64,000 bases of DNA. It comes from Fructobacillus tropaeoli. GTDB lineage: Bacteria; Bacillota; Bacilli; Lactobacillales; Lactobacillaceae. The position numbers and the translations under genes are program-made. The DNA lies in assembly GCF_001047135.2 (NCBI RefSeq), contig NZ_DF968080.1, positions 124,001-188,000 on the forward strand. Reading direction: 5' to 3'. Shown here piece after piece: positions 1 through 64,000 of the stretch. How positions within the stretch are numbered: the first letter of the stretch is position 1; every line of letters begins with the position of its first letter. The notes beneath the pieces were generated by a model that made no database searches, was not told the DNA's origin, and was given only the letters and a program-made list of their open reading frames with translations.

Positions 1-718
1 CGAGTTCGTTTTGGAATTGGCCGACCTCACCAAAAACATTGGAGAAGGAATGGACGGTGGTCCCGTGATGGACCGTTGCCCGGTTAATCTCTTGAATAAT
101 GTTTTGGCGCAGGTTGGCCACCTCTTCCGCCGATAAATGGTCCGTTAAGGTCTCCGGGTGGACCTTGGTCTGCCAAAGCACCTCATCCGTATAGATATTA
201 CCAAGGCCAGCTACGTTAGACTGATCAAGCAAAAATGGCTTAATTTTCCGGTGGGACTTGGCTAAAATTGAGGTCAAATAGGTGATGTCCAAATCAGCTT
301 CGGTGGGTTCCGGCCCCATTTTCGCTAAACCAGAAACCTCTTGGTATTCTTTACCAGTTGGCACCAGCTGCATCCGACCGAAGCGGCGGGTATCGTTGTA
401 CATTAAATCGCGGTCGTCATCTAAAGTAAAGATAACCTCCGTGTGCTTATGCGGGGTCGCCCCCACAGGCTCAACCGAGTACTGGCCCTCCATCCGTAGG
501 TGGGAAACCAGGGTCTTTTGATTTGAAAGTCGGAAAAGCAAAAACTTGCCCCGCCGGTCAATTTGATCGATGGTTGCCCCAGCTAAATCCGTCTGAAAAT
601 CGGTTAAATCAGAAACGATTGCTTTTGGATAAGGAACAGCCACACTGTTAATTTTTGCCCCCTGTACCAGGGCGGTCAGCCCGCGGCGGACAGTTTCAAC
701 TTCAGGTAATTCTGGCAT
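1..718 (-). CDS. mutM: Formamidopyrimidine-DNA glycosylase (MutM/Fpg), C-terminus cut by window edge
   Basis: This is a base-excision repair glycosylase/AP lyase that removes 8-oxoguanine and other oxidised purines. The protein begins MPELPEVET, the hallmark Fpg N-terminus: after Met removal Pro2 is the catalytic nucleophile and Glu3 the acid. A conserved Lys lies in RRGKFLL near residue 57. The helix-two-turn-helix DNA-binding region (NVAGLGNIYTDEVL) is near residues 165-180. About 239 codons are present, and the C-terminal zinc finger lies beyond position 1. A G-rich ribosome-binding site (AAGGGGG) precedes the ATG. Identity is secure. Confidence 0.95.
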   Translation of the reverse strand, partial: MPELPEVETVRRGLTALVQGAKINSVAVPYPKAIVSDLTDFQTDLAGATIDQIDRRGKFLLFRLSNQKTLVSHLRMEGQYSVEPVGATPHKHTEVIFTLDDDRDLMYNDTRRFGRMQLVPTGKEYQEVSGLAKMGPEPTEADLDITYLTSILAKSHRKIKPFLLDQSNVAGLGNIYTDEVLWQTKVHPETLTDHLSAEEVANLRQNIIQEINRATVHHGTTVHSFSNVFGEVGQFQNEL

Positions 719-756
719 TTGGGTCAATAACCCCCTTCATATCAACGTTTTCAATA

Positions 757-803
757 TTTTGGCTTAGTTTTTGGCTAACTTTTTGGTTAACTTTTGGCCT
801 AAC
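757..803. repeat. Four tandem 11-12 bp repeats upstream of mutM
   Basis: Four consecutive imperfect copies of TTTTTGGCTAAC-type units lie at 757-767, 768-779, 780-791 and 792-803. They sit in the 305-bp gap between mutM and the helicase gene, on the promoter side of mutM. Function is unknown; an operator array or a small slippage-prone minisatellite are both possible. Confidence 0.7.
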
Positions 804-860
804 CTTGACGATTACTGGTTAAATCAACAAATTTCATTAATATTTTCAAGAAATATTATA

Positions 861-897
861 ACAAAAAATAGCCAGGCACGATTGCCCGACTATCTTT
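861..897 (-). terminator. Rho-independent terminator after the DEAD-box helicase gene
   Basis: Arms at 868-878 and 883-893 form an 11-bp stem that pairs fully only in minus-strand RNA, using two G-U pairs, with a CGAT/ATCG loop. A run of six T follows on the minus strand. The rest of the 719-1023 gap holds the tandem repeats (757-803) and a 7-bp inverted repeat at 977-993 without a T-run. Confidence 0.8.
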
Positions 898-1023
898 TGG
901 ATAATCTGTCAATAAGTTCATATTGTTTTCATTATAGCAAAGCGATAATGGCCAACGATTCGTCTTGCTGTCGTCAGCCAACTACCAGTTGGCCACACTT
1001 GAAAACACGGCAACCCGATTAAA

Positions 1024-2394
1024 TCACTTCGAATCCTGAGGTCGGCTAGCCCATTTTGGCTTTCCTTTATCCTTCTTCTTCCGTGCTTGGTGCTTTTTCT
1101 TGGCCTTAGCGGCTTCCTTGGAAGTCAATTCGCGTTTCTCTTCGGACTGCTTTTGACGGTTCTTCTTATCGGCCTTGCGGATTTTGCCATCCTGAGGGTT
1201 GGTGGCCCGCTTCTTTTCAGCACGTGGCTGCTTTTCTTCGTCCAAATCAGCACCATCATCTGTCACTGTCGCCATCGCCTTTTGCAACTTCTTAGCTTCC
1301 TGTTGCTTTTCATCAGCTGCAGCCCAGTCAAACTTTTCCAGGCTGATTTCCTCTGGCAAGTACTGCTTCAACTTGCGAATATCGTGGTCGTTACCAAGGT
1401 TCAGCACTTGGCCGGAAAGACCCGCGCGTCCTGTTCGACCAGTTCGGTGAAGGTAGGTCGTCAAGTTATTCGGAATTTGCGCGTTCACCACTAATGGCAA
1501 GCCCTGGATATCAAGACCACGGGCAGCCACATCGGTTGCCAGCAACAAGTCAAGCTTGCCCTTCTTAAACGATTGGAGGGCGTCGGCCCGCTTTAAGTGC
1601 GACTTCTCGTTGTTCCCAACGGACATAACGGAAGCATGTTCGTGGCGCAAGGCTGCTTGTGCAGCAACCAAGGCCCCGATGGTGTTAAAGAAGACCAGGG
1701 CTTGCTGGTGTCGACGAGCTAATTCAATCAAGACCTTGTGGTTTGCCTTGGCATCAACGTGCAAGTAGGTATGGTCAATCGTTTTTGGTGCCTGATTTTC
1801 CACGGAAACCGGCTTCACAGAGTGGCCAAAAAGTTCCTTGACCCAGGCCAAGTCGACACCGGAGGTAGCTGAAAAAAGATCCACCTGGTCAAGTGGAGGA
1901 AGCGCATTCGCTAAAGCATTTAAGTCTTCCTGATGTTCCTCGTTCAAGGTCGCATCGGCCTCATCGACAATTAACGTCTTCAGGTGCTTGGTTTTCAATG
2001 CCCCACCATCAATCATCGTTAAAATCCGGCCAAGAGTCCCGACCACGATAGCCGGCTTCTCCTTCTTCAACTTATCAGCCTGACGTTTCCCGTTGGCCCC
2101 ACCAATTAAGGCGGCAACTTTCACGCCAACCTCACTCGCATACGGGCGAATGACCTGGGCCAGCTGTGCCCCTAGTTCCTGTGACGGTGCTAAAATCAGA
2201 ACCTGACTCTGCTTGGCCGTCAAATCAATCCTAGACAACACTGGTAAAGCAAAAGCCAGCGTCTTCCCAGAACCAGTCGGTGCCAGGCCGAAGACGGATT
2301 CACCGGCGGTCATTCGGTCAAAAAGGGCCTTTTGAATTGGCGTTTCTTCTTGAAATTGTTCATGAAATAAATTGGCAAGTTCCGGTAAAATCAT
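1024..2394 (-). CDS. DEAD-box ATP-dependent RNA helicase
   Basis: This is a 456-residue RNA helicase, probably acting in ribosome assembly or mRNA turnover. The visible motifs are, in order: Q motif (ETPIQKALF, about 16-24), motif I APTGSGKT (about 38-45), motif II DEAD (about 145), motif III SAT (about 175), motif V DVAARGLDI and motif VI HRTGRTGRAG (about 320). From about residue 365 a long Lys/Arg-rich low-complexity tail (KKRATNPQ, KKKHQARKKKDK) probably binds RNA. It resembles the short CshC/YfmL-type DEAD proteins of Firmicutes, but the exact paralog cannot be assigned from sequence alone. It lies alone between its own terminator and the obgE terminator. Confidence 0.9.
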   Translation of the reverse strand: MILPELANLFHEQFQEETPIQKALFDRMTAGESVFGLAPTGSGKTLAFALPVLSRIDLTAKQSQVLILAPSQELGAQLAQVIRPYASEVGVKVAALIGGANGKRQADKLKKEKPAIVVGTLGRILTMIDGGALKTKHLKTLIVDEADATLNEEHQEDLNALANALPPLDQVDLFSATSGVDLAWVKELFGHSVKPVSVENQAPKTIDHTYLHVDAKANHKVLIELARRHQQALVFFNTIGALVAAQAALRHEHASVMSVGNNEKSHLKRADALQSFKKGKLDLLLATDVAARGLDIQGLPLVVNAQIPNNLTTYLHRTGRTGRAGLSGQVLNLGNDHDIRKLKQYLPEEISLEKFDWAAADEKQQEAKKLQKAMATVTDDGADLDEEKQPRAEKKRATNPQDGKIRKADKKNRQKQSEEKRELTSKEAAKAKKKHQARKKKDKGKPKWASRPQDSK

Positions 2395-2463
2395 TCTTTA
2401 TTTTCCTTATTTTTGGTGACTGTCTTTTTGACGGCAATCCGCCCGTTTTTAAAATTCACTTCT

Positions 2464-2469
2464 ATTATA
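2464..2469 (-). promoter_or_regulatory. Probable -10 element (TATAAT) for the helicase gene
   Basis: A perfect TATAAT on the minus strand lies about 70 nt upstream of the helicase start, immediately after the obgE terminator. No good -35 is visible at 16-18 nt, so this is a partial call. Confidence 0.4.
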
Positions 2470-2472
2470 ACA

Positions 2473-2508
2473 AAAGCCCGCCTTACGATTTTTGTAGGTG
2501 GGCTTTTT
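2473..2508. terminator. Hairpin between obgE and the helicase gene
   Basis: Arms AGCCCGCCT (2475-2483) and AGGTGGGCT (2496-2504) pair with one G-U on the plus strand, followed by TTTTT. On the minus strand the same stem has one A-C mismatch, followed by TTTTGTT. By position it most likely ends the obgE transcript. Confidence 0.6.
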
Positions 2509-2537
2509 CGACTGAAAGGTAGCCAATGGTTTTTGGC

Positions 2538-3854
2538 TTATTCAGAATATTCAAAGACAAAGTTTGTATTATTAATTCGAACGTCGTCGCCGTCTTCGGC
2601 ACCAGCTTCGCGCAACTTATCATCAACACCCATATGGCGGAGTTGACGGGCAAAGCGCATAATGGTTGCTTCACGTTGCATGTTCGTCATGGCAGCAAGC
2701 TTTTCGACTTCCGGTCCAGAAATCAACCAGCAAGAAAGTTCATCATCCCAATCAACGGAAATAACAGGCGTCTGCTTCTTGTACTGGTAAATTTTCTCTT
2801 CTGTTGTTTCTTCTTCTTGTTGGTAAGCCGTTGGTACTGGTGCTTGATCCAACAGGTCGGCTGTTTTACGCAAAAGCGCATCAACGCCATCATGAGTCAC
2901 AGCTGAAATCGAAACAATTTCAGGCGTTTTGGCCAAACCGGAATCTGCTTGCACCTGTTCCTGGAACTTCGCAAACAATTCCTCTGAATCTGGCATGTCC
3001 ATCTTAGTAGCAACCACGATTTGTGGTCGCTCCAAAATCGTTGGATCATATTCCTTCAATTCAGTCAAAATCTTCTTGTACTGAACATAAGGATCCTGTC
3101 CTTCAATGCCAGACATATCCACCAGGTGCAAGATAACGCGAGTCCGTTCAACGTGACGCAAGAACTGGAAACCTAATCCAACACCTTGAGAAGCCCCCTC
3201 AATCAATCCTGGCAAATCAGCCATGACAAAGTCACGGTTATCGCCCAAGCGAACCATTCCGATGTTCGGGTCAATCGTTGTAAAGTGGTAAGCCGCAATC
3301 TTTGGTTTTGCATTTGAAACCACTGACAACAATGTTGACTTTCCAGCAGATGGGAAACCAACCAAACCGACATCAGCCAAAACTCGCAGTTCCAACTTAA
3401 TTTGTCGTGTTTGACCTGGCTCACCGTTTTCAGATAATTCAGGAGCTGGGTTAGCTGGTGTGGCAAAACGAATGTTACCACGACCACCACGACCACCACG
3501 AGCAACCAGTAATGTCTGATCAGGGCGCACTAAATCACCCAATACCTCACCGGTATCAGCATCGGTCACGATGGTCCCTTGAGGAACTTTAATCACTCGG
3601 TCGTCTGCAGACGCACCGGTCATCCCCTTGGTCCCACCATTGCCACCAGACTGGGCCTTAAAGTGACGATTATAACGGAAATCCATCAAAGTTCGTAGTC
3701 CTTCATCCACCTTCAAGATGATGGAACCACCATGGCCACCGTCCCCACCAAAGGGACCACCCATGGCCACAAACTTTTCATGACGGAAGGAAACGATTCC
3801 ATCGCCACCCTTACCTGCTTTTAGCTCAACTTGTGCTTGATCAACAAATGCCAT
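2538..3854 (-). CDS. obgE: GTPase Obg/CgtA, ribosome assembly and stress control
   Basis: This is an essential ribosome-associated GTPase of 438 residues, a normal length. The N-terminal glycine-rich Obg fold covers residues 1-158 ([17 protein letters not shown]). The G domain follows, with G1 GFPSAGKST (about 166), switch region FTTIDPN, G3 DLPGLIEGA (about 213) and G4 ATKMD (about 282). The C-terminal OCT domain ends in an acidic tail ([10 protein letters not shown]). The start gives the canonical [14 protein letters not shown] opening. Its only good Shine-Dalgarno (AAAGGAG, 3878-3884) lies an unusual 23 nt upstream, with a small hairpin between. Confidence 0.97.
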
Positions 3855-3864
3855 TTGTATTCGC

Positions 3865-3884
3865 GCGCAATGCGCTACTCCTTT
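3865..3884 (-). promoter_or_regulatory. obgE ribosome-binding site with intervening hairpin
   Basis: AAAGGAG on the minus strand (3878-3884) is separated from the obgE ATG by 23 nt. Between them GCGCA/TGCGC (3865-3869 and 3871-3875) can form a five-pair stem that would shorten the effective spacing to about 12 nt. Fold and function are inferred. Confidence 0.45.
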
Positions 3885-4001
3885 TTTAATCCAATGAATC
3901 TAGACAGTTAAGTGTATCACAGAAAGTTCTCTTTGCCTACACTTCTGCCCAGAAGACGCCAAATCAGGACAAAAATGACCTGATTTTTCACCATAGCAAA
4001 A

Positions 4002-4030
4002 ATTTTGACGTCACCTATCAATTGTGTCAA
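4002..4030 (-). promoter_or_regulatory. Probable promoter of obgE
   Basis: The minus strand carries a perfect -35 TTGACA (4025-4030), a 17-nt spacer and a -10 CAAAAT (4002-4007). It lies about 150 nt upstream of obgE, leaving a long 5' leader. That leader contains an inverted pair of the AAATCAG word (3961-3986). Confidence 0.5.
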
Positions 4031-4127
4031 CACTACCAATATACTGCAAACCAGGGGTAAAACGCCAATGATTGCCGGCAGCATATAAAACCATTCTAAC
4101 CTGACTGGCCAATTAAGCCGATTTTCC

Positions 4128-5921
4128 TTAAGGCTTTTGCTCCGACAGTGACCAGTGAACTAGCTGAGCAACCTTGGATGACAATCCCAAGGCTTCAAGC
4201 TCTTCGATGCTGGCCGCTTCAATCTTGGTGATCGAACCAAAGTTGGTCAACAGCTTCTGTCTCGTTTTCGGACCGACTCCCGCAATCGCATCCAGGCGCG
4301 AAGACAAGGATTTCTTCGACCGCGACTGACGGTGGAAAGTAATGGCAAAGCGGTGAACTTCATCTTGGATTCGCTGAACCAAGAAGAAGCCCTGAGACTG
4401 GTGGTCTAAGCGCACGACCTCTTCCGTCTTCCCGTTAATCAAGTCAGCAGTCTTGTGCTTATCGTTTTTAACCATGGCCGCAATTGGTACATCAAGGCCC
4501 AGCTCATCTTCCAAAACTTCCTTGGCCGCATGCAGCTGGATGATGCCCCCATCCATTAAAATCAGGTCCGGCATCTCAGCCCCTTCCTTCAACAGGCGGG
4601 AATAACGTCGCCGAATAACTTCTTGCGTTTCTAGCCACTCATCGGCATGATCGGTCGACTTAATCTTGTACTTCCGGTACATATCCTTGTTTGGCCGGCC
4701 ATCTTCAAAGACCACCATCGCCGACACAATTTCTTCCCCTTGGGTATGAGAATGATCGAAGGCTTCGATCCGGTGACCCATTGAAATTCCAAGGACATCA
4801 GTGATTTCCTTCATGGCCCCCGACGTCTTTTGCTCATTCAATTCCATCAGGCGGAACTTCTCATCCAGGGCAATCTTGGCGTTCTTTTCTGCCAAATCGA
4901 GCAGGTCCTTCTTTTCACCGCGGACGGGCGTGCGCACCGGAACGTCCAGGGCAGCGGCTAGAAGGTCATGGTCAACACCCTTTGGCACCAAAATTTCCTT
5001 TGGCTTTTGAATATTTTTTTGCAGGTAGAATTGCTGGATAAAGGTTGTAAATTCATCAATCCCATCACCAACAACGGCAAAGGTCTGTTTACTCTGGCGA
5101 ATCAAGCGGGCCTGCCGAACAAACATCACGGAAACCGTAATCCATCCCTTATCTAGGTAAAAGTTAAAGATATCGCGTGGCGTTGAATCATTCGACAATA
5201 TTCGCTGGCTTTCAACTGTTTCATCAATATACTTCAGTTGGTCACGTAAATCAGCTGCTCGCTCAAACTCCAAATTTTCAGCAGCCTGACCCATTTGCTT
5301 TTCAATTTGGCGTTTCACGACTTTGGTATCACCGGACAAAAAGCGCTTAATTCGGTCAACCTGAGCCGTATATTCCGCCTTGGGAACATCCCGAAAACAA
5401 GCACCCAAACACTGGCCCATCGAATAATAGAGGCAAGGACGACCTTGGCGACCCTTGCACCGCCTTAGTGGGTAATTCTTTTCCAAGAAATGGAGCGTTT
5501 CCTGGGCAGCATACACGTTAGGATAAGGACCAAAGTAAAAGGCACCATCCTTCTTAACCTCTGAAACCAAGGCCATTCGTGGATCAGTTTCGCGGGTAAT
5601 CTTGATGTATGGATAGCCTGTTCCATACTTCAAGCGAATGTTGTAATAGGGCTTATACTTCTTAATTAACTCATTTTCCAACAAGAAGGCTTCTTTATCG
5701 GAATTGGTCACGATAAAGTCAAAGTCAACAATATTGGCAACCAGTTCGGCCGTCTTGCCAGTATGGTCCTGCTTAAAATATGACCGCACCCGGTTCTTCA
5801 AGTTTTTGGCTTTACCAACATAAATAATTTTGCCCAAACGGTCCTTCATTTGATAAGAACCTGGTTCATCTGGTAAGAGGAGCAGTTTTTGTTCAAGGTG
5901 TTTTGAGATATTGGCTAACAT
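4128..5921 (-). CDS. uvrC: UvrABC system protein C (excinuclease subunit)
   Basis: UvrC is the nuclease that makes the 3' and 5' incisions in nucleotide excision repair. At 597 residues it is full length. An N-terminal GIY-YIG nuclease (PGSYQMKDRLGKIIYVGKAK, about 19-38) is followed by the cysteine patch, the UVR motif (about 200-235), the RNase H-like 5' nuclease domain (SHTQGEEIVSAMVVFEDG) and tandem helix-hairpin-helix motifs at the end (GVGPKTRQKLL). Only a weak GAGGG sits upstream of the ATG, and a TATAAT lies 6 nt before it. uvrA and uvrB are at the other end of the window. Confidence 0.97.
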   Translation of the reverse strand: MLANISKHLEQKLLLLPDEPGSYQMKDRLGKIIYVGKAKNLKNRVRSYFKQDHTGKTAELVANIVDFDFIVTNSDKEAFLLENELIKKYKPYYNIRLKYGTGYPYIKITRETDPRMALVSEVKKDGAFYFGPYPNVYAAQETLHFLEKNYPLRRCKGRQGRPCLYYSMGQCLGACFRDVPKAEYTAQVDRIKRFLSGDTKVVKRQIEKQMGQAAENLEFERAADLRDQLKYIDETVESQRILSNDSTPRDIFNFYLDKGWITVSVMFVRQARLIRQSKQTFAVVGDGIDEFTTFIQQFYLQKNIQKPKEILVPKGVDHDLLAAALDVPVRTPVRGEKKDLLDLAEKNAKIALDEKFRLMELNEQKTSGAMKEITDVLGISMGHRIEAFDHSHTQGEEIVSAMVVFEDGRPNKDMYRKYKIKSTDHADEWLETQEVIRRRYSRLLKEGAEMPDLILMDGGIIQLHAAKEVLEDELGLDVPIAAMVKNDKHKTADLINGKTEEVVRLDHQSQGFFLVQRIQDEVHRFAITFHRQSRSKKSLSSRLDAIAGVGPKTRQKLLTNFGSITKIEAASIEELEALGLSSKVAQLVHWSLSEQKP

Positions 5922-5954
5922 AACTTTATTATACCCTCACGACTTCTATGTACG

Positions 5955-5986
5955 AAAAGGCCGCCAAATAATATGGCGACCTTTTT
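5955..5986 (-). terminator. Terminator of pyrG
   Basis: The stem between 5955-5966 and 5974-5986 (GGTCGCCA with TGGCGGCC, one G-U in minus RNA) is followed by TTTT on the minus strand. It lies about 40 nt after the pyrG stop. Confidence 0.75.
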
Positions 5987-6027
5987 GTCTTCAAAACAAA
6001 GCATTCATTAAAAAATCAGCTTGGTGC

Positions 6028-7692
<1,665 letters not shown>

Positions 7693-7707
7693 TTAGCCAA
7701 AATTCAT

Positions 7708-7813
7708 TAAATAAAATAGAAAGGCTCCCAAGCAGTAGCTTGGGAGCAATAAAAGATTTTCACATTAAATGTGAGCCCTAATATATATTACAGACTGCCC
7801 CCCTGAATGTCAA
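7708..7813 (-). promoter_or_regulatory. pyrG promoter and CTP-responsive attenuator (reiterative-transcription type)
   Basis: The minus strand shows -35 TTGACA (7808-7813), a 17-nt spacer and -10 TAATAT (7785-7790). The predicted transcript begins GGGCTC (7778-7773). Downstream a perfect 10-bp hairpin (7724-7733 with 7738-7747, GCTCCCAAGC) is followed by a T-rich stretch. This matches the layout established for pyrG in Bacillus subtilis and Lactococcus lactis: when CTP is low, extra G residues are added at the 5' end and pair with the CUCCC arm, preventing termination. A small CACATT/AATGTG stem lies between. Operation here is inferred from that precedent. Confidence 0.85.
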
Positions 7814-7815
7814 CA

Positions 7816-7836
7816 CTAGATAAAATAATTATCTAG
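7816..7836. repeat. Perfect 8-bp inverted repeat beside the pyrG -35
   Basis: CTAGATAA (7816-7823) and TTATCTAG (7829-7836) flank a 5-nt centre, ending 2 bp from the pyrG -35. It may be an operator; no T-run supports a terminator. I see nothing else in 7840-7942. Confidence 0.6.
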
Positions 7837-7958
7837 ACCAAACAAATTCAGTATGAAAGGTGGGAGACAGCCAACCACTGACAACAATTATCTCGGTCAT
7901 CTCGGTTAAAATGCATCCAATTAAGCAACCAAGACGACCTTGTCAGCGAAGCTGATTT

Positions 7959-9338
7959 TTACTTAACTTCTTGCTGGTTACGGTGCGTCCAGAAGTACAA
8001 GAGCCCCATGAAAAACAAGAAACCAAAGCCGATGGCCAATGGTACCCGAGTCGTTGGGTTAATCACCATGAAGACCAAAGTAATTAATAGGAAGAAAATT
8101 GCAAAGTAGTTCGACCATGGTGACAAAGCCAACATGAATGGGTGGCCCTTCATCAGGTCTGGGTTTTCCTTGCGGAACTTAATTTGAGAAATCAAAATCA
8201 CAAACCATGGCACCATTCCTGGCAAGGTTGAAGCCGAGTAAACCAAGACAAAGATGTTCTCGGACCCCTTCCAGAAAAGTGGTAAGACGGCGTTTAAGAC
8301 GATTCCCAGCAAAATTCCAACAGACATGGCCATCACGGAAACGTCTGGCACGCGGTTCTTTGACAACTTCAAGAAGACTGGTGGCAATTCCTTTTGCTGT
8401 GCCAATGTGTATAACATCCGTGATGATGAGAACAGACCAGAATTCAATGCGGAGGCTGCAGCCGTCAACATCACGAAGTTGATGATTCCGGCAGCAGCCG
8501 TAATCCCAACTTTGGCGAACGTTTCAACGAACGGTGAGCCGACCGTGTCTAATTTATCCCAAGGATAAATCGTTACGATCACAAAGATTGCCCCAACGTA
8601 GAAAATCAGGATTCGCGCAACAATCGACTTAATCGACTTCACAATGGCTTCTTGTGGGTGGGCCGCTTCACCAGCCGTAATCCCGATGATTTCGATGGCT
8701 TGGTAAGAAGTGACCACGATTGACAAGGCAAACATGAAGCCCTTGAAGCCGTGAGCAAAGAATGGTCCGTGTGACCACAGGTTTGAGAAACCAATGGCAT
8801 GACCGTGATTACCAAAGCCAAAGAGAATCATCAACAATCCCAAGATAATCATAAAGACAATCGTCAAAACCTTAATGATTGAGAACCAGGCTTCCAATCG
8901 ACCGTAGGCCTTAACCGTTACCAAGTTTGTTAACGTCAACAGGATTAAGACAATCACACCCGTTACCCAGGTTGGCACACCTGGCCACCAGTAGTGCATG
9001 TAATCACCGACGGCGATTGTTTCCGAAATTCCAACCGTCAACCACTGGAAGACATTCGCCCACACAGTTAGGTAACCGGCAACCGGATGAATATACTTCG
9101 TTGCATAGTTGGCAAATGATCCAACGATTGGCTTCACGTAGAGCATCTCACCCAATGCCCGCATGACAATATATAAGACCAGCCCAGCCAATAGGTAGGC
9201 TAGCAAGACGGACGTTCCCGTCCACTTGATGGTCGATGATGACCCCAAGAAGAGTCCAACACCAATTGTGCCACCAAGGGCAATCATTTCCATCTGGAAC
9301 GATGACAATGACCGCTTTAATTCTTTTCCATTTTCCAT
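7959..9338 (-). CDS. Amino acid permease, APC superfamily (AAT type)
   Basis: This is a 459-residue integral membrane amino acid/proton symporter. The first helix carries the family signature IALGGTIGVGLFLGSS near residues 20-35, and about twelve hydrophobic segments follow. The start is ATG at 9338, chosen because AGGAG lies 6-7 nt upstream; an in-frame TTG nine codons earlier lacks such a site. It resembles the LysP/RocE/aromatic permease branch, but the substrate cannot be read from sequence. The upstream T-box shows that expression responds to an uncharged tRNA, so an essential amino acid is the likely cargo. Confidence 0.88.
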   Translation of the reverse strand: MENGKELKRSLSSFQMEMIALGGTIGVGLFLGSSSTIKWTGTSVLLAYLLAGLVLYIVMRALGEMLYVKPIVGSFANYATKYIHPVAGYLTVWANVFQWLTVGISETIAVGDYMHYWWPGVPTWVTGVIVLILLTLTNLVTVKAYGRLEAWFSIIKVLTIVFMIILGLLMILFGFGNHGHAIGFSNLWSHGPFFAHGFKGFMFALSIVVTSYQAIEIIGITAGEAAHPQEAIVKSIKSIVARILIFYVGAIFVIVTIYPWDKLDTVGSPFVETFAKVGITAAAGIINFVMLTAAASALNSGLFSSSRMLYTLAQQKELPPVFLKLSKNRVPDVSVMAMSVGILLGIVLNAVLPLFWKGSENIFVLVYSASTLPGMVPWFVILISQIKFRKENPDLMKGHPFMLALSPWSNYFAIFFLLITLVFMVINPTTRVPLAIGFGFLFFMGLLYFWTHRNQQEVK

Positions 9339-9367
9339 CTGTTTCTCCTCCACGCGGCTGGCCAAAC

Positions 9368-9606
9368 AAAAAAAACGTCCCTAGAAATCTCTAGGGACGC
9401 TTTGTTGCGTGGTACCACCCGTGTTTTGCCTAAGTAAAAAGACCTAGACAACACTCTTTTGCCAAGATAACGGCTGACAACCGGGCTTCATTTCACGCAT
9501 TACTCAAAGGCCACTACTGAGGGAGTTTTCACCGGCTTCGCCCGTCACTTTCACCAACCGTGACGTCTCTAGCAGACTTGTACCGATTACTCGTCCTCAT
9601 GAATGT
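9368..9606 (-). ncRNA. T-box riboswitch leader controlling the amino acid permease
   Basis: The minus-strand leader holds the canonical T-box core GGGTGGTACCACG (9408-9420). It is followed by a perfect 10-bp terminator stem (9376-9385 with 9390-9399) and eight T. Upstream, stem I shows the apical GGTTGGTGAAA loop, an AGTA element and a GTGAAAACTCC segment where the specifier codon should lie. The T-box residue after TGG is T, so the cognate tRNA should have discriminator A. Possible triplets in the specifier segment include AAA (Lys), ACT (Thr) and CTC (Leu); I could not decide. Confidence 0.93.
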
Positions 9607-9610
9607 GATA

Positions 9611-9639
9611 ATTGTAAGCGCATCTGAAAAAAATTGCAA
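9611..9639 (-). promoter_or_regulatory. Promoter of the T-box leader and permease
   Basis: -35 TTGCAA (9634-9639), a 17-nt spacer and -10 TACAAT (9611-9616) on the minus strand place the start of transcription just upstream of T-box stem I. Confidence 0.75.
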
Positions 9640-9696
9640 GTACTTTTATCAAAGACAATCGAACGGCAGCCGTTGGTACGCTGATTTTTCCAAATA

Positions 9697-10713
9697 TTAT
9701 GACTCGACTTGATCATACTTTGACAGGTTCATCAGCTTCCAAATCAGCAAAGCAACTGCCCAGGCAACAACGAAAATCACCACCAAAATAATGCCTAATT
9801 CGTTGAAATCGAGCGCACCCGCCCACTTGGTCAAGAAGTTGTCCCAGTGGAACATGGCTGACATTGATTGAATCAAGTCGACAACACCGATAAAGCCAGC
9901 AGCAATAATCGAGATACTTGTCAAAATCAGGTTAAAGTAAACCTTGCGGTAAGAAGTTGAAATAATCCAGTTGTAGGTTGTTGACATGAAGAAACCATCC
10001 AAAGTATCCATCAAGCACATCCCTGCGGTAAAGAACAGAGGCACGGATAAGATGGCATACCAGGGAACACCAGCAGTCGTTGCCGTTGCCGATGTGGCTA
10101 AGACCGCCACCTGCGTTGCCGTGTCAAAGCCCAAACCAAACAAGAAACCAACAATCGCCACTTGCCAGTTGTGGTTCACTAGGTTCAACATCTTCATGAA
10201 CAAGCGGTAAATCCGTGATTCAGCGGCTAATTGCTCGTTATCGGGATCCAAAGCCGCCTTCTTCATTTGCCGAAAATTTTTCCAAATACCACGCAGGATA
10301 AAGGTATTAAAGCAAGCCAGCATTAACAACATCACAGCGGCAATCATGGTCCCAAACATCCCACCAACGGACTCCAAAATTGGCAAAGAATGATCGGCCC
10401 ATTCAACAAAAAGTACCGTCAATAGGGTCAACAACACCACGACCAAAGAATGCCCGAAGGAGAAGGAAAACCCAACCCCTCTCGTATTCTTGTGATCATT
10501 TAACATTTTCCGGGTCATATTGTCGATAGCGGCAATGTGATCAACATCAAAGGCGTGGCGCAGGCCAAAGGTAAACGAAATCCCGGCCATCCCGAGTAAC
10601 TGAGGCTACTTGCTCATCCCCGTGCTCAAAAACACGATGCCCAGAGCCAAGATACCCAAAATAAAGGCCCCATAACGGCTAATGTCGAACTTCCAACTGT
10701 GACTGTCTGTCAT
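9697..10713 (-). pseudogene. NiCoT-family nickel/cobalt transporter interrupted by an in-frame TAG
   Basis: Reading from ATG 10713, which has a good GAGGAG 8 nt upstream, gives MTDSHSWKFDISRYG and a first transmembrane segment. An amber codon follows at 10606-10608 (codon 36), then PQLLGMAGISFTFGLRHAFDVDHIAAIDN continues in the same frame to 9697. HAFDVDHI corresponds to the HoxN/NixA metal-binding motif HAFDADHI in the second helix. Without the stop the protein would be about 338 residues with about eight helices. Restart at ATG 10590 would lack helix 1 and has no clear ribosome-binding site, so the gene is probably inactive. No urease or hydrogenase genes are nearby. Confidence 0.85.
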
Positions 10714-10750
10714 AAATACTGCTCCTCTTTTCTACTTTCTAAAAGCTACT

Positions 10751-11551
10751 TCAGTAATAAAAACCATGGCGATAATCAAAACTCGTAAAAATCTGTGCCA
10801 TGTTGGCCATAATTTTGTCGATATCAAGTCCTTTCCGAATCACGATTGGGCATGGCTGGATGCCCACCTGATTGTTTTGTTCTGGAATCAAATGTCCATT
10901 TTCGTCAACCATCGAAACCATTACCCCTTGCTCGTAGCGGGTGTCGATGTTCTTATCCGGTTGAATTGAAGCCACGTAATCATCGGCCTCAATCACCAAA
11001 TCAGCGGCTTCTTCGATTCGTTCACCAATACCAGTAACCAAGCCACGGTTCCCCTGCCCTGATGGGTTGGCAGAACTAGCAAAGGCAAACTGGTGGTGTT
11101 CTTCCCACAATGCCTTGGCAATTTGTTCGCTTGGCCGACCAAATTTGATGACAAAGCAACTCGTCTGTCGTTGATCCATCATCAATTCTTGGCAACCATC
11201 ATCTGGCAATTGGGCCATCCCCGTTTTCTTCCAGGGCAAAATGCAGCCCAACAAGATGTCTTGGTCCCAATGCTTTTGGTACAGATCTCTGATTTCTGGT
11301 GTCATTTCGGCCAATTCTTCCAACTCGGCCATGGAACCACACAAAACAACGCCGGGCTTATTGCGCTTACGGTTCTTGGCGGAAAACTTCCGTTTCAAGC
11401 CTGCCTTATCCGTGGTCATAATGATGTAACCAACCTTGGTTGGGCTGACAATCATCCCCTTGCCCGCCTGCAAAATGGTCATGGCCTCTTCTTGGACATG
11501 CCCGTTCCAGTGCACTTGCTTCGTCATCGTCTTTGTCATCGTTTCAGTCAT
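10751..11551 (-). CDS. YrdC/Sua5-domain protein
   Basis: This 266-residue protein has the YrdC fold, which binds ATP and nucleotides and in TsaC/Sua5 makes threonylcarbamoyl-AMP for tRNA t6A. Visible elements are the SPTKVGYI segment, a basic cluster (KFSAKNRKRNKPGVVL, about 55-70) and FASSANPSGQGN (about 155). It is diverged from typical TsaC and lacks the Sua5 domain, so it may be a paralog with another role. The first 12 codons are three 12-bp repeats, each starting with ATG, behind GAGGAG. It lies 37 bp upstream of the broken NiCoT gene. Confidence 0.7.
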   Translation of the reverse strand: MTETMTKTMTKQVHWNGHVQEEAMTILQAGKGMIVSPTKVGYIIMTTDKAGLKRKFSAKNRKRNKPGVVLCGSMAELEELAEMTPEIRDLYQKHWDQDILLGCILPWKKTGMAQLPDDGCQELMMDQRQTSCFVIKFGRPSEQIAKALWEEHHQFAFASSANPSGQGNRGLVTGIGERIEEAADLVIEADDYVASIQPDKNIDTRYEQGVMVSMVDENGHLIPEQNNQVGIQPCPIVIRKGLDIDKIMANMAQIFTSFDYRHGFYY

Positions 11552-11646
11552 TTTCTTCTCCTCTTTTTGAACTAACGCTCGCTGTCAAACGCTTATTGTG
11601 GCGTCGACTTTTTTGCGATTGCTGATTTTACCTGCAAAAATTCCTT

Positions 11647-11664
11647 GGATGCCAGCCGGCATCC
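11647..11664 (-). terminator. Weak hairpin after the MFS gene
   Basis: A perfect 7-bp stem, GGATGCC/GGCATCC (11647-11653 and 11658-11664), is followed on the minus strand by AAGGAATTTTTG, so the T-run is offset. It may be a weak terminator or a processing site between the MFS and YrdC genes. Confidence 0.4.
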
Positions 11665-11697
11665 CCCTCGTTTCGATTGCTACATTTACTTGGTTGC

Positions 11698-13002
11698 TTA
11701 CTCGATGGCCACTTTTTTCGTTTCCGGTCCAAAGATGGCCACGATCACCGCCGCAATCAATGCAACCGCTGCGATAAACCAAAAGATAACGCTGGCCTTC
11801 AAATAAGTCAGGGCAAAAGCTACCACATAAGGCGTAAAGACCGTTAAAATCTTGGCCACAGCGTTGGCAATTCCGGCACCCCGAAAACGAAAAGTCGTTG
11901 GAAAAAGCTCAGCAACGTAAACACTGACAATCGAAGCCATCAAGACATAAATCGCCAGCACTAAGATAAAGCCGACAACCATCACAGCTTCTGCCTGACG
12001 TTGGTTGGCATAAATCAGTCCCCAAACCGCTGTAAAAATAAAGGTCGTGATGATGACTTTTTTCCGACCCAGCCAATCGACCAAGCTAGCACCGAGCAAA
12101 GCACCAAATGGGGCGCCAACCATCATCACGGCCGAGAAAACCAACGAGTGGGCTACTGCAACTCCCTGCTTAACCAACAGGGTTGGCATCCAGGAAGTAA
12201 AGGTGTACTGGACCAAATTAATAGCACTGACCGCAACAATCGCTACCAACAAACCTCGCTTAATACTGGTTGCTTGCTTTGCCGGTTCTTCTACCGTGCT
12301 TTGCTGGCTGCGGTCTGTCAGGCCATCACGGTCCTGATTTAACCGATCAATAATGACCGCCGCTTCCTGATAGCGTTTCTTAGAGATCAGCCACCGTGGT
12401 GACTCTGGGAAACCACGACGAACAATCCAGAGTAATAGGGATAACCCACCAACGATGACAAACATCATCCGCCAGCTGTAATGTGGAATCACGTAAGCTG
12501 ACAACAACAGGGTCAGTGGAGCGGCTGAATTGGCAATCACTGATACCAAACCGGACCATTTTCCTCGACTAGCAATCGGTGCAAATTCGTTGACCAGTGA
12601 AAAGCCCGTTACGATTTCAGCACCCAAACCAATGGCGGCCAGAAAACGCAAGACAATCAAGGTCCAAATATTTGGTGCCAAGGCACCCAAGAGGGTCATT
12701 GACCCAAAGAGTAGCAAGTTACTTTGATAAGCAATTCGGCGTCCAAAGTGGTCACCGATGTAGCCAGCTAACAGGGAACCAAAGAAGAGGCCCATAAAAC
12801 CAGCGGAGAGAAACATCGAACCCTGTGCCAGGGTTGCAAAGTGATTTTTCAACAAAACGGAGTTAACGGCACTCACTAGGTAGACATCAGCCGCATCCAA
12901 GATCATCCCGGCAGCGACTAGAGTAAATACCTTATAAAACAACGGGCTAGCGCTACTAGTGTTCATCCGACTTTCTAATTGACTAACGCTTACTTGATCC
13001 AT
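11698..13002 (-). CDS. MFS transporter at the 3' end of the leu operon
   Basis: This 434-residue major facilitator has about twelve hydrophobic helices. It carries the MFS loop motif GDHFGRR after helix 2, a RFLAAIGLGAEI segment and ESPRWLI before the central loop, typical of the sugar-porter and aromatic-acid:H+ symporter branches. The start is ATG 13002, preceded by GAGGGGG; an upstream in-frame ATG would run far into leuD. The gap to the leuD stop is only 10 nt, so it is cotranscribed with leuABCD. A branched-chain acid or related cargo is a guess from that context. The substrate is unknown. Confidence 0.85.
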   Translation of the reverse strand: MDQVSVSQLESRMNTSSASPLFYKVFTLVAAGMILDAADVYLVSAVNSVLLKNHFATLAQGSMFLSAGFMGLFFGSLLAGYIGDHFGRRIAYQSNLLLFGSMTLLGALAPNIWTLIVLRFLAAIGLGAEIVTGFSLVNEFAPIASRGKWSGLVSVIANSAAPLTLLLSAYVIPHYSWRMMFVIVGGLSLLLWIVRRGFPESPRWLISKKRYQEAAVIIDRLNQDRDGLTDRSQQSTVEEPAKQATSIKRGLLVAIVAVSAINLVQYTFTSWMPTLLVKQGVAVAHSLVFSAVMMVGAPFGALLGASLVDWLGRKKVIITTFIFTAVWGLIYANQRQAEAVMVVGFILVLAIYVLMASIVSVYVAELFPTTFRFRGAGIANAVAKILTVFTPYVVAFALTYLKASVIFWFIAAVALIAAVIVAIFGPETKKVAIE

Positions 13003-13012
13003 GTTTGCCCCC

Positions 13013-13597
13013 TCACACCAGCGCCTGACGCTGGTCTTCATATGCCTGAATTTGGTCGGCATACTTCATGGTCAAATCGATGTCATCTTCACCCTTCAAG
13101 AACTTTTCCTTCCACTGGGGATTGATATCGAAATGGAAGTGACGATCGTCCATGGCAACATCCTGGTTGACGAGGTCAATCGTGATGGCTTCATCCGCAG
13201 CAACCGTCATCAAGATATCGCGGTCTGCCTTTGGCAACACAATCGGCAAAAGGCCATTTTTCGTTGCGTTCATATAAAAAATATCGGAAAAGCTACCAGC
13301 AATCACGGCCCGGAAACCAAAATCAGTCAAGGCCCAGACAGCGTGCTCCCGCGAGGAACCACTGCCAAAGTTATCGCCGGTAATTAAAATCGAAACACCC
13401 TGATGGTCTTTTTGGTTTAAGACAAAGTCCGGATTCTTTTGGCCATCAGCAAGGTACCGCCAATCCCAGAAAAGGTACTTGCCAAAGCCCGTCTTTAAAA
13501 TATTTTTCAAAAATTGCTTGGGTAAAATCAGATCAGTATTGACACTATTAGCATCAATAACGGCTGCCCGTCCCACTTCTTTCACGAATGACTGCAT
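13013..13597 (-). CDS. leuD: 3-isopropylmalate dehydratase small subunit
   Basis: LeuD (194 residues, normal size) is the swivel subunit that isomerises isopropylmalate with LeuC. Conserved features are [11 protein letters not shown] near residue 20, [13 protein letters not shown] (about 72-84) and [15 protein letters not shown]. The start is ATG 13597, one base after the leuC TAA, so translation is almost certainly coupled; longer in-frame starts lie inside leuC and have no family support. Confidence 0.96.
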
Positions 13598-13598
13598 C

Positions 13599-14996
13599 TT
13601 AGACCCCCATTGCCGCTTCGGCTGTGTCATGAATCTTGGTAATGTCCACAAAGTGACCGGCAATGCCGGCAGCTGCCACCATTGCTGGTGAAGCAAGGTG
13701 CGTCTTGGACCCCTTCCCTTGTCGACCAACAAAGTTTCGATTCGACGTTGAAGCGGCATGCTTGCCGGCTGGAATTTTATCCTCATTCATTGCCAGGCAG
13801 GCTGAACAACCAGGTTCGCGCCACTGGCAGCCAGCATCCAAAAAGATTTGCGCCAGACCATCTTTCATTGCCCGATTGCGAATTGCCCGGCTGCCTGGCA
13901 CAATCCAGGCCGTAATGTTTGCTGCCAGATGCTTGCCTTTCATGATCTTGGCAGCCTCCACCAAATCTTCATACCGCGAATTTGTGCAAGAACCAATGAA
14001 AATATAATCGAGTGGAATTTCCTCGGCAGCCATCCCCGGATGTAAGCCGATATAGTCATAGGCCGCCTGGTCATCTGAATTCGAAATAGCCGGCGTCTTT
14101 TCGTCAACGGCCATCGCCATTCCAGGATTCGTTCCCCAGGTCACCATTGGTTTCAAATCACTAACATCAAATTCAATCAAACGGTCAAAGGCTACTTCAT
14201 CATCCGTTTTCAGTTGTGACCAAACTTCCTTGGCCTTTTCCATGTCCTTTGGCGCTCGCTTACGGCCCGCCAGATAATCAAAGGTGGTTTGGTCTGGTTG
14301 GACCATCCCGGTCTTCGAACCAGCCTCGATGCACATATTACAAATTGTCATCCGTTCTGGCATCGACAAATTTTCAATCGTTTCACCAAAGAATTCAATT
14401 GCATAGCCAGTCCCAAAGGAAACCCCATACTTGGCGATTAAAGCCATAATCAAATCCTTGGCATAGGTATTGGCGGGTAAGTGCCCGGTAACCTTAATGC
14501 CCATTGTTTTTGGTTTGACTTGCCAAATCGTCTGGGTGGCCATCACGTGTTCAACTTCCGAGGTACCGATTCCAAAGGCAATGGCACCAAAAGCGCCATG
14601 GGTCGCGGTATGAGAATCACCACAAACAATCACCTTGCCAGGTTGAGTCAATCCCAATTCTGGGCCAACAACGTGGACAATCCCCTGGTCCTCATCCCCC
14701 ACGGATGCCAAATCAACACCAAATTCCTGACAGTTCTTTTCCAGGGTGGCCATCTGCAACCGTGACATTTCGTCTTGTACGCTCTCAAGGTTCTTGGTGG
14801 GCACATTGTGGTCCATCGTTGCAAAGGTTAAATCAGGCCGCCGCAAGCGCCTGTTACTCGTCCGTAACCCGTCAAAGGGTTGCGGTGACGTCACCTCATG
14901 CACGAGGTGCAAATCAACGTAGAGCAACTGTGGCTGCCCCGGTTCACCAGCGATAACGTGTTGGTTCCAGATTTGATCAAAAAGTGTTTGGCTCAT
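13599..14996 (-). CDS. leuC: 3-isopropylmalate dehydratase large subunit
   Basis: LeuC (465 residues) carries the [4Fe-4S] cluster for the second step of leucine synthesis. Signatures are [22 protein letters not shown] (first cluster Cys) and [11 protein letters not shown] (the other two). The start is ATG 14996 with GAGGGGG 7 nt upstream. Its ATG overlaps the TGA that would end an unshifted leuB (ATGA), the expected arrangement in an intact leu operon. Confidence 0.97.
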
Positions 14997-16056
14997 GAGA
15001 AAACCCCCTCTTGCATCGCATTCATCACTTGCTCGGTCACCTCTTTGGTAGTCAAGTCCCACCCATATCAGGTGTTACCTGCCCCCGTCGGATTGTTAAC
15101 TCAACCGCCTCATCGATTTGCTTGGCTAATTTTTCCTGGTGAAAACTTTGAGACAGCATCAGAGAAACCGTTTTAATCATCGAAATGGGATTGGCAATCC
15201 CCTGACCTGCAATATCGGGCGCCGAACCATGAATAGGCTCGTACATTTTTGGACCGGTCGCACCAGCAGAAAGCGATGGAATCTGACCAATCGTGCCAGT
15301 AATTTGAGCGGCCTCATCGCTTAAAATATCACCGAACAAATTTGGAGTAATCAACACATCAAACTGAGTCGGATCCGCGACAATGGCCATCGCAGTGGCA
15401 TCAACATAGCGGTAATCGACCGTCACTTCAGGGTAGCGTTGCGCCACAGCTTGGCCAACTTCCCGCCAAAGCTTTGAGGTCGCCAGCACATTCGATTTAT
15501 CAACAACCGTCACGTGCTGGCGGCGGCTTTGCGCCAAGTCAAAACCATAAACCATGATGCGCTCAATTTCGGAGCGGCTATAGTACATCGTGTCGATTGC
15601 CTGATCAAATGTTTTTGACCGTGGTTCACCAAAGTAAGCACCAGAGGTTAACTCGCGCACAATCACGAAATCTGTTCCGCGAACAATCTCAGCCTTCAAA
15701 GGTGATTGGTCAATTTGTGAATCGGCAACGACCGTCGGCCGGACGTTGGCAAAGAGTCCTAACTCAGACCGCAGTGCCAACAAGCCATCTTCCGGCCTTT
15801 TTGGACAGGCATTCCACTTTGGCCCGCCAATAGCACTCAACAAAATGGCATCGGCGCGCTTGGCTTGGTTAATCGTGTTATTCGGCAATGGTTCGCCGAC
15901 CTGATCAATTGCCTGACCACCAAAGGGCAAAAATCCTGTTTCATAAGTAAAATCAGTTCCCTGTGTCACAGCGGCCAAGACATCCAAGCCGGCCGCCATA
16001 ATTTCTGGCCCAATACCATCGCCTTCGAAGACAACAATCTTTTGACGATCCATCAT
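14993..16056 (-). pseudogene. leuB: 3-isopropylmalate dehydrogenase with 3' frameshift
   Basis: LeuB oxidises and decarboxylates 3-isopropylmalate with NAD. The open frame (16056-15052) gives 334 residues with FEGDGIGPEI, GGPKWN, VRELTSGAYFGEPR and the substrate/NAD region EPIHGSAPDIAGQG, ending in TPDMGGT and a premature TGA at 15052-15054. Adding one G to the GGG at 15058-15060 restores [19 protein letters not shown] and then QEGVFS, ending at the TGA that overlaps the leuC ATG. About 20 C-terminal residues are therefore lost. This could be a real one-base deletion or a sequencing error. The start overlaps the leuA stop (ATGATG). Confidence 0.85.
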
Positions 16057-17222
16057 TTTGCCACCACCCCTTCTGCTAACTCCTGTTCAGCTAAGGCAAT
16101 CAACTGGTCATCGGAAACAATGCTAACTTTTTCCGCTAGCGTCTTAAAAGCTGGGAAAAGATGGGCAATGTTTTCAATCGGCATCTCATAACCCAACTCT
16201 TTCAACTTGGCTGAAACAGCATGCGATCCTGATAACTTGCCCAATGGCATGGAAGCACTGGCACCAACCATGGCTGGTGACAAGATTTCGTAGGTCGCTG
16301 GGTTTTTCAAGTACCCATCCTGGTGAATGCCCGATTCATGGGCAAAGGCATTTCGACCAACAATCGCCTTGTTCGCCGCAATCTTGACCTTCGAATAGTT
16401 TTCAACTTGGTGGGCGATTTTAGTGGCTTGCTGCAAGTTCAAGGCAATAGTTTGCTGGCAGTGGTCACGGCGAACCTGCAATGTGACGGCCGCTTCAATC
16501 AAGTCAACGTTGCCGGCTCGTTCACCAATCCCATTGATGGTTCCTTGAATTTCTGTTGCGCCATGGGCGACCCCCGCCAAGGCGTTGGCATTGGCCAAGC
16601 CCAAATCATTGTGCGTATGGGTTGACCAAGTCACCTGGTCAAAGGCTTGGACATGGTCATGAAGGTAGTCAAATAGTTCACCATATTCTTCCGGCAAATC
16701 ATAACCAACCGTATCGGGAATATTGATGGTCGTGGCCCCAGCGGCAATGGCAGCGTTAATGCTTTCGACCAAGTAATCCGGTTCCGTCCGAGTGGCATCT
16801 TCTGGTGAAAAGATAACCTTGTCGACGCGACTCTTGGTGTAGCTAACGTCTTCTTGAATCTTTTCAATAATCTCTGCCTTAGACATCTTCAACTTGGTTT
16901 CACGGTGAATTGGCGAAGTCGCAATAAAGACATGAATGACTTGGTGCTTGGCCTTGTTGGTGGCTGCAATCGCAGCGTCAATATCCTTTTTCACCATCCG
17001 AGCTAGGCCTACCACTTCTGCCTCTTGAACCGTCTCACTAACGGCCTCAACTGCTTCGAAATCTTCCGCGGAAGCTGCCGGAAAACCGGCTTCAATCGCA
17101 TCAACGCCAAAATTTTCAAGGCTTTTAGCTAAAGCGACCTTTTCGTCAATCGAGAAATTAACACCAATTGTTTGTTCGCCATCACGTAATGTTGTGTCAT
17201 AGAATCTAATCTGGTTTTTCAT
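16053..17222 (-). CDS. leuA: 2-isopropylmalate synthase, short form lacking the regulatory domain
   Basis: LeuA condenses acetyl-CoA with 2-ketoisovalerate, the first committed leucine step. The TIM-barrel domain has RFYDTTLRDGEQ (about 6-17), the metal-binding STHTHNDLG (about 200) and NAFAHESGIHQDG (about 285-297), followed by the small linker subdomain. The protein ends at 389 residues; classical LeuA has about 510, with a C-terminal allosteric LeuA-dimer domain that binds leucine. No remnant of that domain exists, because leuB begins at the leuA stop. Feedback inhibition by leucine is therefore unlikely, and control probably falls on the upstream attenuator. Confidence 0.92.
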   Translation of the reverse strand: MKNQIRFYDTTLRDGEQTIGVNFSIDEKVALAKSLENFGVDAIEAGFPAASAEDFEAVEAVSETVQEAEVVGLARMVKKDIDAAIAATNKAKHQVIHVFIATSPIHRETKLKMSKAEIIEKIQEDVSYTKSRVDKVIFSPEDATRTEPDYLVESINAAIAAGATTINIPDTVGYDLPEEYGELFDYLHDHVQAFDQVTWSTHTHNDLGLANANALAGVAHGATEIQGTINGIGERAGNVDLIEAAVTLQVRRDHCQQTIALNLQQATKIAHQVENYSKVKIAANKAIVGRNAFAHESGIHQDGYLKNPATYEILSPAMVGASASMPLGKLSGSHAVSAKLKELGYEMPIENIAHLFPAFKTLAEKVSIVSDDQLIALAEQELAEGVVAK

Positions 17223-17244
17223 ACTCTTCCCTCACTTTGTGAAT

Positions 17245-17460
17245 AAAAAAACGGGCTAATCAAAATGACTAGTCCGCAAAGAGAAAAAGATGAATTGCCT
17301 TGGCTAGCCATTAGGATGTTCCCCCTAACAGCCAGCTAAAAACCTTGGCTCGTTAGGGGTTGCCCAACAAGCCAAGCAAGTTTGCGCTGTGCATGGTCTT
17401 AACAATCATTACGCCTTGGTTCTTCATGATTTTTCTCCTCCCTTAGATTCGTTATAATCA
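17245..17460 (-). promoter_or_regulatory. leu operon transcription attenuator
   Basis: After the leader peptide the minus-strand RNA can form competing stems. The CTTGGCTTGTTGG segment of the peptide region can pair with CTAACGAGCCAAG. The CCCCTAAC..GAGCCA arm can pair with TGGCTGTTAGGGG (17322-17334 with 17346-17359). CTGGCTGTTAGG (17324-17335) can pair over 12 positions with CCTAATGGCTAG (17304-17315). A final stem (17252-17261 with 17267-17276) is followed by seven T. This is the classic layout for ribosome-mediated attenuation by leucyl-tRNA supply. Confidence 0.8.
17353..17427 (-). CDS. leu leader peptide (24 residues)
   Basis: GGGAGGAG followed by ATG at 17427 opens a 24-codon frame. 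The peptide contains NLLGLLGNP near its end, so four leucine codons (TTG, CTT, TTG, TTG) occur within five codons, plus Val and Ile earlier. Its stop codon (17353-17355) lies inside the first large attenuator hairpin. Stalling of a ribosome at the leucine codons would shift the alternative stems downstream. Too short for routine gene finders. Confidence 0.8.
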   Translation of the reverse strand: MKNQGVMIVKTMHSANLLGLLGNP

Positions 17461-17488
17461 TGATAATACCTTGCTCATGAGATTTCAA
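17460..17488 (-). promoter_or_regulatory. Promoter of the leu operon
   Basis: -35 TTGAAA (17483-17488), a 17-nt spacer and -10 TATCAT (17460-17465) on the minus strand, about 30 nt upstream of the leader peptide start. No clear terminator separates it from the suf operon, so readthrough from suf is possible. Confidence 0.6.
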
Positions 17489-17517
17489 TTAAAACATTAA
17501 GTTTTTATCATTATTTT

Positions 17518-17826
17518 CTAACTTAGGCCTAACATGGCCTTGGCATATGGTGACATCCTTTCAACCGACCAAGCCGGTTCCCAACGATATTCAATCTTAA
17601 CTTCCTCGACACCATCAATAATTTTCAAGGCATCGGCGACCATTTCTTCTAGAGTGCCCATAATTGGACATCCAATCACGGTTAAGGTCATATTGACTAA
17701 GCACAACCCCTGGTCATTTAAATCAATATCATTAATAAAGCCCAAATTAACGACATCCACACGAAAGTCCGGGTCAATCACCTGACTCAAGGCCAACATG
17801 ATTTCTTCTTTTTTTCCTGCATCCAT
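17518..17826 (-). CDS. SufT-like metal-sulfur cluster assembly factor (MIP18/DUF59 family)
   Basis: This 102-residue protein of the MIP18/PaaD/SufT family helps deliver iron-sulfur clusters to targets. Diagnostic features are VIDPDFRVDVVNLGFI (about 16-31), TLTVIGCPIMG with the conserved Cys near residue 54, and the C-terminal EPAWSVERMSPYAKAMLG, matching the usual WxxxxMS pattern. It follows sufB by 3 nt, so it is the last gene of the suf operon. Confidence 0.92.
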   Translation of the reverse strand: MDAGKKEEIMLALSQVIDPDFRVDVVNLGFINDIDLNDQGLCLVNMTLTVIGCPIMGTLEEMVADALKIIDGVEEVKIEYRWEPAWSVERMSPYAKAMLGLS

Positions 17827-17829
17827 TTT

Positions 17830-19260
17830 TTAACCTACCGATCCACTCATTTCAAATTTCATCAAGCGGTTCAATTCAACCGCATATTCCATCGGCAGTT
17901 CTTTCGTAAATGGTTCCACAAAGCCCATGACAATCATTTCGGTTGCCTTTTCGGCCGAAATTCCCCGGCTCATCAGATAATAAAGTTGGTCTTCAGAAAC
18001 CTTGGAAACCTTTGCCTCATGTTCCATCGAGACATTCCCGTTCAAAACAGTGTTATAAGGAATGGTATCCGCTGATGATTGGTCATCAACCAAGATGGTG
18101 TCACATTCAACGTGAGCAAAAGAGCCGGCCGAATCGCGACCGAACTTCACTGTTCCCCGGTAATCAGTTGATCCACCATCATGGGCAATGGATTTGGACA
18201 CAATCGAAGAGGACGTATTGGGTGCATTATGAATCATCTTGGCACCAGAATCTAAGTTCACACCCTCACCGGCAACAGCAATCGAGAGCATGGTGCCTCT
18301 GGCCCCCTGGCCATTCAAATAAACCGAAGGATATTTCATCGTTGTCTTTGAGCCAAAGTTCCCATCGACCCATTCCATTGTGGCGTTTTCCTCAGCCGCT
18401 GACCGCTTCGTTTCCAGAGAATAAACATTATTCGACCAGTTTTGAATGGTTGTGTAGCGGCAATAGCCGTCCTTTTTTACAATCACTTCCACCACAGCCG
18501 CATGCAGGGAATCTTCCGAATAAGTTGGTGCGGAGCAACCCTCGACATAGTCAACATGGGCACCTTCATCGACAATAATCAACGTGCGTTCAAACTGTCC
18601 TTCCTTTTCCGTGTTAATTCGGAAATAAGACTGGATGGGTGTCGTGACATGAACGCCCTTCGGTACATAGATAAAGGTTCCCCCGGACCACACAGCTGAG
18701 TTCAAAGCAGCTAATTTATTATTGGTGGGCTTCACTAATGAACCCAAATATTCTCGAACTAATTCCGGATATTCCTGCACAACCGTGTCAGTGTCCGTGA
18801 AAACAATCCCCGTCTTCTCGAACTCCTCTTTCATCCGGTGGTAAACCACTTCGGACTCATACTGGGCAGACGAGCCGGCCAGCCATTTCCGTTCGGCCTC
18901 TGGAACACCCAACCGCTCAAACGTATCCTTTAATTCTTGGGGGACATCGTCCCAATCCCGATATTTCCCGTTGGTTGGCTTGTTATAGTAATAAATTTCG
19001 TCAAAGTTCAGCTCGGATAAGTCCGGGCCCCACTCCTGCATCGGCATCTTCAAATAAGCCTGATAAGACCGGAGGCGAAAATCAAGCATCCACTCGGGCT
19101 CATTTTTCTTAGCCGAAATTTTACGAATAATCTCTTCATTTAGTCCCTGCCCGGTCGAATAGACTGCCTGGTAGTCATCATGAAAGCCATGAGCATACTC
19201 TTCATCGGCCCCGATGGCTGCCCGCGTTCGCTGCAGGTCTTCTTGTCGATCGATTTCCAT
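17830..19260 (-). CDS. sufB: Fe-S cluster assembly scaffold SufB
   Basis: SufB (476 residues) is the scaffold subunit of the SufBC2D complex, on which [4Fe-4S] clusters are built. The C-terminal beta-helix region contains [39 protein letters not shown] and a late [14 protein letters not shown] segment, all typical of SufB. It follows sufU by 2 nt, with GGGGGAG as ribosome-binding site. It is much longer than SufD, its paralog upstream in the same operon. Confidence 0.97.
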
Positions 19261-19262
19261 TC

Positions 19263-19772
19263 TTACTCCCCCTCAATCTTGGCTATTAAATCAGTCGCCG
19301 CATGGCTGGCGAGAGTGGCGCACTTTAGTCGGGTTGGAAATTGACGAACGCCGGCCAAAGCCGACAATTCACCGAGGTCAACATCCTGCGCTTGCTCACC
19401 TTTTGCCCCAGCTGATTGGCCTTCACCGGTGAACAGGCCATCCTGGTTCTGACTCTGGCCCTGATCAGCCGTTAATAAATCAGAAAATGCCGCTAATTTT
19501 TCCCGAGCTGCTGGCAAGCTTTGCCCAATCAACTGTTCTGTCAGCATCGAAGCCGCAGCCATCGAAATGGCACAACCCGCGCCATCAAAGGACATGTCTT
19601 GAATCTGATTTTCCAAAACAACCATTCGCACTTGTAAAACATCCCCACAGCTTGGATTAAACTTTTCAACCTGTTGACCAACCAAGGCTGGCAACGTCCG
19701 AAAATGATGCGGATTTTTAGCATGGTCTAAGATGACCTGCCGATATAAAATTCCTAAGTCTGCTTGATTCAT
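19263..19772 (-). CDS. sufU: SufU, zinc-dependent sulfurtransferase partner of SufS
   Basis: SufU accepts persulfide sulfur from SufS in Gram-positive bacteria. The three zinc-ligand cysteines are visible: Cys42 (FNPSCGD), Cys67 (DGAGCAIS) and Cys151 (RLKCATLA); Asp44 is the fourth ligand. The 169 residues exceed the usual 145-150 because of a Gln/Gly-rich insertion at about 103-129 ([10 protein letters not shown] and onward), ahead of the conserved helix. The start overlaps the sufS stop by 4 nt. Confidence 0.95.
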
Positions 19773-20983
19773 ACAAAGTACTCCCGAGCCTGCCGCAAAG
19801 CCGAAACAAAGCGGTCAAGGTCTTCTTGGTTATTGTAAAAGGCAAAGGTGGCACGGACGGCCGATTGAATACCCAAATAATCCATTAACGGCTGGGCGCA
19901 ATGGTGGCCCGCCCGAACCTCAACGCCGGCCATATCCAAAACGGTGGCAACATCATGCGGATGAACACCCGCTAGGTTAAAGGACAAAACACCATGGTGA
20001 TTTTTGGCGTCCTTTGGCCCATACACGGTTAAATCAGGGATTTCTGCCAGGGCGGACAAAGCGGCTGCCATCAACTCTTCTTCTTTGTCGGCGATTGTCT
20101 CTAAGCCAACCTCGTTCAAGTAATCGACAGCTGCCCCGAGACCGATGGCGCCGGCAATATTGGGCGTTCCGGCTTCAAAGCGCCAGGGAATCTCTTGAAA
20201 GGTCGCTTCCTCTAGTGTTACCCGCTCAATCATTTCCCCACCGTATTGCACCGGTGTCATTGCTTCTAAGAAATCAGTTTTCCCGTACAGCACCCCGATG
20301 CCGGTCGGCCCAAGCATTTTGTGACCGGAAAAGACATAGAAATCAACATCTAAGTCCGAAACATCAATTGAAAAATGGCCAACAGCCTGAGCCCCATCAA
20401 CAATAACCGTTGCCCCCACCTCATGGGCCAGTGCCGTCATTTCCTTGACGGGTGCCAGGCTACCAAGGACGTTGGATACGTGAGCAAAGGAGACGATTTT
20501 CGTCTTCTGACTGAGCTTGTCCTTAAAATCAGCCAAATCAATTTCGCCTTCGTCCGCCAAGGAAACGTACCGTAACCGAGCCCCCGTCGCCTTGGCCAGC
20601 ACCTGCCAAGGAACAATGTTGGAGTGGTGTTCCAGCTGGGTTAACAAGATTTCATCCCCGGCCTCCAGCTGGTTCGGTCCATAGCCCTGAGCCAGCCAAT
20701 TCAGGCTTTCGGTCGTCGACCTAGTAAAGACAATGTTTTTGGCAGCAGTCGCCCCAATCATGGTCGCAACCTTCGCCCGCGCACCCTCATAGCTGGTCGT
20801 CGCCTCTTGCGACAACGTGTAAACGCCACGATGAACATTGGCATTTTCTTGGTCATAATAGGCCCGAATCCGGTCTAAGACCTGGCTTGGTTTTTGGCTT
20901 GTCGCCGCCCCATCAAGGTAAGTTAACGGATGGCCGTTGACCTGCCGATTTAAAATTGTAAAGTCATCTCGTACCGTTTTCAT
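19769..20983 (-). CDS. sufS: Cysteine desulfurase SufS
   Basis: This PLP enzyme (404 residues) removes sulfur from cysteine to feed the Suf machinery. It shows YLDGAATSQKP at the N-terminus, VDGAQAVGHF, the PLP-lysine motif FSGHKMLGPTGIGVLYG (Lys near residue 226) and the catalytic loop RAGHHCAQPLM (Cys near residue 364). It is a class V aminotransferase fold of normal length. The start lies 20 nt inside the end of sufD. Confidence 0.97.
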   Translation of the reverse strand: MKTVRDDFTILNRQVNGHPLTYLDGAATSQKPSQVLDRIRAYYDQENANVHRGVYTLSQEATTSYEGARAKVATMIGATAAKNIVFTRSTTESLNWLAQGYGPNQLEAGDEILLTQLEHHSNIVPWQVLAKATGARLRYVSLADEGEIDLADFKDKLSQKTKIVSFAHVSNVLGSLAPVKEMTALAHEVGATVIVDGAQAVGHFSIDVSDLDVDFYVFSGHKMLGPTGIGVLYGKTDFLEAMTPVQYGGEMIERVTLEEATFQEIPWRFEAGTPNIAGAIGLGAAVDYLNEVGLETIADKEEELMAAALSALAEIPDLTVYGPKDAKNHHGVLSFNLAGVHPHDVATVLDMAGVEVRAGHHCAQPLMDYLGIQSAVRATFAFYNNQEDLDRFVSALRQAREYFV

Positions 20984-22154
20984 TGTTTAACTTTCTTTCA
21001 ATGGCCGCAACGACCTGATTTTCGACCTTCTCATCATGGATTTTCGCGAGGATTTCCCCCACGAAGCCACGAACAACCAGCCTTCTGGCGACTTGTTCCG
21101 TCAAACCGCGACTCATCAAATAGTAGAGTTGCTGGTCATCCACCTGGCCAACCGAGGCAGCATGCCCGGCCGTAACATCACTTTCGTCAATTAAGAGCAA
21201 CGGGTTAGCCTCACCACGAGCGCGCTTGGATAACATCAAGACCCGTGATTCCTGCTGGGCATCGGATCCCTTGGCGCCCTTGATAATCCGCCCCATCCCA
21301 TTAAAAATCAGGCTTGAACTATTCAAAATCACCCCACGTTGGAAGATATGCCCAACCGTATGCCGACCGATATTTTGAATTTCCGTGTTAAAACCTTGGA
21401 CCTGCTTGCCTGAGGTAAACGCGGCCACCCCGGTTTCTGATTTAGCACCCTCACCAACCAGCTTGGTCGTCAATTGGCTAATCACGTTGCCATCGTTAAA
21501 GGCAGCGTTGACCCAATTGACTTCCGCCTGGTTACCAACAACGGCCTGACGATTAATAAAGCCAGTCGTCTCCTGGTCTAAGTGGTCGAAGTTAACCATC
21601 GTCAGTTTGGCACCGGTGGCCGCCAAAACCTCAATCACCAAGGAAACATTACTAATGCCAGCAGTAGCCGTCTCTAATTGACTGACGATTCGTGCCTGAC
21701 TATTTCGATCAGCATAAATTACTACCCGGCCAACCAAGTCACCGTCTGCACCCAAGTGAGCCAAAAAGAGGTTCAAATTTTCGGCAACCGTTACCCCGAC
21801 TGGTAAGTAGACAAAGAGACCCGTGTTAGCACTTTGCAAATTTTCTGCCGTCAAGCGGTCCTTTGTTTCGGCCACTCGGTCATAAACTTGCTCAACCAAG
21901 TCCGGATAGTCCTGCTTGGCCTGCTTCAGTGGCAGGAGTAAGACGCCAGCCTCAACCAAGTCCTCCGGCAAATCATAGTACGTTTGGCTCAGACCCGCTA
22001 ACTCGACGCCGGTCTCCCCGGCTTGCGCCATCAACGGCTGGTCTGCCTGTCCTTGACCAGGCACTAAGTCCGTCAAACCCCAATGTTGAAAACGAACCTT
22101 AGGAAAGTCTGGTAGGGGCAATTCTTCAATTATCTGTCTTTTGACCTCTTCCAT
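20964..22154 (-). CDS. sufD: Fe-S cluster assembly protein SufD
   Basis: SufD (396 residues) pairs with SufB and SufC in the scaffold complex. The N-terminal part is helical and variable. The C-terminal beta-helix ends with [29 protein letters not shown], shared with SufB. ATG 22154, 2 nt after the sufC stop, is chosen as the start; a slightly longer frame begins inside sufC. Confidence 0.95.
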   Translation of the reverse strand: MEEVKRQIIEELPLPDFPKVRFQHWGLTDLVPGQGQADQPLMAQAGETGVELAGLSQTYYDLPEDLVEAGVLLLPLKQAKQDYPDLVEQVYDRVAETKDRLTAENLQSANTGLFVYLPVGVTVAENLNLFLAHLGADGDLVGRVVIYADRNSQARIVSQLETATAGISNVSLVIEVLAATGAKLTMVNFDHLDQETTGFINRQAVVGNQAEVNWVNAAFNDGNVISQLTTKLVGEGAKSETGVAAFTSGKQVQGFNTEIQNIGRHTVGHIFQRGVILNSSSLIFNGMGRIIKGAKGSDAQQESRVLMLSKRARGEANPLLLIDESDVTAGHAASVGQVDDQQLYYLMSRGLTEQVARRLVVRGFVGEILAKIHDEKVENQVVAAIERKLNNENGTR

Positions 22155-22155
22155 T

Positions 22156-22944
22156 TCACACCACCGGTACATCTTCGTCTGTCAGCGTAATATCGAGTCC
22201 TAGTTCGTCGCGCAGGGCTGCATAGCCCTCGCCCTCCAAACGCTTGGCCAAATCAGGACCACCAGTCTTCACAATCTTACCGCCCATCATCACGTGCACA
22301 TAATCTGGCACGATATAGTCAAGCAAGCGTTGATAATGCGTGATCATCAAGGTAGCAAAATCAGCCGAGCGCATGCTATTAACACCCTTTGAAACGACTT
22401 TTAAGGCATCAATATCCAAACCAGAATCAATTTCATCTAGAATGGCAATTGCTGGCTTAATCATTAGCATCTGCAGAATTTCATTGCGCTTCTTTTCACC
22501 ACCGGAAAAGCCTTCGTTCAAATAACGACTGGCCATCTCGGCATTCATCGACAAAAAGTTCCGCTTTTCTTCCAGTTCCTTCATGAAAGTCATGACATCA
22601 ACCTGGTCATCGTCAGCGCGCCTGGCATTCACGGCCGAACGCATAAACTCAAAATTTGTAATACCTTGAATTTCGGCCGGATATTGCATGGCCAAAAACA
22701 AGCCAGCTCGAGCGCGCTCATCGACACTCATTTCACTTAAGTCCTGACCGTCCAGCTTGATGGTCCCCTGGGTAATTTGATAGGCCGGGTGGCCCATAAT
22801 TGTTTGCGATAAGGTCGATTTTCCGGTTCCATTGGGTCCCATAATGGCGTGAATTTCACCCGTATTAACGGTCAAGTTGACACCCTTTAAAATTTCCTTG
22901 CCATCGATTTGAACATGGAGGTCTTCAATTTTTAACGTCTTCAT
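22156..22944 (-). CDS. sufC: Fe-S cluster assembly ATPase SufC
   Basis: SufC (262 residues) is the ABC-type ATPase that drives remodelling of SufB-SufD. Walker A is GPNGTGKST (about 36-44), the signature is LNEGFSGGEKKRNEILQ (about 142-158) and Walker B is AIAILDEIDSGLD (about 169-181), followed by the His switch in MITHYQRLL. It is the first gene of the operon, behind its own promoter. Confidence 0.98.
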   Translation of the reverse strand: MKTLKIEDLHVQIDGKEILKGVNLTVNTGEIHAIMGPNGTGKSTLSQTIMGHPAYQITQGTIKLDGQDLSEMSVDERARAGLFLAMQYPAEIQGITNFEFMRSAVNARRADDDQVDVMTFMKELEEKRNFLSMNAEMASRYLNEGFSGGEKKRNEILQMLMIKPAIAILDEIDSGLDIDALKVVSKGVNSMRSADFATLMITHYQRLLDYIVPDYVHVMMGGKIVKTGGPDLAKRLEGEGYAALRDELGLDITLTDEDVPVV

Positions 22945-22983
22945 TTATCATCCTATTCTCATAAATATCATCATTTTCTAATC

Positions 22984-23012
22984 ATTATCAACTTATTTGG
23001 ATTAAAATGCAA
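22984..23012 (-). promoter_or_regulatory. Promoter of the suf operon
   Basis: -35 TTGCAT (23007-23012), a 17-nt spacer and -10 GATAAT (22984-22989) on the minus strand, about 40 nt upstream of sufC. Confidence 0.6.
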
Positions 23013-23036
23013 GAAGAGATGACAAGAGCCACAAAT

Positions 23037-23063
23037 CCCTGTCGGTGTTTTCCATCGGCAGGG
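23037..23063. other. 11-bp hairpin between nrdG and the suf promoter
   Basis: CCCTGTCGGTG (23037-23047) and CATCGGCAGGG (23053-23063) pair completely on the plus strand with two G-U pairs, but with two mismatches on the minus strand. No T-run follows on the plus strand. It may end nrdG transcription weakly or belong to an unannotated plus-strand RNA. Nothing else is evident in 23064-23189. Confidence 0.4.
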
Positions 23064-23189
23064 CCTTGCAGCCCCTAATTGTCAGTATTTTGTTCCAAAA
23101 AGTTAGAAACTTTTGAGCCACTTATTTTTCAAAGATAGTGGGCCACTAATACTCTCTATCCGTCGACTAAAAATTTACCGACCAAAAAA

Positions 23190-23771
23190 TCAGTGCACTA
23201 ATTTATCCCAGATAACCACTTCACCCGAGTCAAGTGATTTTGGCACATCGATAATCCGCTGGTTGGCACTACCACGGAATTGGAGTGTGAGGTCCTTTTC
23301 TTCTTCCAAGAACCGACCATCCACTAAGATATCGATTAGAGACAATAATTCCAGCTTGTCATCCGTTTCTTTCATTAATTCATCCCAGGTATAACCGGTC
23401 CAAGACCAGATATCCTTTGTGTGACCAAATTCCTGGCGGATTCGCTTGGCCAATTGGATGCAGACTTGGGTATTCAAGAAGGGTTCCCCGCCTAATAGCG
23501 TCAAGCCTTGGACATAATCCTTGGATAAGTCTTCAATAATTTTGTCTTCAAGTTCCATTGAATAGGGCTGACCATAATGGAAATTTTGCGCCACCACGTT
23601 ATAACAGCCCGGACACATAAACTTGCAGCCAGAAACATACAGTGAACACCGGACACCCTCACCATCAACAAAGTTAAAGGCTTTGTAGTCCGCAATAAAG
23701 CCTTGACTAAGCTCTTCTGCGGTCCATTCTTTGGGCATCGGATTGTTTGGTTTTCTGGTAGCTTGCGACAT
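23190..23771 (-). CDS. nrdG: Anaerobic ribonucleotide reductase activating protein (radical SAM)
   Basis: NrdG (193 residues) uses SAM and a [4Fe-4S] cluster to place the glycyl radical on NrdD. The cluster motif is CKFMCPGC (CxxxCxxC, near residue 50), and the GGEPF SAM-binding motif follows at about residue 95. ATG 23771 has AGGAG 10 nt upstream and overlaps the end of nrdD by 65 nt; an internal ATG (MPKEWTAEEL) is an alternative. The TGA stop is part of a CTGATTT word. Confidence 0.95.
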   Translation of the reverse strand: MSQATRKPNNPMPKEWTAEELSQGFIADYKAFNFVDGEGVRCSLYVSGCKFMCPGCYNVVAQNFHYGQPYSMELEDKIIEDLSKDYVQGLTLLGGEPFLNTQVCIQLAKRIRQEFGHTKDIWSWTGYTWDELMKETDDKLELLSLIDILVDGRFLEEEKDLTLQFRGSANQRIIDVPKSLDSGEVVIWDKLVH

Positions 23772-25917
23772 CTGTAATCATCTCCTGTGTTAAATGCTTT
23801 GCTCGTGCTGCAATTTCAACGTGACGGCCATTGACCATTGGACGCTGCTGTGGGTTCCCAAGGTAACCACAGGTCCGCTTGACCACATCACACATCTGTG
23901 GATCGTGATTACCACACTGTGGACATTCAAAGCCCTTGGCCGTCGCCTTAAAGTCGCCGGAGAAACCACACTTGAAGCACTTATCGATTGACGTGTTAGT
24001 TCCTAAGTAGCCAACGTGGTCGTAGGCCCAATCCCAAACAGCCTCTAGGGCTTGTGGATTTTGACGCAAGTTTGGATACTCACAGTAGTGAATAAAGCCA
24101 CCAGCGGCGTACTTTGGAAAGGCTTCTTCGAAGCTGATTTTGTCAAAGGGCGTTGGATGCTTACGGACGTCATAGTGGAAACTATTTGTGTAGTATTCCT
24201 TTTCCGTAATATCTTCAATCTTGCCGAACTTTTCGATATCGGCCTCGCAGAAAGTATCCGTCAAAGATTCAGCTGGTGTGGAATAAAGGCTGTAGTGGTA
24301 ACCACTTTCCTTTTCCCATTCAACACAGTAATCATGCATCCGCTTAACGATTTCCTCGGCAAAGTCGTGCGCTTCTTGGTTCCCTTCCCAGTTTGAACCA
24401 TAGAAAGCAGCAACCGTTTCATACAAACCGATATAACCCAATGAAACCGTAGCCCGACCATTCTTAAAGACTTCATCAACACTATCCGTCTTCTTCAAAC
24501 GTTTACCAAAGGCACCATACATATACAGGAGTGGCGCATTTTCTGGTACGGCTTCCTTCGTTCGTTCAATTCGATAAGCCAAGGCCTGATGGGTCAAGGC
24601 AATCTTTTCATCAAAGATTTGCCAGAAGAGTTCCTTGTTTTGCTTGGCAAAGAGTGAAATTCGAGGAAGGTTCACCGTGACAACCCCGAGGTTCATCCGA
24701 CCAGAATTCACTTCTTGACCATTTTCGTCTTCCCAACCTTGCAAGAAGGACCGGCAGCCCATTGGCGTCTTAAAGGAACCAGTGATGTCGATAATCTTGT
24801 CATACATCAGCAAATCAGGATACATCCGCTTCGTTGAGCATTCGAGTGCCAATTGCTTGATATCATAGTTGGGATCGTTTGGGTTGAGGTTCAAGCCACG
24901 CTTAACCGTAAAGCTCAGCTTGGGGAAGATGGCTGTTCGTCGTTCCTTACCAAGACCCTTGATTCGGATTTGAAGGATAGCCTTTTGGATTTCGCGTTCA
25001 ATCCAGTTGGTTCCTAAACCAAAGTTAATCGTTGTAAAAGGTGTTTGTCCTTGGGAAGAATACAAAGTATTAATTTCATATTCCAAGGCTTGCATGGCAT
25101 CATAGATGTCCTTTTTAGTCTTGGCCTTGGCATATTCTTCTTGCTTTTCTTCGGCGACCCAGTTCTTCGCATCGACTAAGTGCTTGTCATAATTCTTCTT
25201 GGCGAAAGGAGCCAACAATTGGTCGATTCGGTTGGCCGAACACCCACCATATTGGGAGGAAGCGACATTGGCAATGATTTGTGACATCTGTGCCGTTGCC
25301 GTTTGAATTGAATTTGGTGAATCAACCCAGGCATTACCAATCTTGTAACCGTTGTTCAAAAGGTTGTCAAAATCAATTAAGCAACAATTCGTAGCGGGTG
25401 TCACCGGTGAATAATCCAAGTCGTGCCAGTGAATGTCGCCACGCATGTGTCCCTTGGCCACCATCTTTGGTAGCATTTGCATCCCGAGTGCGCGGCTAGC
25501 AGCACCAGCCTCCAAATCGCGTTGGGTATTAAAGACCCGACTATCCTTATTCGCATTTTCATGGACGACGGATGCGTCCTTATCGAATAGTTTTTCAATT
25601 CGCTTCTGAACATTGGAAGCATCGGCGAACTTTTGTTTGTCTTTTTCCCAATACGTTTGGTATTGGTTGATGGCTTCTTCTTCGCCATGTTTTTCTAAAC
25701 AAGCATTCAAGAGCGTCCGAATTTCTGAAGTCGTGACCTTCTTGGCTTTCGCCAAAGTTTCGGTCAATTCTGCCATTATGGCTTGAGCGGTTTCTGTTGA
25801 TAAATTCAGGTGTTCCAGGATAAAGTCGATCTTATAAGCATAAAAGGCCATTGCTTCGCCACTTTGCTTGATCACGGTTAGCTGTTTCAATTGGTTATTT
25901 TCGATTGCCTGTACCAT
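23707..25917 (-). CDS. nrdD: Anaerobic ribonucleoside-triphosphate reductase (class III)
   Basis: NrdD (736 residues) makes dNTPs without oxygen. An N-terminal ATP-cone allosteric domain covers about residues 13-105. The catalytic ten-stranded barrel contains GCSANRID and SQGQTPFTTINFG. The C-terminus has the zinc site CFKCGFSGDF and CPQCGNHDP, then the glycyl-radical motif RTCGYLGNP (near residue 690). AGGAGG precedes the ATG. A LexA-like box lies about 70-80 nt upstream. With nrdG it forms a two-gene operon. Confidence 0.98.
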   Translation of the reverse strand: MVQAIENNQLKQLTVIKQSGEAMAFYAYKIDFILEHLNLSTETAQAIMAELTETLAKAKKVTTSEIRTLLNACLEKHGEEEAINQYQTYWEKDKQKFADASNVQKRIEKLFDKDASVVHENANKDSRVFNTQRDLEAGAASRALGMQMLPKMVAKGHMRGDIHWHDLDYSPVTPATNCCLIDFDNLLNNGYKIGNAWVDSPNSIQTATAQMSQIIANVASSQYGGCSANRIDQLLAPFAKKNYDKHLVDAKNWVAEEKQEEYAKAKTKKDIYDAMQALEYEINTLYSSQGQTPFTTINFGLGTNWIEREIQKAILQIRIKGLGKERRTAIFPKLSFTVKRGLNLNPNDPNYDIKQLALECSTKRMYPDLLMYDKIIDITGSFKTPMGCRSFLQGWEDENGQEVNSGRMNLGVVTVNLPRISLFAKQNKELFWQIFDEKIALTHQALAYRIERTKEAVPENAPLLYMYGAFGKRLKKTDSVDEVFKNGRATVSLGYIGLYETVAAFYGSNWEGNQEAHDFAEEIVKRMHDYCVEWEKESGYHYSLYSTPAESLTDTFCEADIEKFGKIEDITEKEYYTNSFHYDVRKHPTPFDKISFEEAFPKYAAGGFIHYCEYPNLRQNPQALEAVWDWAYDHVGYLGTNTSIDKCFKCGFSGDFKATAKGFECPQCGNHDPQMCDVVKRTCGYLGNPQQRPMVNGRHVEIAARAKHLTQEMITDVASYQKTKQSDAQRMDRRRA

Positions 25918-25985
25918 TCTAAATTACTTCCTCCTGTTTTTTGTTTTTTTGGGGTAACTCAAATACTACAACGATTTTGTTTTTT

Positions 25986-25999
25986 AGAACAGATGTTCG
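25986..25999. promoter_or_regulatory. LexA-type SOS box upstream of nrdD
   Basis: AGAACAGATGTTCG (minus strand CGAACATCTGTTCT) fits the Gram-positive LexA/DinR consensus CGAAC-N4-GTTCG with one mismatch. It lies 69 nt upstream of nrdD and about 190 nt upstream of the divergent pncB. Confidence 0.55.
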
Positions 26000-26053
26000 T
26001 TTGTGAAAAAAGCGCCTTCAAGTGCTCTTAGTCTTAGGGCACAAGGAGTTTAG

Positions 26054-26069
26054 AATGATAATTACCATT
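26054..26069. repeat. Near-perfect 16-bp palindrome between nrdD and pncB
   Basis: AATGATAATTACCATT is symmetrical except for one pair. It could be an operator for either divergent gene; the cognate regulator is unknown. Confidence 0.45.
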
Positions 26070-26138
26070 TGTTTACAATCAGAAAAAATTAGCAACAAAA
26101 AAATAACTATTTGTTATTGAAATTCTTCACAAAACCTT

Positions 26139-26167
26139 TTTAACAATGAACCAATTCTGCGTATAAT
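26139..26167 (+). promoter_or_regulatory. Promoter of pncB-nadE
   Basis: -10 TATAAT (26162-26167) with a 17-nt spacer to a weak -35 TTTAAC (26139-26144), 22 nt upstream of the pncB ATG. Confidence 0.55.
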
Positions 26168-26188
26168 AGGAGAAAAAAGGACGGAACT

Positions 26189-27631
26189 ATGTACACAGAC
26201 GATTCACTGGTATTGCATACTGATGCATACCAAATCAATATGATTTATACCTATTGGAAAGACAAAATTTATCAAAAGCCAGTGGTCTTTGAAGCCTATT
26301 TCCGCAAGATGCCCTTTGACAACGGTTACGTTGTTTTCACAGGGCTGGAACGACTCGTTAAGGCCCTAACAAATCTTCACTTTAGCGATGACGACATCGA
26401 CTACTTACGGTCATTAGACCTCTATGAAGAGGACTTTTTGCTCTATTTGAAGAATTGGCACTTGACGGCAACTATCCGCTCGGCTTTAGAGGGCGAAGTC
26501 ATGTTCAACCACGAACCATTGATTCAAGTCGATGGTCCTTTGGTGGATGCCCAACTGTTGGAGACTCTCTTATTGAACATCATCAACTTCCAGACACTGA
26601 TTTCAACAAAGGCAGCTCGGATTGCTTCAGTTACCGATGGCCAGCCGTTGCTTGAATTTGGAACCAGACGGGCCCAGGAACTGGATGCCGCCCTTTGGGG
26701 AACTCGAGCCGCCTACATCGGTGGTTTTGATGCCAGTTCAAACGTCAGAGCGGGTAAGCTCTTCCATATTCCAATCTCAGGAACGCATGCCCACGCCCTG
26801 ATTCAGGCCTATCAAAGCGACTATGAAGGTTTTCGGGCCTATGCCAAAACCCACCATGATGTTGTTTTCTTGGTTGATACCTTTGACACCCTAAAATCAG
26901 GTGTGCCAAATGCGATTAAAGTAGCCAAAGAATTTGGCGACAAAATCAACTTCCAGGGGGTCCGGATTGATTCAGGCGATATGGCTTACCTATCAAAGAA
27001 GGTTCGGGCAATGCTCGATGAAGCCGGCTTCCCAGATGCAAAAATTTACGCCTCCAATGACCTGGACGAAAATACCATTTTGAATTTGAAAAGCCAGGGA
27101 GCCAAGATTGACGTTTGGGGCATTGGTACCAAGCTGATTACCGCCTACGACCAACCGGCCCTCGGTGCCGTCTACAAAATGGTCAGCATCGATGGGCAAA
27201 ACACCATTAAGCTGTCCAATAACGTCGAAAAAATTTCTACGCCCGGTAAAAAGCAAATTTGGCGGATTACCGATAAGAAGGATGGCAAATCAGAAGGTGA
27301 CTATTTGACCTTCTTTGGCCAGGATCCAAATCAAGTGGAAACTCTCCACATGTTTGACCCGAACCACCCCCTTCTTTCCAAGGAAGTTACTGATTTTCAG
27401 GCAACCCCAATTCTCCATGACATTTTCGTCGATGGAAAATTAGTCTACGACCTGCCTGACATCAAAGAAATTAAGGCCTACGCCAAAAACTCACTAGACA
27501 ATCTCTGGGATGAATACAAGCGCATCTTAAATCCAGAAACCTACCCCGTTGATTTGGCACAAGACCTCTACGATGCCAAAAACGACTTAATTCAAACCAT
27601 CCGTCAACAAATCAAGGAGATGAAAGCATGA
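26189..27631 (+). CDS. pncB: Nicotinate phosphoribosyltransferase
   Basis: This enzyme (480 residues) turns nicotinate and PRPP into nicotinate mononucleotide, the entry to NAD salvage. Recognisable regions are [10 protein letters not shown] near the N-terminus, LEFGTRRAQ around residue 153, the catalytic histidine loop [11 protein letters not shown] (about 197-207), [10 protein letters not shown] and [13 protein letters not shown]. Length suits the long PncB subfamily of Firmicutes. It overlaps nadE by 4 nt, so the two steps of NAD salvage are cotranscribed. Confidence 0.95.
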
Positions 27632-28449
27632 GAGCCCTTCAAGCCAAAATTATCGCCGAACTACACGTGCAACCCGTTATTGACCCCCAAGCCGAAATTC
27701 GGCGGTCAGTTGACTTCTTAAAGCAGTACTTGACCCATAGCGCCTACCAGGGATTGGTCATCGCCGTTTCTGGTGGCCAGGACTCAACACTGGCCGGTAA
27801 ATTAGGTCAGATGGCCATTGATGAGCTCAGAGAAGAAACGCAAGAAGATTATCAATTTATCGCCATCCGCCAACCTTATGGGCAACAGCAAGATGAAGAC
27901 GATGCTCAAGCGGCGCTTGATTTCATCAACCCTGATCAAACAGTGACAACCAATATCAAATCAGCTACCGACGCCATGGTTAGCTCTTTGCGTGAGGCTG
28001 GTTTGGTCGTTGATGACTTAAGCCGAGGCTCGATTAAGCCCAAGATGCGCATGATTGCCCAGTATGCGGTGGCTAGAGAACACCAGGCAGTGGTGATTGG
28101 TACCGACCATGCGGCCGAAGCCATCGCCGGGTTCTTTACCAAGTACGGTGACGGCGGCACGGATATCAACCCCCTCTGGCGACTAAACAAGCGCCAAGGA
28201 CGGGCGTTGCTTGAAGCCTTGTCAGCCCCCGCTCACCTGTATGAAAAGACACCAACAGCTGATTTGGAAGATGATCGACCACAGCTGCCAGATGAAGTGG
28301 CCCTAGGAGTCTCTTACAAGACCATAGACGACTATTTGGAAGGCAAGCAGGTTTCTACTAGCGACGCCGAAAAAATTGAATCACTCTATTTAAATAGCCA
28401 ACAAAAAAGGCACGAACCAATTACAATTTACGACACTTGGTTTTATTAA
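27628..28449 (+). CDS. nadE: NH3-dependent NAD synthetase
   Basis: NadE (273 residues) amidates nicotinate adenine dinucleotide to NAD. The PP-loop is [14 protein letters not shown] (about 47-60). Other conserved stretches are [43 protein letters not shown] and [15 protein letters not shown]. It is the ammonia-using form with no glutaminase domain. A strong terminator follows. Confidence 0.97.
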
Positions 28450-28462
28450 TCATTAACGACAA

Positions 28463-28510
28463 AAAAAGGACTTCAGGTTCTACCGCAAGGTAAATCCTGA
28501 AGTCCTTTTT
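28463..28510 (+). terminator. Terminator of pncB-nadE
   Basis: GGACTTCAGG (28468-28477) pairs with CCTGAAGTCC (28496-28505), with an inner TACC/GGTA stem, followed by TTTTT. Confidence 0.9.
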
Positions 28511-28531
28511 AACTGTCTTTTTTGAGCAAAG

Positions 28532-28562
28532 AAAAAGCAGAACTTTTTCAAGTTCTGCTTAT
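28532..28562 (-). terminator. Terminator after tRNA-Lys
   Basis: AAGCAGAACTT (28535-28545) and AAGTTCTGCTT (28550-28560) form an 11-bp stem with T-rich sequence after it on the minus strand, about 38 nt past the tRNA 3' end. Confidence 0.8.
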
Positions 28563-28597
28563 CTTTGGAATCTCCCAAGGTCGCCTGATTAACTCAG

Positions 28598-28671
28598 TGC
28601 TCCCGCTCGGATTCGAACCGAGGACCTTGGGATTAAAAATCCCCTACTCTAACCAACTGAGTTACGGAAGC
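28598..28671 (-). tRNA. tRNA-Lys (anticodon UUU)
   Basis: The minus strand folds into a cloverleaf: acceptor GCTTCCG/CGGGAGC, D arm ACTC-GAGT, anticodon loop TTTTTAA with TTT at 34-36, and T arm CTCGG-TTCGAAT-CCGAG, with discriminator A. The top pair of the anticodon stem is a G-A mismatch. CCA is not encoded. Confidence 0.95.
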
Positions 28672-28697
28672 AATCCTGTGCCTTAGCACATTTATAT

Positions 28698-28726
28698 ATA
28701 TTACCGAAGCAAGAGCAAAAAAGCAA
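28698..28726 (-). promoter_or_regulatory. Promoter of tRNA-Lys
   Basis: -35 TTGCTT (28721-28726), a 17-nt spacer and -10 TAATAT (28698-28703) on the minus strand, 26 nt upstream of the tRNA. A small TGTGC/GCACA stem lies between. Confidence 0.65.
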
Positions 28727-28753
28727 TACTTTTTGAAAAATATTTTTACTTTT

Positions 28754-29314
28754 TTATTGCTCTTCATCCCCATCAGATAAGTCATCCAGGTCATCTGAGC
28801 CGGCTAATTCCGTCAGGTTATCTTCGATGGCTTCGTCCTTTTCAGCATCGTCGTCATCTTCGGCATCATTGCCGTCACCAGTCTCGGCATTGTGACCTTC
28901 AAGGTCATCAAAGTCATCGTCTTCTGGATCATCATCGTTATAGTCAATCACGTCGTCATCGGCTGATGCAGAATCGGCAAAGACGTTCACCTTCTTTGAG
29001 GCCTTCTTCTTCTTTGGCTTTTCTTCTTCATCATCAATTTCGTGAATTGATTCGTCGATTGCATCGACTGGATACCATGAACGCAGAGCCCATTCGTTAT
29101 TTCCCAAGGAAATAAACGAACCGTCAGTGTTCAAGTCCGTATAAAATTGTGACAATCGACTTTGGAAAGCATCCGCATCGATTTCCAAAAAGTTTTGGAT
29201 GGCCGTTACTAAATCAGTAAAGGCCATGGCCTTCTTTTGTTCTGTTAAGATGGCCGTAGCGATTTCCACCAAGGACATCTCTTCCTTGAGTTGACCGTTT
29301 TCTAAATTTGACAT
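28754..29314 (-). CDS. rpoE: DNA-directed RNA polymerase delta subunit
   Basis: This Firmicutes-specific RNA polymerase accessory subunit (186 residues) promotes core recycling and promoter selectivity. The N-terminal HARE-HTH domain covers about residues 10-85 (AMAFTDLVTAI, FYTDLNTDGSFISLGNNEWALRSWYP). The C-terminal half is an Asp/Glu-rich disordered tail (DDEEEKPKKKKASKK, then repeated DDDPEDDDF). It carries a typical AAAGGA ribosome-binding site. Confidence 0.97.
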   Translation of the reverse strand: MSNLENGQLKEEMSLVEIATAILTEQKKAMAFTDLVTAIQNFLEIDADAFQSRLSQFYTDLNTDGSFISLGNNEWALRSWYPVDAIDESIHEIDDEEEKPKKKKASKKVNVFADSASADDDVIDYNDDDPEDDDFDDLEGHNAETGDGNDAEDDDDAEKDEAIEDNLTELAGSDDLDDLSDGDEEQ

Positions 29315-29339
29315 GGCTCTCGTCCTTTCGCGCTTCTAA

Positions 29340-29780
29340 CTAGTTGAGTATACTGGATTTTGGCCCAAATTGCAAGGCAACCTGGTATTGGCCAACCACC
29401 TGGTCATTGGCTGACAAGGCATAGGCCAAGTCCAACGACCCCGCTTGCTTGCCTTCATCAAAGGTAAAGTCGAGCTGGTTGGTATTGGTTGAAAGCAGCA
29501 TCATGCCTGCCACCGTTTGATAGGGCTGGTGTTCAACCAAGCCAGGTTGAAAAACCATTCGCGTCTTCGTCACATTATGACGACTAAGGCTGATTTGCTT
29601 TTCGGTGAGCTTAAAGATGACCTTGGTCTCACCTTCATCATCAATTTTTTCGGTGTAGGCCAAATAAACACTATCACCCTTGATGGTCAATAAACCGGTC
29701 GTTTCAACCTCATAATGTTCATCACCGGCATCTTGAAAGACCTGGTGACTGATTTTCACTTGTACTTCTTTTTGGCTCAT
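29340..29780 (-). CDS. DUF1934 (YwiB-like) beta-barrel protein
   Basis: This 146-residue protein resembles the YwiB family, a calycin-like small beta-barrel often found beside rpoE or argS in Firmicutes. Visible family traits are an N-terminal VKISHQVFQDAGDEHYEVETTG, a YLAYTEK segment and a C-terminal LDLAYALSANDQVVGQY strand. No catalytic residues are apparent and the function is unknown. It lies 25 nt upstream of rpoE and is probably cotranscribed. Confidence 0.8.
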   Translation of the reverse strand: MSQKEVQVKISHQVFQDAGDEHYEVETTGLLTIKGDSVYLAYTEKIDDEGETKVIFKLTEKQISLSRHNVTKTRMVFQPGLVEHQPYQTVAGMMLLSTNTNQLDFTFDEGKQAGSLDLAYALSANDQVVGQYQVALQFGPKSSILN

Positions 29781-29861
29781 TTAGTTAAAATTGCTCCTAA
29801 TATTTTCACAAACAGCTAAAGTCTATTATAATAAGAAAAAGCACGAAGGGAAAGGTCAAAT

Positions 29862-31208
29862 ATGTCGGAAAAATTAGCACACGAAAAAGTCCTCCGCGAT
29901 CCAATTCACAAATTCATTCATATCCAAGATCAATTAGTCTTAGACCTGATTAATACTCCCGAGTTTCAGCGACTCCGTCGGGTTGAACAACTTGGCGTAA
30001 CCGCCTTTGTTTTCCACGGGGCCGTTCATGACCGCTTCGGTCACTCCGTCGGTGCTTACGAACTAGCTCGGCGCATCACCGATTACTTTAACGAATACTA
30101 TCGCACCAAAACACCTGGCGATGGTCTTTGGGACCCAGAGGAACAGATGTTGACGGTTGTCGCTGCCCTCTTACATGACGTTGGCCATGGTGCCTTTTCA
30201 CACACTTTTGAGCACCTTTTCCACACCAACCATGAACAAATGACCCAGGATATTATTACTGGCGATACCGAAATCAACCGAGTTTTGCAATCTTACAGTC
30301 CTGATTTTCCCAACAAGGTCGCCTCAGTCATTGCCAAGACTTATGAAAACCATCAAGTCGTCCAACTGATTTCCAGTCAATTAGACGTGGATCGGATGGA
30401 TTACCTTCTGCGCGATGCCTTTTATACCGGCGCCACTTACGGTGAATTCGATATCGACCGAATTATGCGAACGATGAAACCTTGCAAAAGCGGGATTGCC
30501 TACGATATCGCTGGTATGCATGCGGTTGAAGACTACATTGTTTCCCGCTATCAGATGTACCTTCAGGTCTACTTCCACCCGGTTTCACGTGGGATGGAAG
30601 TGATTTTGGAGCACCTCTTAGGTCGCGTCAAGGAACTCCTTTCACAGGGACACAATACCGGTGACTTGGTTGGACCCTTGCTGGCGCCCGTCTTTCAACC
30701 CGACCACGATTTGACCATTGATGAGTACCTACGCCTTGATGACAACCTCTTTATGACGGCCATCAACGGTTGGCAGGACTATCCTGACCAAATCTTAGCG
30801 GACCTCTCGTCCCGGTTCTTAAACCGGCGCCCATTTAAGTCTATCCAAATTAACGAGCAATCGGCGCCCTACCTGGCTGAGCTCGAGCAAATCGTCAAGG
30901 ATGCTGGCTTTGACCCAGAATATTACACGGCCCAAAACGACGCTTATGACCTTCCTTACGATGATTATAAGCCAAGCGAGAAGAAGCCCCGGACCCAAAT
31001 TGAGCTCGTCTTGAGTGATGGCAGCCACCGTGAGTTATCACAGCTATCGGCGCTTGTCGCTTCCATTAAGGGCCGGGCTTCCCTAGATCAACGATTCTTC
31101 TTCCCAAAGGAAATGCTAAACAACGGTCCAGATGATCTCTTCTCCCAGGTGCACCAAAATTTCCGGTCACTGATTAAAAATGATACGTTTATTCCGGGCG
31201 AACACTAA
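29862..31208 (+). CDS. HD-domain phosphohydrolase (YwfO-like)
   Basis: This 448-residue HD-superfamily metal phosphohydrolase is related to dNTP triphosphohydrolases. The N-terminal part has RDPIHKFIHIQD, then RLRRVEQLG and HDRFGHSVG. The HD pair lies in ALLHDVGHGAFSHTFEHLF (about 105-123), and a later metal Asp is in SSQLDVDRMDYLLRD (about 175). A C-terminal extension resembles that of B. subtilis YwfO and Enterococcus EF1143, which act on dNTPs. The exact substrate here is inferred. Confidence 0.88.
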   Translation: MSEKLAHEKVLRDPIHKFIHIQDQLVLDLINTPEFQRLRRVEQLGVTAFVFHGAVHDRFGHSVGAYELARRITDYFNEYYRTKTPGDGLWDPEEQMLTVVAALLHDVGHGAFSHTFEHLFHTNHEQMTQDIITGDTEINRVLQSYSPDFPNKVASVIAKTYENHQVVQLISSQLDVDRMDYLLRDAFYTGATYGEFDIDRIMRTMKPCKSGIAYDIAGMHAVEDYIVSRYQMYLQVYFHPVSRGMEVILEHLLGRVKELLSQGHNTGDLVGPLLAPVFQPDHDLTIDEYLRLDDNLFMTAINGWQDYPDQILADLSSRFLNRRPFKSIQINEQSAPYLAELEQIVKDAGFDPEYYTAQNDAYDLPYDDYKPSEKKPRTQIELVLSDGSHRELSQLSALVASIKGRASLDQRFFFPKEMLNNGPDDLFSQVHQNFRSLIKNDTFIPGEH

Positions 31209-31225
31209 AAAAACTGATAACGCAG

Positions 31226-31249
31226 AAATCAGTATCCATTAACTGATTT
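31226..31249 (+). repeat. Inverted pair of the AAATCAG word after the HD gene
   Basis: AAATCAGT (31226-31233) and ACTGATTT (31242-31249) form a perfect 8-bp stem 18 nt past the HD gene stop. It lies just before the strong shared terminator. Confidence 0.7.
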
Positions 31250-31260
31250 TCCACCTCATA

Positions 31261-31297
31261 AAAACCGCTTTGACTACTAGCAGTCAAAGCGGTTTTT
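31261..31297. terminator. Bidirectional terminator between the HD gene and pepN
   Basis: A perfect 15-bp stem, 31261-31275 with 31282-31296 (AAAACCGCTTTGACT), has A-run and T-run flanks. It serves both converging genes. Confidence 0.95.
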
Positions 31298-31331
31298 GTC
31301 TCGTTAAAATTTTGCGTTTGTACTTAAAGGC

Positions 31332-33884
31332 TTACTTCTGTGCCAACAAAGCCAAAGCACGGTCAACGTCAGCCGTTTGGTCGGCAATCGTCTTCATCCG
31401 GTTTTCAATCACCGCTTGGTCAATCACGATTTCACGGGCCAAACCTGGTTGGTCCAACTTAGGCGTGAAGAAGGCCTTGAATTCGGCCAAGTTTTCCGCT
31501 GTCTTGAAGATGCGAGAAATCACCGTCACGTATGATGAGAAGGACATGTCACCACCAAGACGGTCTTCCAACCAGTCCCAGTTGTTCTTTGCCCAGTTCC
31601 AGGCCAAAGCTTGACCCTTGTCATTGCCCAAGACACCTTGGAACCAACCGCGAAGGTCTTGTGGCTTAATCACATCGGCATTCTGGTAGTTAGCAACCAG
31701 CGTCTCCAACTGATTTTCATCCTGGCTCGTTACCAAAGCGGCTTCCAAATCAGACTTCAAAGCAGCTTCCGCCGTCTTTTGGTAGTCCGTCAAGAACTGG
31801 TTGAACTTTTCTTGGGTGTTAAAGTTTTGGATTTCGTTCTTCAACACAACTGCTCGACCGTTGGCAGGCAACTTCGTCACATCCCCACCAGCTTGTTCAA
31901 AGACTTCGTGATCGTGGGCAACCAAGTCAGCATTCTTAGCAAAGAGGGCTGCTGACAACACTTCAGCTCGCACCATTTCGTCGTCAACACTTTCACCAGC
32001 ACGCTTGTCAAAACCGAGACGGGCCAACTGCTGCTTTGAAAGGTCGCCAACAAAGGTCTTCAAGTTCTTTTCCAAATCAGAACCGTCTGTCGCAAAGGCC
32101 TTGACTTGACCGATGACTTGGTAAATCAGTGATTGAACCAATTCAGACGTTGAATCTGCCAACTTCGGCAAGACCCAAAGCAAGTCAGCAAAGGAACCTT
32201 GACCAGCTTGGGCCAACAACAAGTTATTTTGCAAGAATTGAGCTTGGGAAATGGCGTTTGCCTTTTCCAAGTTGGCCACTTGTTCGGCCAAAAGTGTGTC
32301 GTCGTATTGCACGATGTAGTGACCAGTATTGCCAACATTCAAGGTAAAGGCGCCATTGCTTTCACGCTTCAATGTTTCGTAGTCACCCAAGTCCATGCTT
32401 TCAGTCGTCAACAAATCAGGAGCTGAGGCAGCAGAAGCGGCCAATGGCACTTGCCAAATCCGGCCGTCGGCATTTGGCACAGCTGATTTGTCACCACCAA
32501 TTGAGAATGGCTTTTGGCTAACCTTGACGCGACCATCTTCCACCTTGACAGAAACAACTGGGTAACCAGGTTGTTCCAACCAAGAATGCATGATTTCGCC
32601 AATGTTCTTGCCAGAAGCTTCACCCAAAGCAGACCAAAGATCATCCCCGGTTGCATTGCTGTACTTCTTCTTGGCAAAGTACTCCTTCAAACCATTGCGC
32701 AAGGCATCATCACCAATCAAGGCACGAACCATGACCAACAAGTGGCCACCCTTGGCATAGACAATGGCAGGATCAAAGAGCGCATCAATTTCTTCTGGGT
32801 GCTTAACTTCAACGTGAACCGGTTGAACGCCTAAGATGGCATCACGCTGCAAAGCCTTTTGAACTTCGACGGCGTTGAAGGATTCCCAGATATGCCAGTC
32901 GGGCTCCAAGAAGTCCGTCGCCACGTATTCCATCATGTTGGCAAAGGATTCGTTCAACCACAATTCGTCCCACCACTTCATGGTTACTAAATCACCAAAC
33001 CATTGGTGAGCCAATTCGTGGGCCACGATGGTAGCCACGTATTGCTTGGTTGCCGTTGAAGAGTTCTTTGGATCAACAAGCAGGCAAGCTTCACGGTAAG
33101 TCACAACACCCCAGTTTTCCATGGCGCCGGCTGAAAAATCAGGCAAAGCCACTTGCCAAGAATGTGGCAATGGATATGGTGTTTGATAGAAGTCTTCGAA
33201 GAATTCAATTGACCGCTTGGCGATATCAAGTGAGAAGTCCAAGTTATCGGCAGGGTGCGCCTTCGTGGCGAATACCCCGATTTCAACCCCAGAGTTCGTC
33301 TTAGTCTTCTTGCTTTGCAAGTCACCCAAGGCAAAGCCTAAGAGGTAAGTGGACATCTTGACCGTCTTGTCAAAGTAATGCACACCCTCTTCGACCTTTT
33401 GCTCTGGCATGTTTGAGATGACGGATTCCTCTGGCTTTTCATCAAACTTAATGGCCAAAGAGAACGTGGCCTTCGCTTCCGGTTCATCAATGCTTGGGAA
33501 AGCTTGACGGGCAAAGTAAGTTTCAAATTGCGTGGAAACCAATTGCTTAGCTTGACCATCGACGTTGTAATAAGATGGGTAAATCCCATTCATGTTGTCC
33601 GTCAATGGTGCGTGGTAAGTGATCTCGACTTCAATTTCACCAGCCTGATCAGCCTTAAAAGTCACTTGATCTTGGTCATTGTCCATTGTAAAGTCGACCG
33701 CTTGGCCGTTAACCTTCAATGTTTCCACCACTAAGTCGTGTTGGTGTAATGCTAAATCAGTCGTCGTCACGTGACCCGTAATCGTCGTTTTTCCAACAAT
33801 CAACTTATTTTCGCGTGAGATATCCAAAAACAAATCGTAATGATCGGGTTGGAATGTTTCATAAAGACGTGGAATTGCAGCCAT
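31332..33884 (-). CDS. pepN: Aminopeptidase N (M1 family)
   Basis: PepN (850 residues) is the broad-specificity cytoplasmic zinc aminopeptidase of lactic acid bacteria, used in peptide nitrogen supply. It has the exopeptidase motif GAMENWG (about 256-262), the zinc motif HELAHQWFGDLVTMKWWD with HExxH (about 290) and the third ligand Glu in WLNESFA. The long alpha-helical C-terminal ERAP1-like domain is complete. No signal peptide is present. Confidence 0.98.
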   Translation of the reverse strand: MAAIPRLYETFQPDHYDLFLDISRENKLIVGKTTITGHVTTTDLALHQHDLVVETLKVNGQAVDFTMDNDQDQVTFKADQAGEIEVEITYHAPLTDNMNGIYPSYYNVDGQAKQLVSTQFETYFARQAFPSIDEPEAKATFSLAIKFDEKPEESVISNMPEQKVEEGVHYFDKTVKMSTYLLGFALGDLQSKKTKTNSGVEIGVFATKAHPADNLDFSLDIAKRSIEFFEDFYQTPYPLPHSWQVALPDFSAGAMENWGVVTYREACLLVDPKNSSTATKQYVATIVAHELAHQWFGDLVTMKWWDELWLNESFANMMEYVATDFLEPDWHIWESFNAVEVQKALQRDAILGVQPVHVEVKHPEEIDALFDPAIVYAKGGHLLVMVRALIGDDALRNGLKEYFAKKKYSNATGDDLWSALGEASGKNIGEIMHSWLEQPGYPVVSVKVEDGRVKVSQKPFSIGGDKSAVPNADGRIWQVPLAASAASAPDLLTTESMDLGDYETLKRESNGAFTLNVGNTGHYIVQYDDTLLAEQVANLEKANAISQAQFLQNNLLLAQAGQGSFADLLWVLPKLADSTSELVQSLIYQVIGQVKAFATDGSDLEKNLKTFVGDLSKQQLARLGFDKRAGESVDDEMVRAEVLSAALFAKNADLVAHDHEVFEQAGGDVTKLPANGRAVVLKNEIQNFNTQEKFNQFLTDYQKTAEAALKSDLEAALVTSQDENQLETLVANYQNADVIKPQDLRGWFQGVLGNDKGQALAWNWAKNNWDWLEDRLGGDMSFSSYVTVISRIFKTAENLAEFKAFFTPKLDQPGLAREIVIDQAVIENRMKTIADQTADVDRALALLAQK

Positions 33885-34074
33885 GAGGCACCTACCTTTT
33901 ATTAAAAATTTATTAATATAGAATTAACAATAATGCTATTATAACTAAAAAATGAGATAAAAGATAGTAAGCGGATGTGAAAAGGCGAACGCTTGCCTCA
34001 TAATCTGGAAAGCCCTATAATTATTAGGAAGAAGACCTTTCAATGGTCAATCCATTTATGAGAAAGAGAAGTAC

Positions 34075-36153
34075 ATGTCGATTTTATTGATTATCGCCTT
34101 GCTCGTGGGTGCCGTTGTTGCGGCTAACATTGTTCAGCCCTTTGTCAAGCGTATTCCAGAAGCACTGATTTTAATTGTCATTGGTGCCCTTTTTTCCATC
34201 CTACCAATCTTTCACGGCTTTCAAATCAACTCCGAGTTCTTTTTATTCTTGATTATTGCGCCCATCATGTTTCAAGAGGGGCAAAGCCACCCCTACAATA
34301 CTATTCGTAAACACGCCAAAACCATTATCCAGCTGTCAGTGGTATTGGCGCTTTTTACCATGGTCTTAGTTGCCTTAGTCAACGCCAACTTCCCTACCAA
34401 GTGGCCGCTGGCCTTAACAATCGCCCTGGCATCCATTGTGGTCCCAACGGATGCCGTGGCCGTTAAATCGATGACAAAGGGCCTAACCATGCCCAAGGGG
34501 TTAAATCAGTCATTGGAACTAGAGTCTCTTTTTAATGATGCAACCGGAATTGTGTTACTGGACTTAGCCCTTTCATTTTTTACTAAGGGGTCGCTGTCAC
34601 CCATGACAGGTATCGGCTATTTCCTCTTTGTTTCCTTAGGTGGCCTTTTAGTCGGTGCCCTCCTTTCTTTACTAGTAGTTGGGTTACGGATGTATTTAAA
34701 CTTCCACGCAACCTCTGCTAAAGCAACAACTATCCCCCTAAACCTCTTAACCCCCTTTGTGATTTATATTGTCGCCGAACACCTTGGCACCTCCGGTATT
34801 TTGGCCGTGGTTGCAGCGGGCTTAGTGCATAACTGGGAACATTCAAAACTGCAACTAATTGCCACCGAAAGTCAAATCGTGACCGCTACCATTTGGCAAA
34901 CCACCACCACCGTTTTGAACGGTATTGTTTTTGTGATTTTAGGTCTAGCGCTGCCAGCGATTTTTAAAACGATGACCCACTTTGGCTGGATTGGTTCCCT
35001 GATTTTAATCGCACTGGCTGCCGCCATCTATCTGGCAATGTTTTTAGGCCGCTTTCTTTGGGTGACACTCCAAAGTGATCAGAACCTCACTGAATTCTTC
35101 GGTAAAAAACATACAAAAAACCGCCGAGTTCGCGCCCGCCTCTTTGGTCTTTCAGGCGTCCACGGAGCCGTCACCTTAGCCTTGGCAATGTCATTGCCAG
35201 CCAAGATTAACGGTCGCCCCCTGCCTTTCTTAGATGAAATTCAAATTGTGGCCACCCTCGTGATCCTGATTTCTCTTGCTGTTGCCAGCGTGGCCCTACC
35301 ACTCTTGCTGAAAAAAGAAACGGCGGACTTTAGCCCAGAAGACCTCGATCGCGTCCGCAAGCAAATGATTGATACGGCGATTATTGCCGTCGAACAGTCT
35401 TCAGCCAAGCACGCCGTCAAAAAAGCTCTCAGCCAAACCTTGCAAACGCAAAAGTTTACCAATGGTCGCCGGCTGGCTCAGGCTGATTTTACAACAGCCG
35501 TCTTGCCATTGGTTAATGAAGTCTTCGATGAATTGAACGAGTATATGGATTCCGACCATATCCAACAAAACTTCGATGAAAACACGATTGCCATCTATTC
35601 TAAGATTATCCAGCGTGGCCTGATTAATCCGGCTACCAAGCGTCATCCGGTGATGAACCTGCTCCGTAAACTGCGGCGATTGCAAAGCGAAATCAAGTTC
35701 CACACCAAGACTCGCACCTTTACCCATAAGCAACGTGCTCGTTACCAGCAAGAATACCTTAAGACACACCCTGAACAGCAGCAAATTATCGCCAACTTCC
35801 GCGATAACCGCCACGCTGTTTGGGCCTTAAACGCTGACACTCAAAGTTACGCCGACCAACTGCTAGCCAAGCACTTGGCAAAGCAGATGATTGCTGGCCA
35901 AGAAACTGCCAATATCGACCAAGTCAGAAGAATCTTAGACCGCTTCTTTGATTTAGTATCCCACGATTACCAGCACGTTGACGTAACGGTTCCTGCCGAA
36001 GCCTACATTCAGGCATTCGGCCATGAGTACCGTTTTGTTACCACTGAATTAGAGAAAAAGGCCATTTCACCTGCTCTGGGTGACCAACTCTACCATGAAA
36101 TCAACCAAGCACAGACCCTCCAATTGATGGACCTGACTGCTACTTCGGACTAA
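34075..36153 (+). CDS. CPA1-family Na+/H+ antiporter
   Basis: This 692-residue monovalent cation/proton antiporter has about twelve membrane helices in residues 1-430. They include VPTDAVAVKS and ESLFNDATGIVLLDLAL, where the Asp residues correspond to the ion-binding site, and LSGVHGAVTLALAMSLP. A cytoplasmic C-terminal domain of about 260 residues is rich in charged helices. It resembles NhaP/NhaK-type transporters for sodium and pH balance. It is monocistronic, with a shared terminator after it. Confidence 0.9.
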   Translation: MSILLIIALLVGAVVAANIVQPFVKRIPEALILIVIGALFSILPIFHGFQINSEFFLFLIIAPIMFQEGQSHPYNTIRKHAKTIIQLSVVLALFTMVLVALVNANFPTKWPLALTIALASIVVPTDAVAVKSMTKGLTMPKGLNQSLELESLFNDATGIVLLDLALSFFTKGSLSPMTGIGYFLFVSLGGLLVGALLSLLVVGLRMYLNFHATSAKATTIPLNLLTPFVIYIVAEHLGTSGILAVVAAGLVHNWEHSKLQLIATESQIVTATIWQTTTTVLNGIVFVILGLALPAIFKTMTHFGWIGSLILIALAAAIYLAMFLGRFLWVTLQSDQNLTEFFGKKHTKNRRVRARLFGLSGVHGAVTLALAMSLPAKINGRPLPFLDEIQIVATLVILISLAVASVALPLLLKKETADFSPEDLDRVRKQMIDTAIIAVEQSSAKHAVKKALSQTLQTQKFTNGRRLAQADFTTAVLPLVNEVFDELNEYMDSDHIQQNFDENTIAIYSKIIQRGLINPATKRHPVMNLLRKLRRLQSEIKFHTKTRTFTHKQRARYQQEYLKTHPEQQQIIANFRDNRHAVWALNADTQSYADQLLAKHLAKQMIAGQETANIDQVRRILDRFFDLVSHDYQHVDVTVPAEAYIQAFGHEYRFVTTELEKKAISPALGDQLYHEINQAQTLQLMDLTATSD

Positions 36154-36162
36154 GTATTTCAC

Positions 36163-36209
36163 ATAAAAAACCAGGTACTTTGCTACAAAACAAAGTACCT
36201 GGTTTTTTC
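36163..36209. terminator. Bidirectional terminator between the antiporter and DUF1054 genes
   Basis: Arms AAAACCAGGTACTTTG (36167-36182) and its complement (36191-36206) are flanked by A and T runs. Confidence 0.93.
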
Positions 36210-36237
36210 TTAATCTTTTAACAGCCCTAGTTAACCC

Positions 36238-36831
36238 TTAGCGCAACTTTTCATAAATTGGTAGAAGTGTTTGCAAAGCTTGAATTAACGTCTCTGTTAG
36301 CTTCTCCTGGCCCATTAAGGACGATTCAGCCGGTATCTTCAAGCCAACCAAAACTTCAGCGGCTTTCACCTTTTCATACCGCTCCACCGCATTAGCATAA
36401 CTGGCCAACTCCTGATTTTCATTAACCATATGATTTAATGACAGGCAGTACTCACTTGGTAGCTGAGCAACTTGGCTAGCTACCGCCCGCAGCTTGGGTG
36501 CAATCTCAGCCAAGTCCTTGGGTTTCATATTCTCCTCAACTGCCAAGTAAAAATACAAGTTATCCGCCCACAAACCCAACTCGAAATGCGGCATCATCTT
36601 ATAACCACGCTTATTGGGGGCAAAGGCCACCCAAGTATTATCCGGCGCATTAGTCTTACGCATCTTATGCTTGGCGACGTGTGCATACCAATCTTGACCA
36701 TCTTTTTTTAAAATCGGCAATGCCAAATCAGCAAAAGCCTCAAACTTCGGATCAATGATTGCTCGAATTTTGTCCATTCGTCCATCCAAAGTCGGGTCAT
36801 CAAAAACGAGAAAATCCTGTTGATTAAACAC
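36238..36831 (-). CDS. DUF1054 (YktB-like) protein
   Basis: This 197-residue protein of the UPF0637/DUF1054 family is named after B. subtilis YktB. It shows the family opening FNQQDFLVFDDPTLDGRM, a central NTWVAFAPNKRGYKMMPHFE and ELGLWADNLYFYLAVEEN. The structural family is known but its function is not. It overlaps the YihY gene by 8 nt and is therefore cotranscribed with it. Confidence 0.85.
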   Translation of the reverse strand: MFNQQDFLVFDDPTLDGRMDKIRAIIDPKFEAFADLALPILKKDGQDWYAHVAKHKMRKTNAPDNTWVAFAPNKRGYKMMPHFELGLWADNLYFYLAVEENMKPKDLAEIAPKLRAVASQVAQLPSEYCLSLNHMVNENQELASYANAVERYEKVKAAEVLVGLKIPAESSLMGQEKLTETLIQALQTLLPIYEKLR

Positions 36832-37687
36832 TTTCTTCCTCCTTCTCCTTATCGTCCTTGCTAAAGAACGGGAATTCCGTTAGCCATGTCATCAAGACAA
36901 AGCCCACGACTAAAATCGTTGCCAAAAGATCCAACCAAATCAAGAAAACAGCAATCGACGCCAAAGACTGATAAACACCGGATCGATGGAACTGGATATT
37001 AGCAAACCAAACAAACACTCGGTTTAAAAGCATTAATAATGATAGGTCAATCAAAGTTCCCACTATCGCTGCTAAGAATGATGGCCGAGCACCCTTCACC
37101 GGTAAGCGGTAGTTAACCCAAATCAGAAAAATCCACAAGCCAATAATGACCAGCCAGCGAGTTGGTGAGGCAATCACAATCCCAGTCCAATGATTAATCA
37201 GCAACGCCGTAATATTTCCAATCAAAATGATGGCTGCAACGGTTACCAACATGACTATTAGCCATAGAAAGGCCCATAATCTTGAAAGAATCGGCAAACC
37301 AACTTCTTCCTTATCGGCAATTTTATTAAAGGTACTGCGCAGAACGGCCAAAACCTGTGATAGCGACCAGACAATAAAAATCAGTGAAAAAGAAAGATAT
37401 GATTTTGTATTGGTATGGGCAACCGAATTGACAATTGGTGTTAAAAAGTTAGCAATCGAAGAAGGCAACATCTGTGCCAAAACGGTCACCACGTGTTCCG
37501 TTTTTAAATTTAACGCCGCAATTGTCAACACAAACATAATCAACAGCGGAATTAGTGTCAGAACCACATAGTAGGCAAAGGTTGGTCCAACTAACGTTAA
37601 CTGTGCACGGGTAAAATAGGTCACCAAGGCATCGACCCGAAAACGGCGGTCTAGATAGGCCCAGATTTTTTTTAAACGTTTTTTCAT
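36824..37687 (-). CDS. YihY/BrkB-family membrane protein
   Basis: This 287-residue integral membrane protein of the YihY (formerly RNase BN) family has about six hydrophobic segments. Family features include an amphipathic N-terminus (RRFRVDALVTYFTRAQLTLV), AYYVVLTLIPLL (about 40) and a C-terminal NIQFHRSGVYQSLASIAVFLIWL. The tail is highly charged (KDDKEKEEESV). The old nuclease annotation is not supported; transport of unknown material is usually assumed. Confidence 0.87.
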   Translation of the reverse strand: MKKRLKKIWAYLDRRFRVDALVTYFTRAQLTLVGPTFAYYVVLTLIPLLIMFVLTIAALNLKTEHVVTVLAQMLPSSIANFLTPIVNSVAHTNTKSYLSFSLIFIVWSLSQVLAVLRSTFNKIADKEEVGLPILSRLWAFLWLIVMLVTVAAIILIGNITALLINHWTGIVIASPTRWLVIIGLWIFLIWVNYRLPVKGARPSFLAAIVGTLIDLSLLMLLNRVFVWFANIQFHRSGVYQSLASIAVFLIWLDLLATILVVGFVLMTWLTEFPFFSKDDKEKEEESV

Positions 37688-37714
37688 AAATCCTATTATG
37701 CCATAATTACAAGC

Positions 37715-37743
37715 AAAAAGACCTCACAGTTTGAGGTCTTTTT
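37715..37743 (-). terminator. Terminator of nox
   Basis: AAAAAGACCTCA (37715-37726), a CAGT loop and TTGAGGTCTTTTT (37731-37743), between nox and the YihY gene. Confidence 0.9.
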
Positions 37744-37768
37744 AAGTTAAAAAAACTAATTTTAAAAA

Positions 37769-39136
37769 TTAAACGGATGGAATTTGACCCAAGGCAGTCT
37801 GGGCTGCCAAGTTCAAGACAGACCATTGACGGTCATAACCAGGTTGGAAGAAGAAGTCAGCTTCGGCCAAGTCTTCCAAAGTCATCTTGCCCTTAATTGC
37901 CAAGGCAATCGTATTGGCATGGGCAGTGACGTCGGCCTTTGACAAGACCTGACCACCCAAAATTGCATGTGTCTTGGGGTTGAAAATCAACTTCACACTG
38001 ATTTCCGGGTTTCCTTCCTTGACGAATTCAGGTCGGATTGTTGCTTCATACAGAGAAGAAGCAATTTCTAAGTTCATCTTCGCGGCATTGTTGGCGTTCA
38101 CACCAGTTGTGGCCAGGTTGTAATCGAAGACTGGCAAGGCAGATGAACCGTTGACACCAGCAAATGAACGAGCAGGCTTGTCCATCGTCATCGTTTCAAT
38201 CACGTAGCGTGCTTCACGACGGGCAGTTGAAGCCAAAGCAATTGGTGCTGGCTGACCAGCTGGCGCAAAGAATGGCAAGATGGCATCCCCAATCGCGTAA
38301 ACATCCTTGGCAGAAGTTCGCAAGTATGGATCCGTCTTAATCCAACCACGTTGGTCTAAGTCGATTGTTCCCTGCAAGTACTTCGTATTTGGCTTAACAC
38401 CAGCCGCAACAATGGCCAAATCAGCATCAAATACTTGACCGGCATTGTCCTTGACCTTGGCTAATTTACCATCACCTTCAAAGGCAGCAACCGTATGACC
38501 GAGGTGTAAGTTCACTCCGTTCTTTTCCAATTCAACTCGAACCTTTTCAGCCAATTCAGCGTCAAGGTAGTTTCCCAATGGGCGGTCAATCAAGTCAATG
38601 ACCGTCACCTTCTTGCCTGCCTTCGCAAAGACTTCAGCAGCTTCGATTCCAATGTAGCCAGTTCCAACGACGACAACGGAAGAAACGGCATCGTCATGCA
38701 ACTTGTCATAAATCTTGGTTGCCCAATCACGACCGCGCATCAGATAAACGTTATCCAAATCAGCACCGGGAACTGGAATTGTCGCTGGCGTAACACCAGA
38801 AGACAAAATCAACTTATCGTATGAATCTTCCAAAACTTCACCAGTCGCCCAGTTCTTGACAGTCACCTTCTTGGCATCCGTATCAATGCCAGTCACTTCA
38901 TGTTGTGTCAAAACCTTGCCACCAAACTTTTCCAAGTCGGCTGGCTTAAAGTTCCGGACATCGTCACGATCCGTTACTTTATCTTCTAAGAATAATTCCA
39001 TTCCACAAGACATAAAGGACACAAAGTCGCCCGCTTCATAAACAGTAACTTGTGCATCTGGGTATCGAGTTAAAGCTTCATGTGCGGCTTCGTGACCACC
39101 ATGAGAGGCACCAACAACAACAACTTTCATTTTCAT
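37769..39136 (-). CDS. nox: NADH oxidase, H2O-forming (FAD/CoA-disulfide reductase-like)
   Basis: Nox (455 residues) reduces O2 to water with NADH, regenerating NAD and removing oxygen in lactic acid bacteria. The FAD-binding GASHGGHEAAHEAL (about 9-22) is followed by the redox-active cysteine in SFMSCGMELFLE (near residue 44), the NAD-binding GTGYIGIEAAEVF (about 158) and the second FAD motif DVYAIGDAI (about 280). The single active cysteine fits Nox/NADH peroxidase rather than glutathione reductase; oxidase versus peroxidase is inferred from overall likeness. Confidence 0.9.
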   Translation of the reverse strand: MKMKVVVVGASHGGHEAAHEALTRYPDAQVTVYEAGDFVSFMSCGMELFLEDKVTDRDDVRNFKPADLEKFGGKVLTQHEVTGIDTDAKKVTVKNWATGEVLEDSYDKLILSSGVTPATIPVPGADLDNVYLMRGRDWATKIYDKLHDDAVSSVVVVGTGYIGIEAAEVFAKAGKKVTVIDLIDRPLGNYLDAELAEKVRVELEKNGVNLHLGHTVAAFEGDGKLAKVKDNAGQVFDADLAIVAAGVKPNTKYLQGTIDLDQRGWIKTDPYLRTSAKDVYAIGDAILPFFAPAGQPAPIALASTARREARYVIETMTMDKPARSFAGVNGSSALPVFDYNLATTGVNANNAAKMNLEIASSLYEATIRPEFVKEGNPEISVKLIFNPKTHAILGGQVLSKADVTAHANTIALAIKGKMTLEDLAEADFFFQPGYDRQWSVLNLAAQTALGQIPSV

Positions 39137-39258
39137 CCTCCGTTAAAATAACTTCGATTTGCAATAACAAAACTTCACATACATTATAAAATTTTTTCAG
39201 CATTAAGCCAAGACTTTTTTAAAAAATTTCAGTTAGACCATTTTTCAACCTTTTTGTC

Positions 39259-39975
39259 TTAAAACAGCTTACCAATGCTAAAGTGAATCACAATCGTTAA
39301 GAGCCCAATCCAAATATTTCTGATAACCGCTCGTTTCACCATTCCCTTTGATAAGAAAGCTGAAATGAGACCAGTCAAAGAAACAGCCACCACCGTTGCC
39401 AAAATCGCTGCAATATATTGGTATTTCATCGGTGATAAAAGAAGTGCCAAAAGTGGCAGGGCACCACCAAGCGCTGCCGAAAACGTTGAAGCAAAAGAGG
39501 CCTCAATTGGTGAAACGTAGTGACCAAGGGTCATATCATATTTGACGGACAAAATCGTTTCCAATGGCTTTTGTGCTAACAACTCAACCGCGATGGCCTT
39601 GGCTGTTTCAGCGGTCACACCCCTGCCTTCATAATAGGCTTGAACTGTTGCCAGCTGTTCATCAAAGTTTTCCTTTAATGCCACTCGCTCGCGATCGACT
39701 GCCACCCGTTCACTATCCGACTGTGAAGAAACCGCTGCAAATTCACCCGATCCCATTGATAAGGCACAGGCCAACAAGTCTGACAACGCCGCAATGACAA
39801 TCACAAGTCGATTCGTTGTCGCTGCCGCAACTGAGAAAACAACCCCAACAACGGTTAAGATACCATCATTTGAACCTAGGATTCCTGCTCGAATTGCATT
39901 TAGCCGTTCTTCCATTGTTTGACCGCTCTTTTTTTCCTCACGGCGGTCACTAACTGTACTTAAAACATTTTTCAT
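39259..39975 (-). CDS. VIT1/CCC1-family Fe/Mn transporter, copy B
   Basis: This 238-residue vacuolar iron transporter homolog exports or sequesters Fe(II)/Mn(II). The first helix carries RAGILGSNDGILTVVGVVFS (about 29-48). A second helix has SMGSGEFAAVSSQSD, and the metal-binding cytoplasmic helix region is rich in Glu. Five helices are predicted. It lies 15 nt after its paralog, which differs mainly at the N-terminus (an extra 20-residue charged stretch here). Confidence 0.9.
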   Translation of the reverse strand: MKNVLSTVSDRREEKKSGQTMEERLNAIRAGILGSNDGILTVVGVVFSVAAATTNRLVIVIAALSDLLACALSMGSGEFAAVSSQSDSERVAVDRERVALKENFDEQLATVQAYYEGRGVTAETAKAIAVELLAQKPLETILSVKYDMTLGHYVSPIEASFASTFSAALGGALPLLALLLSPMKYQYIAAILATVVAVSLTGLISAFLSKGMVKRAVIRNIWIGLLTIVIHFSIGKLF

Positions 39976-39990
39976 CTTTTTTCTCCCCCA

Positions 39991-40671
39991 TTAACGAAAG
40001 AGTGAACCGATTGCCAGCGTCACAGCCATCGTTAAAATCCCGGCCACAAGGTTCCTTAAAGCACCTCGAATGCGGTTAGCGCCATTAATCACAGCAGCTA
40101 AATAACCTGTAATTAATAATGCCACTAAGACTGCTAAAAAAGTCGCTGCAATGCGCCACTCTGGTTTTGCTAAGCCCATCAATGTCATTGGAAAGGCTGC
40201 TCCGGTTGGGAAGGCGAAAAAAGAGACGATAGCGGCACCACCAGCAGAAACCTTGGAATTTAACGAAAAGCCAAAGCGTTCGCGCACCATTGTTTCTAAA
40301 GGATCTTTTGCCATCATTTCTTTTGTCGCCTGCAAAGCCATCTGAGCTGAAATACCATCAGCTTGATACTTGTCTTTGACAAAATTAAATTCTTTGTCGT
40401 AATCTTGTTCTAAAACCTTCGATTCTTCTTTTCGAGCGCGGTCTTGAGCATCTCTTGATGATTCAACCGAGACATACTCACCCATAGCCATCGAGACCAT
40501 GCCGGCTAGCGTTCCTGCAAAGCCTGACAACATCACTGCCGTCAGGCTTTGGCCCGCACCGGCCACTCCAATAATAATACCGGCAACCGATAGAATCCCA
40601 TCATTGCCGCCCATGACGCCCGCACGAACCAAGTTGTTTTGGGCCATTAATGACTTTTTTTTCATTCTCAA
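39991..40671 (-). CDS. VIT1/CCC1-family Fe/Mn transporter, copy A
   Basis: This 226-residue paralog of the following gene has the same five-helix layout: RAGVMGGNDGILSVAGIIIG (about 16-35), SMAMGEYVSVESSRDAQ (about 74-90) and a charged amphipathic stretch before helix 3. It is the first gene of a two-gene operon facing a Fur-family regulator gene. The pair probably handles iron or manganese under oxidative stress; this is inferred from the neighbour and operator-like sites. Confidence 0.9.
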   Translation of the reverse strand: MRMKKKSLMAQNNLVRAGVMGGNDGILSVAGIIIGVAGAGQSLTAVMLSGFAGTLAGMVSMAMGEYVSVESSRDAQDRARKEESKVLEQDYDKEFNFVKDKYQADGISAQMALQATKEMMAKDPLETMVRERFGFSLNSKVSAGGAAIVSFFAFPTGAAFPMTLMGLAKPEWRIAATFLAVLVALLITGYLAAVINGANRIRGALRNLVAGILTMAVTLAIGSLFR

Positions 40672-40683
40672 TAATCCTCCTCA

Positions 40684-40701
40684 ATTAAGAATGGTTCTAA
40701 T
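40684..40701. promoter_or_regulatory. PerR/Fur-box-like operator upstream of the VIT genes
   Basis: ATTAAGAATGGTTCTAAT has dyad symmetry and resembles the streptococcal PerR box TTAGAATCATTCTAA. It ends 12 nt upstream of copy A. A related half-site, TTAAGAATAATC, lies near 40805-40818. Confidence 0.5.
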
Positions 40702-40859
40702 ATAGTTTATCAGCTTCCTTTACGTTTGTCAAGCAAATGTGTAGTTCTGATAACTATCTTTTCTAAGTCATTAATGTCCACTCTATTCTTATTTAGATAA
40801 TTAATTAAGAATAATCCCAGTGTAAAGCCACAAATTCTAAAATATTTGTCAAGAAGTCT

Positions 40860-40887
40860 TTGAATTGTTCTAATCACATGTTATAAT
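40860..40887 (+). promoter_or_regulatory. Promoter of the Fur-family regulator gene
   Basis: -35 TTGAAT (40860-40865), a 16-nt spacer and -10 TATAAT (40882-40887). The ATG follows 33 nt later. Confidence 0.75.
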
Positions 40888-40890
40888 CGT

Positions 40891-40907
40891 AATGTATTCG
40901 ATACATT
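40891..40907. promoter_or_regulatory. Perfect 7-bp-arm palindrome over the regulator transcription start
   Basis: AATGTAT-TCG-ATACATT lies immediately downstream of the -10, between the likely start of transcription and GGAGGGG. The position suits an autorepression operator. Confidence 0.6.
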
Positions 40908-40920
40908 AGGAGGGGAAAAT

Positions 40921-41325
40921 ATGCTTGATCAGCTGAAATCCGTTTTACAGGAACACAAACTTAAGGCAACTAATCAACGGTTGACCTTGCTAGAGTACAT
41001 GATGAGTCATGACACCCACCCTACGGCGGAAATGATTCATAATGATTTGCCAGATATTTCTCTAGCAACTGTTTATAATACTTTGGAAAAATTTGTTAAT
41101 GCTAAATTAGTCGTCGTGATTGAGGGAATTTCAGATGGTAAGCGTCACTACGATGCCGCCTCTCATCCCCATTATCACGTCATTAATACGCAGACCAACG
41201 AGATTATCGATGCAGCTAACTTTGACCCTGCGCCCCTGATCAAGGCTGCCCAGGCTGCAACCGGTTTGCAAATTACCGAGTATCGAATTGATTTGTATGG
41301 CATCAAACCAAACGCGAACGACTAA
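40921..41325 (+). CDS. Fur-family metalloregulator without cysteines
   Basis: This 134-residue winged-helix regulator has the Fur/PerR layout: KATNQRLTLLEYM (about 15-27), PTAEMIHNDL and the recognition helix SLATVYNTLEKFV (about 44-56), then the His-rich metal region GKRHYDAASHPHYHV (about 74-88). The usual CxxC pair of the structural zinc site (CTKCG in relatives) is replaced by NTQTNE, and the whole protein has no cysteine. It probably controls the divergent VIT genes and itself. Whether it senses peroxide or metal is open. GGAGGGG precedes the ATG. Confidence 0.88.
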   Translation: MLDQLKSVLQEHKLKATNQRLTLLEYMMSHDTHPTAEMIHNDLPDISLATVYNTLEKFVNAKLVVVIEGISDGKRHYDAASHPHYHVINTQTNEIIDAANFDPAPLIKAAQAATGLQITEYRIDLYGIKPNAND

Positions 41326-41341
41326 TTAACAATTGCAACAC

Positions 41342-41379
41342 AAAAAACCAGTACTGAAAAATTTCAGTACTGGTTTTTT
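41342..41379. terminator. Bidirectional terminator between the regulator and PBP genes
   Basis: AAAAAACCAGTACTGAAA (41342-41359) and its complement (41362-41379) form an 18-bp stem with A/T ends. Confidence 0.93.
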
Positions 41380-41405
41380 GATGCTTATTGTCTTTTTAAC
41401 TAATT

Positions 41406-43460
41406 TTAACTTGGCTTATTCATCACAGTATCCCAAAAGGCATTAATAATTTCCTTTGAGATACGACCATTTGTTCCATCCAAATAGGAGTTCAATCCTG
41501 GAATAGCCAAAGACATGGCAAATGGTTGACCTGGTACATAAGCCACCATTGACTCAGTATAGGTCGAATGACCATTGGTTGTTGTTTCGGCAGTACCAGT
41601 CTTGGCATAAACCTGTGGCGACAAGCCGTGCAAACTAGTTCCCGTGTTATGTGGGTCTGAACCGTTGGCCACTCGGTACATTCCATTCTTAATGACATTC
41701 CATTGGTCCGTGGTCAAAGAAACTTGACCTTGAAGTTGTGGTTGTGCCGTCCAAACGGTCTTTTGGTTCTTACCAGAAACATCACTCTGCAAAACCGAAC
41801 CAACCAAGTGTGGCTGAACTAGGTAACCACCGTTAGCAATTACTGAAACGTAGCGAGCCAACTGCATGGTTGTATAAGAATCATACTGTCCGAAGGATTC
41901 GTACAAATATTTTCCAATATTGGCACCGTCTGTCGGTCCACGATAACCCGCTGTTTCGCCATCAATATCGATTCCCGTCTTCGTTCCTAAGCCAAACTGT
42001 GCCAAACCATTACGCAACGTTTGGAAAGCATCGGAACGAAGCTTCAACTGTTCACCCGGATAATAAGTCTGACCACCGATTTTCATTCCCAATTGAACGA
42101 AATAAGTGTTCGAAGACCGCTCCAAGGCCGTTGGGGCATCAACGGCCACCGGACTACCACCCTGGTTCCAGTATGAAGTAATGTTTGGCGTTCCTTGAAT
42201 CTTAATCGCCTGATCATACATCGTATTGTTCGTTGGGGTGACCACGCCCTTTTGGAAACCAGTGGCCAGGATAGCTGGCTTAACAACAGATCCCATGACG
42301 ATGGCAGCATTAATGTTTCCTAACGGATTGGCCGTCTTCGTTCCAGTCTTACTATCACGACTAACCCCACCCATGGCATAAATTGCACCAGTATAGGGAT
42401 TAATAACAGTCGCATAAGCTCCTTGCACATCACCACCAGGCAAATTATCTTCCAAAATTTGTTGCACTTTCTTTTGGAAGGCAGAGTTGATGGTCAACTT
42501 CAAAGAGTCACCAGCCTGTCCCTCATACTTAATATCAGAACTCTTGACACCATTCATCGTCGAAATCACCGTTTGTGATGGTGATCCCTTCAATAGTGAT
42601 TCATACTGCTTTTCAAGAGCAAAGCTACCAACCGGTTCATTTTGTGAATAACCCTGTGCCAACAGTGTGTGCAATCGATCTTCCGGCAAACCAGTTGATT
42701 CATTGGTGACCGTACCAACCATTGGTTCGAAATCATTCCCTTCAGGATAATCACGAGAGAAAGACTCACCAATCTTGATACCAGGCATGTCAGACAACCG
42801 TTCCCCAATTTCAGCCTGTGCCTTATCGGAAACACCTGACTCTTGGATATAGGTTGTTGATAGCGCATAGGCCCCTGACATCTTTTGGAAAATCATCGCC
42901 TGGTTGGCATCGATATCCTTATCCAGATTATGATTCATCACATACTGCGCTTGGTAAGTACTCAATTGAGTAGACGACCAACCATCGGCAGTCTTCCCAT
43001 ATTGCTTTTGCAACTTCGTTTGAATCTTTGTTGCTTCCGTTGAGTTTGTCACGAGATAGTAATCGGCCTTCGCCCGATCACTTAAACGACTAGTATCGAT
43101 TGAGATATACTTGGATAGCGTCTTGGCAATTTTAGCAATCTGGGCCGAAGTCGTTGTTTTTCCTCTAGTATAAGTTACCGCCGCTTCGGGCTTATTACCG
43201 GTAATCACTTTACCGGTACTATCATAAATCAGGCCACGCTGGGCGCTACCTAATTCAACGGTTTCATCGGACTTGCTAACCTCTGTTTCAAAGGCTGGTC
43301 CCTGTTTGATTGTCAGAAAGGCCAATTGAATAATCAATGCCATTGTTAAAGCAATGACGACGCCTAAAAGTAACTTTAGCCGGGATGGCAAGTTTGCTCT
43401 GGCGTCATTTTTATCACGGTCTTCAAGGTAAGGATTGCGCTTCATTTGAATTCTTTCCAT
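41406..43460 (-). CDS. Class B penicillin-binding protein (PBP2b-like transpeptidase)
   Basis: This 684-residue membrane-anchored DD-transpeptidase acts in septal or peripheral wall growth. A basic N-terminus and one TM helix (about 28-50) are followed by the pedestal/dimerisation domain (about 60-320) and the transpeptidase domain. Active-site motifs are SVVK (Ser391, Lys394), SSN (449-451) and KTG (620-622). No PASTA repeats occur, so it is PBP2b/PenA-like rather than PBP2x. A second ATG six codons in (MKRNPYLEDRD) has a better-spaced GGAAAG and may be the true start. Confidence 0.93.
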   Translation of the reverse strand: MERIQMKRNPYLEDRDKNDARANLPSRLKLLLGVVIALTMALIIQLAFLTIKQGPAFETEVSKSDETVELGSAQRGLIYDSTGKVITGNKPEAAVTYTRGKTTTSAQIAKIAKTLSKYISIDTSRLSDRAKADYYLVTNSTEATKIQTKLQKQYGKTADGWSSTQLSTYQAQYVMNHNLDKDIDANQAMIFQKMSGAYALSTTYIQESGVSDKAQAEIGERLSDMPGIKIGESFSRDYPEGNDFEPMVGTVTNESTGLPEDRLHTLLAQGYSQNEPVGSFALEKQYESLLKGSPSQTVISTMNGVKSSDIKYEGQAGDSLKLTINSAFQKKVQQILEDNLPGGDVQGAYATVINPYTGAIYAMGGVSRDSKTGTKTANPLGNINAAIVMGSVVKPAILATGFQKGVVTPTNNTMYDQAIKIQGTPNITSYWNQGGSPVAVDAPTALERSSNTYFVQLGMKIGGQTYYPGEQLKLRSDAFQTLRNGLAQFGLGTKTGIDIDGETAGYRGPTDGANIGKYLYESFGQYDSYTTMQLARYVSVIANGGYLVQPHLVGSVLQSDVSGKNQKTVWTAQPQLQGQVSLTTDQWNVIKNGMYRVANGSDPHNTGTSLHGLSPQVYAKTGTAETTTNGHSTYTESMVAYVPGQPFAMSLAIPGLNSYLDGTNGRISKEIINAFWDTVMNKPS

Positions 43461-43544
43461 CTATGTTCATTATGATTCTCTCTACTTTACCATAAAAAGC
43501 GAATTTATCGCTAAATTTCAACCGAATTTTGTTATTCTAGAGGC

Positions 43545-46172
43545 ATGAATAATTACAGACAAACCGCCCAAAAATACCTTTTTTCACCAGTCACGCTTTC
43601 CTTTCTAATTCCTGTTATATTAATGACCGCCTATTTTGCTGGTCGTGGGATGACGCCCTTTGGTTCATCGACCATTTTAACGGTTGATTTGGGCCAGCAA
43701 TACCTGGATTACTTTATTCAGTTTAAGCATACGATTCTATCTGATCCGTCTGCCTTTTTTTATTCCTTTTCATCAGGAATTGGTGGCGACATGGTTGGTG
43801 AATGGTCTTATTATTTAATGTCACCATTTAACCTACTCTTCTTACTCGCCTCAACAAAAACCATGCCTATTTGGATTTTAGTCGTGACCGTTTTAAAAAT
43901 CGGTTTGGCCGGCTTTTCGATGGCGCTTTTAATTAAAAAGATGAATTGGCTGTCAGGCTATTGGGTTCTGATTTTCGCCATTAATTACCCACTCTCAGCC
44001 TGGTTTATCGCCAATGATTTAAACCTGCTATGGTTGGACACTGCCGCCATCTTCCCTTTGCTGATTCTGTCATTAGAACGGCTCCTGGCCCACAAGGGTT
44101 CCGGTGCCTTTTTGGCAATGCTGGTGGCGACGATTATCACCAATTATTACATCGCCTGGATGGTGGGACTCTTCTTATTTCTTTATGTTCCCTTTCGCCT
44201 GCTTGACGGTCAAATCAAAAATCGGCTAAAAATTGTTTTCACATTGGTAAAATCAGGAATCTTAAGCATTTTTTTAACCGCTTGGCTTTGGTTGCCGACC
44301 TACGCCCAACTGAAGATGGGGAAAACGACTCACAATTCCACCTGGCTATTCAAATTTGATAATAACCCATTGTTATTATTCCTGAAGTTAATGCCTGGTT
44401 CCTTTGATTTCGATCAAATGCAAACCGGTCAGGCTAATTTTTTAGTAGCGCCATTAATTTTAATCGCTCTCTGGGCCTTTTTTGCTAGCAAAAAATTTTT
44501 ACTTCGTGAAAAATTGATGGCCGCCCTAATCTTAGTGATTTTAATTTTAGCAACGACTTTTGCACCATTGATTTTACTTTTCCATGGTGGGCAATACCCC
44601 GTTTGGTACCCAGCTCGGTTCTCTTTTTTGATTTCCTTCTTTTCAATTGTCCTTGCTGCCAAGGGCTTTCAGCCAAATTGGCAGCCCAGCCTGTTCGCCC
44701 GTACTTTTTACCTGGTGGCTGTTTTAGCACTAACAATCTGGGGATCTAGCCAACTGCTAAAGGTATCTTACCTTGATAAAAATGCCCTTCTCGGCTTTCT
44801 CTTCGGTTACCTTTTAACCATCCTGATTTTAATTGTGATGGACGGCAATCAAGTGAAGATGTTGCTTCTATTGATTGTGACCACTGGCTACCTGATTTTT
44901 AATGCTGGCAAGACGTTAAACCACCTTTCCTATCTAACAAAGGCCACCTATGAGGCTGGCGTTACCCGACTCACGGCAGTTTCCAAAGCAGCCACTAAGC
45001 ACGATAATTCTTGGTATCGCATTAGTCAGGGCCTCAGTCGGACCTATAACGATGGCTTTTCGGCTAATTTTAAGGCTGGCAGTCACTTTTCATCCCTGCT
45101 CCCTGCCACTACCGCCCAGTTCTACCAAAACATCGGCCAAATCGAAGGCGATTCAAAAATTGCCTATGATAATGGCACTACCATCACCGATTCTCTGCTG
45201 GCCTTTAAATACTTTATCCAAACAACCGGCCACTTAAATACTAGTTCCGCCTATTTAAAGCAAAGCAATCGTCCCGACTACAATCAGCAAAAGACCGTTG
45301 CTAGTGGCAAAAATTGGGCACTAAAAGAGAATCCAACAGCTCTTAGCCTGGCCTATGCTGCTTCAAATCAGGCGTTGACCACTCCACTATCCGTGCGTTA
45401 CCCACTGGTCAACCAGGCAAACCTTCTTGCCAGCCTTGCCGGTCTGTCAGGACAGCAATTACTTTATCGAGAACCTTTCCAGATTCTCAAGACTGAAAAT
45501 CTAACAACGACGGCTGATTTGACGGGTGGGACAATTCAAAAGGTCAATAAGCATAAGAAAGCTGTCTTAACCTTAGCTTACACACCAACAACTAATGATT
45601 CTTACTACCTTAATATTGGCGGCGCAATCAGCCTTGATTCAGTCGACCTCCGACTCAATGGTGAACTTCTGACCCAGTCAAGTTCATATGACCATACGGT
45701 GGCCCTAAACCTCAACACCAACAAGAAGGACCAGCCTCAAATCTTAACGATTACCTTAAATGACGGCGCCGACTCACGTTACCTCGATGATTTCGCCATC
45801 TACTACTTCGATCAACAAGCCGTTAACCAAGACCTAGCAAAACTAAAACAACACTCACTAACCATTAAAAATGCCAATTCACGCAAAATTAGTGGTACGA
45901 TTGTCACAACAGCCAACCAACCCTTAATTATGACTAGTATTCCAGCTGCCTCCGGTTGGCAGGCCAAGGTTGATGGCAAGGTGGTCAAAACAAAGACGGT
46001 GCTCCAAGGGCTGATTGCCATTCCGACAACCCCTGGTAAGCACCACGTAACCTTAACCTATACACCACCGCTGCTAGTGCCCGGTCTCTTTTTATCAATG
46101 CTAACAGCACTCTTAATCGCTGCCTATGCATCCTTTAAAAAGAATCGACGACAAGCCTTGCGCCGAGACTAG
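43545..46172 (+). CDS. YfhO-family multi-spanning membrane protein
   Basis: This 875-residue protein has about twelve to fourteen TM helices in the first 460 residues, then a large extracellular beta-rich domain and a final TM helix before a basic tail (KKNRRQALRRD). The opening matches the YfhO family: GRGMTPFGSSTILTVDLGQQY and then FSSGIGGDMVGEWSYYLMSPFN. Family members in Firmicutes are implicated in glycosylation of lipoteichoic acid or other surface polymers. The acceptor here is unknown. Confidence 0.88.
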   Translation: MNNYRQTAQKYLFSPVTLSFLIPVILMTAYFAGRGMTPFGSSTILTVDLGQQYLDYFIQFKHTILSDPSAFFYSFSSGIGGDMVGEWSYYLMSPFNLLFLLASTKTMPIWILVVTVLKIGLAGFSMALLIKKMNWLSGYWVLIFAINYPLSAWFIANDLNLLWLDTAAIFPLLILSLERLLAHKGSGAFLAMLVATIITNYYIAWMVGLFLFLYVPFRLLDGQIKNRLKIVFTLVKSGILSIFLTAWLWLPTYAQLKMGKTTHNSTWLFKFDNNPLLLFLKLMPGSFDFDQMQTGQANFLVAPLILIALWAFFASKKFLLREKLMAALILVILILATTFAPLILLFHGGQYPVWYPARFSFLISFFSIVLAAKGFQPNWQPSLFARTFYLVAVLALTIWGSSQLLKVSYLDKNALLGFLFGYLLTILILIVMDGNQVKMLLLLIVTTGYLIFNAGKTLNHLSYLTKATYEAGVTRLTAVSKAATKHDNSWYRISQGLSRTYNDGFSANFKAGSHFSSLLPATTAQFYQNIGQIEGDSKIAYDNGTTITDSLLAFKYFIQTTGHLNTSSAYLKQSNRPDYNQQKTVASGKNWALKENPTALSLAYAASNQALTTPLSVRYPLVNQANLLASLAGLSGQQLLYREPFQILKTENLTTTADLTGGTIQKVNKHKKAVLTLAYTPTTNDSYYLNIGGAISLDSVDLRLNGELLTQSSSYDHTVALNLNTNKKDQPQILTITLNDGADSRYLDDFAIYYFDQQAVNQDLAKLKQHSLTIKNANSRKISGTIVTTANQPLIMTSIPAASGWQAKVDGKVVKTKTVLQGLIAIPTTPGKHHVTLTYTPPLLVPGLFLSMLTALLIAAYASFKKNRRQALRRD

Positions 46173-46234
46173 GACCGTGATATATTCAACGTGCTGTATT
46201 TTTTGTGCTACATGGCACTGAAAGGAAGAGAACC

Positions 46235-46726
46235 ATGGCGGAAGAAAAGAAATTCCCAATGACGGCCGCAGGTCGTGACAAATTGCAAGCGGAGCTTGAT
46301 GACTTAATTACCAAGCAACGTCCAGAAATTACTAACCGCATTCAAATCGCACGTTCATACGGCGATTTGTCTGAAAACTCTGAATACCAATCAGCAAAGG
46401 ACGAACAAGCCTTTGTTGAAGGACGGATTGTGACCGTTCGCAAGATGATTGAAAACGCTGAAATCATTTCAGCTGACAACTCTGACAGCGATGAAGTGAC
46501 ATTGGGTAAGGAAGTAACCTTCAAGGAACTTCCAGATGAAGATCCCGAAACCTATACCATTGTTGGTTCTGTTGAAGCGGATCCAATGGCTGGTAAGATT
46601 TCAAATGAATCACCAATGGCTGCTGCCTTGCTTGGCAAGCATAAGGGTGACACCGTTAAGGTGCCATTGCCTAACAACGTTGAAATTCAAGTTGAAATCT
46701 TGTCTGTTAAGACAAAGCAAGACTAA
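46235..46726 (+). CDS. greA: Transcription elongation factor GreA
   Basis: GreA (163 residues) rescues backtracked RNA polymerase by stimulating transcript cleavage. The N-terminal coiled coil covers about residues 10-75 ([19 protein letters not shown] with the acidic tip), and the C-terminal FKBP-like domain ends in [20 protein letters not shown] 46235 is chosen for its AAGGAAGAG site; an upstream frame from 46205 has no family support. Confidence 0.97.
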
Positions 46727-46731
46727 GTTAG

Positions 46732-46765
46732 AAAACCACTCAATTCAGTTTGAGTGGTTTTTTTA
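46732..46765 (+). terminator. Terminator of greA
   Basis: AACCACTCAA (46734-46743) and TTGAGTGGTT (46750-46759) followed by TTTTT. Confidence 0.9.
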
Positions 46766-46776
46766 ATGTTAAAATA

Positions 46777-46835
46777 AAATCAGCAAAGTAAAAGGCGGGT
46801 TCTTCCTTTTTTGGAAGGGCCCGCCTTTCTGATTT
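46777..46835 (-). terminator. Terminator of the GRP transporter gene with outer AAATCAG/CTGATTT arms
   Basis: AAAGGCGGG (46791-46799) pairs with CCCGCCTTT (46820-46828), with a further TTCTTCC/GGAAG inner stem. AAATCAG (46777-46783) and CTGATTT (46829-46835) form an outer 7-bp stem with a 7-nt bulge. The minus-strand T-run is moderate. Confidence 0.8.
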
Positions 46836-46868
46836 ATATTATGTTGCTTATTATGATGAATTAATAAA

Positions 46869-47813
46869 TTATGCAAAGGAGTGAATGTTACCAATCAAGA
46901 TGGCACCAATCAAAACTAAGAGCGTTCCGGCAATGATAAACTTCATTTGAGTAGAAGTCTTCTTTTCATGCAAGATGTAGATACCACCAAAGGTACCAAC
47001 AACGATACTCAACTGTGACAAAGCAGTGGCAATCGTTTGACCAACGGCTGGGTTAGCAGATGAAACGAACATGAAGATGTTTCCAACGGCCCAAACCAAA
47101 CCAGTTACCAAGTTCTTCCAAGTTGGCTTTGAGAACATTTGCTTTCCTTCGCGGAAGACGAAGAGCACGATAATCAATGAACCGATTACCTGACCGATGG
47201 CCTGAGGACCAACGATAGCCGTCATGTAGTTCAAACCGTGACCGGCAGATTTGATGTCGTCTGAAATATAACCAATCTTTGACAAGAAGTTAGGCAAAAC
47301 GAAGTAGAGCATGAAGCCCGCAGTTGACATCACTAAGTAGAAGATTCCCTTAGCGTCAATCTTTGAAGGCGTTGCTGCCGTCTTATCAGGCTTTGAAATG
47401 AAAGTTGCACCAGTCACGACCAAGGCAATTGAGACAACCCCAACAATCCACATAGCGGCATTCTTCCATTCTCCCAAGAGAGTGGCAGCCAACAAGGCGT
47501 TCATAATAATCTGGCCGGCTGTTGACAAAGGCATTCCCAATGAAACACCCATTTCCTTGAAGAGCAAGAACTGGAAAACCATTCCCATTGCCCAAACCAA
47601 TCCTGATAAAATACCAACAACCCAGATTTCAGAACCAAGGTAGAAACCATGTGGTAATACGAAACCAAAGAGTGTTAGCATTCCGAAAATCAATGCTCCG
47701 ATTGACATTCCGAAAGTTTGTTGTGAGGCAGATCCGCCCATCTTTGTTGATACGAGCCCAACTGAACCCCAGAATAAAGCTGGGAGCAAGGCAATTAAAA
47801 TTGCAAAGTTCAT
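46869..47813 (-). CDS. GRP-family sugar transporter (GlcU/RbsU-like)
   Basis: This 314-residue member of the glucose/ribose porter family (DMT superfamily) has ten predicted helices in two repeats of five. Signatures are ALLPALFWGSVGLVSTKMGG at the N-terminus, GMPLSTAGQIIMNALLAA and GLVWAVGNIFMFVSSANPAVG. It likely imports glucose or ribose by proton symport; sugar choice cannot be decided. A perfect cre site lies between its promoter elements, indicating CcpA repression. Confidence 0.9.
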   Translation of the reverse strand: MNFAILIALLPALFWGSVGLVSTKMGGSASQQTFGMSIGALIFGMLTLFGFVLPHGFYLGSEIWVVGILSGLVWAMGMVFQFLLFKEMGVSLGMPLSTAGQIIMNALLAATLLGEWKNAAMWIVGVVSIALVVTGATFISKPDKTAATPSKIDAKGIFYLVMSTAGFMLYFVLPNFLSKIGYISDDIKSAGHGLNYMTAIVGPQAIGQVIGSLIIVLFVFREGKQMFSKPTWKNLVTGLVWAVGNIFMFVSSANPAVGQTIATALSQLSIVVGTFGGIYILHEKKTSTQMKFIIAGTLLVLIGAILIGNIHSFA

Positions 47814-47849
47814 AATGTTTAAGTTCCTTTCACTTATCTTACAAGCTAT

Positions 47850-47878
47850 ATTCTACACGAATGTAAACGGTTACACAA
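47850..47878 (-). promoter_or_regulatory. Promoter of the GRP transporter with embedded cre site
   Basis: -35 TTGTGT (47873-47878), a 17-nt spacer and -10 TAGAAT (47850-47855). TGTAAACGGTTACA (47862-47875) matches the CcpA consensus TGWAANCGNTNWCA at every position and covers the spacer. Confidence 0.85.
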
Positions 47879-47910
47879 CATTTTTTTACAAAAAAATTTC
47901 ACGAAATAAT

Positions 47911-47936
47911 AAAAAGCCTGACAAAGCAGGCTTTCA
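47911..47936 (-). terminator. Terminator of the MltG-GH73 gene
   Basis: AAAGCCTG (47913-47920) and CAGGCTTT (47927-47934) form the stem, with TTTTTATT after it on the minus strand. Confidence 0.85.
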
Positions 47937-47940
47937 AAGG

Positions 47941-49158
47941 TTAATTTTTATCGTATTGTGCTAAGTTCCAGTTTTCAATAATCTGGATAATCAGCTTTGG
48001 ATAGCTAGGATCTGTAGCATAGCCGTCAGTTGACAATGCTTGAGCAGCATCCTTGTAATTTTTAGCGGCCAAAACATCGGCAAACTGGTTGGCATTCCAA
48101 GTATTGCCATTGGCGATTGTCTTAGCGTGAGCCTTCATGGAATCTTGATAAGAGTCGTAAACAGCAAAACGAGCATTCTTCGTCACCGTTTGACCGTTTT
48201 CAACTTCTTGAGTCTGCAAAACGACTGATTTACCAGCCGTTGTATCATCCGTCTTCACACCATAGTAGTTATTATACTTTGATGACAACGCAGAATCGTC
48301 CCAGTTTGATTCATGGATAGCCTGAGCGATTGAAATTGACGCCAGAATACCATACTGAGATTGAAGACTCTGGCTATATGGCGCAATCTTCTTAATAAAG
48401 GCTAAACGCCGGTCGAACTCTTTCTTACCGCCGTTTTCCGCCAGCAAAATAGCAGTCGATGCCGGAATCTTATTGGCTTTTAATTGAGCATAATATGGCT
48501 TTAAAGTCTTATTCGTCTGTTTCAACATGGTCATGACCAAGTCCTTGGCGGACTTTTCTTTCTTGAAACGATAGATTCCTGGATAGACGAAATCATACAA
48601 AGTCTGGTCACTCTTGGCATTTAAGAATAACTGTGGGTATTCCTTCTTAGCTTGAGCAATTAAATCACTATCACTATAGGCAGCCAATAAATCAGACTTT
48701 GATACACCAGCAGCATCAGCAATTGTTTGTGCCGTCTGCTCTGCTGTCTTCGTATTTGAAATAAAGGTATAGCCAGAAGACAAAACCGGTTCAGCTCCAG
48801 AACCCTCTGTTAATTCTTGGTAAATCTCAGCAATATCTTGAACCTGTGACAACGGATAAGTGCCACCCGCAATATCTTTAGCCCCATACTTATTTGCATA
48901 ACTAACAAAGTAGCGACTGTTGCGGATAATCCCCTCTTTTTGCAACTGGGCACCGATTTCCTTGACGCTCGCCTTGTCCTTGACTGTAACCATCGTGACC
49001 GCGGTGTCATTTGGATTCTTTGCCTGATATCCCTGGCGATTGAACCAGAAGGCCCCACCAGCTGCTAATAGCAAAACGAATAGGATCATGATAATTCGGA
49101 ACCGCCAACTATGTTTTTTGCGTTTCTTTGACGATTGCCGACGTTTTTCAAATTCCAT
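47941..49158 (-). CDS. MltG-like N-terminal domain fused to a GH73 glucosaminidase
   Basis: This 405-residue membrane-anchored peptidoglycan hydrolase has a basic cytoplasmic N-terminus, one TM helix (about 20-38) and an MltG/YceG-type region: LysM-like VTVKDKASVKEIGAQLQKEG, YANKYGAKDIAGGTYPL, then YPGIYRF and PYYAQLKANKI. Where MltG has its catalytic ASxVExE segment, this protein reads AILLAENG (about 236-243), so the catalytic Glu appears lost. From about residue 260 it becomes a GH73 endo-N-acetylglucosaminidase (IAQAIHESNWDDS with Glu near 283, NNYYGVK, FAVYDSYQDSM, YATDPSYP). ATG 49158 is preferred to a TTG five codons upstream; both have weak ribosome-binding sites. Confidence 0.85.
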   Translation of the reverse strand: MEFEKRRQSSKKRKKHSWRFRIIMILFVLLLAAGGAFWFNRQGYQAKNPNDTAVTMVTVKDKASVKEIGAQLQKEGIIRNSRYFVSYANKYGAKDIAGGTYPLSQVQDIAEIYQELTEGSGAEPVLSSGYTFISNTKTAEQTAQTIADAAGVSKSDLLAAYSDSDLIAQAKKEYPQLFLNAKSDQTLYDFVYPGIYRFKKEKSAKDLVMTMLKQTNKTLKPYYAQLKANKIPASTAILLAENGGKKEFDRRLAFIKKIAPYSQSLQSQYGILASISIAQAIHESNWDDSALSSKYNNYYGVKTDDTTAGKSVVLQTQEVENGQTVTKNARFAVYDSYQDSMKAHAKTIANGNTWNANQFADVLAAKNYKDAAQALSTDGYATDPSYPKLIIQIIENWNLAQYDKN

Positions 49159-49261
49159 CAGTAATGTTTCCAATCTTCAATCTTATTTCGCCTGGTCAAC
49201 TCGATTTGTACGGGAGTTTAACCAGCAACTCCTAGTATACTACCCTTTATAAAGAAATATA

Positions 49262-49310
49262 ATTAAAAAAACATAACGAGTGCAAGCAGCGTTGTACTCA
49301 TTATGTTTTC
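49262..49310 (-). terminator. Terminator of ackA
   Basis: AAACATAACGAGT (from 49269) pairs with ACTCATTATGTTT (to 49307), with one mismatch, followed by TTTTTTT on the minus strand. Confidence 0.85.
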
Positions 49311-49332
49311 TTTTGATTAAGTAATTATAAAA

Positions 49333-50565
49333 TTAAGCCATCAATTCTTGCACATCACGAGCAATCATCAATTCTTCATCAGTTGGCACAACTAAAGTCT
49401 TAATTTTGGCATCAGCAGCTGAAACATCAGCCTCTTCACGGCAACCAGTGTTCTTATCCTGGTCAATCTTGATGCCAAAGTAACCTAAGCGGTCAACGAC
49501 TTCTTCTCGAACCCAATCAGCATTCTCACCAATACCGGCAGTAAAGACCAAAGCATCAGCACCACCCATTTCAGCAATGTACTGACCAATGTAACGAACA
49601 ACACGGTCAACAAAGATTTTAATTGCCAAATCAGCCTGTTCGTTGTCCTGACGGGCAGCCAAAAGATCACGCATATCACTTGAGACCTGTGAAATTCCCT
49701 GCAATCCTGATTTCTTGTTCAAGATTGTCAACATGTCTTCATTTGACAAGTTTTCCTTGGTTTGGATAAAGTTTACCAATGAAGCATCCACATCCCCTGA
49801 ACGAGTCGCCATCGTCACACCTGCTAATGGTGTGAATCCCATTGATGTATCAAATGACTTACCGCCCTTAACAGCCGTAATTGAAGCACCGGCACCAAGG
49901 TGCAAGGTAATCAACTTCAAGTCCTTCAAATCCTTGCCTAAAATGTCAGCAGCACGGCCGGCTACATAGCGATGTGAAGTTCCGTGAGCACCATACTTAC
50001 GTGCACCATACTTTTCATAGTATTCATAAGGCAATGAGTAAAGGTAGTTCACCTTTGGCATTGTCTGATGGAAAGAAGTATCAAAGACGGCGACAGAAGT
50101 TGCGTTTGGCAATAACTTTTGGAAGGCACGGATGCCCAATGCGTTGGCTGGGTTGTGCAATGGTGCATAATCAGCCAATTCATCAATCTTAGCTAAGACA
50201 TCATCGTTCACCAAAACAGACTTGTCAAAGTATTCACCACCGGCAACAACGCGATGACCAACACCAACGATTTCGCTAAAGTCTTGGATAATATCCAATT
50301 CTGACAACTTTTCAAGCATCAAGTTAATGGCAACTTGGTGGTCCTTGATGGCGGTAACGGTCTTAAACTTAGCCTTGTCACCAGATACCTCAACGTCAGC
50401 ATTCTTGGCCGCTTGATCATTGGCCGCAAACTTGATCGTTACAATGGCATCATCCATTCCGATTCGTTCAATTAACCCTTGGGCGATTACTTGCTCTTGT
50501 GGCATCTCTAAGAGCTGAAACTTCAATGAAGAACTACCGGCATTCACTGCCATAATCTTTGCCAT
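49333..50565 (-). CDS. ackA: Acetate kinase
   Basis: AckA (410 residues) interconverts acetyl phosphate and ADP with acetate and ATP, the ATP-yielding step of heterolactic metabolism. Signatures are VNAGSSSLKFQL (about 5-16), HRVVAGGEYF, the catalytic region FDTSFHQTMP, THLHLGAGAS-like LHLGAGASITAVKGG and FTAGIGENADWVRE. AGGTGGA precedes the ATG. It lies downstream of comG and the methyltransferase gene, an order common in Firmicutes. Confidence 0.98.
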   Translation of the reverse strand: MAKIMAVNAGSSSLKFQLLEMPQEQVIAQGLIERIGMDDAIVTIKFAANDQAAKNADVEVSGDKAKFKTVTAIKDHQVAINLMLEKLSELDIIQDFSEIVGVGHRVVAGGEYFDKSVLVNDDVLAKIDELADYAPLHNPANALGIRAFQKLLPNATSVAVFDTSFHQTMPKVNYLYSLPYEYYEKYGARKYGAHGTSHRYVAGRAADILGKDLKDLKLITLHLGAGASITAVKGGKSFDTSMGFTPLAGVTMATRSGDVDASLVNFIQTKENLSNEDMLTILNKKSGLQGISQVSSDMRDLLAARQDNEQADLAIKIFVDRVVRYIGQYIAEMGGADALVFTAGIGENADWVREEVVDRLGYFGIKIDQDKNTGCREEADVSAADAKIKTLVVPTDEELMIARDVQELMA

Positions 50566-50607
50566 GAAAAAAATCCACCTATCTTTGTTTTTTAATTCAT
50601 TTCTAAC

Positions 50608-51612
50608 TTACTTTAGTTTACCCCAGGCTTGGATATCTTGCAAAAATTCTTGCAAGGCCTTTTGGTCCTTAACGGAAGGATACTGTCCCATCAAAACTTC
50701 TTGCTTTGGCAGCGCATCTTTCTTCCGCAAAACCAAGAAAGCTTTCGCCTGTTCTTGATTTTGGAAATACTCTGCTGGCAGTGACAAAAATGCCTTTAAT
50801 TGAGCCTTTTGTGAGAATAATTTCAGGATTGACTCATGCCGTGGCCCTGTTAATAAATCATTTGGCACGATAAGATAAATCCAACCATCATTCTTCACTA
50901 AATCTAATGATTTTTCAATCATTAAATAATGAGCATAAGATTGGCCATCTTGTTCTGAAAAGGCTGTGACAAAGCTTTCCGGTGCTTCTTTCGGGTAGTA
51001 GCCGATTGGTAAGTCACCAATCACAACATCAGCAGGCGCGACTTCCTCTTTTTTCAAGCCAACAACATCCCCCAAAAACAGTGTTGGGTCTTCTTTCAGT
51101 GCAGCTACCAATTCACTGGCCAAATCAAGCTGGCCTTCATCGTTATCAATCCCAGTTAAATCGTGGATTGAAAGTTCATGACGACTAGAGCTTTCAACGA
51201 TTGTCCATAGGAGGTTGCCAGTGCCAATAACCATGTCAGTGATACTCGTTTGTTCACTAGGATTAGCTGTCTGGTAAATCAGCTCGCCCAAAAGATAACC
51301 AATACCATCTGGGGTTAACTGAAGGTTTGCTGGTACTTTATCCTCTCGATCAGCTTTCAAAACCAAAAGTTGTAAGATATTACGTTGGTCGCTGAAAGAC
51401 AATTTTGGCCAGTCAATCTCTTCTAACGACTGTAATGCCTTTTTAGAATCATCAGCCAATTGGTCATGGTCGGAGCTAAGAATCTCTTTTTTATTCAGCC
51501 TCTCTAAAGCCATGACGAGGGCTTCTCGATTGGTCGTTTTTTCTTGATTTTTCACCGTCACTACGGCTTGATCAATTTTTTCAAAATATGCAGGAATTTG
51601 TCGATTTATCAT
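50608..51612 (-). CDS. YtxK-like class I SAM-dependent methyltransferase
   Basis: This 334-residue protein resembles the Firmicutes YtxK family, usually encoded between comGG and ackA. It has the N6-methyltransferase fold: a SAM site DMVIGTGNLLWTIVE (about 122-136), an acidic TGIDNDEGQLDLA and the catalytic-type motif GDLPIGYYP (about 200), a variant of DPPY. The first 80 residues are helical. The substrate is unknown. Its linkage to comG is conserved, but a role in competence has not been established to my knowledge. Confidence 0.82.
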   Translation of the reverse strand: MINRQIPAYFEKIDQAVVTVKNQEKTTNREALVMALERLNKKEILSSDHDQLADDSKKALQSLEEIDWPKLSFSDQRNILQLLVLKADREDKVPANLQLTPDGIGYLLGELIYQTANPSEQTSITDMVIGTGNLLWTIVESSSRHELSIHDLTGIDNDEGQLDLASELVAALKEDPTLFLGDVVGLKKEEVAPADVVIGDLPIGYYPKEAPESFVTAFSEQDGQSYAHYLMIEKSLDLVKNDGWIYLIVPNDLLTGPRHESILKLFSQKAQLKAFLSLPAEYFQNQEQAKAFLVLRKKDALPKQEVLMGQYPSVKDQKALQEFLQDIQAWGKLK

Positions 51613-51649
51613 GGTCTTATTTTAGCCCTTTTTGCTAGTCTAGACAAGG

Positions 51650-51970
51650 CTAAGGGGCTAAAAGTGGTCGCCAGTAATCCTGATGTTTATTAGTAATTTT
51701 AATCTGCTTTTCTCCCGATTCAATTAACCAAGGATCACCCTGAATTTGGCCAGATTGTTGGTTATCTTGGTAAAACAATCGTGATGCTTCAATTTGCCTT
51801 GTATCGATGGTCGTCGTTTCCAACAATAATAATTGGCTATGCAGCTTTTGGTGAAAAATTTTTGTCTGTAAAAAGAACAGCAAGCCAATGAGTGTCAATG
51901 CCAAAATGGTCGGTAACAGTAAGTAGGCTGGCTGACGGTTTCGCTGCTGGCGTGGCTGATTATTAAACAT
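51650..51970 (-). CDS. comGG: ComGG-like pseudopilus protein
   Basis: This 106-residue protein has one hydrophobic segment (about 16-34, LLLPTILALTLIGLLFFL) after a basic start and a variable C-terminal part. It lacks the prepilin GFTxxE motif, as ComGG proteins often do. The call rests mainly on its place as last gene of the comG series, 3 nt after comGF. Confidence is moderate. Confidence 0.65.
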   Translation of the reverse strand: MFNNQPRQQRNRQPAYLLLPTILALTLIGLLFFLQTKIFHQKLHSQLLLLETTTIDTRQIEASRLFYQDNQQSGQIQGDPWLIESGEKQIKITNKHQDYWRPLLAP

Positions 51971-51973
51971 CTT

Positions 51974-52423
51974 TTACCCCTCTTCTACAATGGCCTGTTT
52001 CGTATTAGGCAAAAAAAGTGTGCCGCTCGCTTTCTCATGCCCCCGAGAAAAAACAGTCAAAAGCTGATAGGTTCCAAAATTATCAATCCGTAAATCATCA
52101 ATCCCGTGTAGCAAGAGCACGCGACCATGATGAGTCCCATCCAAAACTAAGTCATGCTTAGCAATTTTCAACGTAACCGGATCGCCAATGGTCTTCTTCA
52201 GCTGAATTTCATGCAATTGAACTTGATCCAGTTGATAGTTTTGCCGACCCAACTGTGTTAAGGCTGCCTGAAAATCAGTCTGTACATCTTGCGTCTGCCC
52301 CTTTTTACTTTGTGGCAAAATGACCATTAACGCTTCAAAGACCATCGCTGCCACGACGAGGGCCATGATTGCTTCCACCATGGTAAAGCCGTTCCGGCTA
52401 CTTTTACTTTGAACTGCCGTCAT
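51974..52423 (-). CDS. comGF: ComGF-like minor pseudopilin
   Basis: This 149-residue protein has a prepilin N-terminus: basic MTAVQSKSSRNG, then FTMVEAIMALVVAAMVFEAL, a type IV pilin-like processing site (G/F, Glu5) and hydrophobic helix. The C-terminal half resembles the ComGF/PilW-like beta domain. ATG 52423 is chosen because AAGGAAGAAG precedes it. It overlaps the end of comGE. Confidence 0.85.
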   Translation of the reverse strand: MTAVQSKSSRNGFTMVEAIMALVVAAMVFEALMVILPQSKKGQTQDVQTDFQAALTQLGRQNYQLDQVQLHEIQLKKTIGDPVTLKIAKHDLVLDGTHHGRVLLLHGIDDLRIDNFGTYQLLTVFSRGHEKASGTLFLPNTKQAIVEEG

Positions 52424-52673
52424 GATTGGCTTCTTCCTTTTCCTTTTGCTTTTGGTCAACAAAAGACTGCCATCTCTCTAACGCCTTTCTTTTTTCCTGG
52501 TTGGCCGCCTTATTCTGCAAAATCAGTTCTCCCTGCTTTTTCTGATAGTTGCGCAACGTTTCTAGTTCAAAAACAACCACACCAGTAATTAGCGTCAGTG
52601 CCATCACCCCCTCAACGAGGGCAAATCCTAACGATTTTCTAGACTTTCTCGAAACGATAGGTACCACCTCCAA
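52404..52673 (-). CDS. comGE: ComGE-like minor pseudopilin
   Basis: This short pseudopilin (up to 89 residues) has SLGFALVEGVMALTLITGVV as processing site and hydrophobic helix, followed by a charged coiled tail rich in Lys/Glu (QKQKEKEEAN). The start is uncertain: no ATG is available, and TTG 52673 or GTG 52667 lies inside the end of comGD next to GGAGG. It overlaps both neighbours, typical of comG operons. Confidence 0.75.
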   Translation of the reverse strand: MEVVPIVSRKSRKSLGFALVEGVMALTLITGVVVFELETLRNYQKKQGELILQNKAANQEKRKALERWQSFVDQKQKEKEEANHDGSSK

Positions 52674-53037
52674 ATTGGAAAATAAGACGCCAGTTTACTT
52701 GGCCCTGGCGCCAGGAAATATGACCGGGGGCCACATAGCCACTCGGCTTAATCACGATTTTTGCTGTCTGATCAACTTTACTTTTTACTGGGTAAGAAAG
52801 CACTTCTTGACCAATCACCAACTGGTCTGATTGAAAATCGAGAATACTTTCAACCTCTTTTGCTTGTGCTAATAGACGGGCTCGTTGAAAATGGGCAGCA
52901 AATTGCTGTTGAAAATCTGCAAAACTCTGCTGATTTGGCCTCGGCCGTAAGGCTAATCCAAGCCCAAGCAAAAGTGCTACCAGACTTAGGACAATCACGG
53001 ATTCGATCAAGGTAAAGGATTTAAATTTTAGCTTCAT
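52639..53037 (-). CDS. comGD: ComGD-like minor pseudopilin
   Basis: This 132-residue pseudopilin opens MKLKFKSFTLIESVIVLSLV; the processing site carries Ser-Phe rather than Gly-Phe. A hydrophobic helix follows, then FQQQFAAHFQRARLLAQ and a beta-rich C-terminus. ATG 53037 overlaps the end of comGC; an in-frame TTG lies three codons upstream. The absence of Gly at -1 is unusual for prepilin peptidase substrates but occurs in ComGD proteins. Confidence 0.85.
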   Translation of the reverse strand: MKLKFKSFTLIESVIVLSLVALLLGLGLALRPRPNQQSFADFQQQFAAHFQRARLLAQAKEVESILDFQSDQLVIGQEVLSYPVKSKVDQTAKIVIKPSGYVAPGHISWRQGQVNWRLIFQFGGGTYRFEKV

Positions 53038-53569
53038 GACCTGCAATCACAATTTTCAGTGCCTTAACTTTTTCAAGCTGTTCCTTGGTCAAGTAGTTTT
53101 CCTTTGCTAAATCATCCATTGTGACCTGTTTCTTTTCTGGGTGGTCATTAACATACAAATCAACCTGTGTCTGTACAGTGGCGACCATTGCCTTTGCATG
53201 GGTTTGCTGCGCCTTATCTCGTTGTTGCGTTAAATTCGGCAAAATCAGTAACATCAAAAGACCAATAATGAAGAGTACTACCGTCGCTTCAATCAATGTG
53301 AAACCGTTTTTCTTCGCTGCTATCCGCCGATTTTTTGCTCGGACTACTGCATAGCAAGCCTTTGATTGACAAATTTTACGATGTTCACGTTTAAGCCAAA
53401 AACGTTTGTGGGGTTGAAAAAAGGACCGCTGGTTGAATAAACCAATCTGCATCGGATGGTTCATCGGATGGGACTGATGGTGACAGTAATCCCGGGGCCT
53501 TCCAGCCAATCGAGACCGTCCCCCCGTTCCAGTTTGTGTGTGCTTAACAAAGTCAGATGTGTGTGTCAT
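53021..53569 (-). CDS. comGC: ComGC major pseudopilin with an unusually long N-terminal leader
   Basis: ComGC forms the competence pseudopilus. The processing and assembly region is unmistakable: KKNG then FTLIEATVVLFIIGLLML, followed by QTQVDLYVNDHPEKKQ and a short C-terminus. However, the frame that overlaps the comGB stop (ATGA) runs 89 residues before the G/F cleavage site. The nearest in-frame ATG is still 50 residues upstream, and normal leaders are about 6-15. The extra stretch is His/Arg-rich (HHQSHPMNHPM, FQPHKRFWLKREHRK) and matches nothing I know. Confidence 0.85.
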   Translation of the reverse strand: MTHTSDFVKHTQTGTGGRSRLAGRPRDYCHHQSHPMNHPMQIGLFNQRSFFQPHKRFWLKREHRKICQSKACYAVVRAKNRRIAAKKNGFTLIEATVVLFIIGLLMLLILPNLTQQRDKAQQTHAKAMVATVQTQVDLYVNDHPEKKQVTMDDLAKENYLTKEQLEKVKALKIVIAGHEAKI

Positions 53570-54600
53570 ATCGACATTCCTCCTAAATTTTTATACAGCG
53601 GTAATAGCATTGCGAGGTATAACAAAACAATGGTCAGTCCAATCAGGGCAAAAAAGAGCGGTTGAACGAGGCCTAATAATCGGCTGACTTGGCGGTCAAA
53701 CCGTTGAAATTCGCTTTTGGCATAGTAAGTCAAGTAGGTACCAAGTACTGGCCCGGTAAATCCCCTATCTAAATAAGTCGCTAGTGGCTTTTTCAAATAA
53801 GATTGATTGCCAATCCAACTTTGCAAAGTTTGACCGCTTTGCACGGCATCTTGTGCTCGCTTAGCAATGGCCACAACCAGTCCGTTTTTCTTAGCGGATA
53901 AGGCCGCAAAACGATCAATCACATTGGGCAGCGTGTGGCCTGCTAACAGCAAAATCCCCAGATGTTCTGCTAGCAGATAAGTTAAGAGCGTCTGCATCAG
54001 CGTGCCCAAAAAAGGGACCCGAGTGACGACTTGAATTCGTTGTAGTGGTGCTAAACGCTTCAGTAAGAAAATCGAAATAATAATCATGACTAAAACAAGG
54101 CCAAAGAGAAAAGCTAAGCCATGCAAATAAAAGAGAGCAGGATTGCTGCCTGGACCTTGCCCTCCCTTTTGTCCGGCCGACAAAGCATGAAAAATGGGAT
54201 AAAGATACGTCTCCATCCCCACAACCAGGGATAATAAAAAAACCAATAAAATCACCGGATAAGTTAGAATCTGGCGGAGCTTTTGTTTGTAGCGCAACAC
54301 TTGGTCAAAGTTACTCGCCAAAGCGGTCAGCGTTTGGTCAAAATTACCATGTGACTGACCCAAATCAAGATAAATTCCAACCGAAGGACTTAAAACCTTT
54401 CCCAGACTTGTAGCTAATGGTTGGCCATGCTCCAACTGGCCACGGATGGTCTGTAGCCTTTCTTGCCAACCTGGATGGGCACTTGCTAAAACATCGAGAC
54501 TCAATGATAAGGCATAACCAGATGCCGTTAACTCACCAAGCTCAGCCAAAAAAAGAACCTGGTCACTTTCAGAAAAACGTATTTTTCGTTGCGGACGCAT
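53566..54600 (-). CDS. comGB: ComGB, type II secretion F-domain membrane protein
   Basis: ComGB (344 residues) is the inner-membrane platform of the competence pseudopilus. It contains two GspF-type domains, each with an amphipathic helical bundle, and three TM segments (about 115-135, 160-185 and 315-340). Typical stretches are LTASGYALSLSLDVL, LPNVIDRFAALSAKK and YLDRGFTGPVLGTYL. ATG 54600 has AGGAGG 8 nt upstream, inside the end of comGA. Confidence 0.92.
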   Translation of the reverse strand: MRPQRKIRFSESDQVLFLAELGELTASGYALSLSLDVLASAHPGWQERLQTIRGQLEHGQPLATSLGKVLSPSVGIYLDLGQSHGNFDQTLTALASNFDQVLRYKQKLRQILTYPVILLVFLLSLVVGMETYLYPIFHALSAGQKGGQGPGSNPALFYLHGLAFLFGLVLVMIIISIFLLKRLAPLQRIQVVTRVPFLGTLMQTLLTYLLAEHLGILLLAGHTLPNVIDRFAALSAKKNGLVVAIAKRAQDAVQSGQTLQSWIGNQSYLKKPLATYLDRGFTGPVLGTYLTYYAKSEFQRFDRQVSRLLGLVQPLFFALIGLTIVLLYLAMLLPLYKNLGGMSI

Positions 54601-54603
54601 CAA

Positions 54604-55563
54604 TTAAACCTCCTGATTTCCTTGTTGGTAGCGTTTTAAATTTTCGGCATAGGGACGGTGATGAGTTACTTCACCCGCCTGCCAGTTAGCCACCCCGCAC
54701 ACAACCCACAGCTGACCATCTAAGTCTGGAAGCAAGCGCTGATAAACTGTCTTAACTAAGGCTTGGTTCAGTAATTGACGGTCAAGGCCAAGGTTGAGCA
54801 AACGATCAAAAACTGCCAGTTCAGAATTGGCATGCAAAGTACTCAACACCAAATGACCAGCTAGGGCTGCTTGAAGGGCGGCCTGAGCAGTCTTGGCATC
54901 ACGAATCTCGCCAATCACTAATAGATCTGGCCGGTGACGCAGGGCCACCTTGATTAAGGATTGGTAATCAATTCCTGCTTGTTCGTTGACCTGCAGTTAC
55001 AAAAAAGCTGGCTGGTAGATTTCAACCGGGTCCTCAACCGTTAAGACAACTTTGCCTGGTGACCAGACATCCAACAAGCGATAAAGGGTACTAGTCTTAC
55101 CTGACCCTGTGGGGCCGGCTACCAAGTAAAGACCGGCACTGATTTTTTCGGCAACCAAGTCTGCAAATGTTGCTGGATCAAACCAGCGGTTTTGTGACAA
55201 ATCAGGGTAAATCAACCGCAAAACGGCACTTTCTTGCCCCAAAAAGTCGCCAACAGTTGAAACGCGAACGAAGCCCTGGCCAAAATCAAAGCGGCCCAGT
55301 TGTGGCCGCCGGCTCTCGGCCAAATTTAAACCCGCCCGGTACTTCACAACAGCTAAGGCTCGTTTTCCAAAATCTGCTTCCAGCACTGCCAGGATTCTCA
55401 CTTGACCCAAAATTTGCGCTCGTACCTGGTAATTACCACCTTCTGCCGGTAAAAAATAAAAGTCCGTTACCTTTTTCGTCTGCCCCCAGGATAGGACTGC
55501 TTGAATCCAATCAGCGGGGTCTGCTCGTTCATGTTCGGGCCAATTGGCCAATTTCTTGATCAT
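54604..55563 (-). pseudogene. comGA: ComGA assembly ATPase interrupted by an in-frame TAA
   Basis: ComGA is the cytoplasmic ATPase that powers the competence pseudopilus. The frame from ATG 55563 gives 188 residues, including Walker A GPTGSGKTS and the Asp box TVEDPVEIYQPAFL, then a TAA at 54997-54999. The same frame continues at once with LQVNEQAGIDYQSLIKVAL, RHRPDLLVIGEIRD (Walker B) and the His box LSTLHANS to 54604. Relatives read FLQLQVNE here, so CAA to TAA is the simplest explanation. The truncated product lacks Walker B and would be inactive. Without the stop the protein would be 319 residues, normal for the family. Confidence 0.92.
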
Positions 55564-55604
55564 GGTGTCCTCCTTTCATCGCTAGTGAATAAGACGACCA
55601 ATTC

Positions 55605-55653
55605 AGCAAAAAATTGCTCAACTTCAAAACGTTCGGTTAACCAATTTTTTGCT
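55605..55653. repeat. 12-bp perfect inverted repeat upstream of comGA
   Basis: AGCAAAAAATTG (55605-55616) and CAATTTTTTGCT (55642-55653) are separated by 25 nt and lie 42-90 nt upstream of comGA. No ComX/SigH-type competence box was recognised nearby. The repeat may form a leader hairpin or an operator. Confidence 0.6.
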
Positions 55654-55708
55654 CCATTGCCCTCTATACAACACTATTGGGTTTGACGAAAAAAGATTTT
55701 GAAAAACA

Positions 55709-55741
55709 AAAAAGACCGAATTCAATGAATTCGATCTTTTA
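55709..55741 (-). terminator. Terminator of folD
   Basis: AAAGACCGAATTC (from 55711) pairs with GAATTCGATCTTT (to 55739), with one G-U in minus RNA and a T-run after it. Confidence 0.85.
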
Positions 55742-55759
55742 AATAAGCATAATTAATTT

Positions 55760-56614
55760 TTACTGATTTTTTTCTTGGTTCAAAGCTGCTGCAAAAGTAT
55801 TTTTCAACAGCGTAGCAATGGTCATTGGACCAACACCACCTGGAACTGGCGTAATGAAGGATGCCTTCTTTTCGGCCGAGGCAAATTCGATATCACCGGT
55901 CGTCTTACCATCGACAACGTTCATCCCAACATCAACCAAAACAGCACCATCCTTGATTTGGTCGCCAGTAATAAAGTTCGCAATACCTACTCCAACGACA
56001 ACAATGTCCGCATCCTTGAGGGAATCCAGGAGCATTTCACGTGGTGTGTAACGGTGAGCCAACGTCACCGTTGCGTTCGCGTTGTTCAACAAAGCAGCCA
56101 TTGGACGACCAAAGAGTTGAGAACGACCAACGACAACAGCTTTCTTACCATATGGATCAATGTCATAATGCTTCAACATCGTCATCACGCCTTGAGGAGT
56201 GGCTGCCACGGCGTATTCACCAGGTTGGTCACCAAAGAGCATTCCCTGGTTGAAAGCACCTAATCCATCAACATCCTTTTCAGGGGCGATGGCTGAGAAG
56301 ACCTGCTGGTCGTTAACAGCTTCTGGCAATGGTGCCTGAACCAAAATACCAGTCACGCTTGGATCTGCGTTCAAATCTGCTACAATCTTTAAGACGGCTT
56401 CTGTTGTCACATCGTCAGCAACCGCAATATCCTCAGTGGCAATGCCAACCTTGGCTGCTGCGCGTTGCTTCATGCCAACATAGAGACGTGATCCATCATT
56501 TTTTGGATCAAAAACAACCGCTAGCTTTGGACTCAACCCCGATTCCTTGACCTTGTCCGCCAGTGCGATTTTGAGGTCCTTTGAGAGGGCCTTTCCGTCT
56601 AAAATAGTTGCCAT
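55760..56614 (-). CDS. folD: Bifunctional methylene-THF dehydrogenase/cyclohydrolase FolD
   Basis: FolD (284 residues) converts methylene-tetrahydrofolate to formyl-tetrahydrofolate for purine and fMet-tRNA synthesis. Key residues lie in YVGMKQRAAAKVGI (catalytic Lys near residue 53), ILVQAPLPEAVN and PEKDVDG; the dinucleotide-binding part has VVGRSQLFGRPMAALL and the C-terminal FITPVPGGVGPMTIA motif. It is monocistronic and facing away from comEB. Confidence 0.97.
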   Translation of the reverse strand: MATILDGKALSKDLKIALADKVKESGLSPKLAVVFDPKNDGSRLYVGMKQRAAAKVGIATEDIAVADDVTTEAVLKIVADLNADPSVTGILVQAPLPEAVNDQQVFSAIAPEKDVDGLGAFNQGMLFGDQPGEYAVAATPQGVMTMLKHYDIDPYGKKAVVVGRSQLFGRPMAALLNNANATVTLAHRYTPREMLLDSLKDADIVVVGVGIANFITGDQIKDGAVLVDVGMNVVDGKTTGDIEFASAEKKASFITPVPGGVGPMTIATLLKNTFAAALNQEKNQ

Positions 56615-56723
56615 TATGTTTCTCCTTGTTCCTGATTTTCCGAACGTTTTATTATAAAATATCTTTGTAAGACCATTTTATCAGAATAAAACCGTTTTTT
56701 GTTTACAGAAAGGTAATTTTTTT

Positions 56724-57203
56724 ATGTCTGACAACCGTATTTCTTGGGATCAATACTTTATCGCACAAGCCGCCATCCTCTCAACCCGGTCAACTTGTAC
56801 TAGACGTCACGTTGGTGCCATCCTCGTGAAGGACCATCGCATTATCGCCTCTGGCTACAACGGTGCCGTTTCTGGGACCCCTCACTGTACAGAAGTTGGC
56901 GACTATATCGTTGATGGTCACTGCATCAGAGCCGTTCACGCTGAACAAAACGCCCTCATGCAAGCCGCCTCGATGGGGATTGCCGTTGAAGGATCAGAAG
57001 TCTATGTGACCGACGTTCCCTGCGTGCAATGTACGAAACTGTTGCTTCAAGCCGGTATTACCAAAATTAACTTCATGCGTGATTATCGCAATGATGAATT
57101 CGCCGAGTCCCTCTTAAAAGAAAAAAACGTTGCCTTAGTCCAAGTTCCCTTCGAAGCCCAAACGGCTGAACAAATCAACCTCGCTCAATTTATTAAAGAC
57201 TAG
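56724..57203 (+). CDS. Deoxycytidylate (dCMP) deaminase
   Basis: This 159-residue zinc enzyme of the ComEB/dCMP deaminase family makes dUMP for thymidylate synthesis. The zinc site is HAEQNALMQAA (His-Ala-Glu, about 73) and PCVQC (about 98-102). Other family stretches are STCTRRHVGAILVKDHRIIASGYNG. It lies immediately upstream of thyA, which uses the product, although a terminator sits between them. The family also carries the name comEB without a proven competence role. Confidence 0.95.
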   Translation: MSDNRISWDQYFIAQAAILSTRSTCTRRHVGAILVKDHRIIASGYNGAVSGTPHCTEVGDYIVDGHCIRAVHAEQNALMQAASMGIAVEGSEVYVTDVPCVQCTKLLLQAGITKINFMRDYRNDEFAESLLKEKNVALVQVPFEAQTAEQINLAQFIKD

Positions 57204-57208
57204 CCAAA

Positions 57209-57240
57209 GAAAAAGCAAGGAGGACACCTTGCTTTTTTGC
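57209..57240 (+). terminator. Terminator after the dCMP deaminase gene
   Basis: AAAAGCAAGG (57211-57220) and CCTTGCTTTT (57227-57236), followed by TT. Confidence 0.9.
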
Positions 57241-57281
57241 TATACTAAGAAGGACTAATTTTTATTAAAGGGGACTTAATC

Positions 57282-58244
57282 ATGAGTCAAAACGAACAAA
57301 CATACCTCGATCTGGCCGCTAAAATCTTGAACGAAGGCCACTACAAGGACGATCGGACTGGGACCGGAACCTATTCAATCTTCGGGACGCAAATGCGCTT
57401 TGAACTCCAGGAAGGCTTCCCTCTTTTAACCACTAAAAAAGTTTTCTTCAAGCTGATCAAATCAGAATTGCTCTGGTTCTTGCGCGGGGATAATAACATC
57501 CGCTTCTTGTTGCAAAATAATAACCATATCTGGGACGAATGGGCCTTTAAAAACTGGATTGAGTCCGACGAATATAGTGGACCGGACATGACTGATTTTG
57601 GCTTGCGTTCACAAACCGATGCCGAATTCAACGCCCTCTACCAGGAGCAAAAGGACATCTTCATCGACAAAATCTTAAACGATGATGACTTTATGGAAAA
57701 GTACGGTTATATCGGTGAGGTTTACGGTAAGCTCTGGCGGTCATGGGCATCTGTTTTGCCCGATGGTGGCACCACAGACCAAATCAGCAACTTAATCGAC
57801 CAAATCAAGAACAATCCGAACTCTCGGCGTCTGATTTTGTCTGCTTGGAATGCCGAAACGACCCCTCAAGCACCACTGCCATCTTGCCACGTTTTGTCAC
57901 AGTACTACGTTAGTGATGGTAAGCTCTCAGCACAACTTTACCAACGTTCGGGCGACTTCTTCTTAGGTGTTCCCTTCAACATCGCTTCATACTCGCTGTT
58001 GATTCACATGATTGCTGCTCAAACCGGTCTGGAAGTCGGTGACTTCGTCCACACTATCGGCGACACACACATTTACAAGAACCACGTCGACCAGGTCAAA
58101 GAACAAATCAGTCGGCCAATGCATCCATTGCCAAAGCTTTGGCTGAACCCTGAGGTCAAATCAATCTTTGATTACACCATGGATGACATTAAAATTTTGG
58201 ATTATGAATCAGAACCAGCTATCCGCGGTGCAGTTGCGGTTTAA
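57282..58244 (+). CDS. thyA: Thymidylate synthase
   Basis: ThyA (320 residues) methylates dUMP to dTMP. Active-site features are [17 protein letters not shown] (about 23-39), the nucleophile region [12 protein letters not shown] (Cys near residue 205), [17 protein letters not shown] and the end [10 protein letters not shown]. The length, with an insertion of about 50 residues around 90-140, matches the long ThyA form of lactic acid bacteria. Confidence 0.98.
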
Positions 58245-58277
58245 GCCGAGCTATTCACTTCCCAATTTATTATGAAA

Positions 58278-58328
58278 AAACAAAACGGCAGTGACCATCT
58301 AAAACTAAATGGTCACTGCCGTTTTTAT
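58278..58328. terminator. Bidirectional terminator between thyA and uvrA
   Basis: A perfect 17-bp stem: 58282-58298 with 58309-58325 (AAAACGGCAGTGACCAT). Confidence 0.95.
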
Positions 58329-58334
58329 TGTTCT

Positions 58335-61223
58335 TTAGGACTGCGCTGATTTTTCATCACGCTTTTCGCGAGCGATATCGCGGTCCATAATCTTTTTCAA
58401 ATACTTAGCCGTATAAGATTCGGTGTTTTTGGCCACCTTTTCCGGTGTCCCAGTAACCAGAATCTTACCACCGCCGGCACCACCCTCTGGACCCAAATCA
58501 ATCAACCAGTCGGCTGACTTGATTACGTCCAGGTTGTGTTCGATGACGACGACCGTATTGCCTGCATCAACCAAGCGGTTCAAAACCGTTAGCAAGCGAG
58601 CAATGTCATCAGTGTGCAAACCAGTTGTTGGTTCGTCGAGAATATAAATCGTCTTCCCGTTTGTCCGGCGATGCAATTCAGAAGCCAACTTCATTCGCTG
58701 TGCTTCCCCACCTGATAGTGTTGTTGCGGATTGGCCTAATTTTACATAGCCCAAACCAACGTCATTAATGGTTTGCAAACGACGGGCAATCTTTGGAATT
58801 GGTGCAAAGAAATCAAGAGCTTCCTTGGCAGTCATATCCAAGACCTGAGAAATCGTCTTGTCCTTGTAAGTGACTTCCAACGTTTCGGAGTTGTAGCGAG
58901 TACCACCACAGACCTCACAGGCCACGTAAACATCCGGCAAGAAATTCATCTCAATCTTGATGACCCCATCACCACGACAGTTTTCACAGCGGCCACCCTT
59001 CGTATTGAAGGAGAACCGTCCCTTGGAATACCCACGGAGTTTGGCCTCATTTGTTTGAGCAAACAACTCGCGAATATCATCGAAGACACCCGTATAGGTT
59101 GCGGGGTTTGACCGCGGTGTTCGACCGATTGGCGATTGATCGATATCAACCACTTGCTCTAGGTTTTCAATTCCCTCAACCGAGCGGTAGGCACCAGGCT
59201 TATTTGAATTCTTATTGAGCTTTTGTTTCAAAACTCGCTTCAAAATGGTATTGACCAGTGTCGACTTACCCGATCCAGAAACCCCCGTAACGGCGACAAA
59301 CTTTCCCAATGGAAATTTCGCCGTAATGTTTTTTAGGTTATTTTCCTTGGCTCCCCGAATGACAATTTCTTCGCCATTGCCCTTCCGACGAGACTTCGGC
59401 ACCGGAATGTAACGCTTTCCTGAGAGGTACTGACCAGTCAAAGATTTGGGATTCTTCATGACTTCAGCCGGCGTACCAGCGGCCATAATTTGGCCACCTA
59501 GTGATCCAGCCCCAGGGCCAACATCAATCAGGTAATCAGCAGCTTCCATGGTATCTTCATCGTGTTCAACGACAACCAGTGTGTTCCCCAAATCACGCAT
59601 TGACTGCATCGATGCTAACAGTTTATCGTTATCACGCTGGTGCAAACCAATCGATGGTTCATCCAAAACATAGAGGACCCCAGATAGGTTTGACCCGATT
59701 TGTGTCGCCAAGCGAATTCGTTGCGATTCCCCACCAGACAATGTGGAAGCTGACCGAGACAACGTTAGGTAATCAAGGCCAACGGACCGTAAGAAACCAA
59801 GTCGATCTTGAATTTCCTTTAAGATTGGCTGGGCAATTTCTTGGTCTTGGGGACCAAAGGTCAAATCAGCAAAATAAGCCAATTCCTCATCAACCGGCAA
59901 ATTCGTGACATCACCAATATTGCGGCCACCAACCTTGATGGACAAGGCCGCCGGGTTTAACCGGTATCCATGACATGCTGGACAGGTCAGTTGCGTCATG
60001 TATTGAGCCATCTGGTCACGAGTAAAGTCGGAATTGGTTTCCTTATAACGCCGGGAAACGTTGTTCATCACCCCTTCAAAAACCTGGTCAGCATCACGAA
60101 CGCCACCAAAATCATTTTGGAAGTGGAAGTGGAATTCCTTCTCACCCGACCCATACAAAATCAGGTCCTGGTCCTTCTTCGACAAATCCATAAAGGGCAC
60201 ATTTTGATCAATCCCAAATTGTTCACAAAACTGTTCCAGCAGTGCTGGATAGTAGTTAGAAGAAATTGGGTTCCAAGGCGCCAGAGCGCCCTGTTTCAAC
60301 GTCAGAGTATCATCTGGCACAACCAGATCCAAATCGACCTCTTGAGTCGCTCCAAGCCCCTGACAGACAGGACAAGCCCCCATCGGTGCGTTGAAAGAAA
60401 AGAGTCGCGGCTCCAATCGGCCAACCTTAAAATCTTTCAGGTCGCCCAAATAGTGGTCTGAGAACCGCAATGGCGCAGGAACTTCCTCGTCACCACGGCC
60501 AACCGGCTCCAAAACCACTAAACCGCCAGCTAGGTTCGTGGCTGCTTCAATCGAATCGAAAAGGCGAGACCGGGCATCAGCACGCAAAACAATCCGATCC
60601 ACCAAAACATCAATATCATGGAAACGATTACGTTCCAAAGCGAGGTCGTCAACCGTATCAAGTTCAACAATCTCACCATCAATGCGAGCCCGTAAATAAC
60701 CCTGCTTTTGCATCTGAGCAAAGGCCTTTTCGTGGGTGCCCTTCTTGTGCTGGATAATCGGTGCAAAGACCTGCAAACGGGTTCCCTCAGGTAACTCTTT
60801 TTGAGCATATTCGACCATCTGATCAATCGAATGCAGAATTTTCGTCCCATCCTTTGGATCATCAGGCTTCCCCACTCGAGCAAACAACAAACGGAAGTAA
60901 TCTGAAATCTCGGTTACCGTTCCGACTGTTGATCGAGGATTATTCGAAGTTGTTTTTTGATCAATGGAAATGGCCGGTGAAAGGCCGTCAATCGAGTCGA
61001 CGTCGGGCTTATCCATCTGCCCCAAGAATTGCCGGGCATAGGCGGACAATGATTCCACGTAGCGGCGTTGCCCCTCGGCATAGAGGGTATCAAAAGCCAG
61101 AGAAGACTTTCCAGATCCGGATAAGCCAGTCACAACCGTGAGGGATTCCTTTGGAATATCAACATCAATATTTTTTAAGTTATGGGCACGAGCCCCGCGA
61201 ATTTCAATTTTATCTTTCGCCAT
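58335..61223 (-). CDS. uvrA: UvrABC system protein A
   Basis: UvrA (962 residues) is the damage-sensing dimeric ABC ATPase of nucleotide excision repair. It has Walker [16 protein letters not shown] (about 32-46) and [12 protein letters not shown] (about 640-651), two ABC signatures ([16 protein letters not shown] and [16 protein letters not shown]) and zinc motifs [24 protein letters not shown] and [13 protein letters not shown] 61223 is chosen for its close AGAGGA; an upstream frame from 61256 lacks support. It is 86 nt after uvrB. Confidence 0.98.
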
Positions 61224-61309
61224 AAAATCCTCTTTCATGGTCAAACGAGCACTCACTCGCTTGGCAAGTTCAGCCCTGTTTTATCACATCGGTGACCTGA
61301 GGCCAACCT

Positions 61310-63319
61310 TTAGCGGCCGGCCCGTTTCTTTAATTTCATAATATTATCGCGAATTTTAGCAGCCGTCTCAAAGTCTAAGCCCTTTGCCGCCGCCTTCATT
61401 TGGCTAGTGAGGTTTTCTAAAATTTCAGTCTGGTCTGATTTTGGCAAATCAGCAAAGTCAACTTGCGTCAAGTCAACGTCCTCAACCTCTTCGGCAGCCT
61501 TACTTGCACTAATTAGGTCGCGAATTTCCTTTTTAATTGTTTGTGGCGTGATGCCGTGTTCCTTGTTATACGCCATCTGAATGTCACGACGACGAGCCGT
61601 TTCATCCATGGCTTCCTGCATGGCCCTTGTCACCTTATCGGCATACATAATCACGTGGCCGTTCGCATTTCGAGCAGCACGACCAATCGTTTGAATCAAC
61701 GAGCGCGGATTACGCAAGAAACCTTCCTTATCAGCATCCAAAATGGCCACCAAAGAAGTTTCGGGGACATCAATTCCTTCACGCAACAAGTTAATGCCGA
61801 CCAGCACATCGTACTTGCCCAAACGTAAATCACGGATAATGGCTGTTCGCTCAAGCGTCTTGATATCGGAATGGAGGTAGGCAACTTTGATGCCAACATC
61901 CTTCAAATAATCCGTTAAATCCTCTGACATTCGCTTCGTCAGCGTTGTGATAAAGACACGCTCATTTCGTTCAACCCGCAGGTTAATTTCACCCACTAAA
62001 TCATCAATTTGCCCCATCACTGGCCGAACTTCAATTTCCGGATCCAACAGGCCGGTTGGTCGAATGATTTGCTCAACAATATCACGTTTTGGTACCCGAG
62101 AAAGCTCATAGTCCCCTGGTGTAGCCGACATATAAATAATTTGGTTGACGTGCTTCTCAAACTCTGGCAGTTGCAAAGGGCGGTTATCCAGTGCTGAAGG
62201 CAAACGGAAACCATAATCAACCAACGTCTGCTTCCGGGCGCGGTCACCATTGTACATCCCACGAACTTGTGGCATCGTCACGTGACTTTCATCCACAACA
62301 ATCAAAAAATCATCGGGGAAGAAATCTAAGAGGGTAAATGGTGGTTCGCCCTCTTTGCGACCGTCCATCCAGCGTGAATAATTCTCGATTCCAGATGTAA
62401 AGCCCATTTCATTCAACATAGCCAGGTCATATTCGGTTCGCTGCTTGATTCGTTGAGCTTCAAGAAGCTTGCCCTCTTTTTCAAATTCCTTGACCTGGTC
62501 TTCCATTTCTTGGCGAATACCAACTAAGGCTTCCTTCATCCGTTCATCATCGGTCATAAAGTGCTTCGCTGGGAAAATGGCGACATGGTCACGTTCTGAA
62601 ACGACCTGACCCGTCAAAGCTGAAATTTGTCGAATGCGGTCAATTTCGTCACCGAAAAATTCAACCCGCATGGCCAATTCATCCTGGGAAGCCGGGAAAA
62701 TTTCAATCACATCGCCTCGCACCCGGAAAGTTCCACGCTGAAAATCAATATCGTTACGGGTAAATTGGATGTCAATCAGATCGCGCATCAATTGATTACG
62801 ACCATATTCGTTACCAACCCGCAAAGAAATCACATGGTTTTGGTATTGGTGCGGATCACCCAAACCAAAGATTGATGAGACTGAGGCAACGATAATCGTA
62901 TCGTTGCGCTCAAACAGTGAAGCCGTTGCCGAATTCCGCAACTGGTCAATTTCATCGTTAATCGCGGAATCCTTTTCAATAAAGGTATCCGAAGAAGGCA
63001 CATAGGCCTCTGGCTGGTAGTAATCATAGTAGGAAACAAAGTATTCAACCGCATTATGTGGGAAGAATTCCTTTAACTCAGAATAGAGCTGGCCAGCCAG
63101 GGTCTTGTTGTGTGACAAGACCAAGGTTGGCTTATTGTTTTGGGCAATCACATTGGAAATTGTGAATGTTTTCCCTGTTCCGGTTGCCCCGAGCAAAATT
63201 TGCTCCTTGACGCCATCTTTTAAACCCTTCACGAGTTTATCAATCGCTTTCGGCTGATCACCAGTCGGTTGGTACTTTGAAACAACTTCAAAGCTTTGAT
63301 CTTTTTGCGGTGTAATCAA
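61310..63319 (-). CDS. uvrB: UvrABC system protein B, TTG start
   Basis: UvrB (669 residues) is the helicase-like damage verification subunit. Motif I is [16 protein letters not shown], the beta-hairpin region follows ([12 protein letters not shown]), then [27 protein letters not shown] and QTIGRAARN; the C-terminal UVR domain binds UvrC. The start is TTG 63319 because GGAGG lies 7 nt upstream and the protein then opens [20 protein letters not shown], as expected; the upstream ATG at 63391 overlaps the promoter. Confidence 0.97.
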
Positions 63320-63359
63320 GATAAATCCTCCTCGCCTGGTAAAAAAATCACTCAGGAAC

Positions 63360-63396
63360 ATTATAACAAATATAACAAAAAACGAACACATGTTCT
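63360..63396 (-). promoter_or_regulatory. uvrB promoter with LexA box
   Basis: -10 TATAAT lies at 63360-63365 on the minus strand. CGAACACATGTTCT (63383-63396) fits the Gram-positive SOS box (CGAAC-N4-GTTCG, one mismatch) and covers the -35 position, so LexA would block the promoter. Confidence 0.75.
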
Positions 63397-63417
63397 ATTA
63401 CTTGAACGTGTTCGTTT
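63381..63417. terminator. Hairpin ending the ltaS-type gene, overlapping the uvrB SOS box
   Basis: ACGAACAC and GTGTTCGT arms with inner GTTC/GAAC pairs form a stem between 63382 and 63415. On the minus strand TTTTTTG follows. The right arm of this terminator is the LexA box itself. Confidence 0.7.
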
Positions 63418-63431
63418 TCTTGTTTTGTTTT

Positions 63432-64000
63432 TTATTTCAGCTCCGGTGCATCAGTTTTGTAATCCGATACAGTTGATTGGCCGTTACGTAAGGCCAAAAT
63501 CGAAGTTGGGCTCGATGACTGACTCGCCTTCAACGCTTTCAACGTATTGGCCTTCGTATAGTCGTACGATTTTTTATCAATTTGGTGGAAATTCCAACGG
63601 TTCTTATCAAAACGAAGCAAGTCACCTGTAATCACCTTATCCGAATTTGACAGTGACTCATCAACGTATGACTGCACCCGCTGGGCTGTTGCCTTTAGCG
63701 CTGGATTATTATCAATCGACAATTTCTGACCAGTCTTACTGTCGAAGTATTGGTTCTTATACTTTGTATAAGTTGGCGTCGTCCAATCACCATCACGGAA
63801 AGCAACAATTTGCGGATTCTGAGTTGACAACAAATCGTGACCGAACATGGTCATCCCTTCCGTAGAAACCCCCAAAAGGTTCATCAAGGTTGGCATCATA
63901 TCAATTTCGCCACCGTAGGTATCGTTGATACCACCCTGCAAACCAGTTGCATGAATCATGAATGGCACCTTCTGGAATTGGGCCAAGTCATAATCACTCA
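63432..64000 (-). CDS. LtaS-type lipoteichoic acid synthase/sulfatase family, N-terminus beyond window
   Basis: Only the C-terminal 189 codons are inside the window, and the frame is open to position 64000. The sequence matches the extracellular sulfatase-fold domain of polyglycerolphosphate LTA synthases: VPFMIHATGLQGGINDTYGG, then IDMMPTLMNLLGV, MFGHDLLSTQNPQIVAFRDGDW and a helical tail. Catalytic Thr and metal ligands would lie upstream. LtaS or a close paralog (LtaP/YvgJ-like) cannot be separated from this fragment. Confidence 0.9.
   Translation of the reverse strand, partial: SDYDLAQFQKVPFMIHATGLQGGINDTYGGEIDMMPTLMNLLGVSTEGMTMFGHDLLSTQNPQIVAFRDGDWTTPTYTKYKNQYFDSKTGQKLSIDNNPALKATAQRVQSYVDESLSNSDKVITGDLLRFDKNRWNFHQIDKKSYDYTKANTLKALKASQSSSPTSILALRNGQSTVSDYKTDAPELK

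Follow-up and report, generated by a model that had tools for sequence, protein, structure and literature searches.

Oenococcus oeni is a relative of Fructobacillus. Its competence genes, comGA included, decay by frameshift and by gene loss; like F. tropaeoli, it is a lactic acid bacterium with decaying competence genes, according to the accessible text of two reports (PMC6498615, PMC4847254). There the decay shows up among the strains of a single species, whereas the Fructobacillus comparison described here covers three neighbouring lineages, one genome each. A second described case is Piscirickettsia salmonis, in which comEC is interrupted by transposable elements (PMC12955456, available portions). 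The likeness is to Fructobacillus sp. EFB-N1, where a DNA-uptake channel gene also appears to be cut by mobile DNA; P. salmonis differs in being a fish pathogen of another phylum, and the lesions of F. tropaeoli are point mutations and small indels. For Fructobacillus, including F. tropaeoli F214-1T, the accessible text of PMC4696137 concludes that reductive evolution has taken place in specific niches. The main text of that report, as available, was found to use none of the words competence, transformation or pseudogene; nor was competence found in that of PMC9934391, the source for KI3_B9 as a Fructobacillus sp. from the oriental cockroach. Among the matches listed in open-licence PubMed Central, none described a loss of competence in Fructobacillus, and no paper there was found to pair the genus with competence genes.

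F. tropaeoli, a flower bacterium, is a new case of an already known phenomenon, competence decay, as in O. oeni. What it adds is a piecemeal loss of natural transformation, in which neighbouring Fructobacillus lineages carry different lesions of one pathway; over the three lineages these are of different types (nonsense, frameshift, deletion and IS insertion). One can then ask which components of the pathway go first, and whether selection favours their loss or is indifferent to it. A near-complete comG operon, moreover, does not imply competence.

The window is the whole stretch of DNA analysed, 64,000 nucleotides long, and corresponds to bases 124001-188000 of contig C3 in the F. tropaeoli genome used here (1,684,039 bases in 101 contigs). 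The comG operon and its flank contain the following features:

49333 to 50565, minus strand: ORF call flanking the comG operon; ackA candidate, taken from its sequence to be presumably acetate kinase
50608 to 51612, minus strand: gene of the N6-type DNA methylase fold (PF02384), downstream of comG
51650 to 51970, minus strand: probable comGG, by position only
51974 to 52462, minus strand: comGF, open; NF041002, E 2.6e-8, under the cut-off
52404 to 52673, minus strand: comGE, open; NF041013, E 1.5e-4, under the cut-off
52639 to 53046, minus strand: comGD, open; NF040982, E 5.1e-12, under the cut-off
53021 to 53569, minus strand: comGC, major pilin, open; NF040999, 77.7 bits, over the cut-off of 75
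53566 to 54603, minus strand: comGB, open; NF041012, E 3.5e-65, 220.5 bits, cut-off 240
54604 to 54996, minus strand: 3' remainder of comGA, conserved and still in frame, with Walker B (GEIRD); untranslated barring readthrough or restart
54997 to 54999, minus strand: premature TAA, codon 189; Gln in 12/12 other genus genomes examined
54997 to 55563, minus strand: comGA 5' part, 188 codons, Walker A (GPTGSGKT) and Asp box (EDPVE) kept; terminates at the premature TAA

The comGA gene runs from 55563 to 54604 on the minus strand as a 319-codon frame (frame 1) whose translation is interrupted once, by TAA at codon 189 (54999-54997); the natural TAA terminator lies at 54606-54604, and the halves are called as two separate ORFs of 188 and 114 aa. 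One uninterrupted full-length ATPase frame is thus lacking. The other marks of ComGA are there: the T2SSE/PilB-type ATPase fold, the three motifs (which we take to be Walker A, Asp box and Walker B), and the place of first gene in a comG operon, followed by comGB to comGF. When X is put in place of the stop, the translation matches Pfam T2SSE (PF00437) at 185.2 bits against a cut-off of 24.9; its best NCBIfam match is ATPase_ComGA (NF041000) at 280.5 bits, below the curated cut-off of 300.

The initial annotation had described a single in-frame nonsense codon between the Asp box and Walker B, a one-base change to TAA where relatives have Gln, in sequence conserved and in frame on both sides. 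Each of these points was confirmed. No other codon interrupts the frame; alignment to the pilus ATPase PilF places EDPVE (177-181) before the stop and GEIRD (218-222) after it; comGA is present in all 13 genus genomes, and by tblastn the 12 others align straight through the site, every one with Gln, the stop being derived in the F. tropaeoli lineage; and the codon differs from that of EFB-N1 by a single base, a substitution with no indel. A frameshift in place of a nonsense codon was ruled out, as a single frame runs throughout. Stops in the comGA matches of two other genomes (G010 and G008) lie in a divergent C-terminus, past query residue 290, and were left uncounted. A truncated ComGA of 188 residues would retain Walker A and lose Walker B. 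Judged by eye, the next start codon of the 3' part (GTG, 54948) has no Shine-Dalgarno sequence.

The genes downstream are open, as had been noted from the sequence: comGB to comGF with family matches, of which only that of comGC exceeds its curated cut-off, and comGG by position, the candidate at 51650-51970 having no match among the NCBIfam and Pfam profiles. The true start of comGC is probably internal to its ORF. In EFB-N1, comGF stops a few codons sooner than in F. tropaeoli. The description 'otherwise complete' therefore stands for the operon; it fails for the pathway, whose comC and coiA genes, at other loci of the genome, are broken.

Comparison with EFB-N1 bears on the age of the stop. 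The comGA values are dN 0.020, dS 0.217 and dN/dS 0.09, the ratio being near those of comGC (0.07) and comGG (0.08) and above that of uvrA (0.02); the other neighbours give 0.18 (comGB), 0.24 (comGF), 0.26 (comGE) and 0.78 (comGD). The low ratio is due in part to an unusually high dS, the highest among the genes compared (others 0.04 to 0.18). Synonymous divergence of comGA is high relative to its neighbours, 0.22 from EFB-N1 and 1.25 from KI3_B9; one cause may be recombination with DNA of more distant origin. Four amino-acid replacements in addition to the stop fall on the F. tropaeoli branch and eight on the EFB-N1 branch, with two ambiguous; codon by codon, the F. tropaeoli branch has 19 synonymous changes and 2 non-synonymous ones, the stop being counted with the latter, and 15 changes are ambiguous. 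By these measures comGA carries no excess of damage or of amino-acid change, and it appears to have been under constraint until recently. The stop is probably young, because dN/dS is low and replacements on the F. tropaeoli branch are few; the earlier suggestion of a very recent loss is in this respect supported, with dS raised.

Seen in the window, the stop might be taken for an isolated lesion. It is not: comGA is one of three damaged DNA-uptake genes in the genome, with comC and coiA. The GxGD motif of the prepilin peptidase ComC is catalytic; in F. tropaeoli a two-base frameshift, outside any homopolymer, puts the C-terminal part of comC with this motif out of frame, and the gene is open in EFB-N1. 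An identical out-of-frame deletion in coiA is present in F. tropaeoli and EFB-N1, and the gene is full length in KI3_B9 and in a further genome, G005; being common to the two, the deletion most simply predates their split. Open in F. tropaeoli are comEC, comEA, comFA, comFC and dprA, the names comEA and comFA being presumptive, with position as their basis.

The nearest relatives examined were EFB-N1, from honeybee, and KI3_B9 (G003 and G001 in our set, the strain names being our own deduction); where the window aligns with them, its DNA is 94-95 per cent identical to the former and 89 per cent identical to the latter. In EFB-N1, comEC is split: the first part stops where contig C22 begins, and contig C17 opens with the second. 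Both halves run into one and the same element with rve and HTH_38 domains, which we take to be IS30-like. At the start of C17 a 55-base sequence recurs at 100 per cent in KI3_B9, adjoining an rve/HTH_38 element, and the 554 bases at the start of C22 are 98 per cent identical to the same IS30-like element. Within the EFB-N1 genome the end sequence from C17 gives 28 matches, counting its own. Of these, 17 begin in the opening 84 bases of a contig; among the other 11, C17 is the one contig of known length, and its match lies at the far end. From these contig ends we infer that comEC of EFB-N1 is interrupted by the IS30-like element and that its halves join across it. The copy at L165:15685-16704 of KI3_B9 has one end match in that genome, and the element end has no match in the F. 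tropaeoli genome. KI3_B9 itself has a one-base deletion (a frameshift) near codon 26 of comGA, with a Walker A change from GKT to GKI; its comEC lacks much of its interior and carries an internal stop and frame changes; and its comC has a one-base frameshift of its own, late in the gene. F. tropaeoli, EFB-N1 and KI3_B9 thus each have at least two broken com genes.

Farther out in the genus, comGA is open through its conserved core in all ten more distant species, comEC is open in eight of the ten (with runs of N in G005 and a split in G009), and the six com genes scored by frame length (comGA, comEC, comC, comFC, coiA and dprA) are open in 8/10. The comEC of G005 was dropped as a further lesion, the apparent gap being the runs of N. 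That of G009 (loci L063 and L065, with dprA, each split over two frames) was left uncounted, as the comEC break lies near an A run where a sequencing error is possible; the comEC and dprA splits of that genome could be decay or such an error. A comGA-family match occurs in 249/251 sampled genomes of the family, 215 of them over the curated cut-off, a count of presence and not of intactness. One of the comGA-family matches listed, in G117, has an internal TGA.

The account that best fits these observations, to which we give a probability of about 0.86, is that comGA is a recent pseudogene within a clade-wide, stepwise decay of natural transformation. That is, a single substitution would have introduced the TAA into the RecA-like ATPase domain, after the Asp box and before Walker B; translation would yield no more than a 188-residue fragment that lacks Walker B, and the motor of pilus assembly would be lost; natural transformation would be under relaxed or negative selection in the clade of F. 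tropaeoli, EFB-N1 and KI3_B9, which would be dismantling it piecemeal; and the remaining comG genes would still be open because too little time has elapsed. Against decay speaks the rest of the pathway in F. tropaeoli, which appears mostly intact (comEC, comEA, comFA, comFC and dprA open). Ordinary stepwise loss is most likely, and is preferred over any exotic cause.

A stronger version supposes that DNA uptake is actively selected against in this clade, beyond mere disuse. It is suggested by three lineages having broken the pathway through unlike mutations and at several points (pilus motor, pilin processing, membrane channel and CoiA), and by the retention of a comGA-family match in nearly all sampled genomes of the family. 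We consider it rather unlikely. If true, the driver would be that the pilus, or the DNA taken in, is costly to the cell, for example through entry of phages or IS elements in insect and flower habitats.

Of 45 EFB-N1 ORFs comparable in the aligned parts, four were flagged in the window: two artefacts and two clear internal nonsense codons, in comGA and in a nickel-transporter gene. The artefacts, EFB-N1 ORFs 61275-62705 and 64409-65677, were rejected as an alignment-edge effect and an overlong start, respectively. In the reverse direction 2/48 window ORFs were flagged in EFB-N1, one an alignment-edge effect and the other comGF. The nickel-transporter gene (NicO by Pfam; 9697-10713, minus strand) has TAG at codon 36 (10608-10606), where EFB-N1 is open; by its sequence, a restart at ATG 10590 is possible.

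Over the genome, 888 ORFs of KI3_B9, each 100 aa or longer and drawn from the first million bases and three com stretches, were compared with 1,187,289 of the 1,684,039 bases of F. tropaeoli; 600 were comparable, 76 gave poorer matches and 212 none. On the F. tropaeoli side of the 600 there are nine nonsense and five frameshift cases. Two of the nine resemble shadow ORFs or genes with a wrongly placed start, but were kept in the Fisher count; the remaining seven comprise five TAA, one TAG and one TGA. Single-stop genes are thus roughly 1 per cent of those compared, and no one codon is special. On the KI3_B9 side there are six nonsense and 11 frameshift cases among 591 comparable ORFs (17/591), a higher general load of broken ORFs than in F. 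tropaeoli. In F. tropaeoli, 3/12 com genes are broken versus 11/586 other ORFs (Fisher p 0.002), an enrichment that covers this species alone and rests on three genes, comGA among them having prompted the search; without comGA it is 2/11 (p 0.022). Among the background ORFs flagged as broken, some probably owe this to being shadow ORFs or to a misplaced start. The 12 genes counted are dprA, coiA, comC, comGA, comGB, comGC, comGD, comGF, comGG, comEA, comFA and comFC; two KI3_B9 comEC fragments were left out of the count, and comGE is under the length limit.

With one genome per species, the comGA stop may be polymorphic within F. tropaeoli. It might then be a strain-level or culture-collection mutation, comGA having been lost very recently, even in the laboratory, in a species otherwise competent; the single F. 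tropaeoli genome would allow this, as would the lack of any excess of replacements on its comGA branch. The comC frameshift and the coiA deletion shared with EFB-N1, however, indicate that the pathway is damaged independently of comGA, and make an otherwise competent species very improbable. The two accounts are in part compatible: a pathway in decay may include a comGA stop that is confined to one strain.

An assembly or sequencing error, with the stop absent from the organism, had been raised from the start, and has in its favour that comGA is otherwise fully conserved, that the genome of F214-1T is a draft short-read Velvet assembly according to the accessible text of PMC4696137, and that a run of six T ends two bases before the stop site. 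Because of that run, error receives slightly more weight, and pseudogene decay slightly less, than either would otherwise have. The available text of the same report gives 513-fold coverage on the Illumina Genome Analyzer II (PMC4696137), which makes an error unlikely if the window is from F214-1T. The change is, besides, a substitution and not an indel, and clear nonsense affects only 2/45 of the EFB-N1 ORFs checked in the window. On balance we regard error as highly unlikely.

Functional readthrough or suppression of UAA, yielding full-length ComGA, is hardly credible: conservation on both sides of the stop would suit it, but is accounted for by recency; nonsense codons in other genes are TAA, TAG and TGA; and comC would stay broken even with suppression. 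The suppressor tRNA that had been proposed as a check was sought with ARAGORN on 30 loci, a 31st gene lying inside one of them; none of the 31 tRNA genes found has an anticodon pairing with a stop codon, in a set that lacks tRNAs for Ala, Gly, Asp, Ile, Pro, Met and Phe, so the check is in part answered and gives readthrough no positive support. A change of genetic code is ruled out, as the other single-stop genes carry TAA, TAG and TGA.

Two further observations lie outside the comG operon. A second sigma-70-type factor (L263, G000:C7:73966-74175) is a 215-aa open frame in F. tropaeoli and EFB-N1 and one of 203 aa in KI3_B9, with no match in G005 by the same search; from its sequence it is possibly ComX/SigH-like. 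Within the window, the segment from about 10868 to 17484 has no alignment with EFB-N1, save for about 340 weakly similar bases. It contains a transporter-like ORF and ORFs of leucine-biosynthesis type, two of which were tested by Pfam; the leu names are presumptive, given from the sequences.
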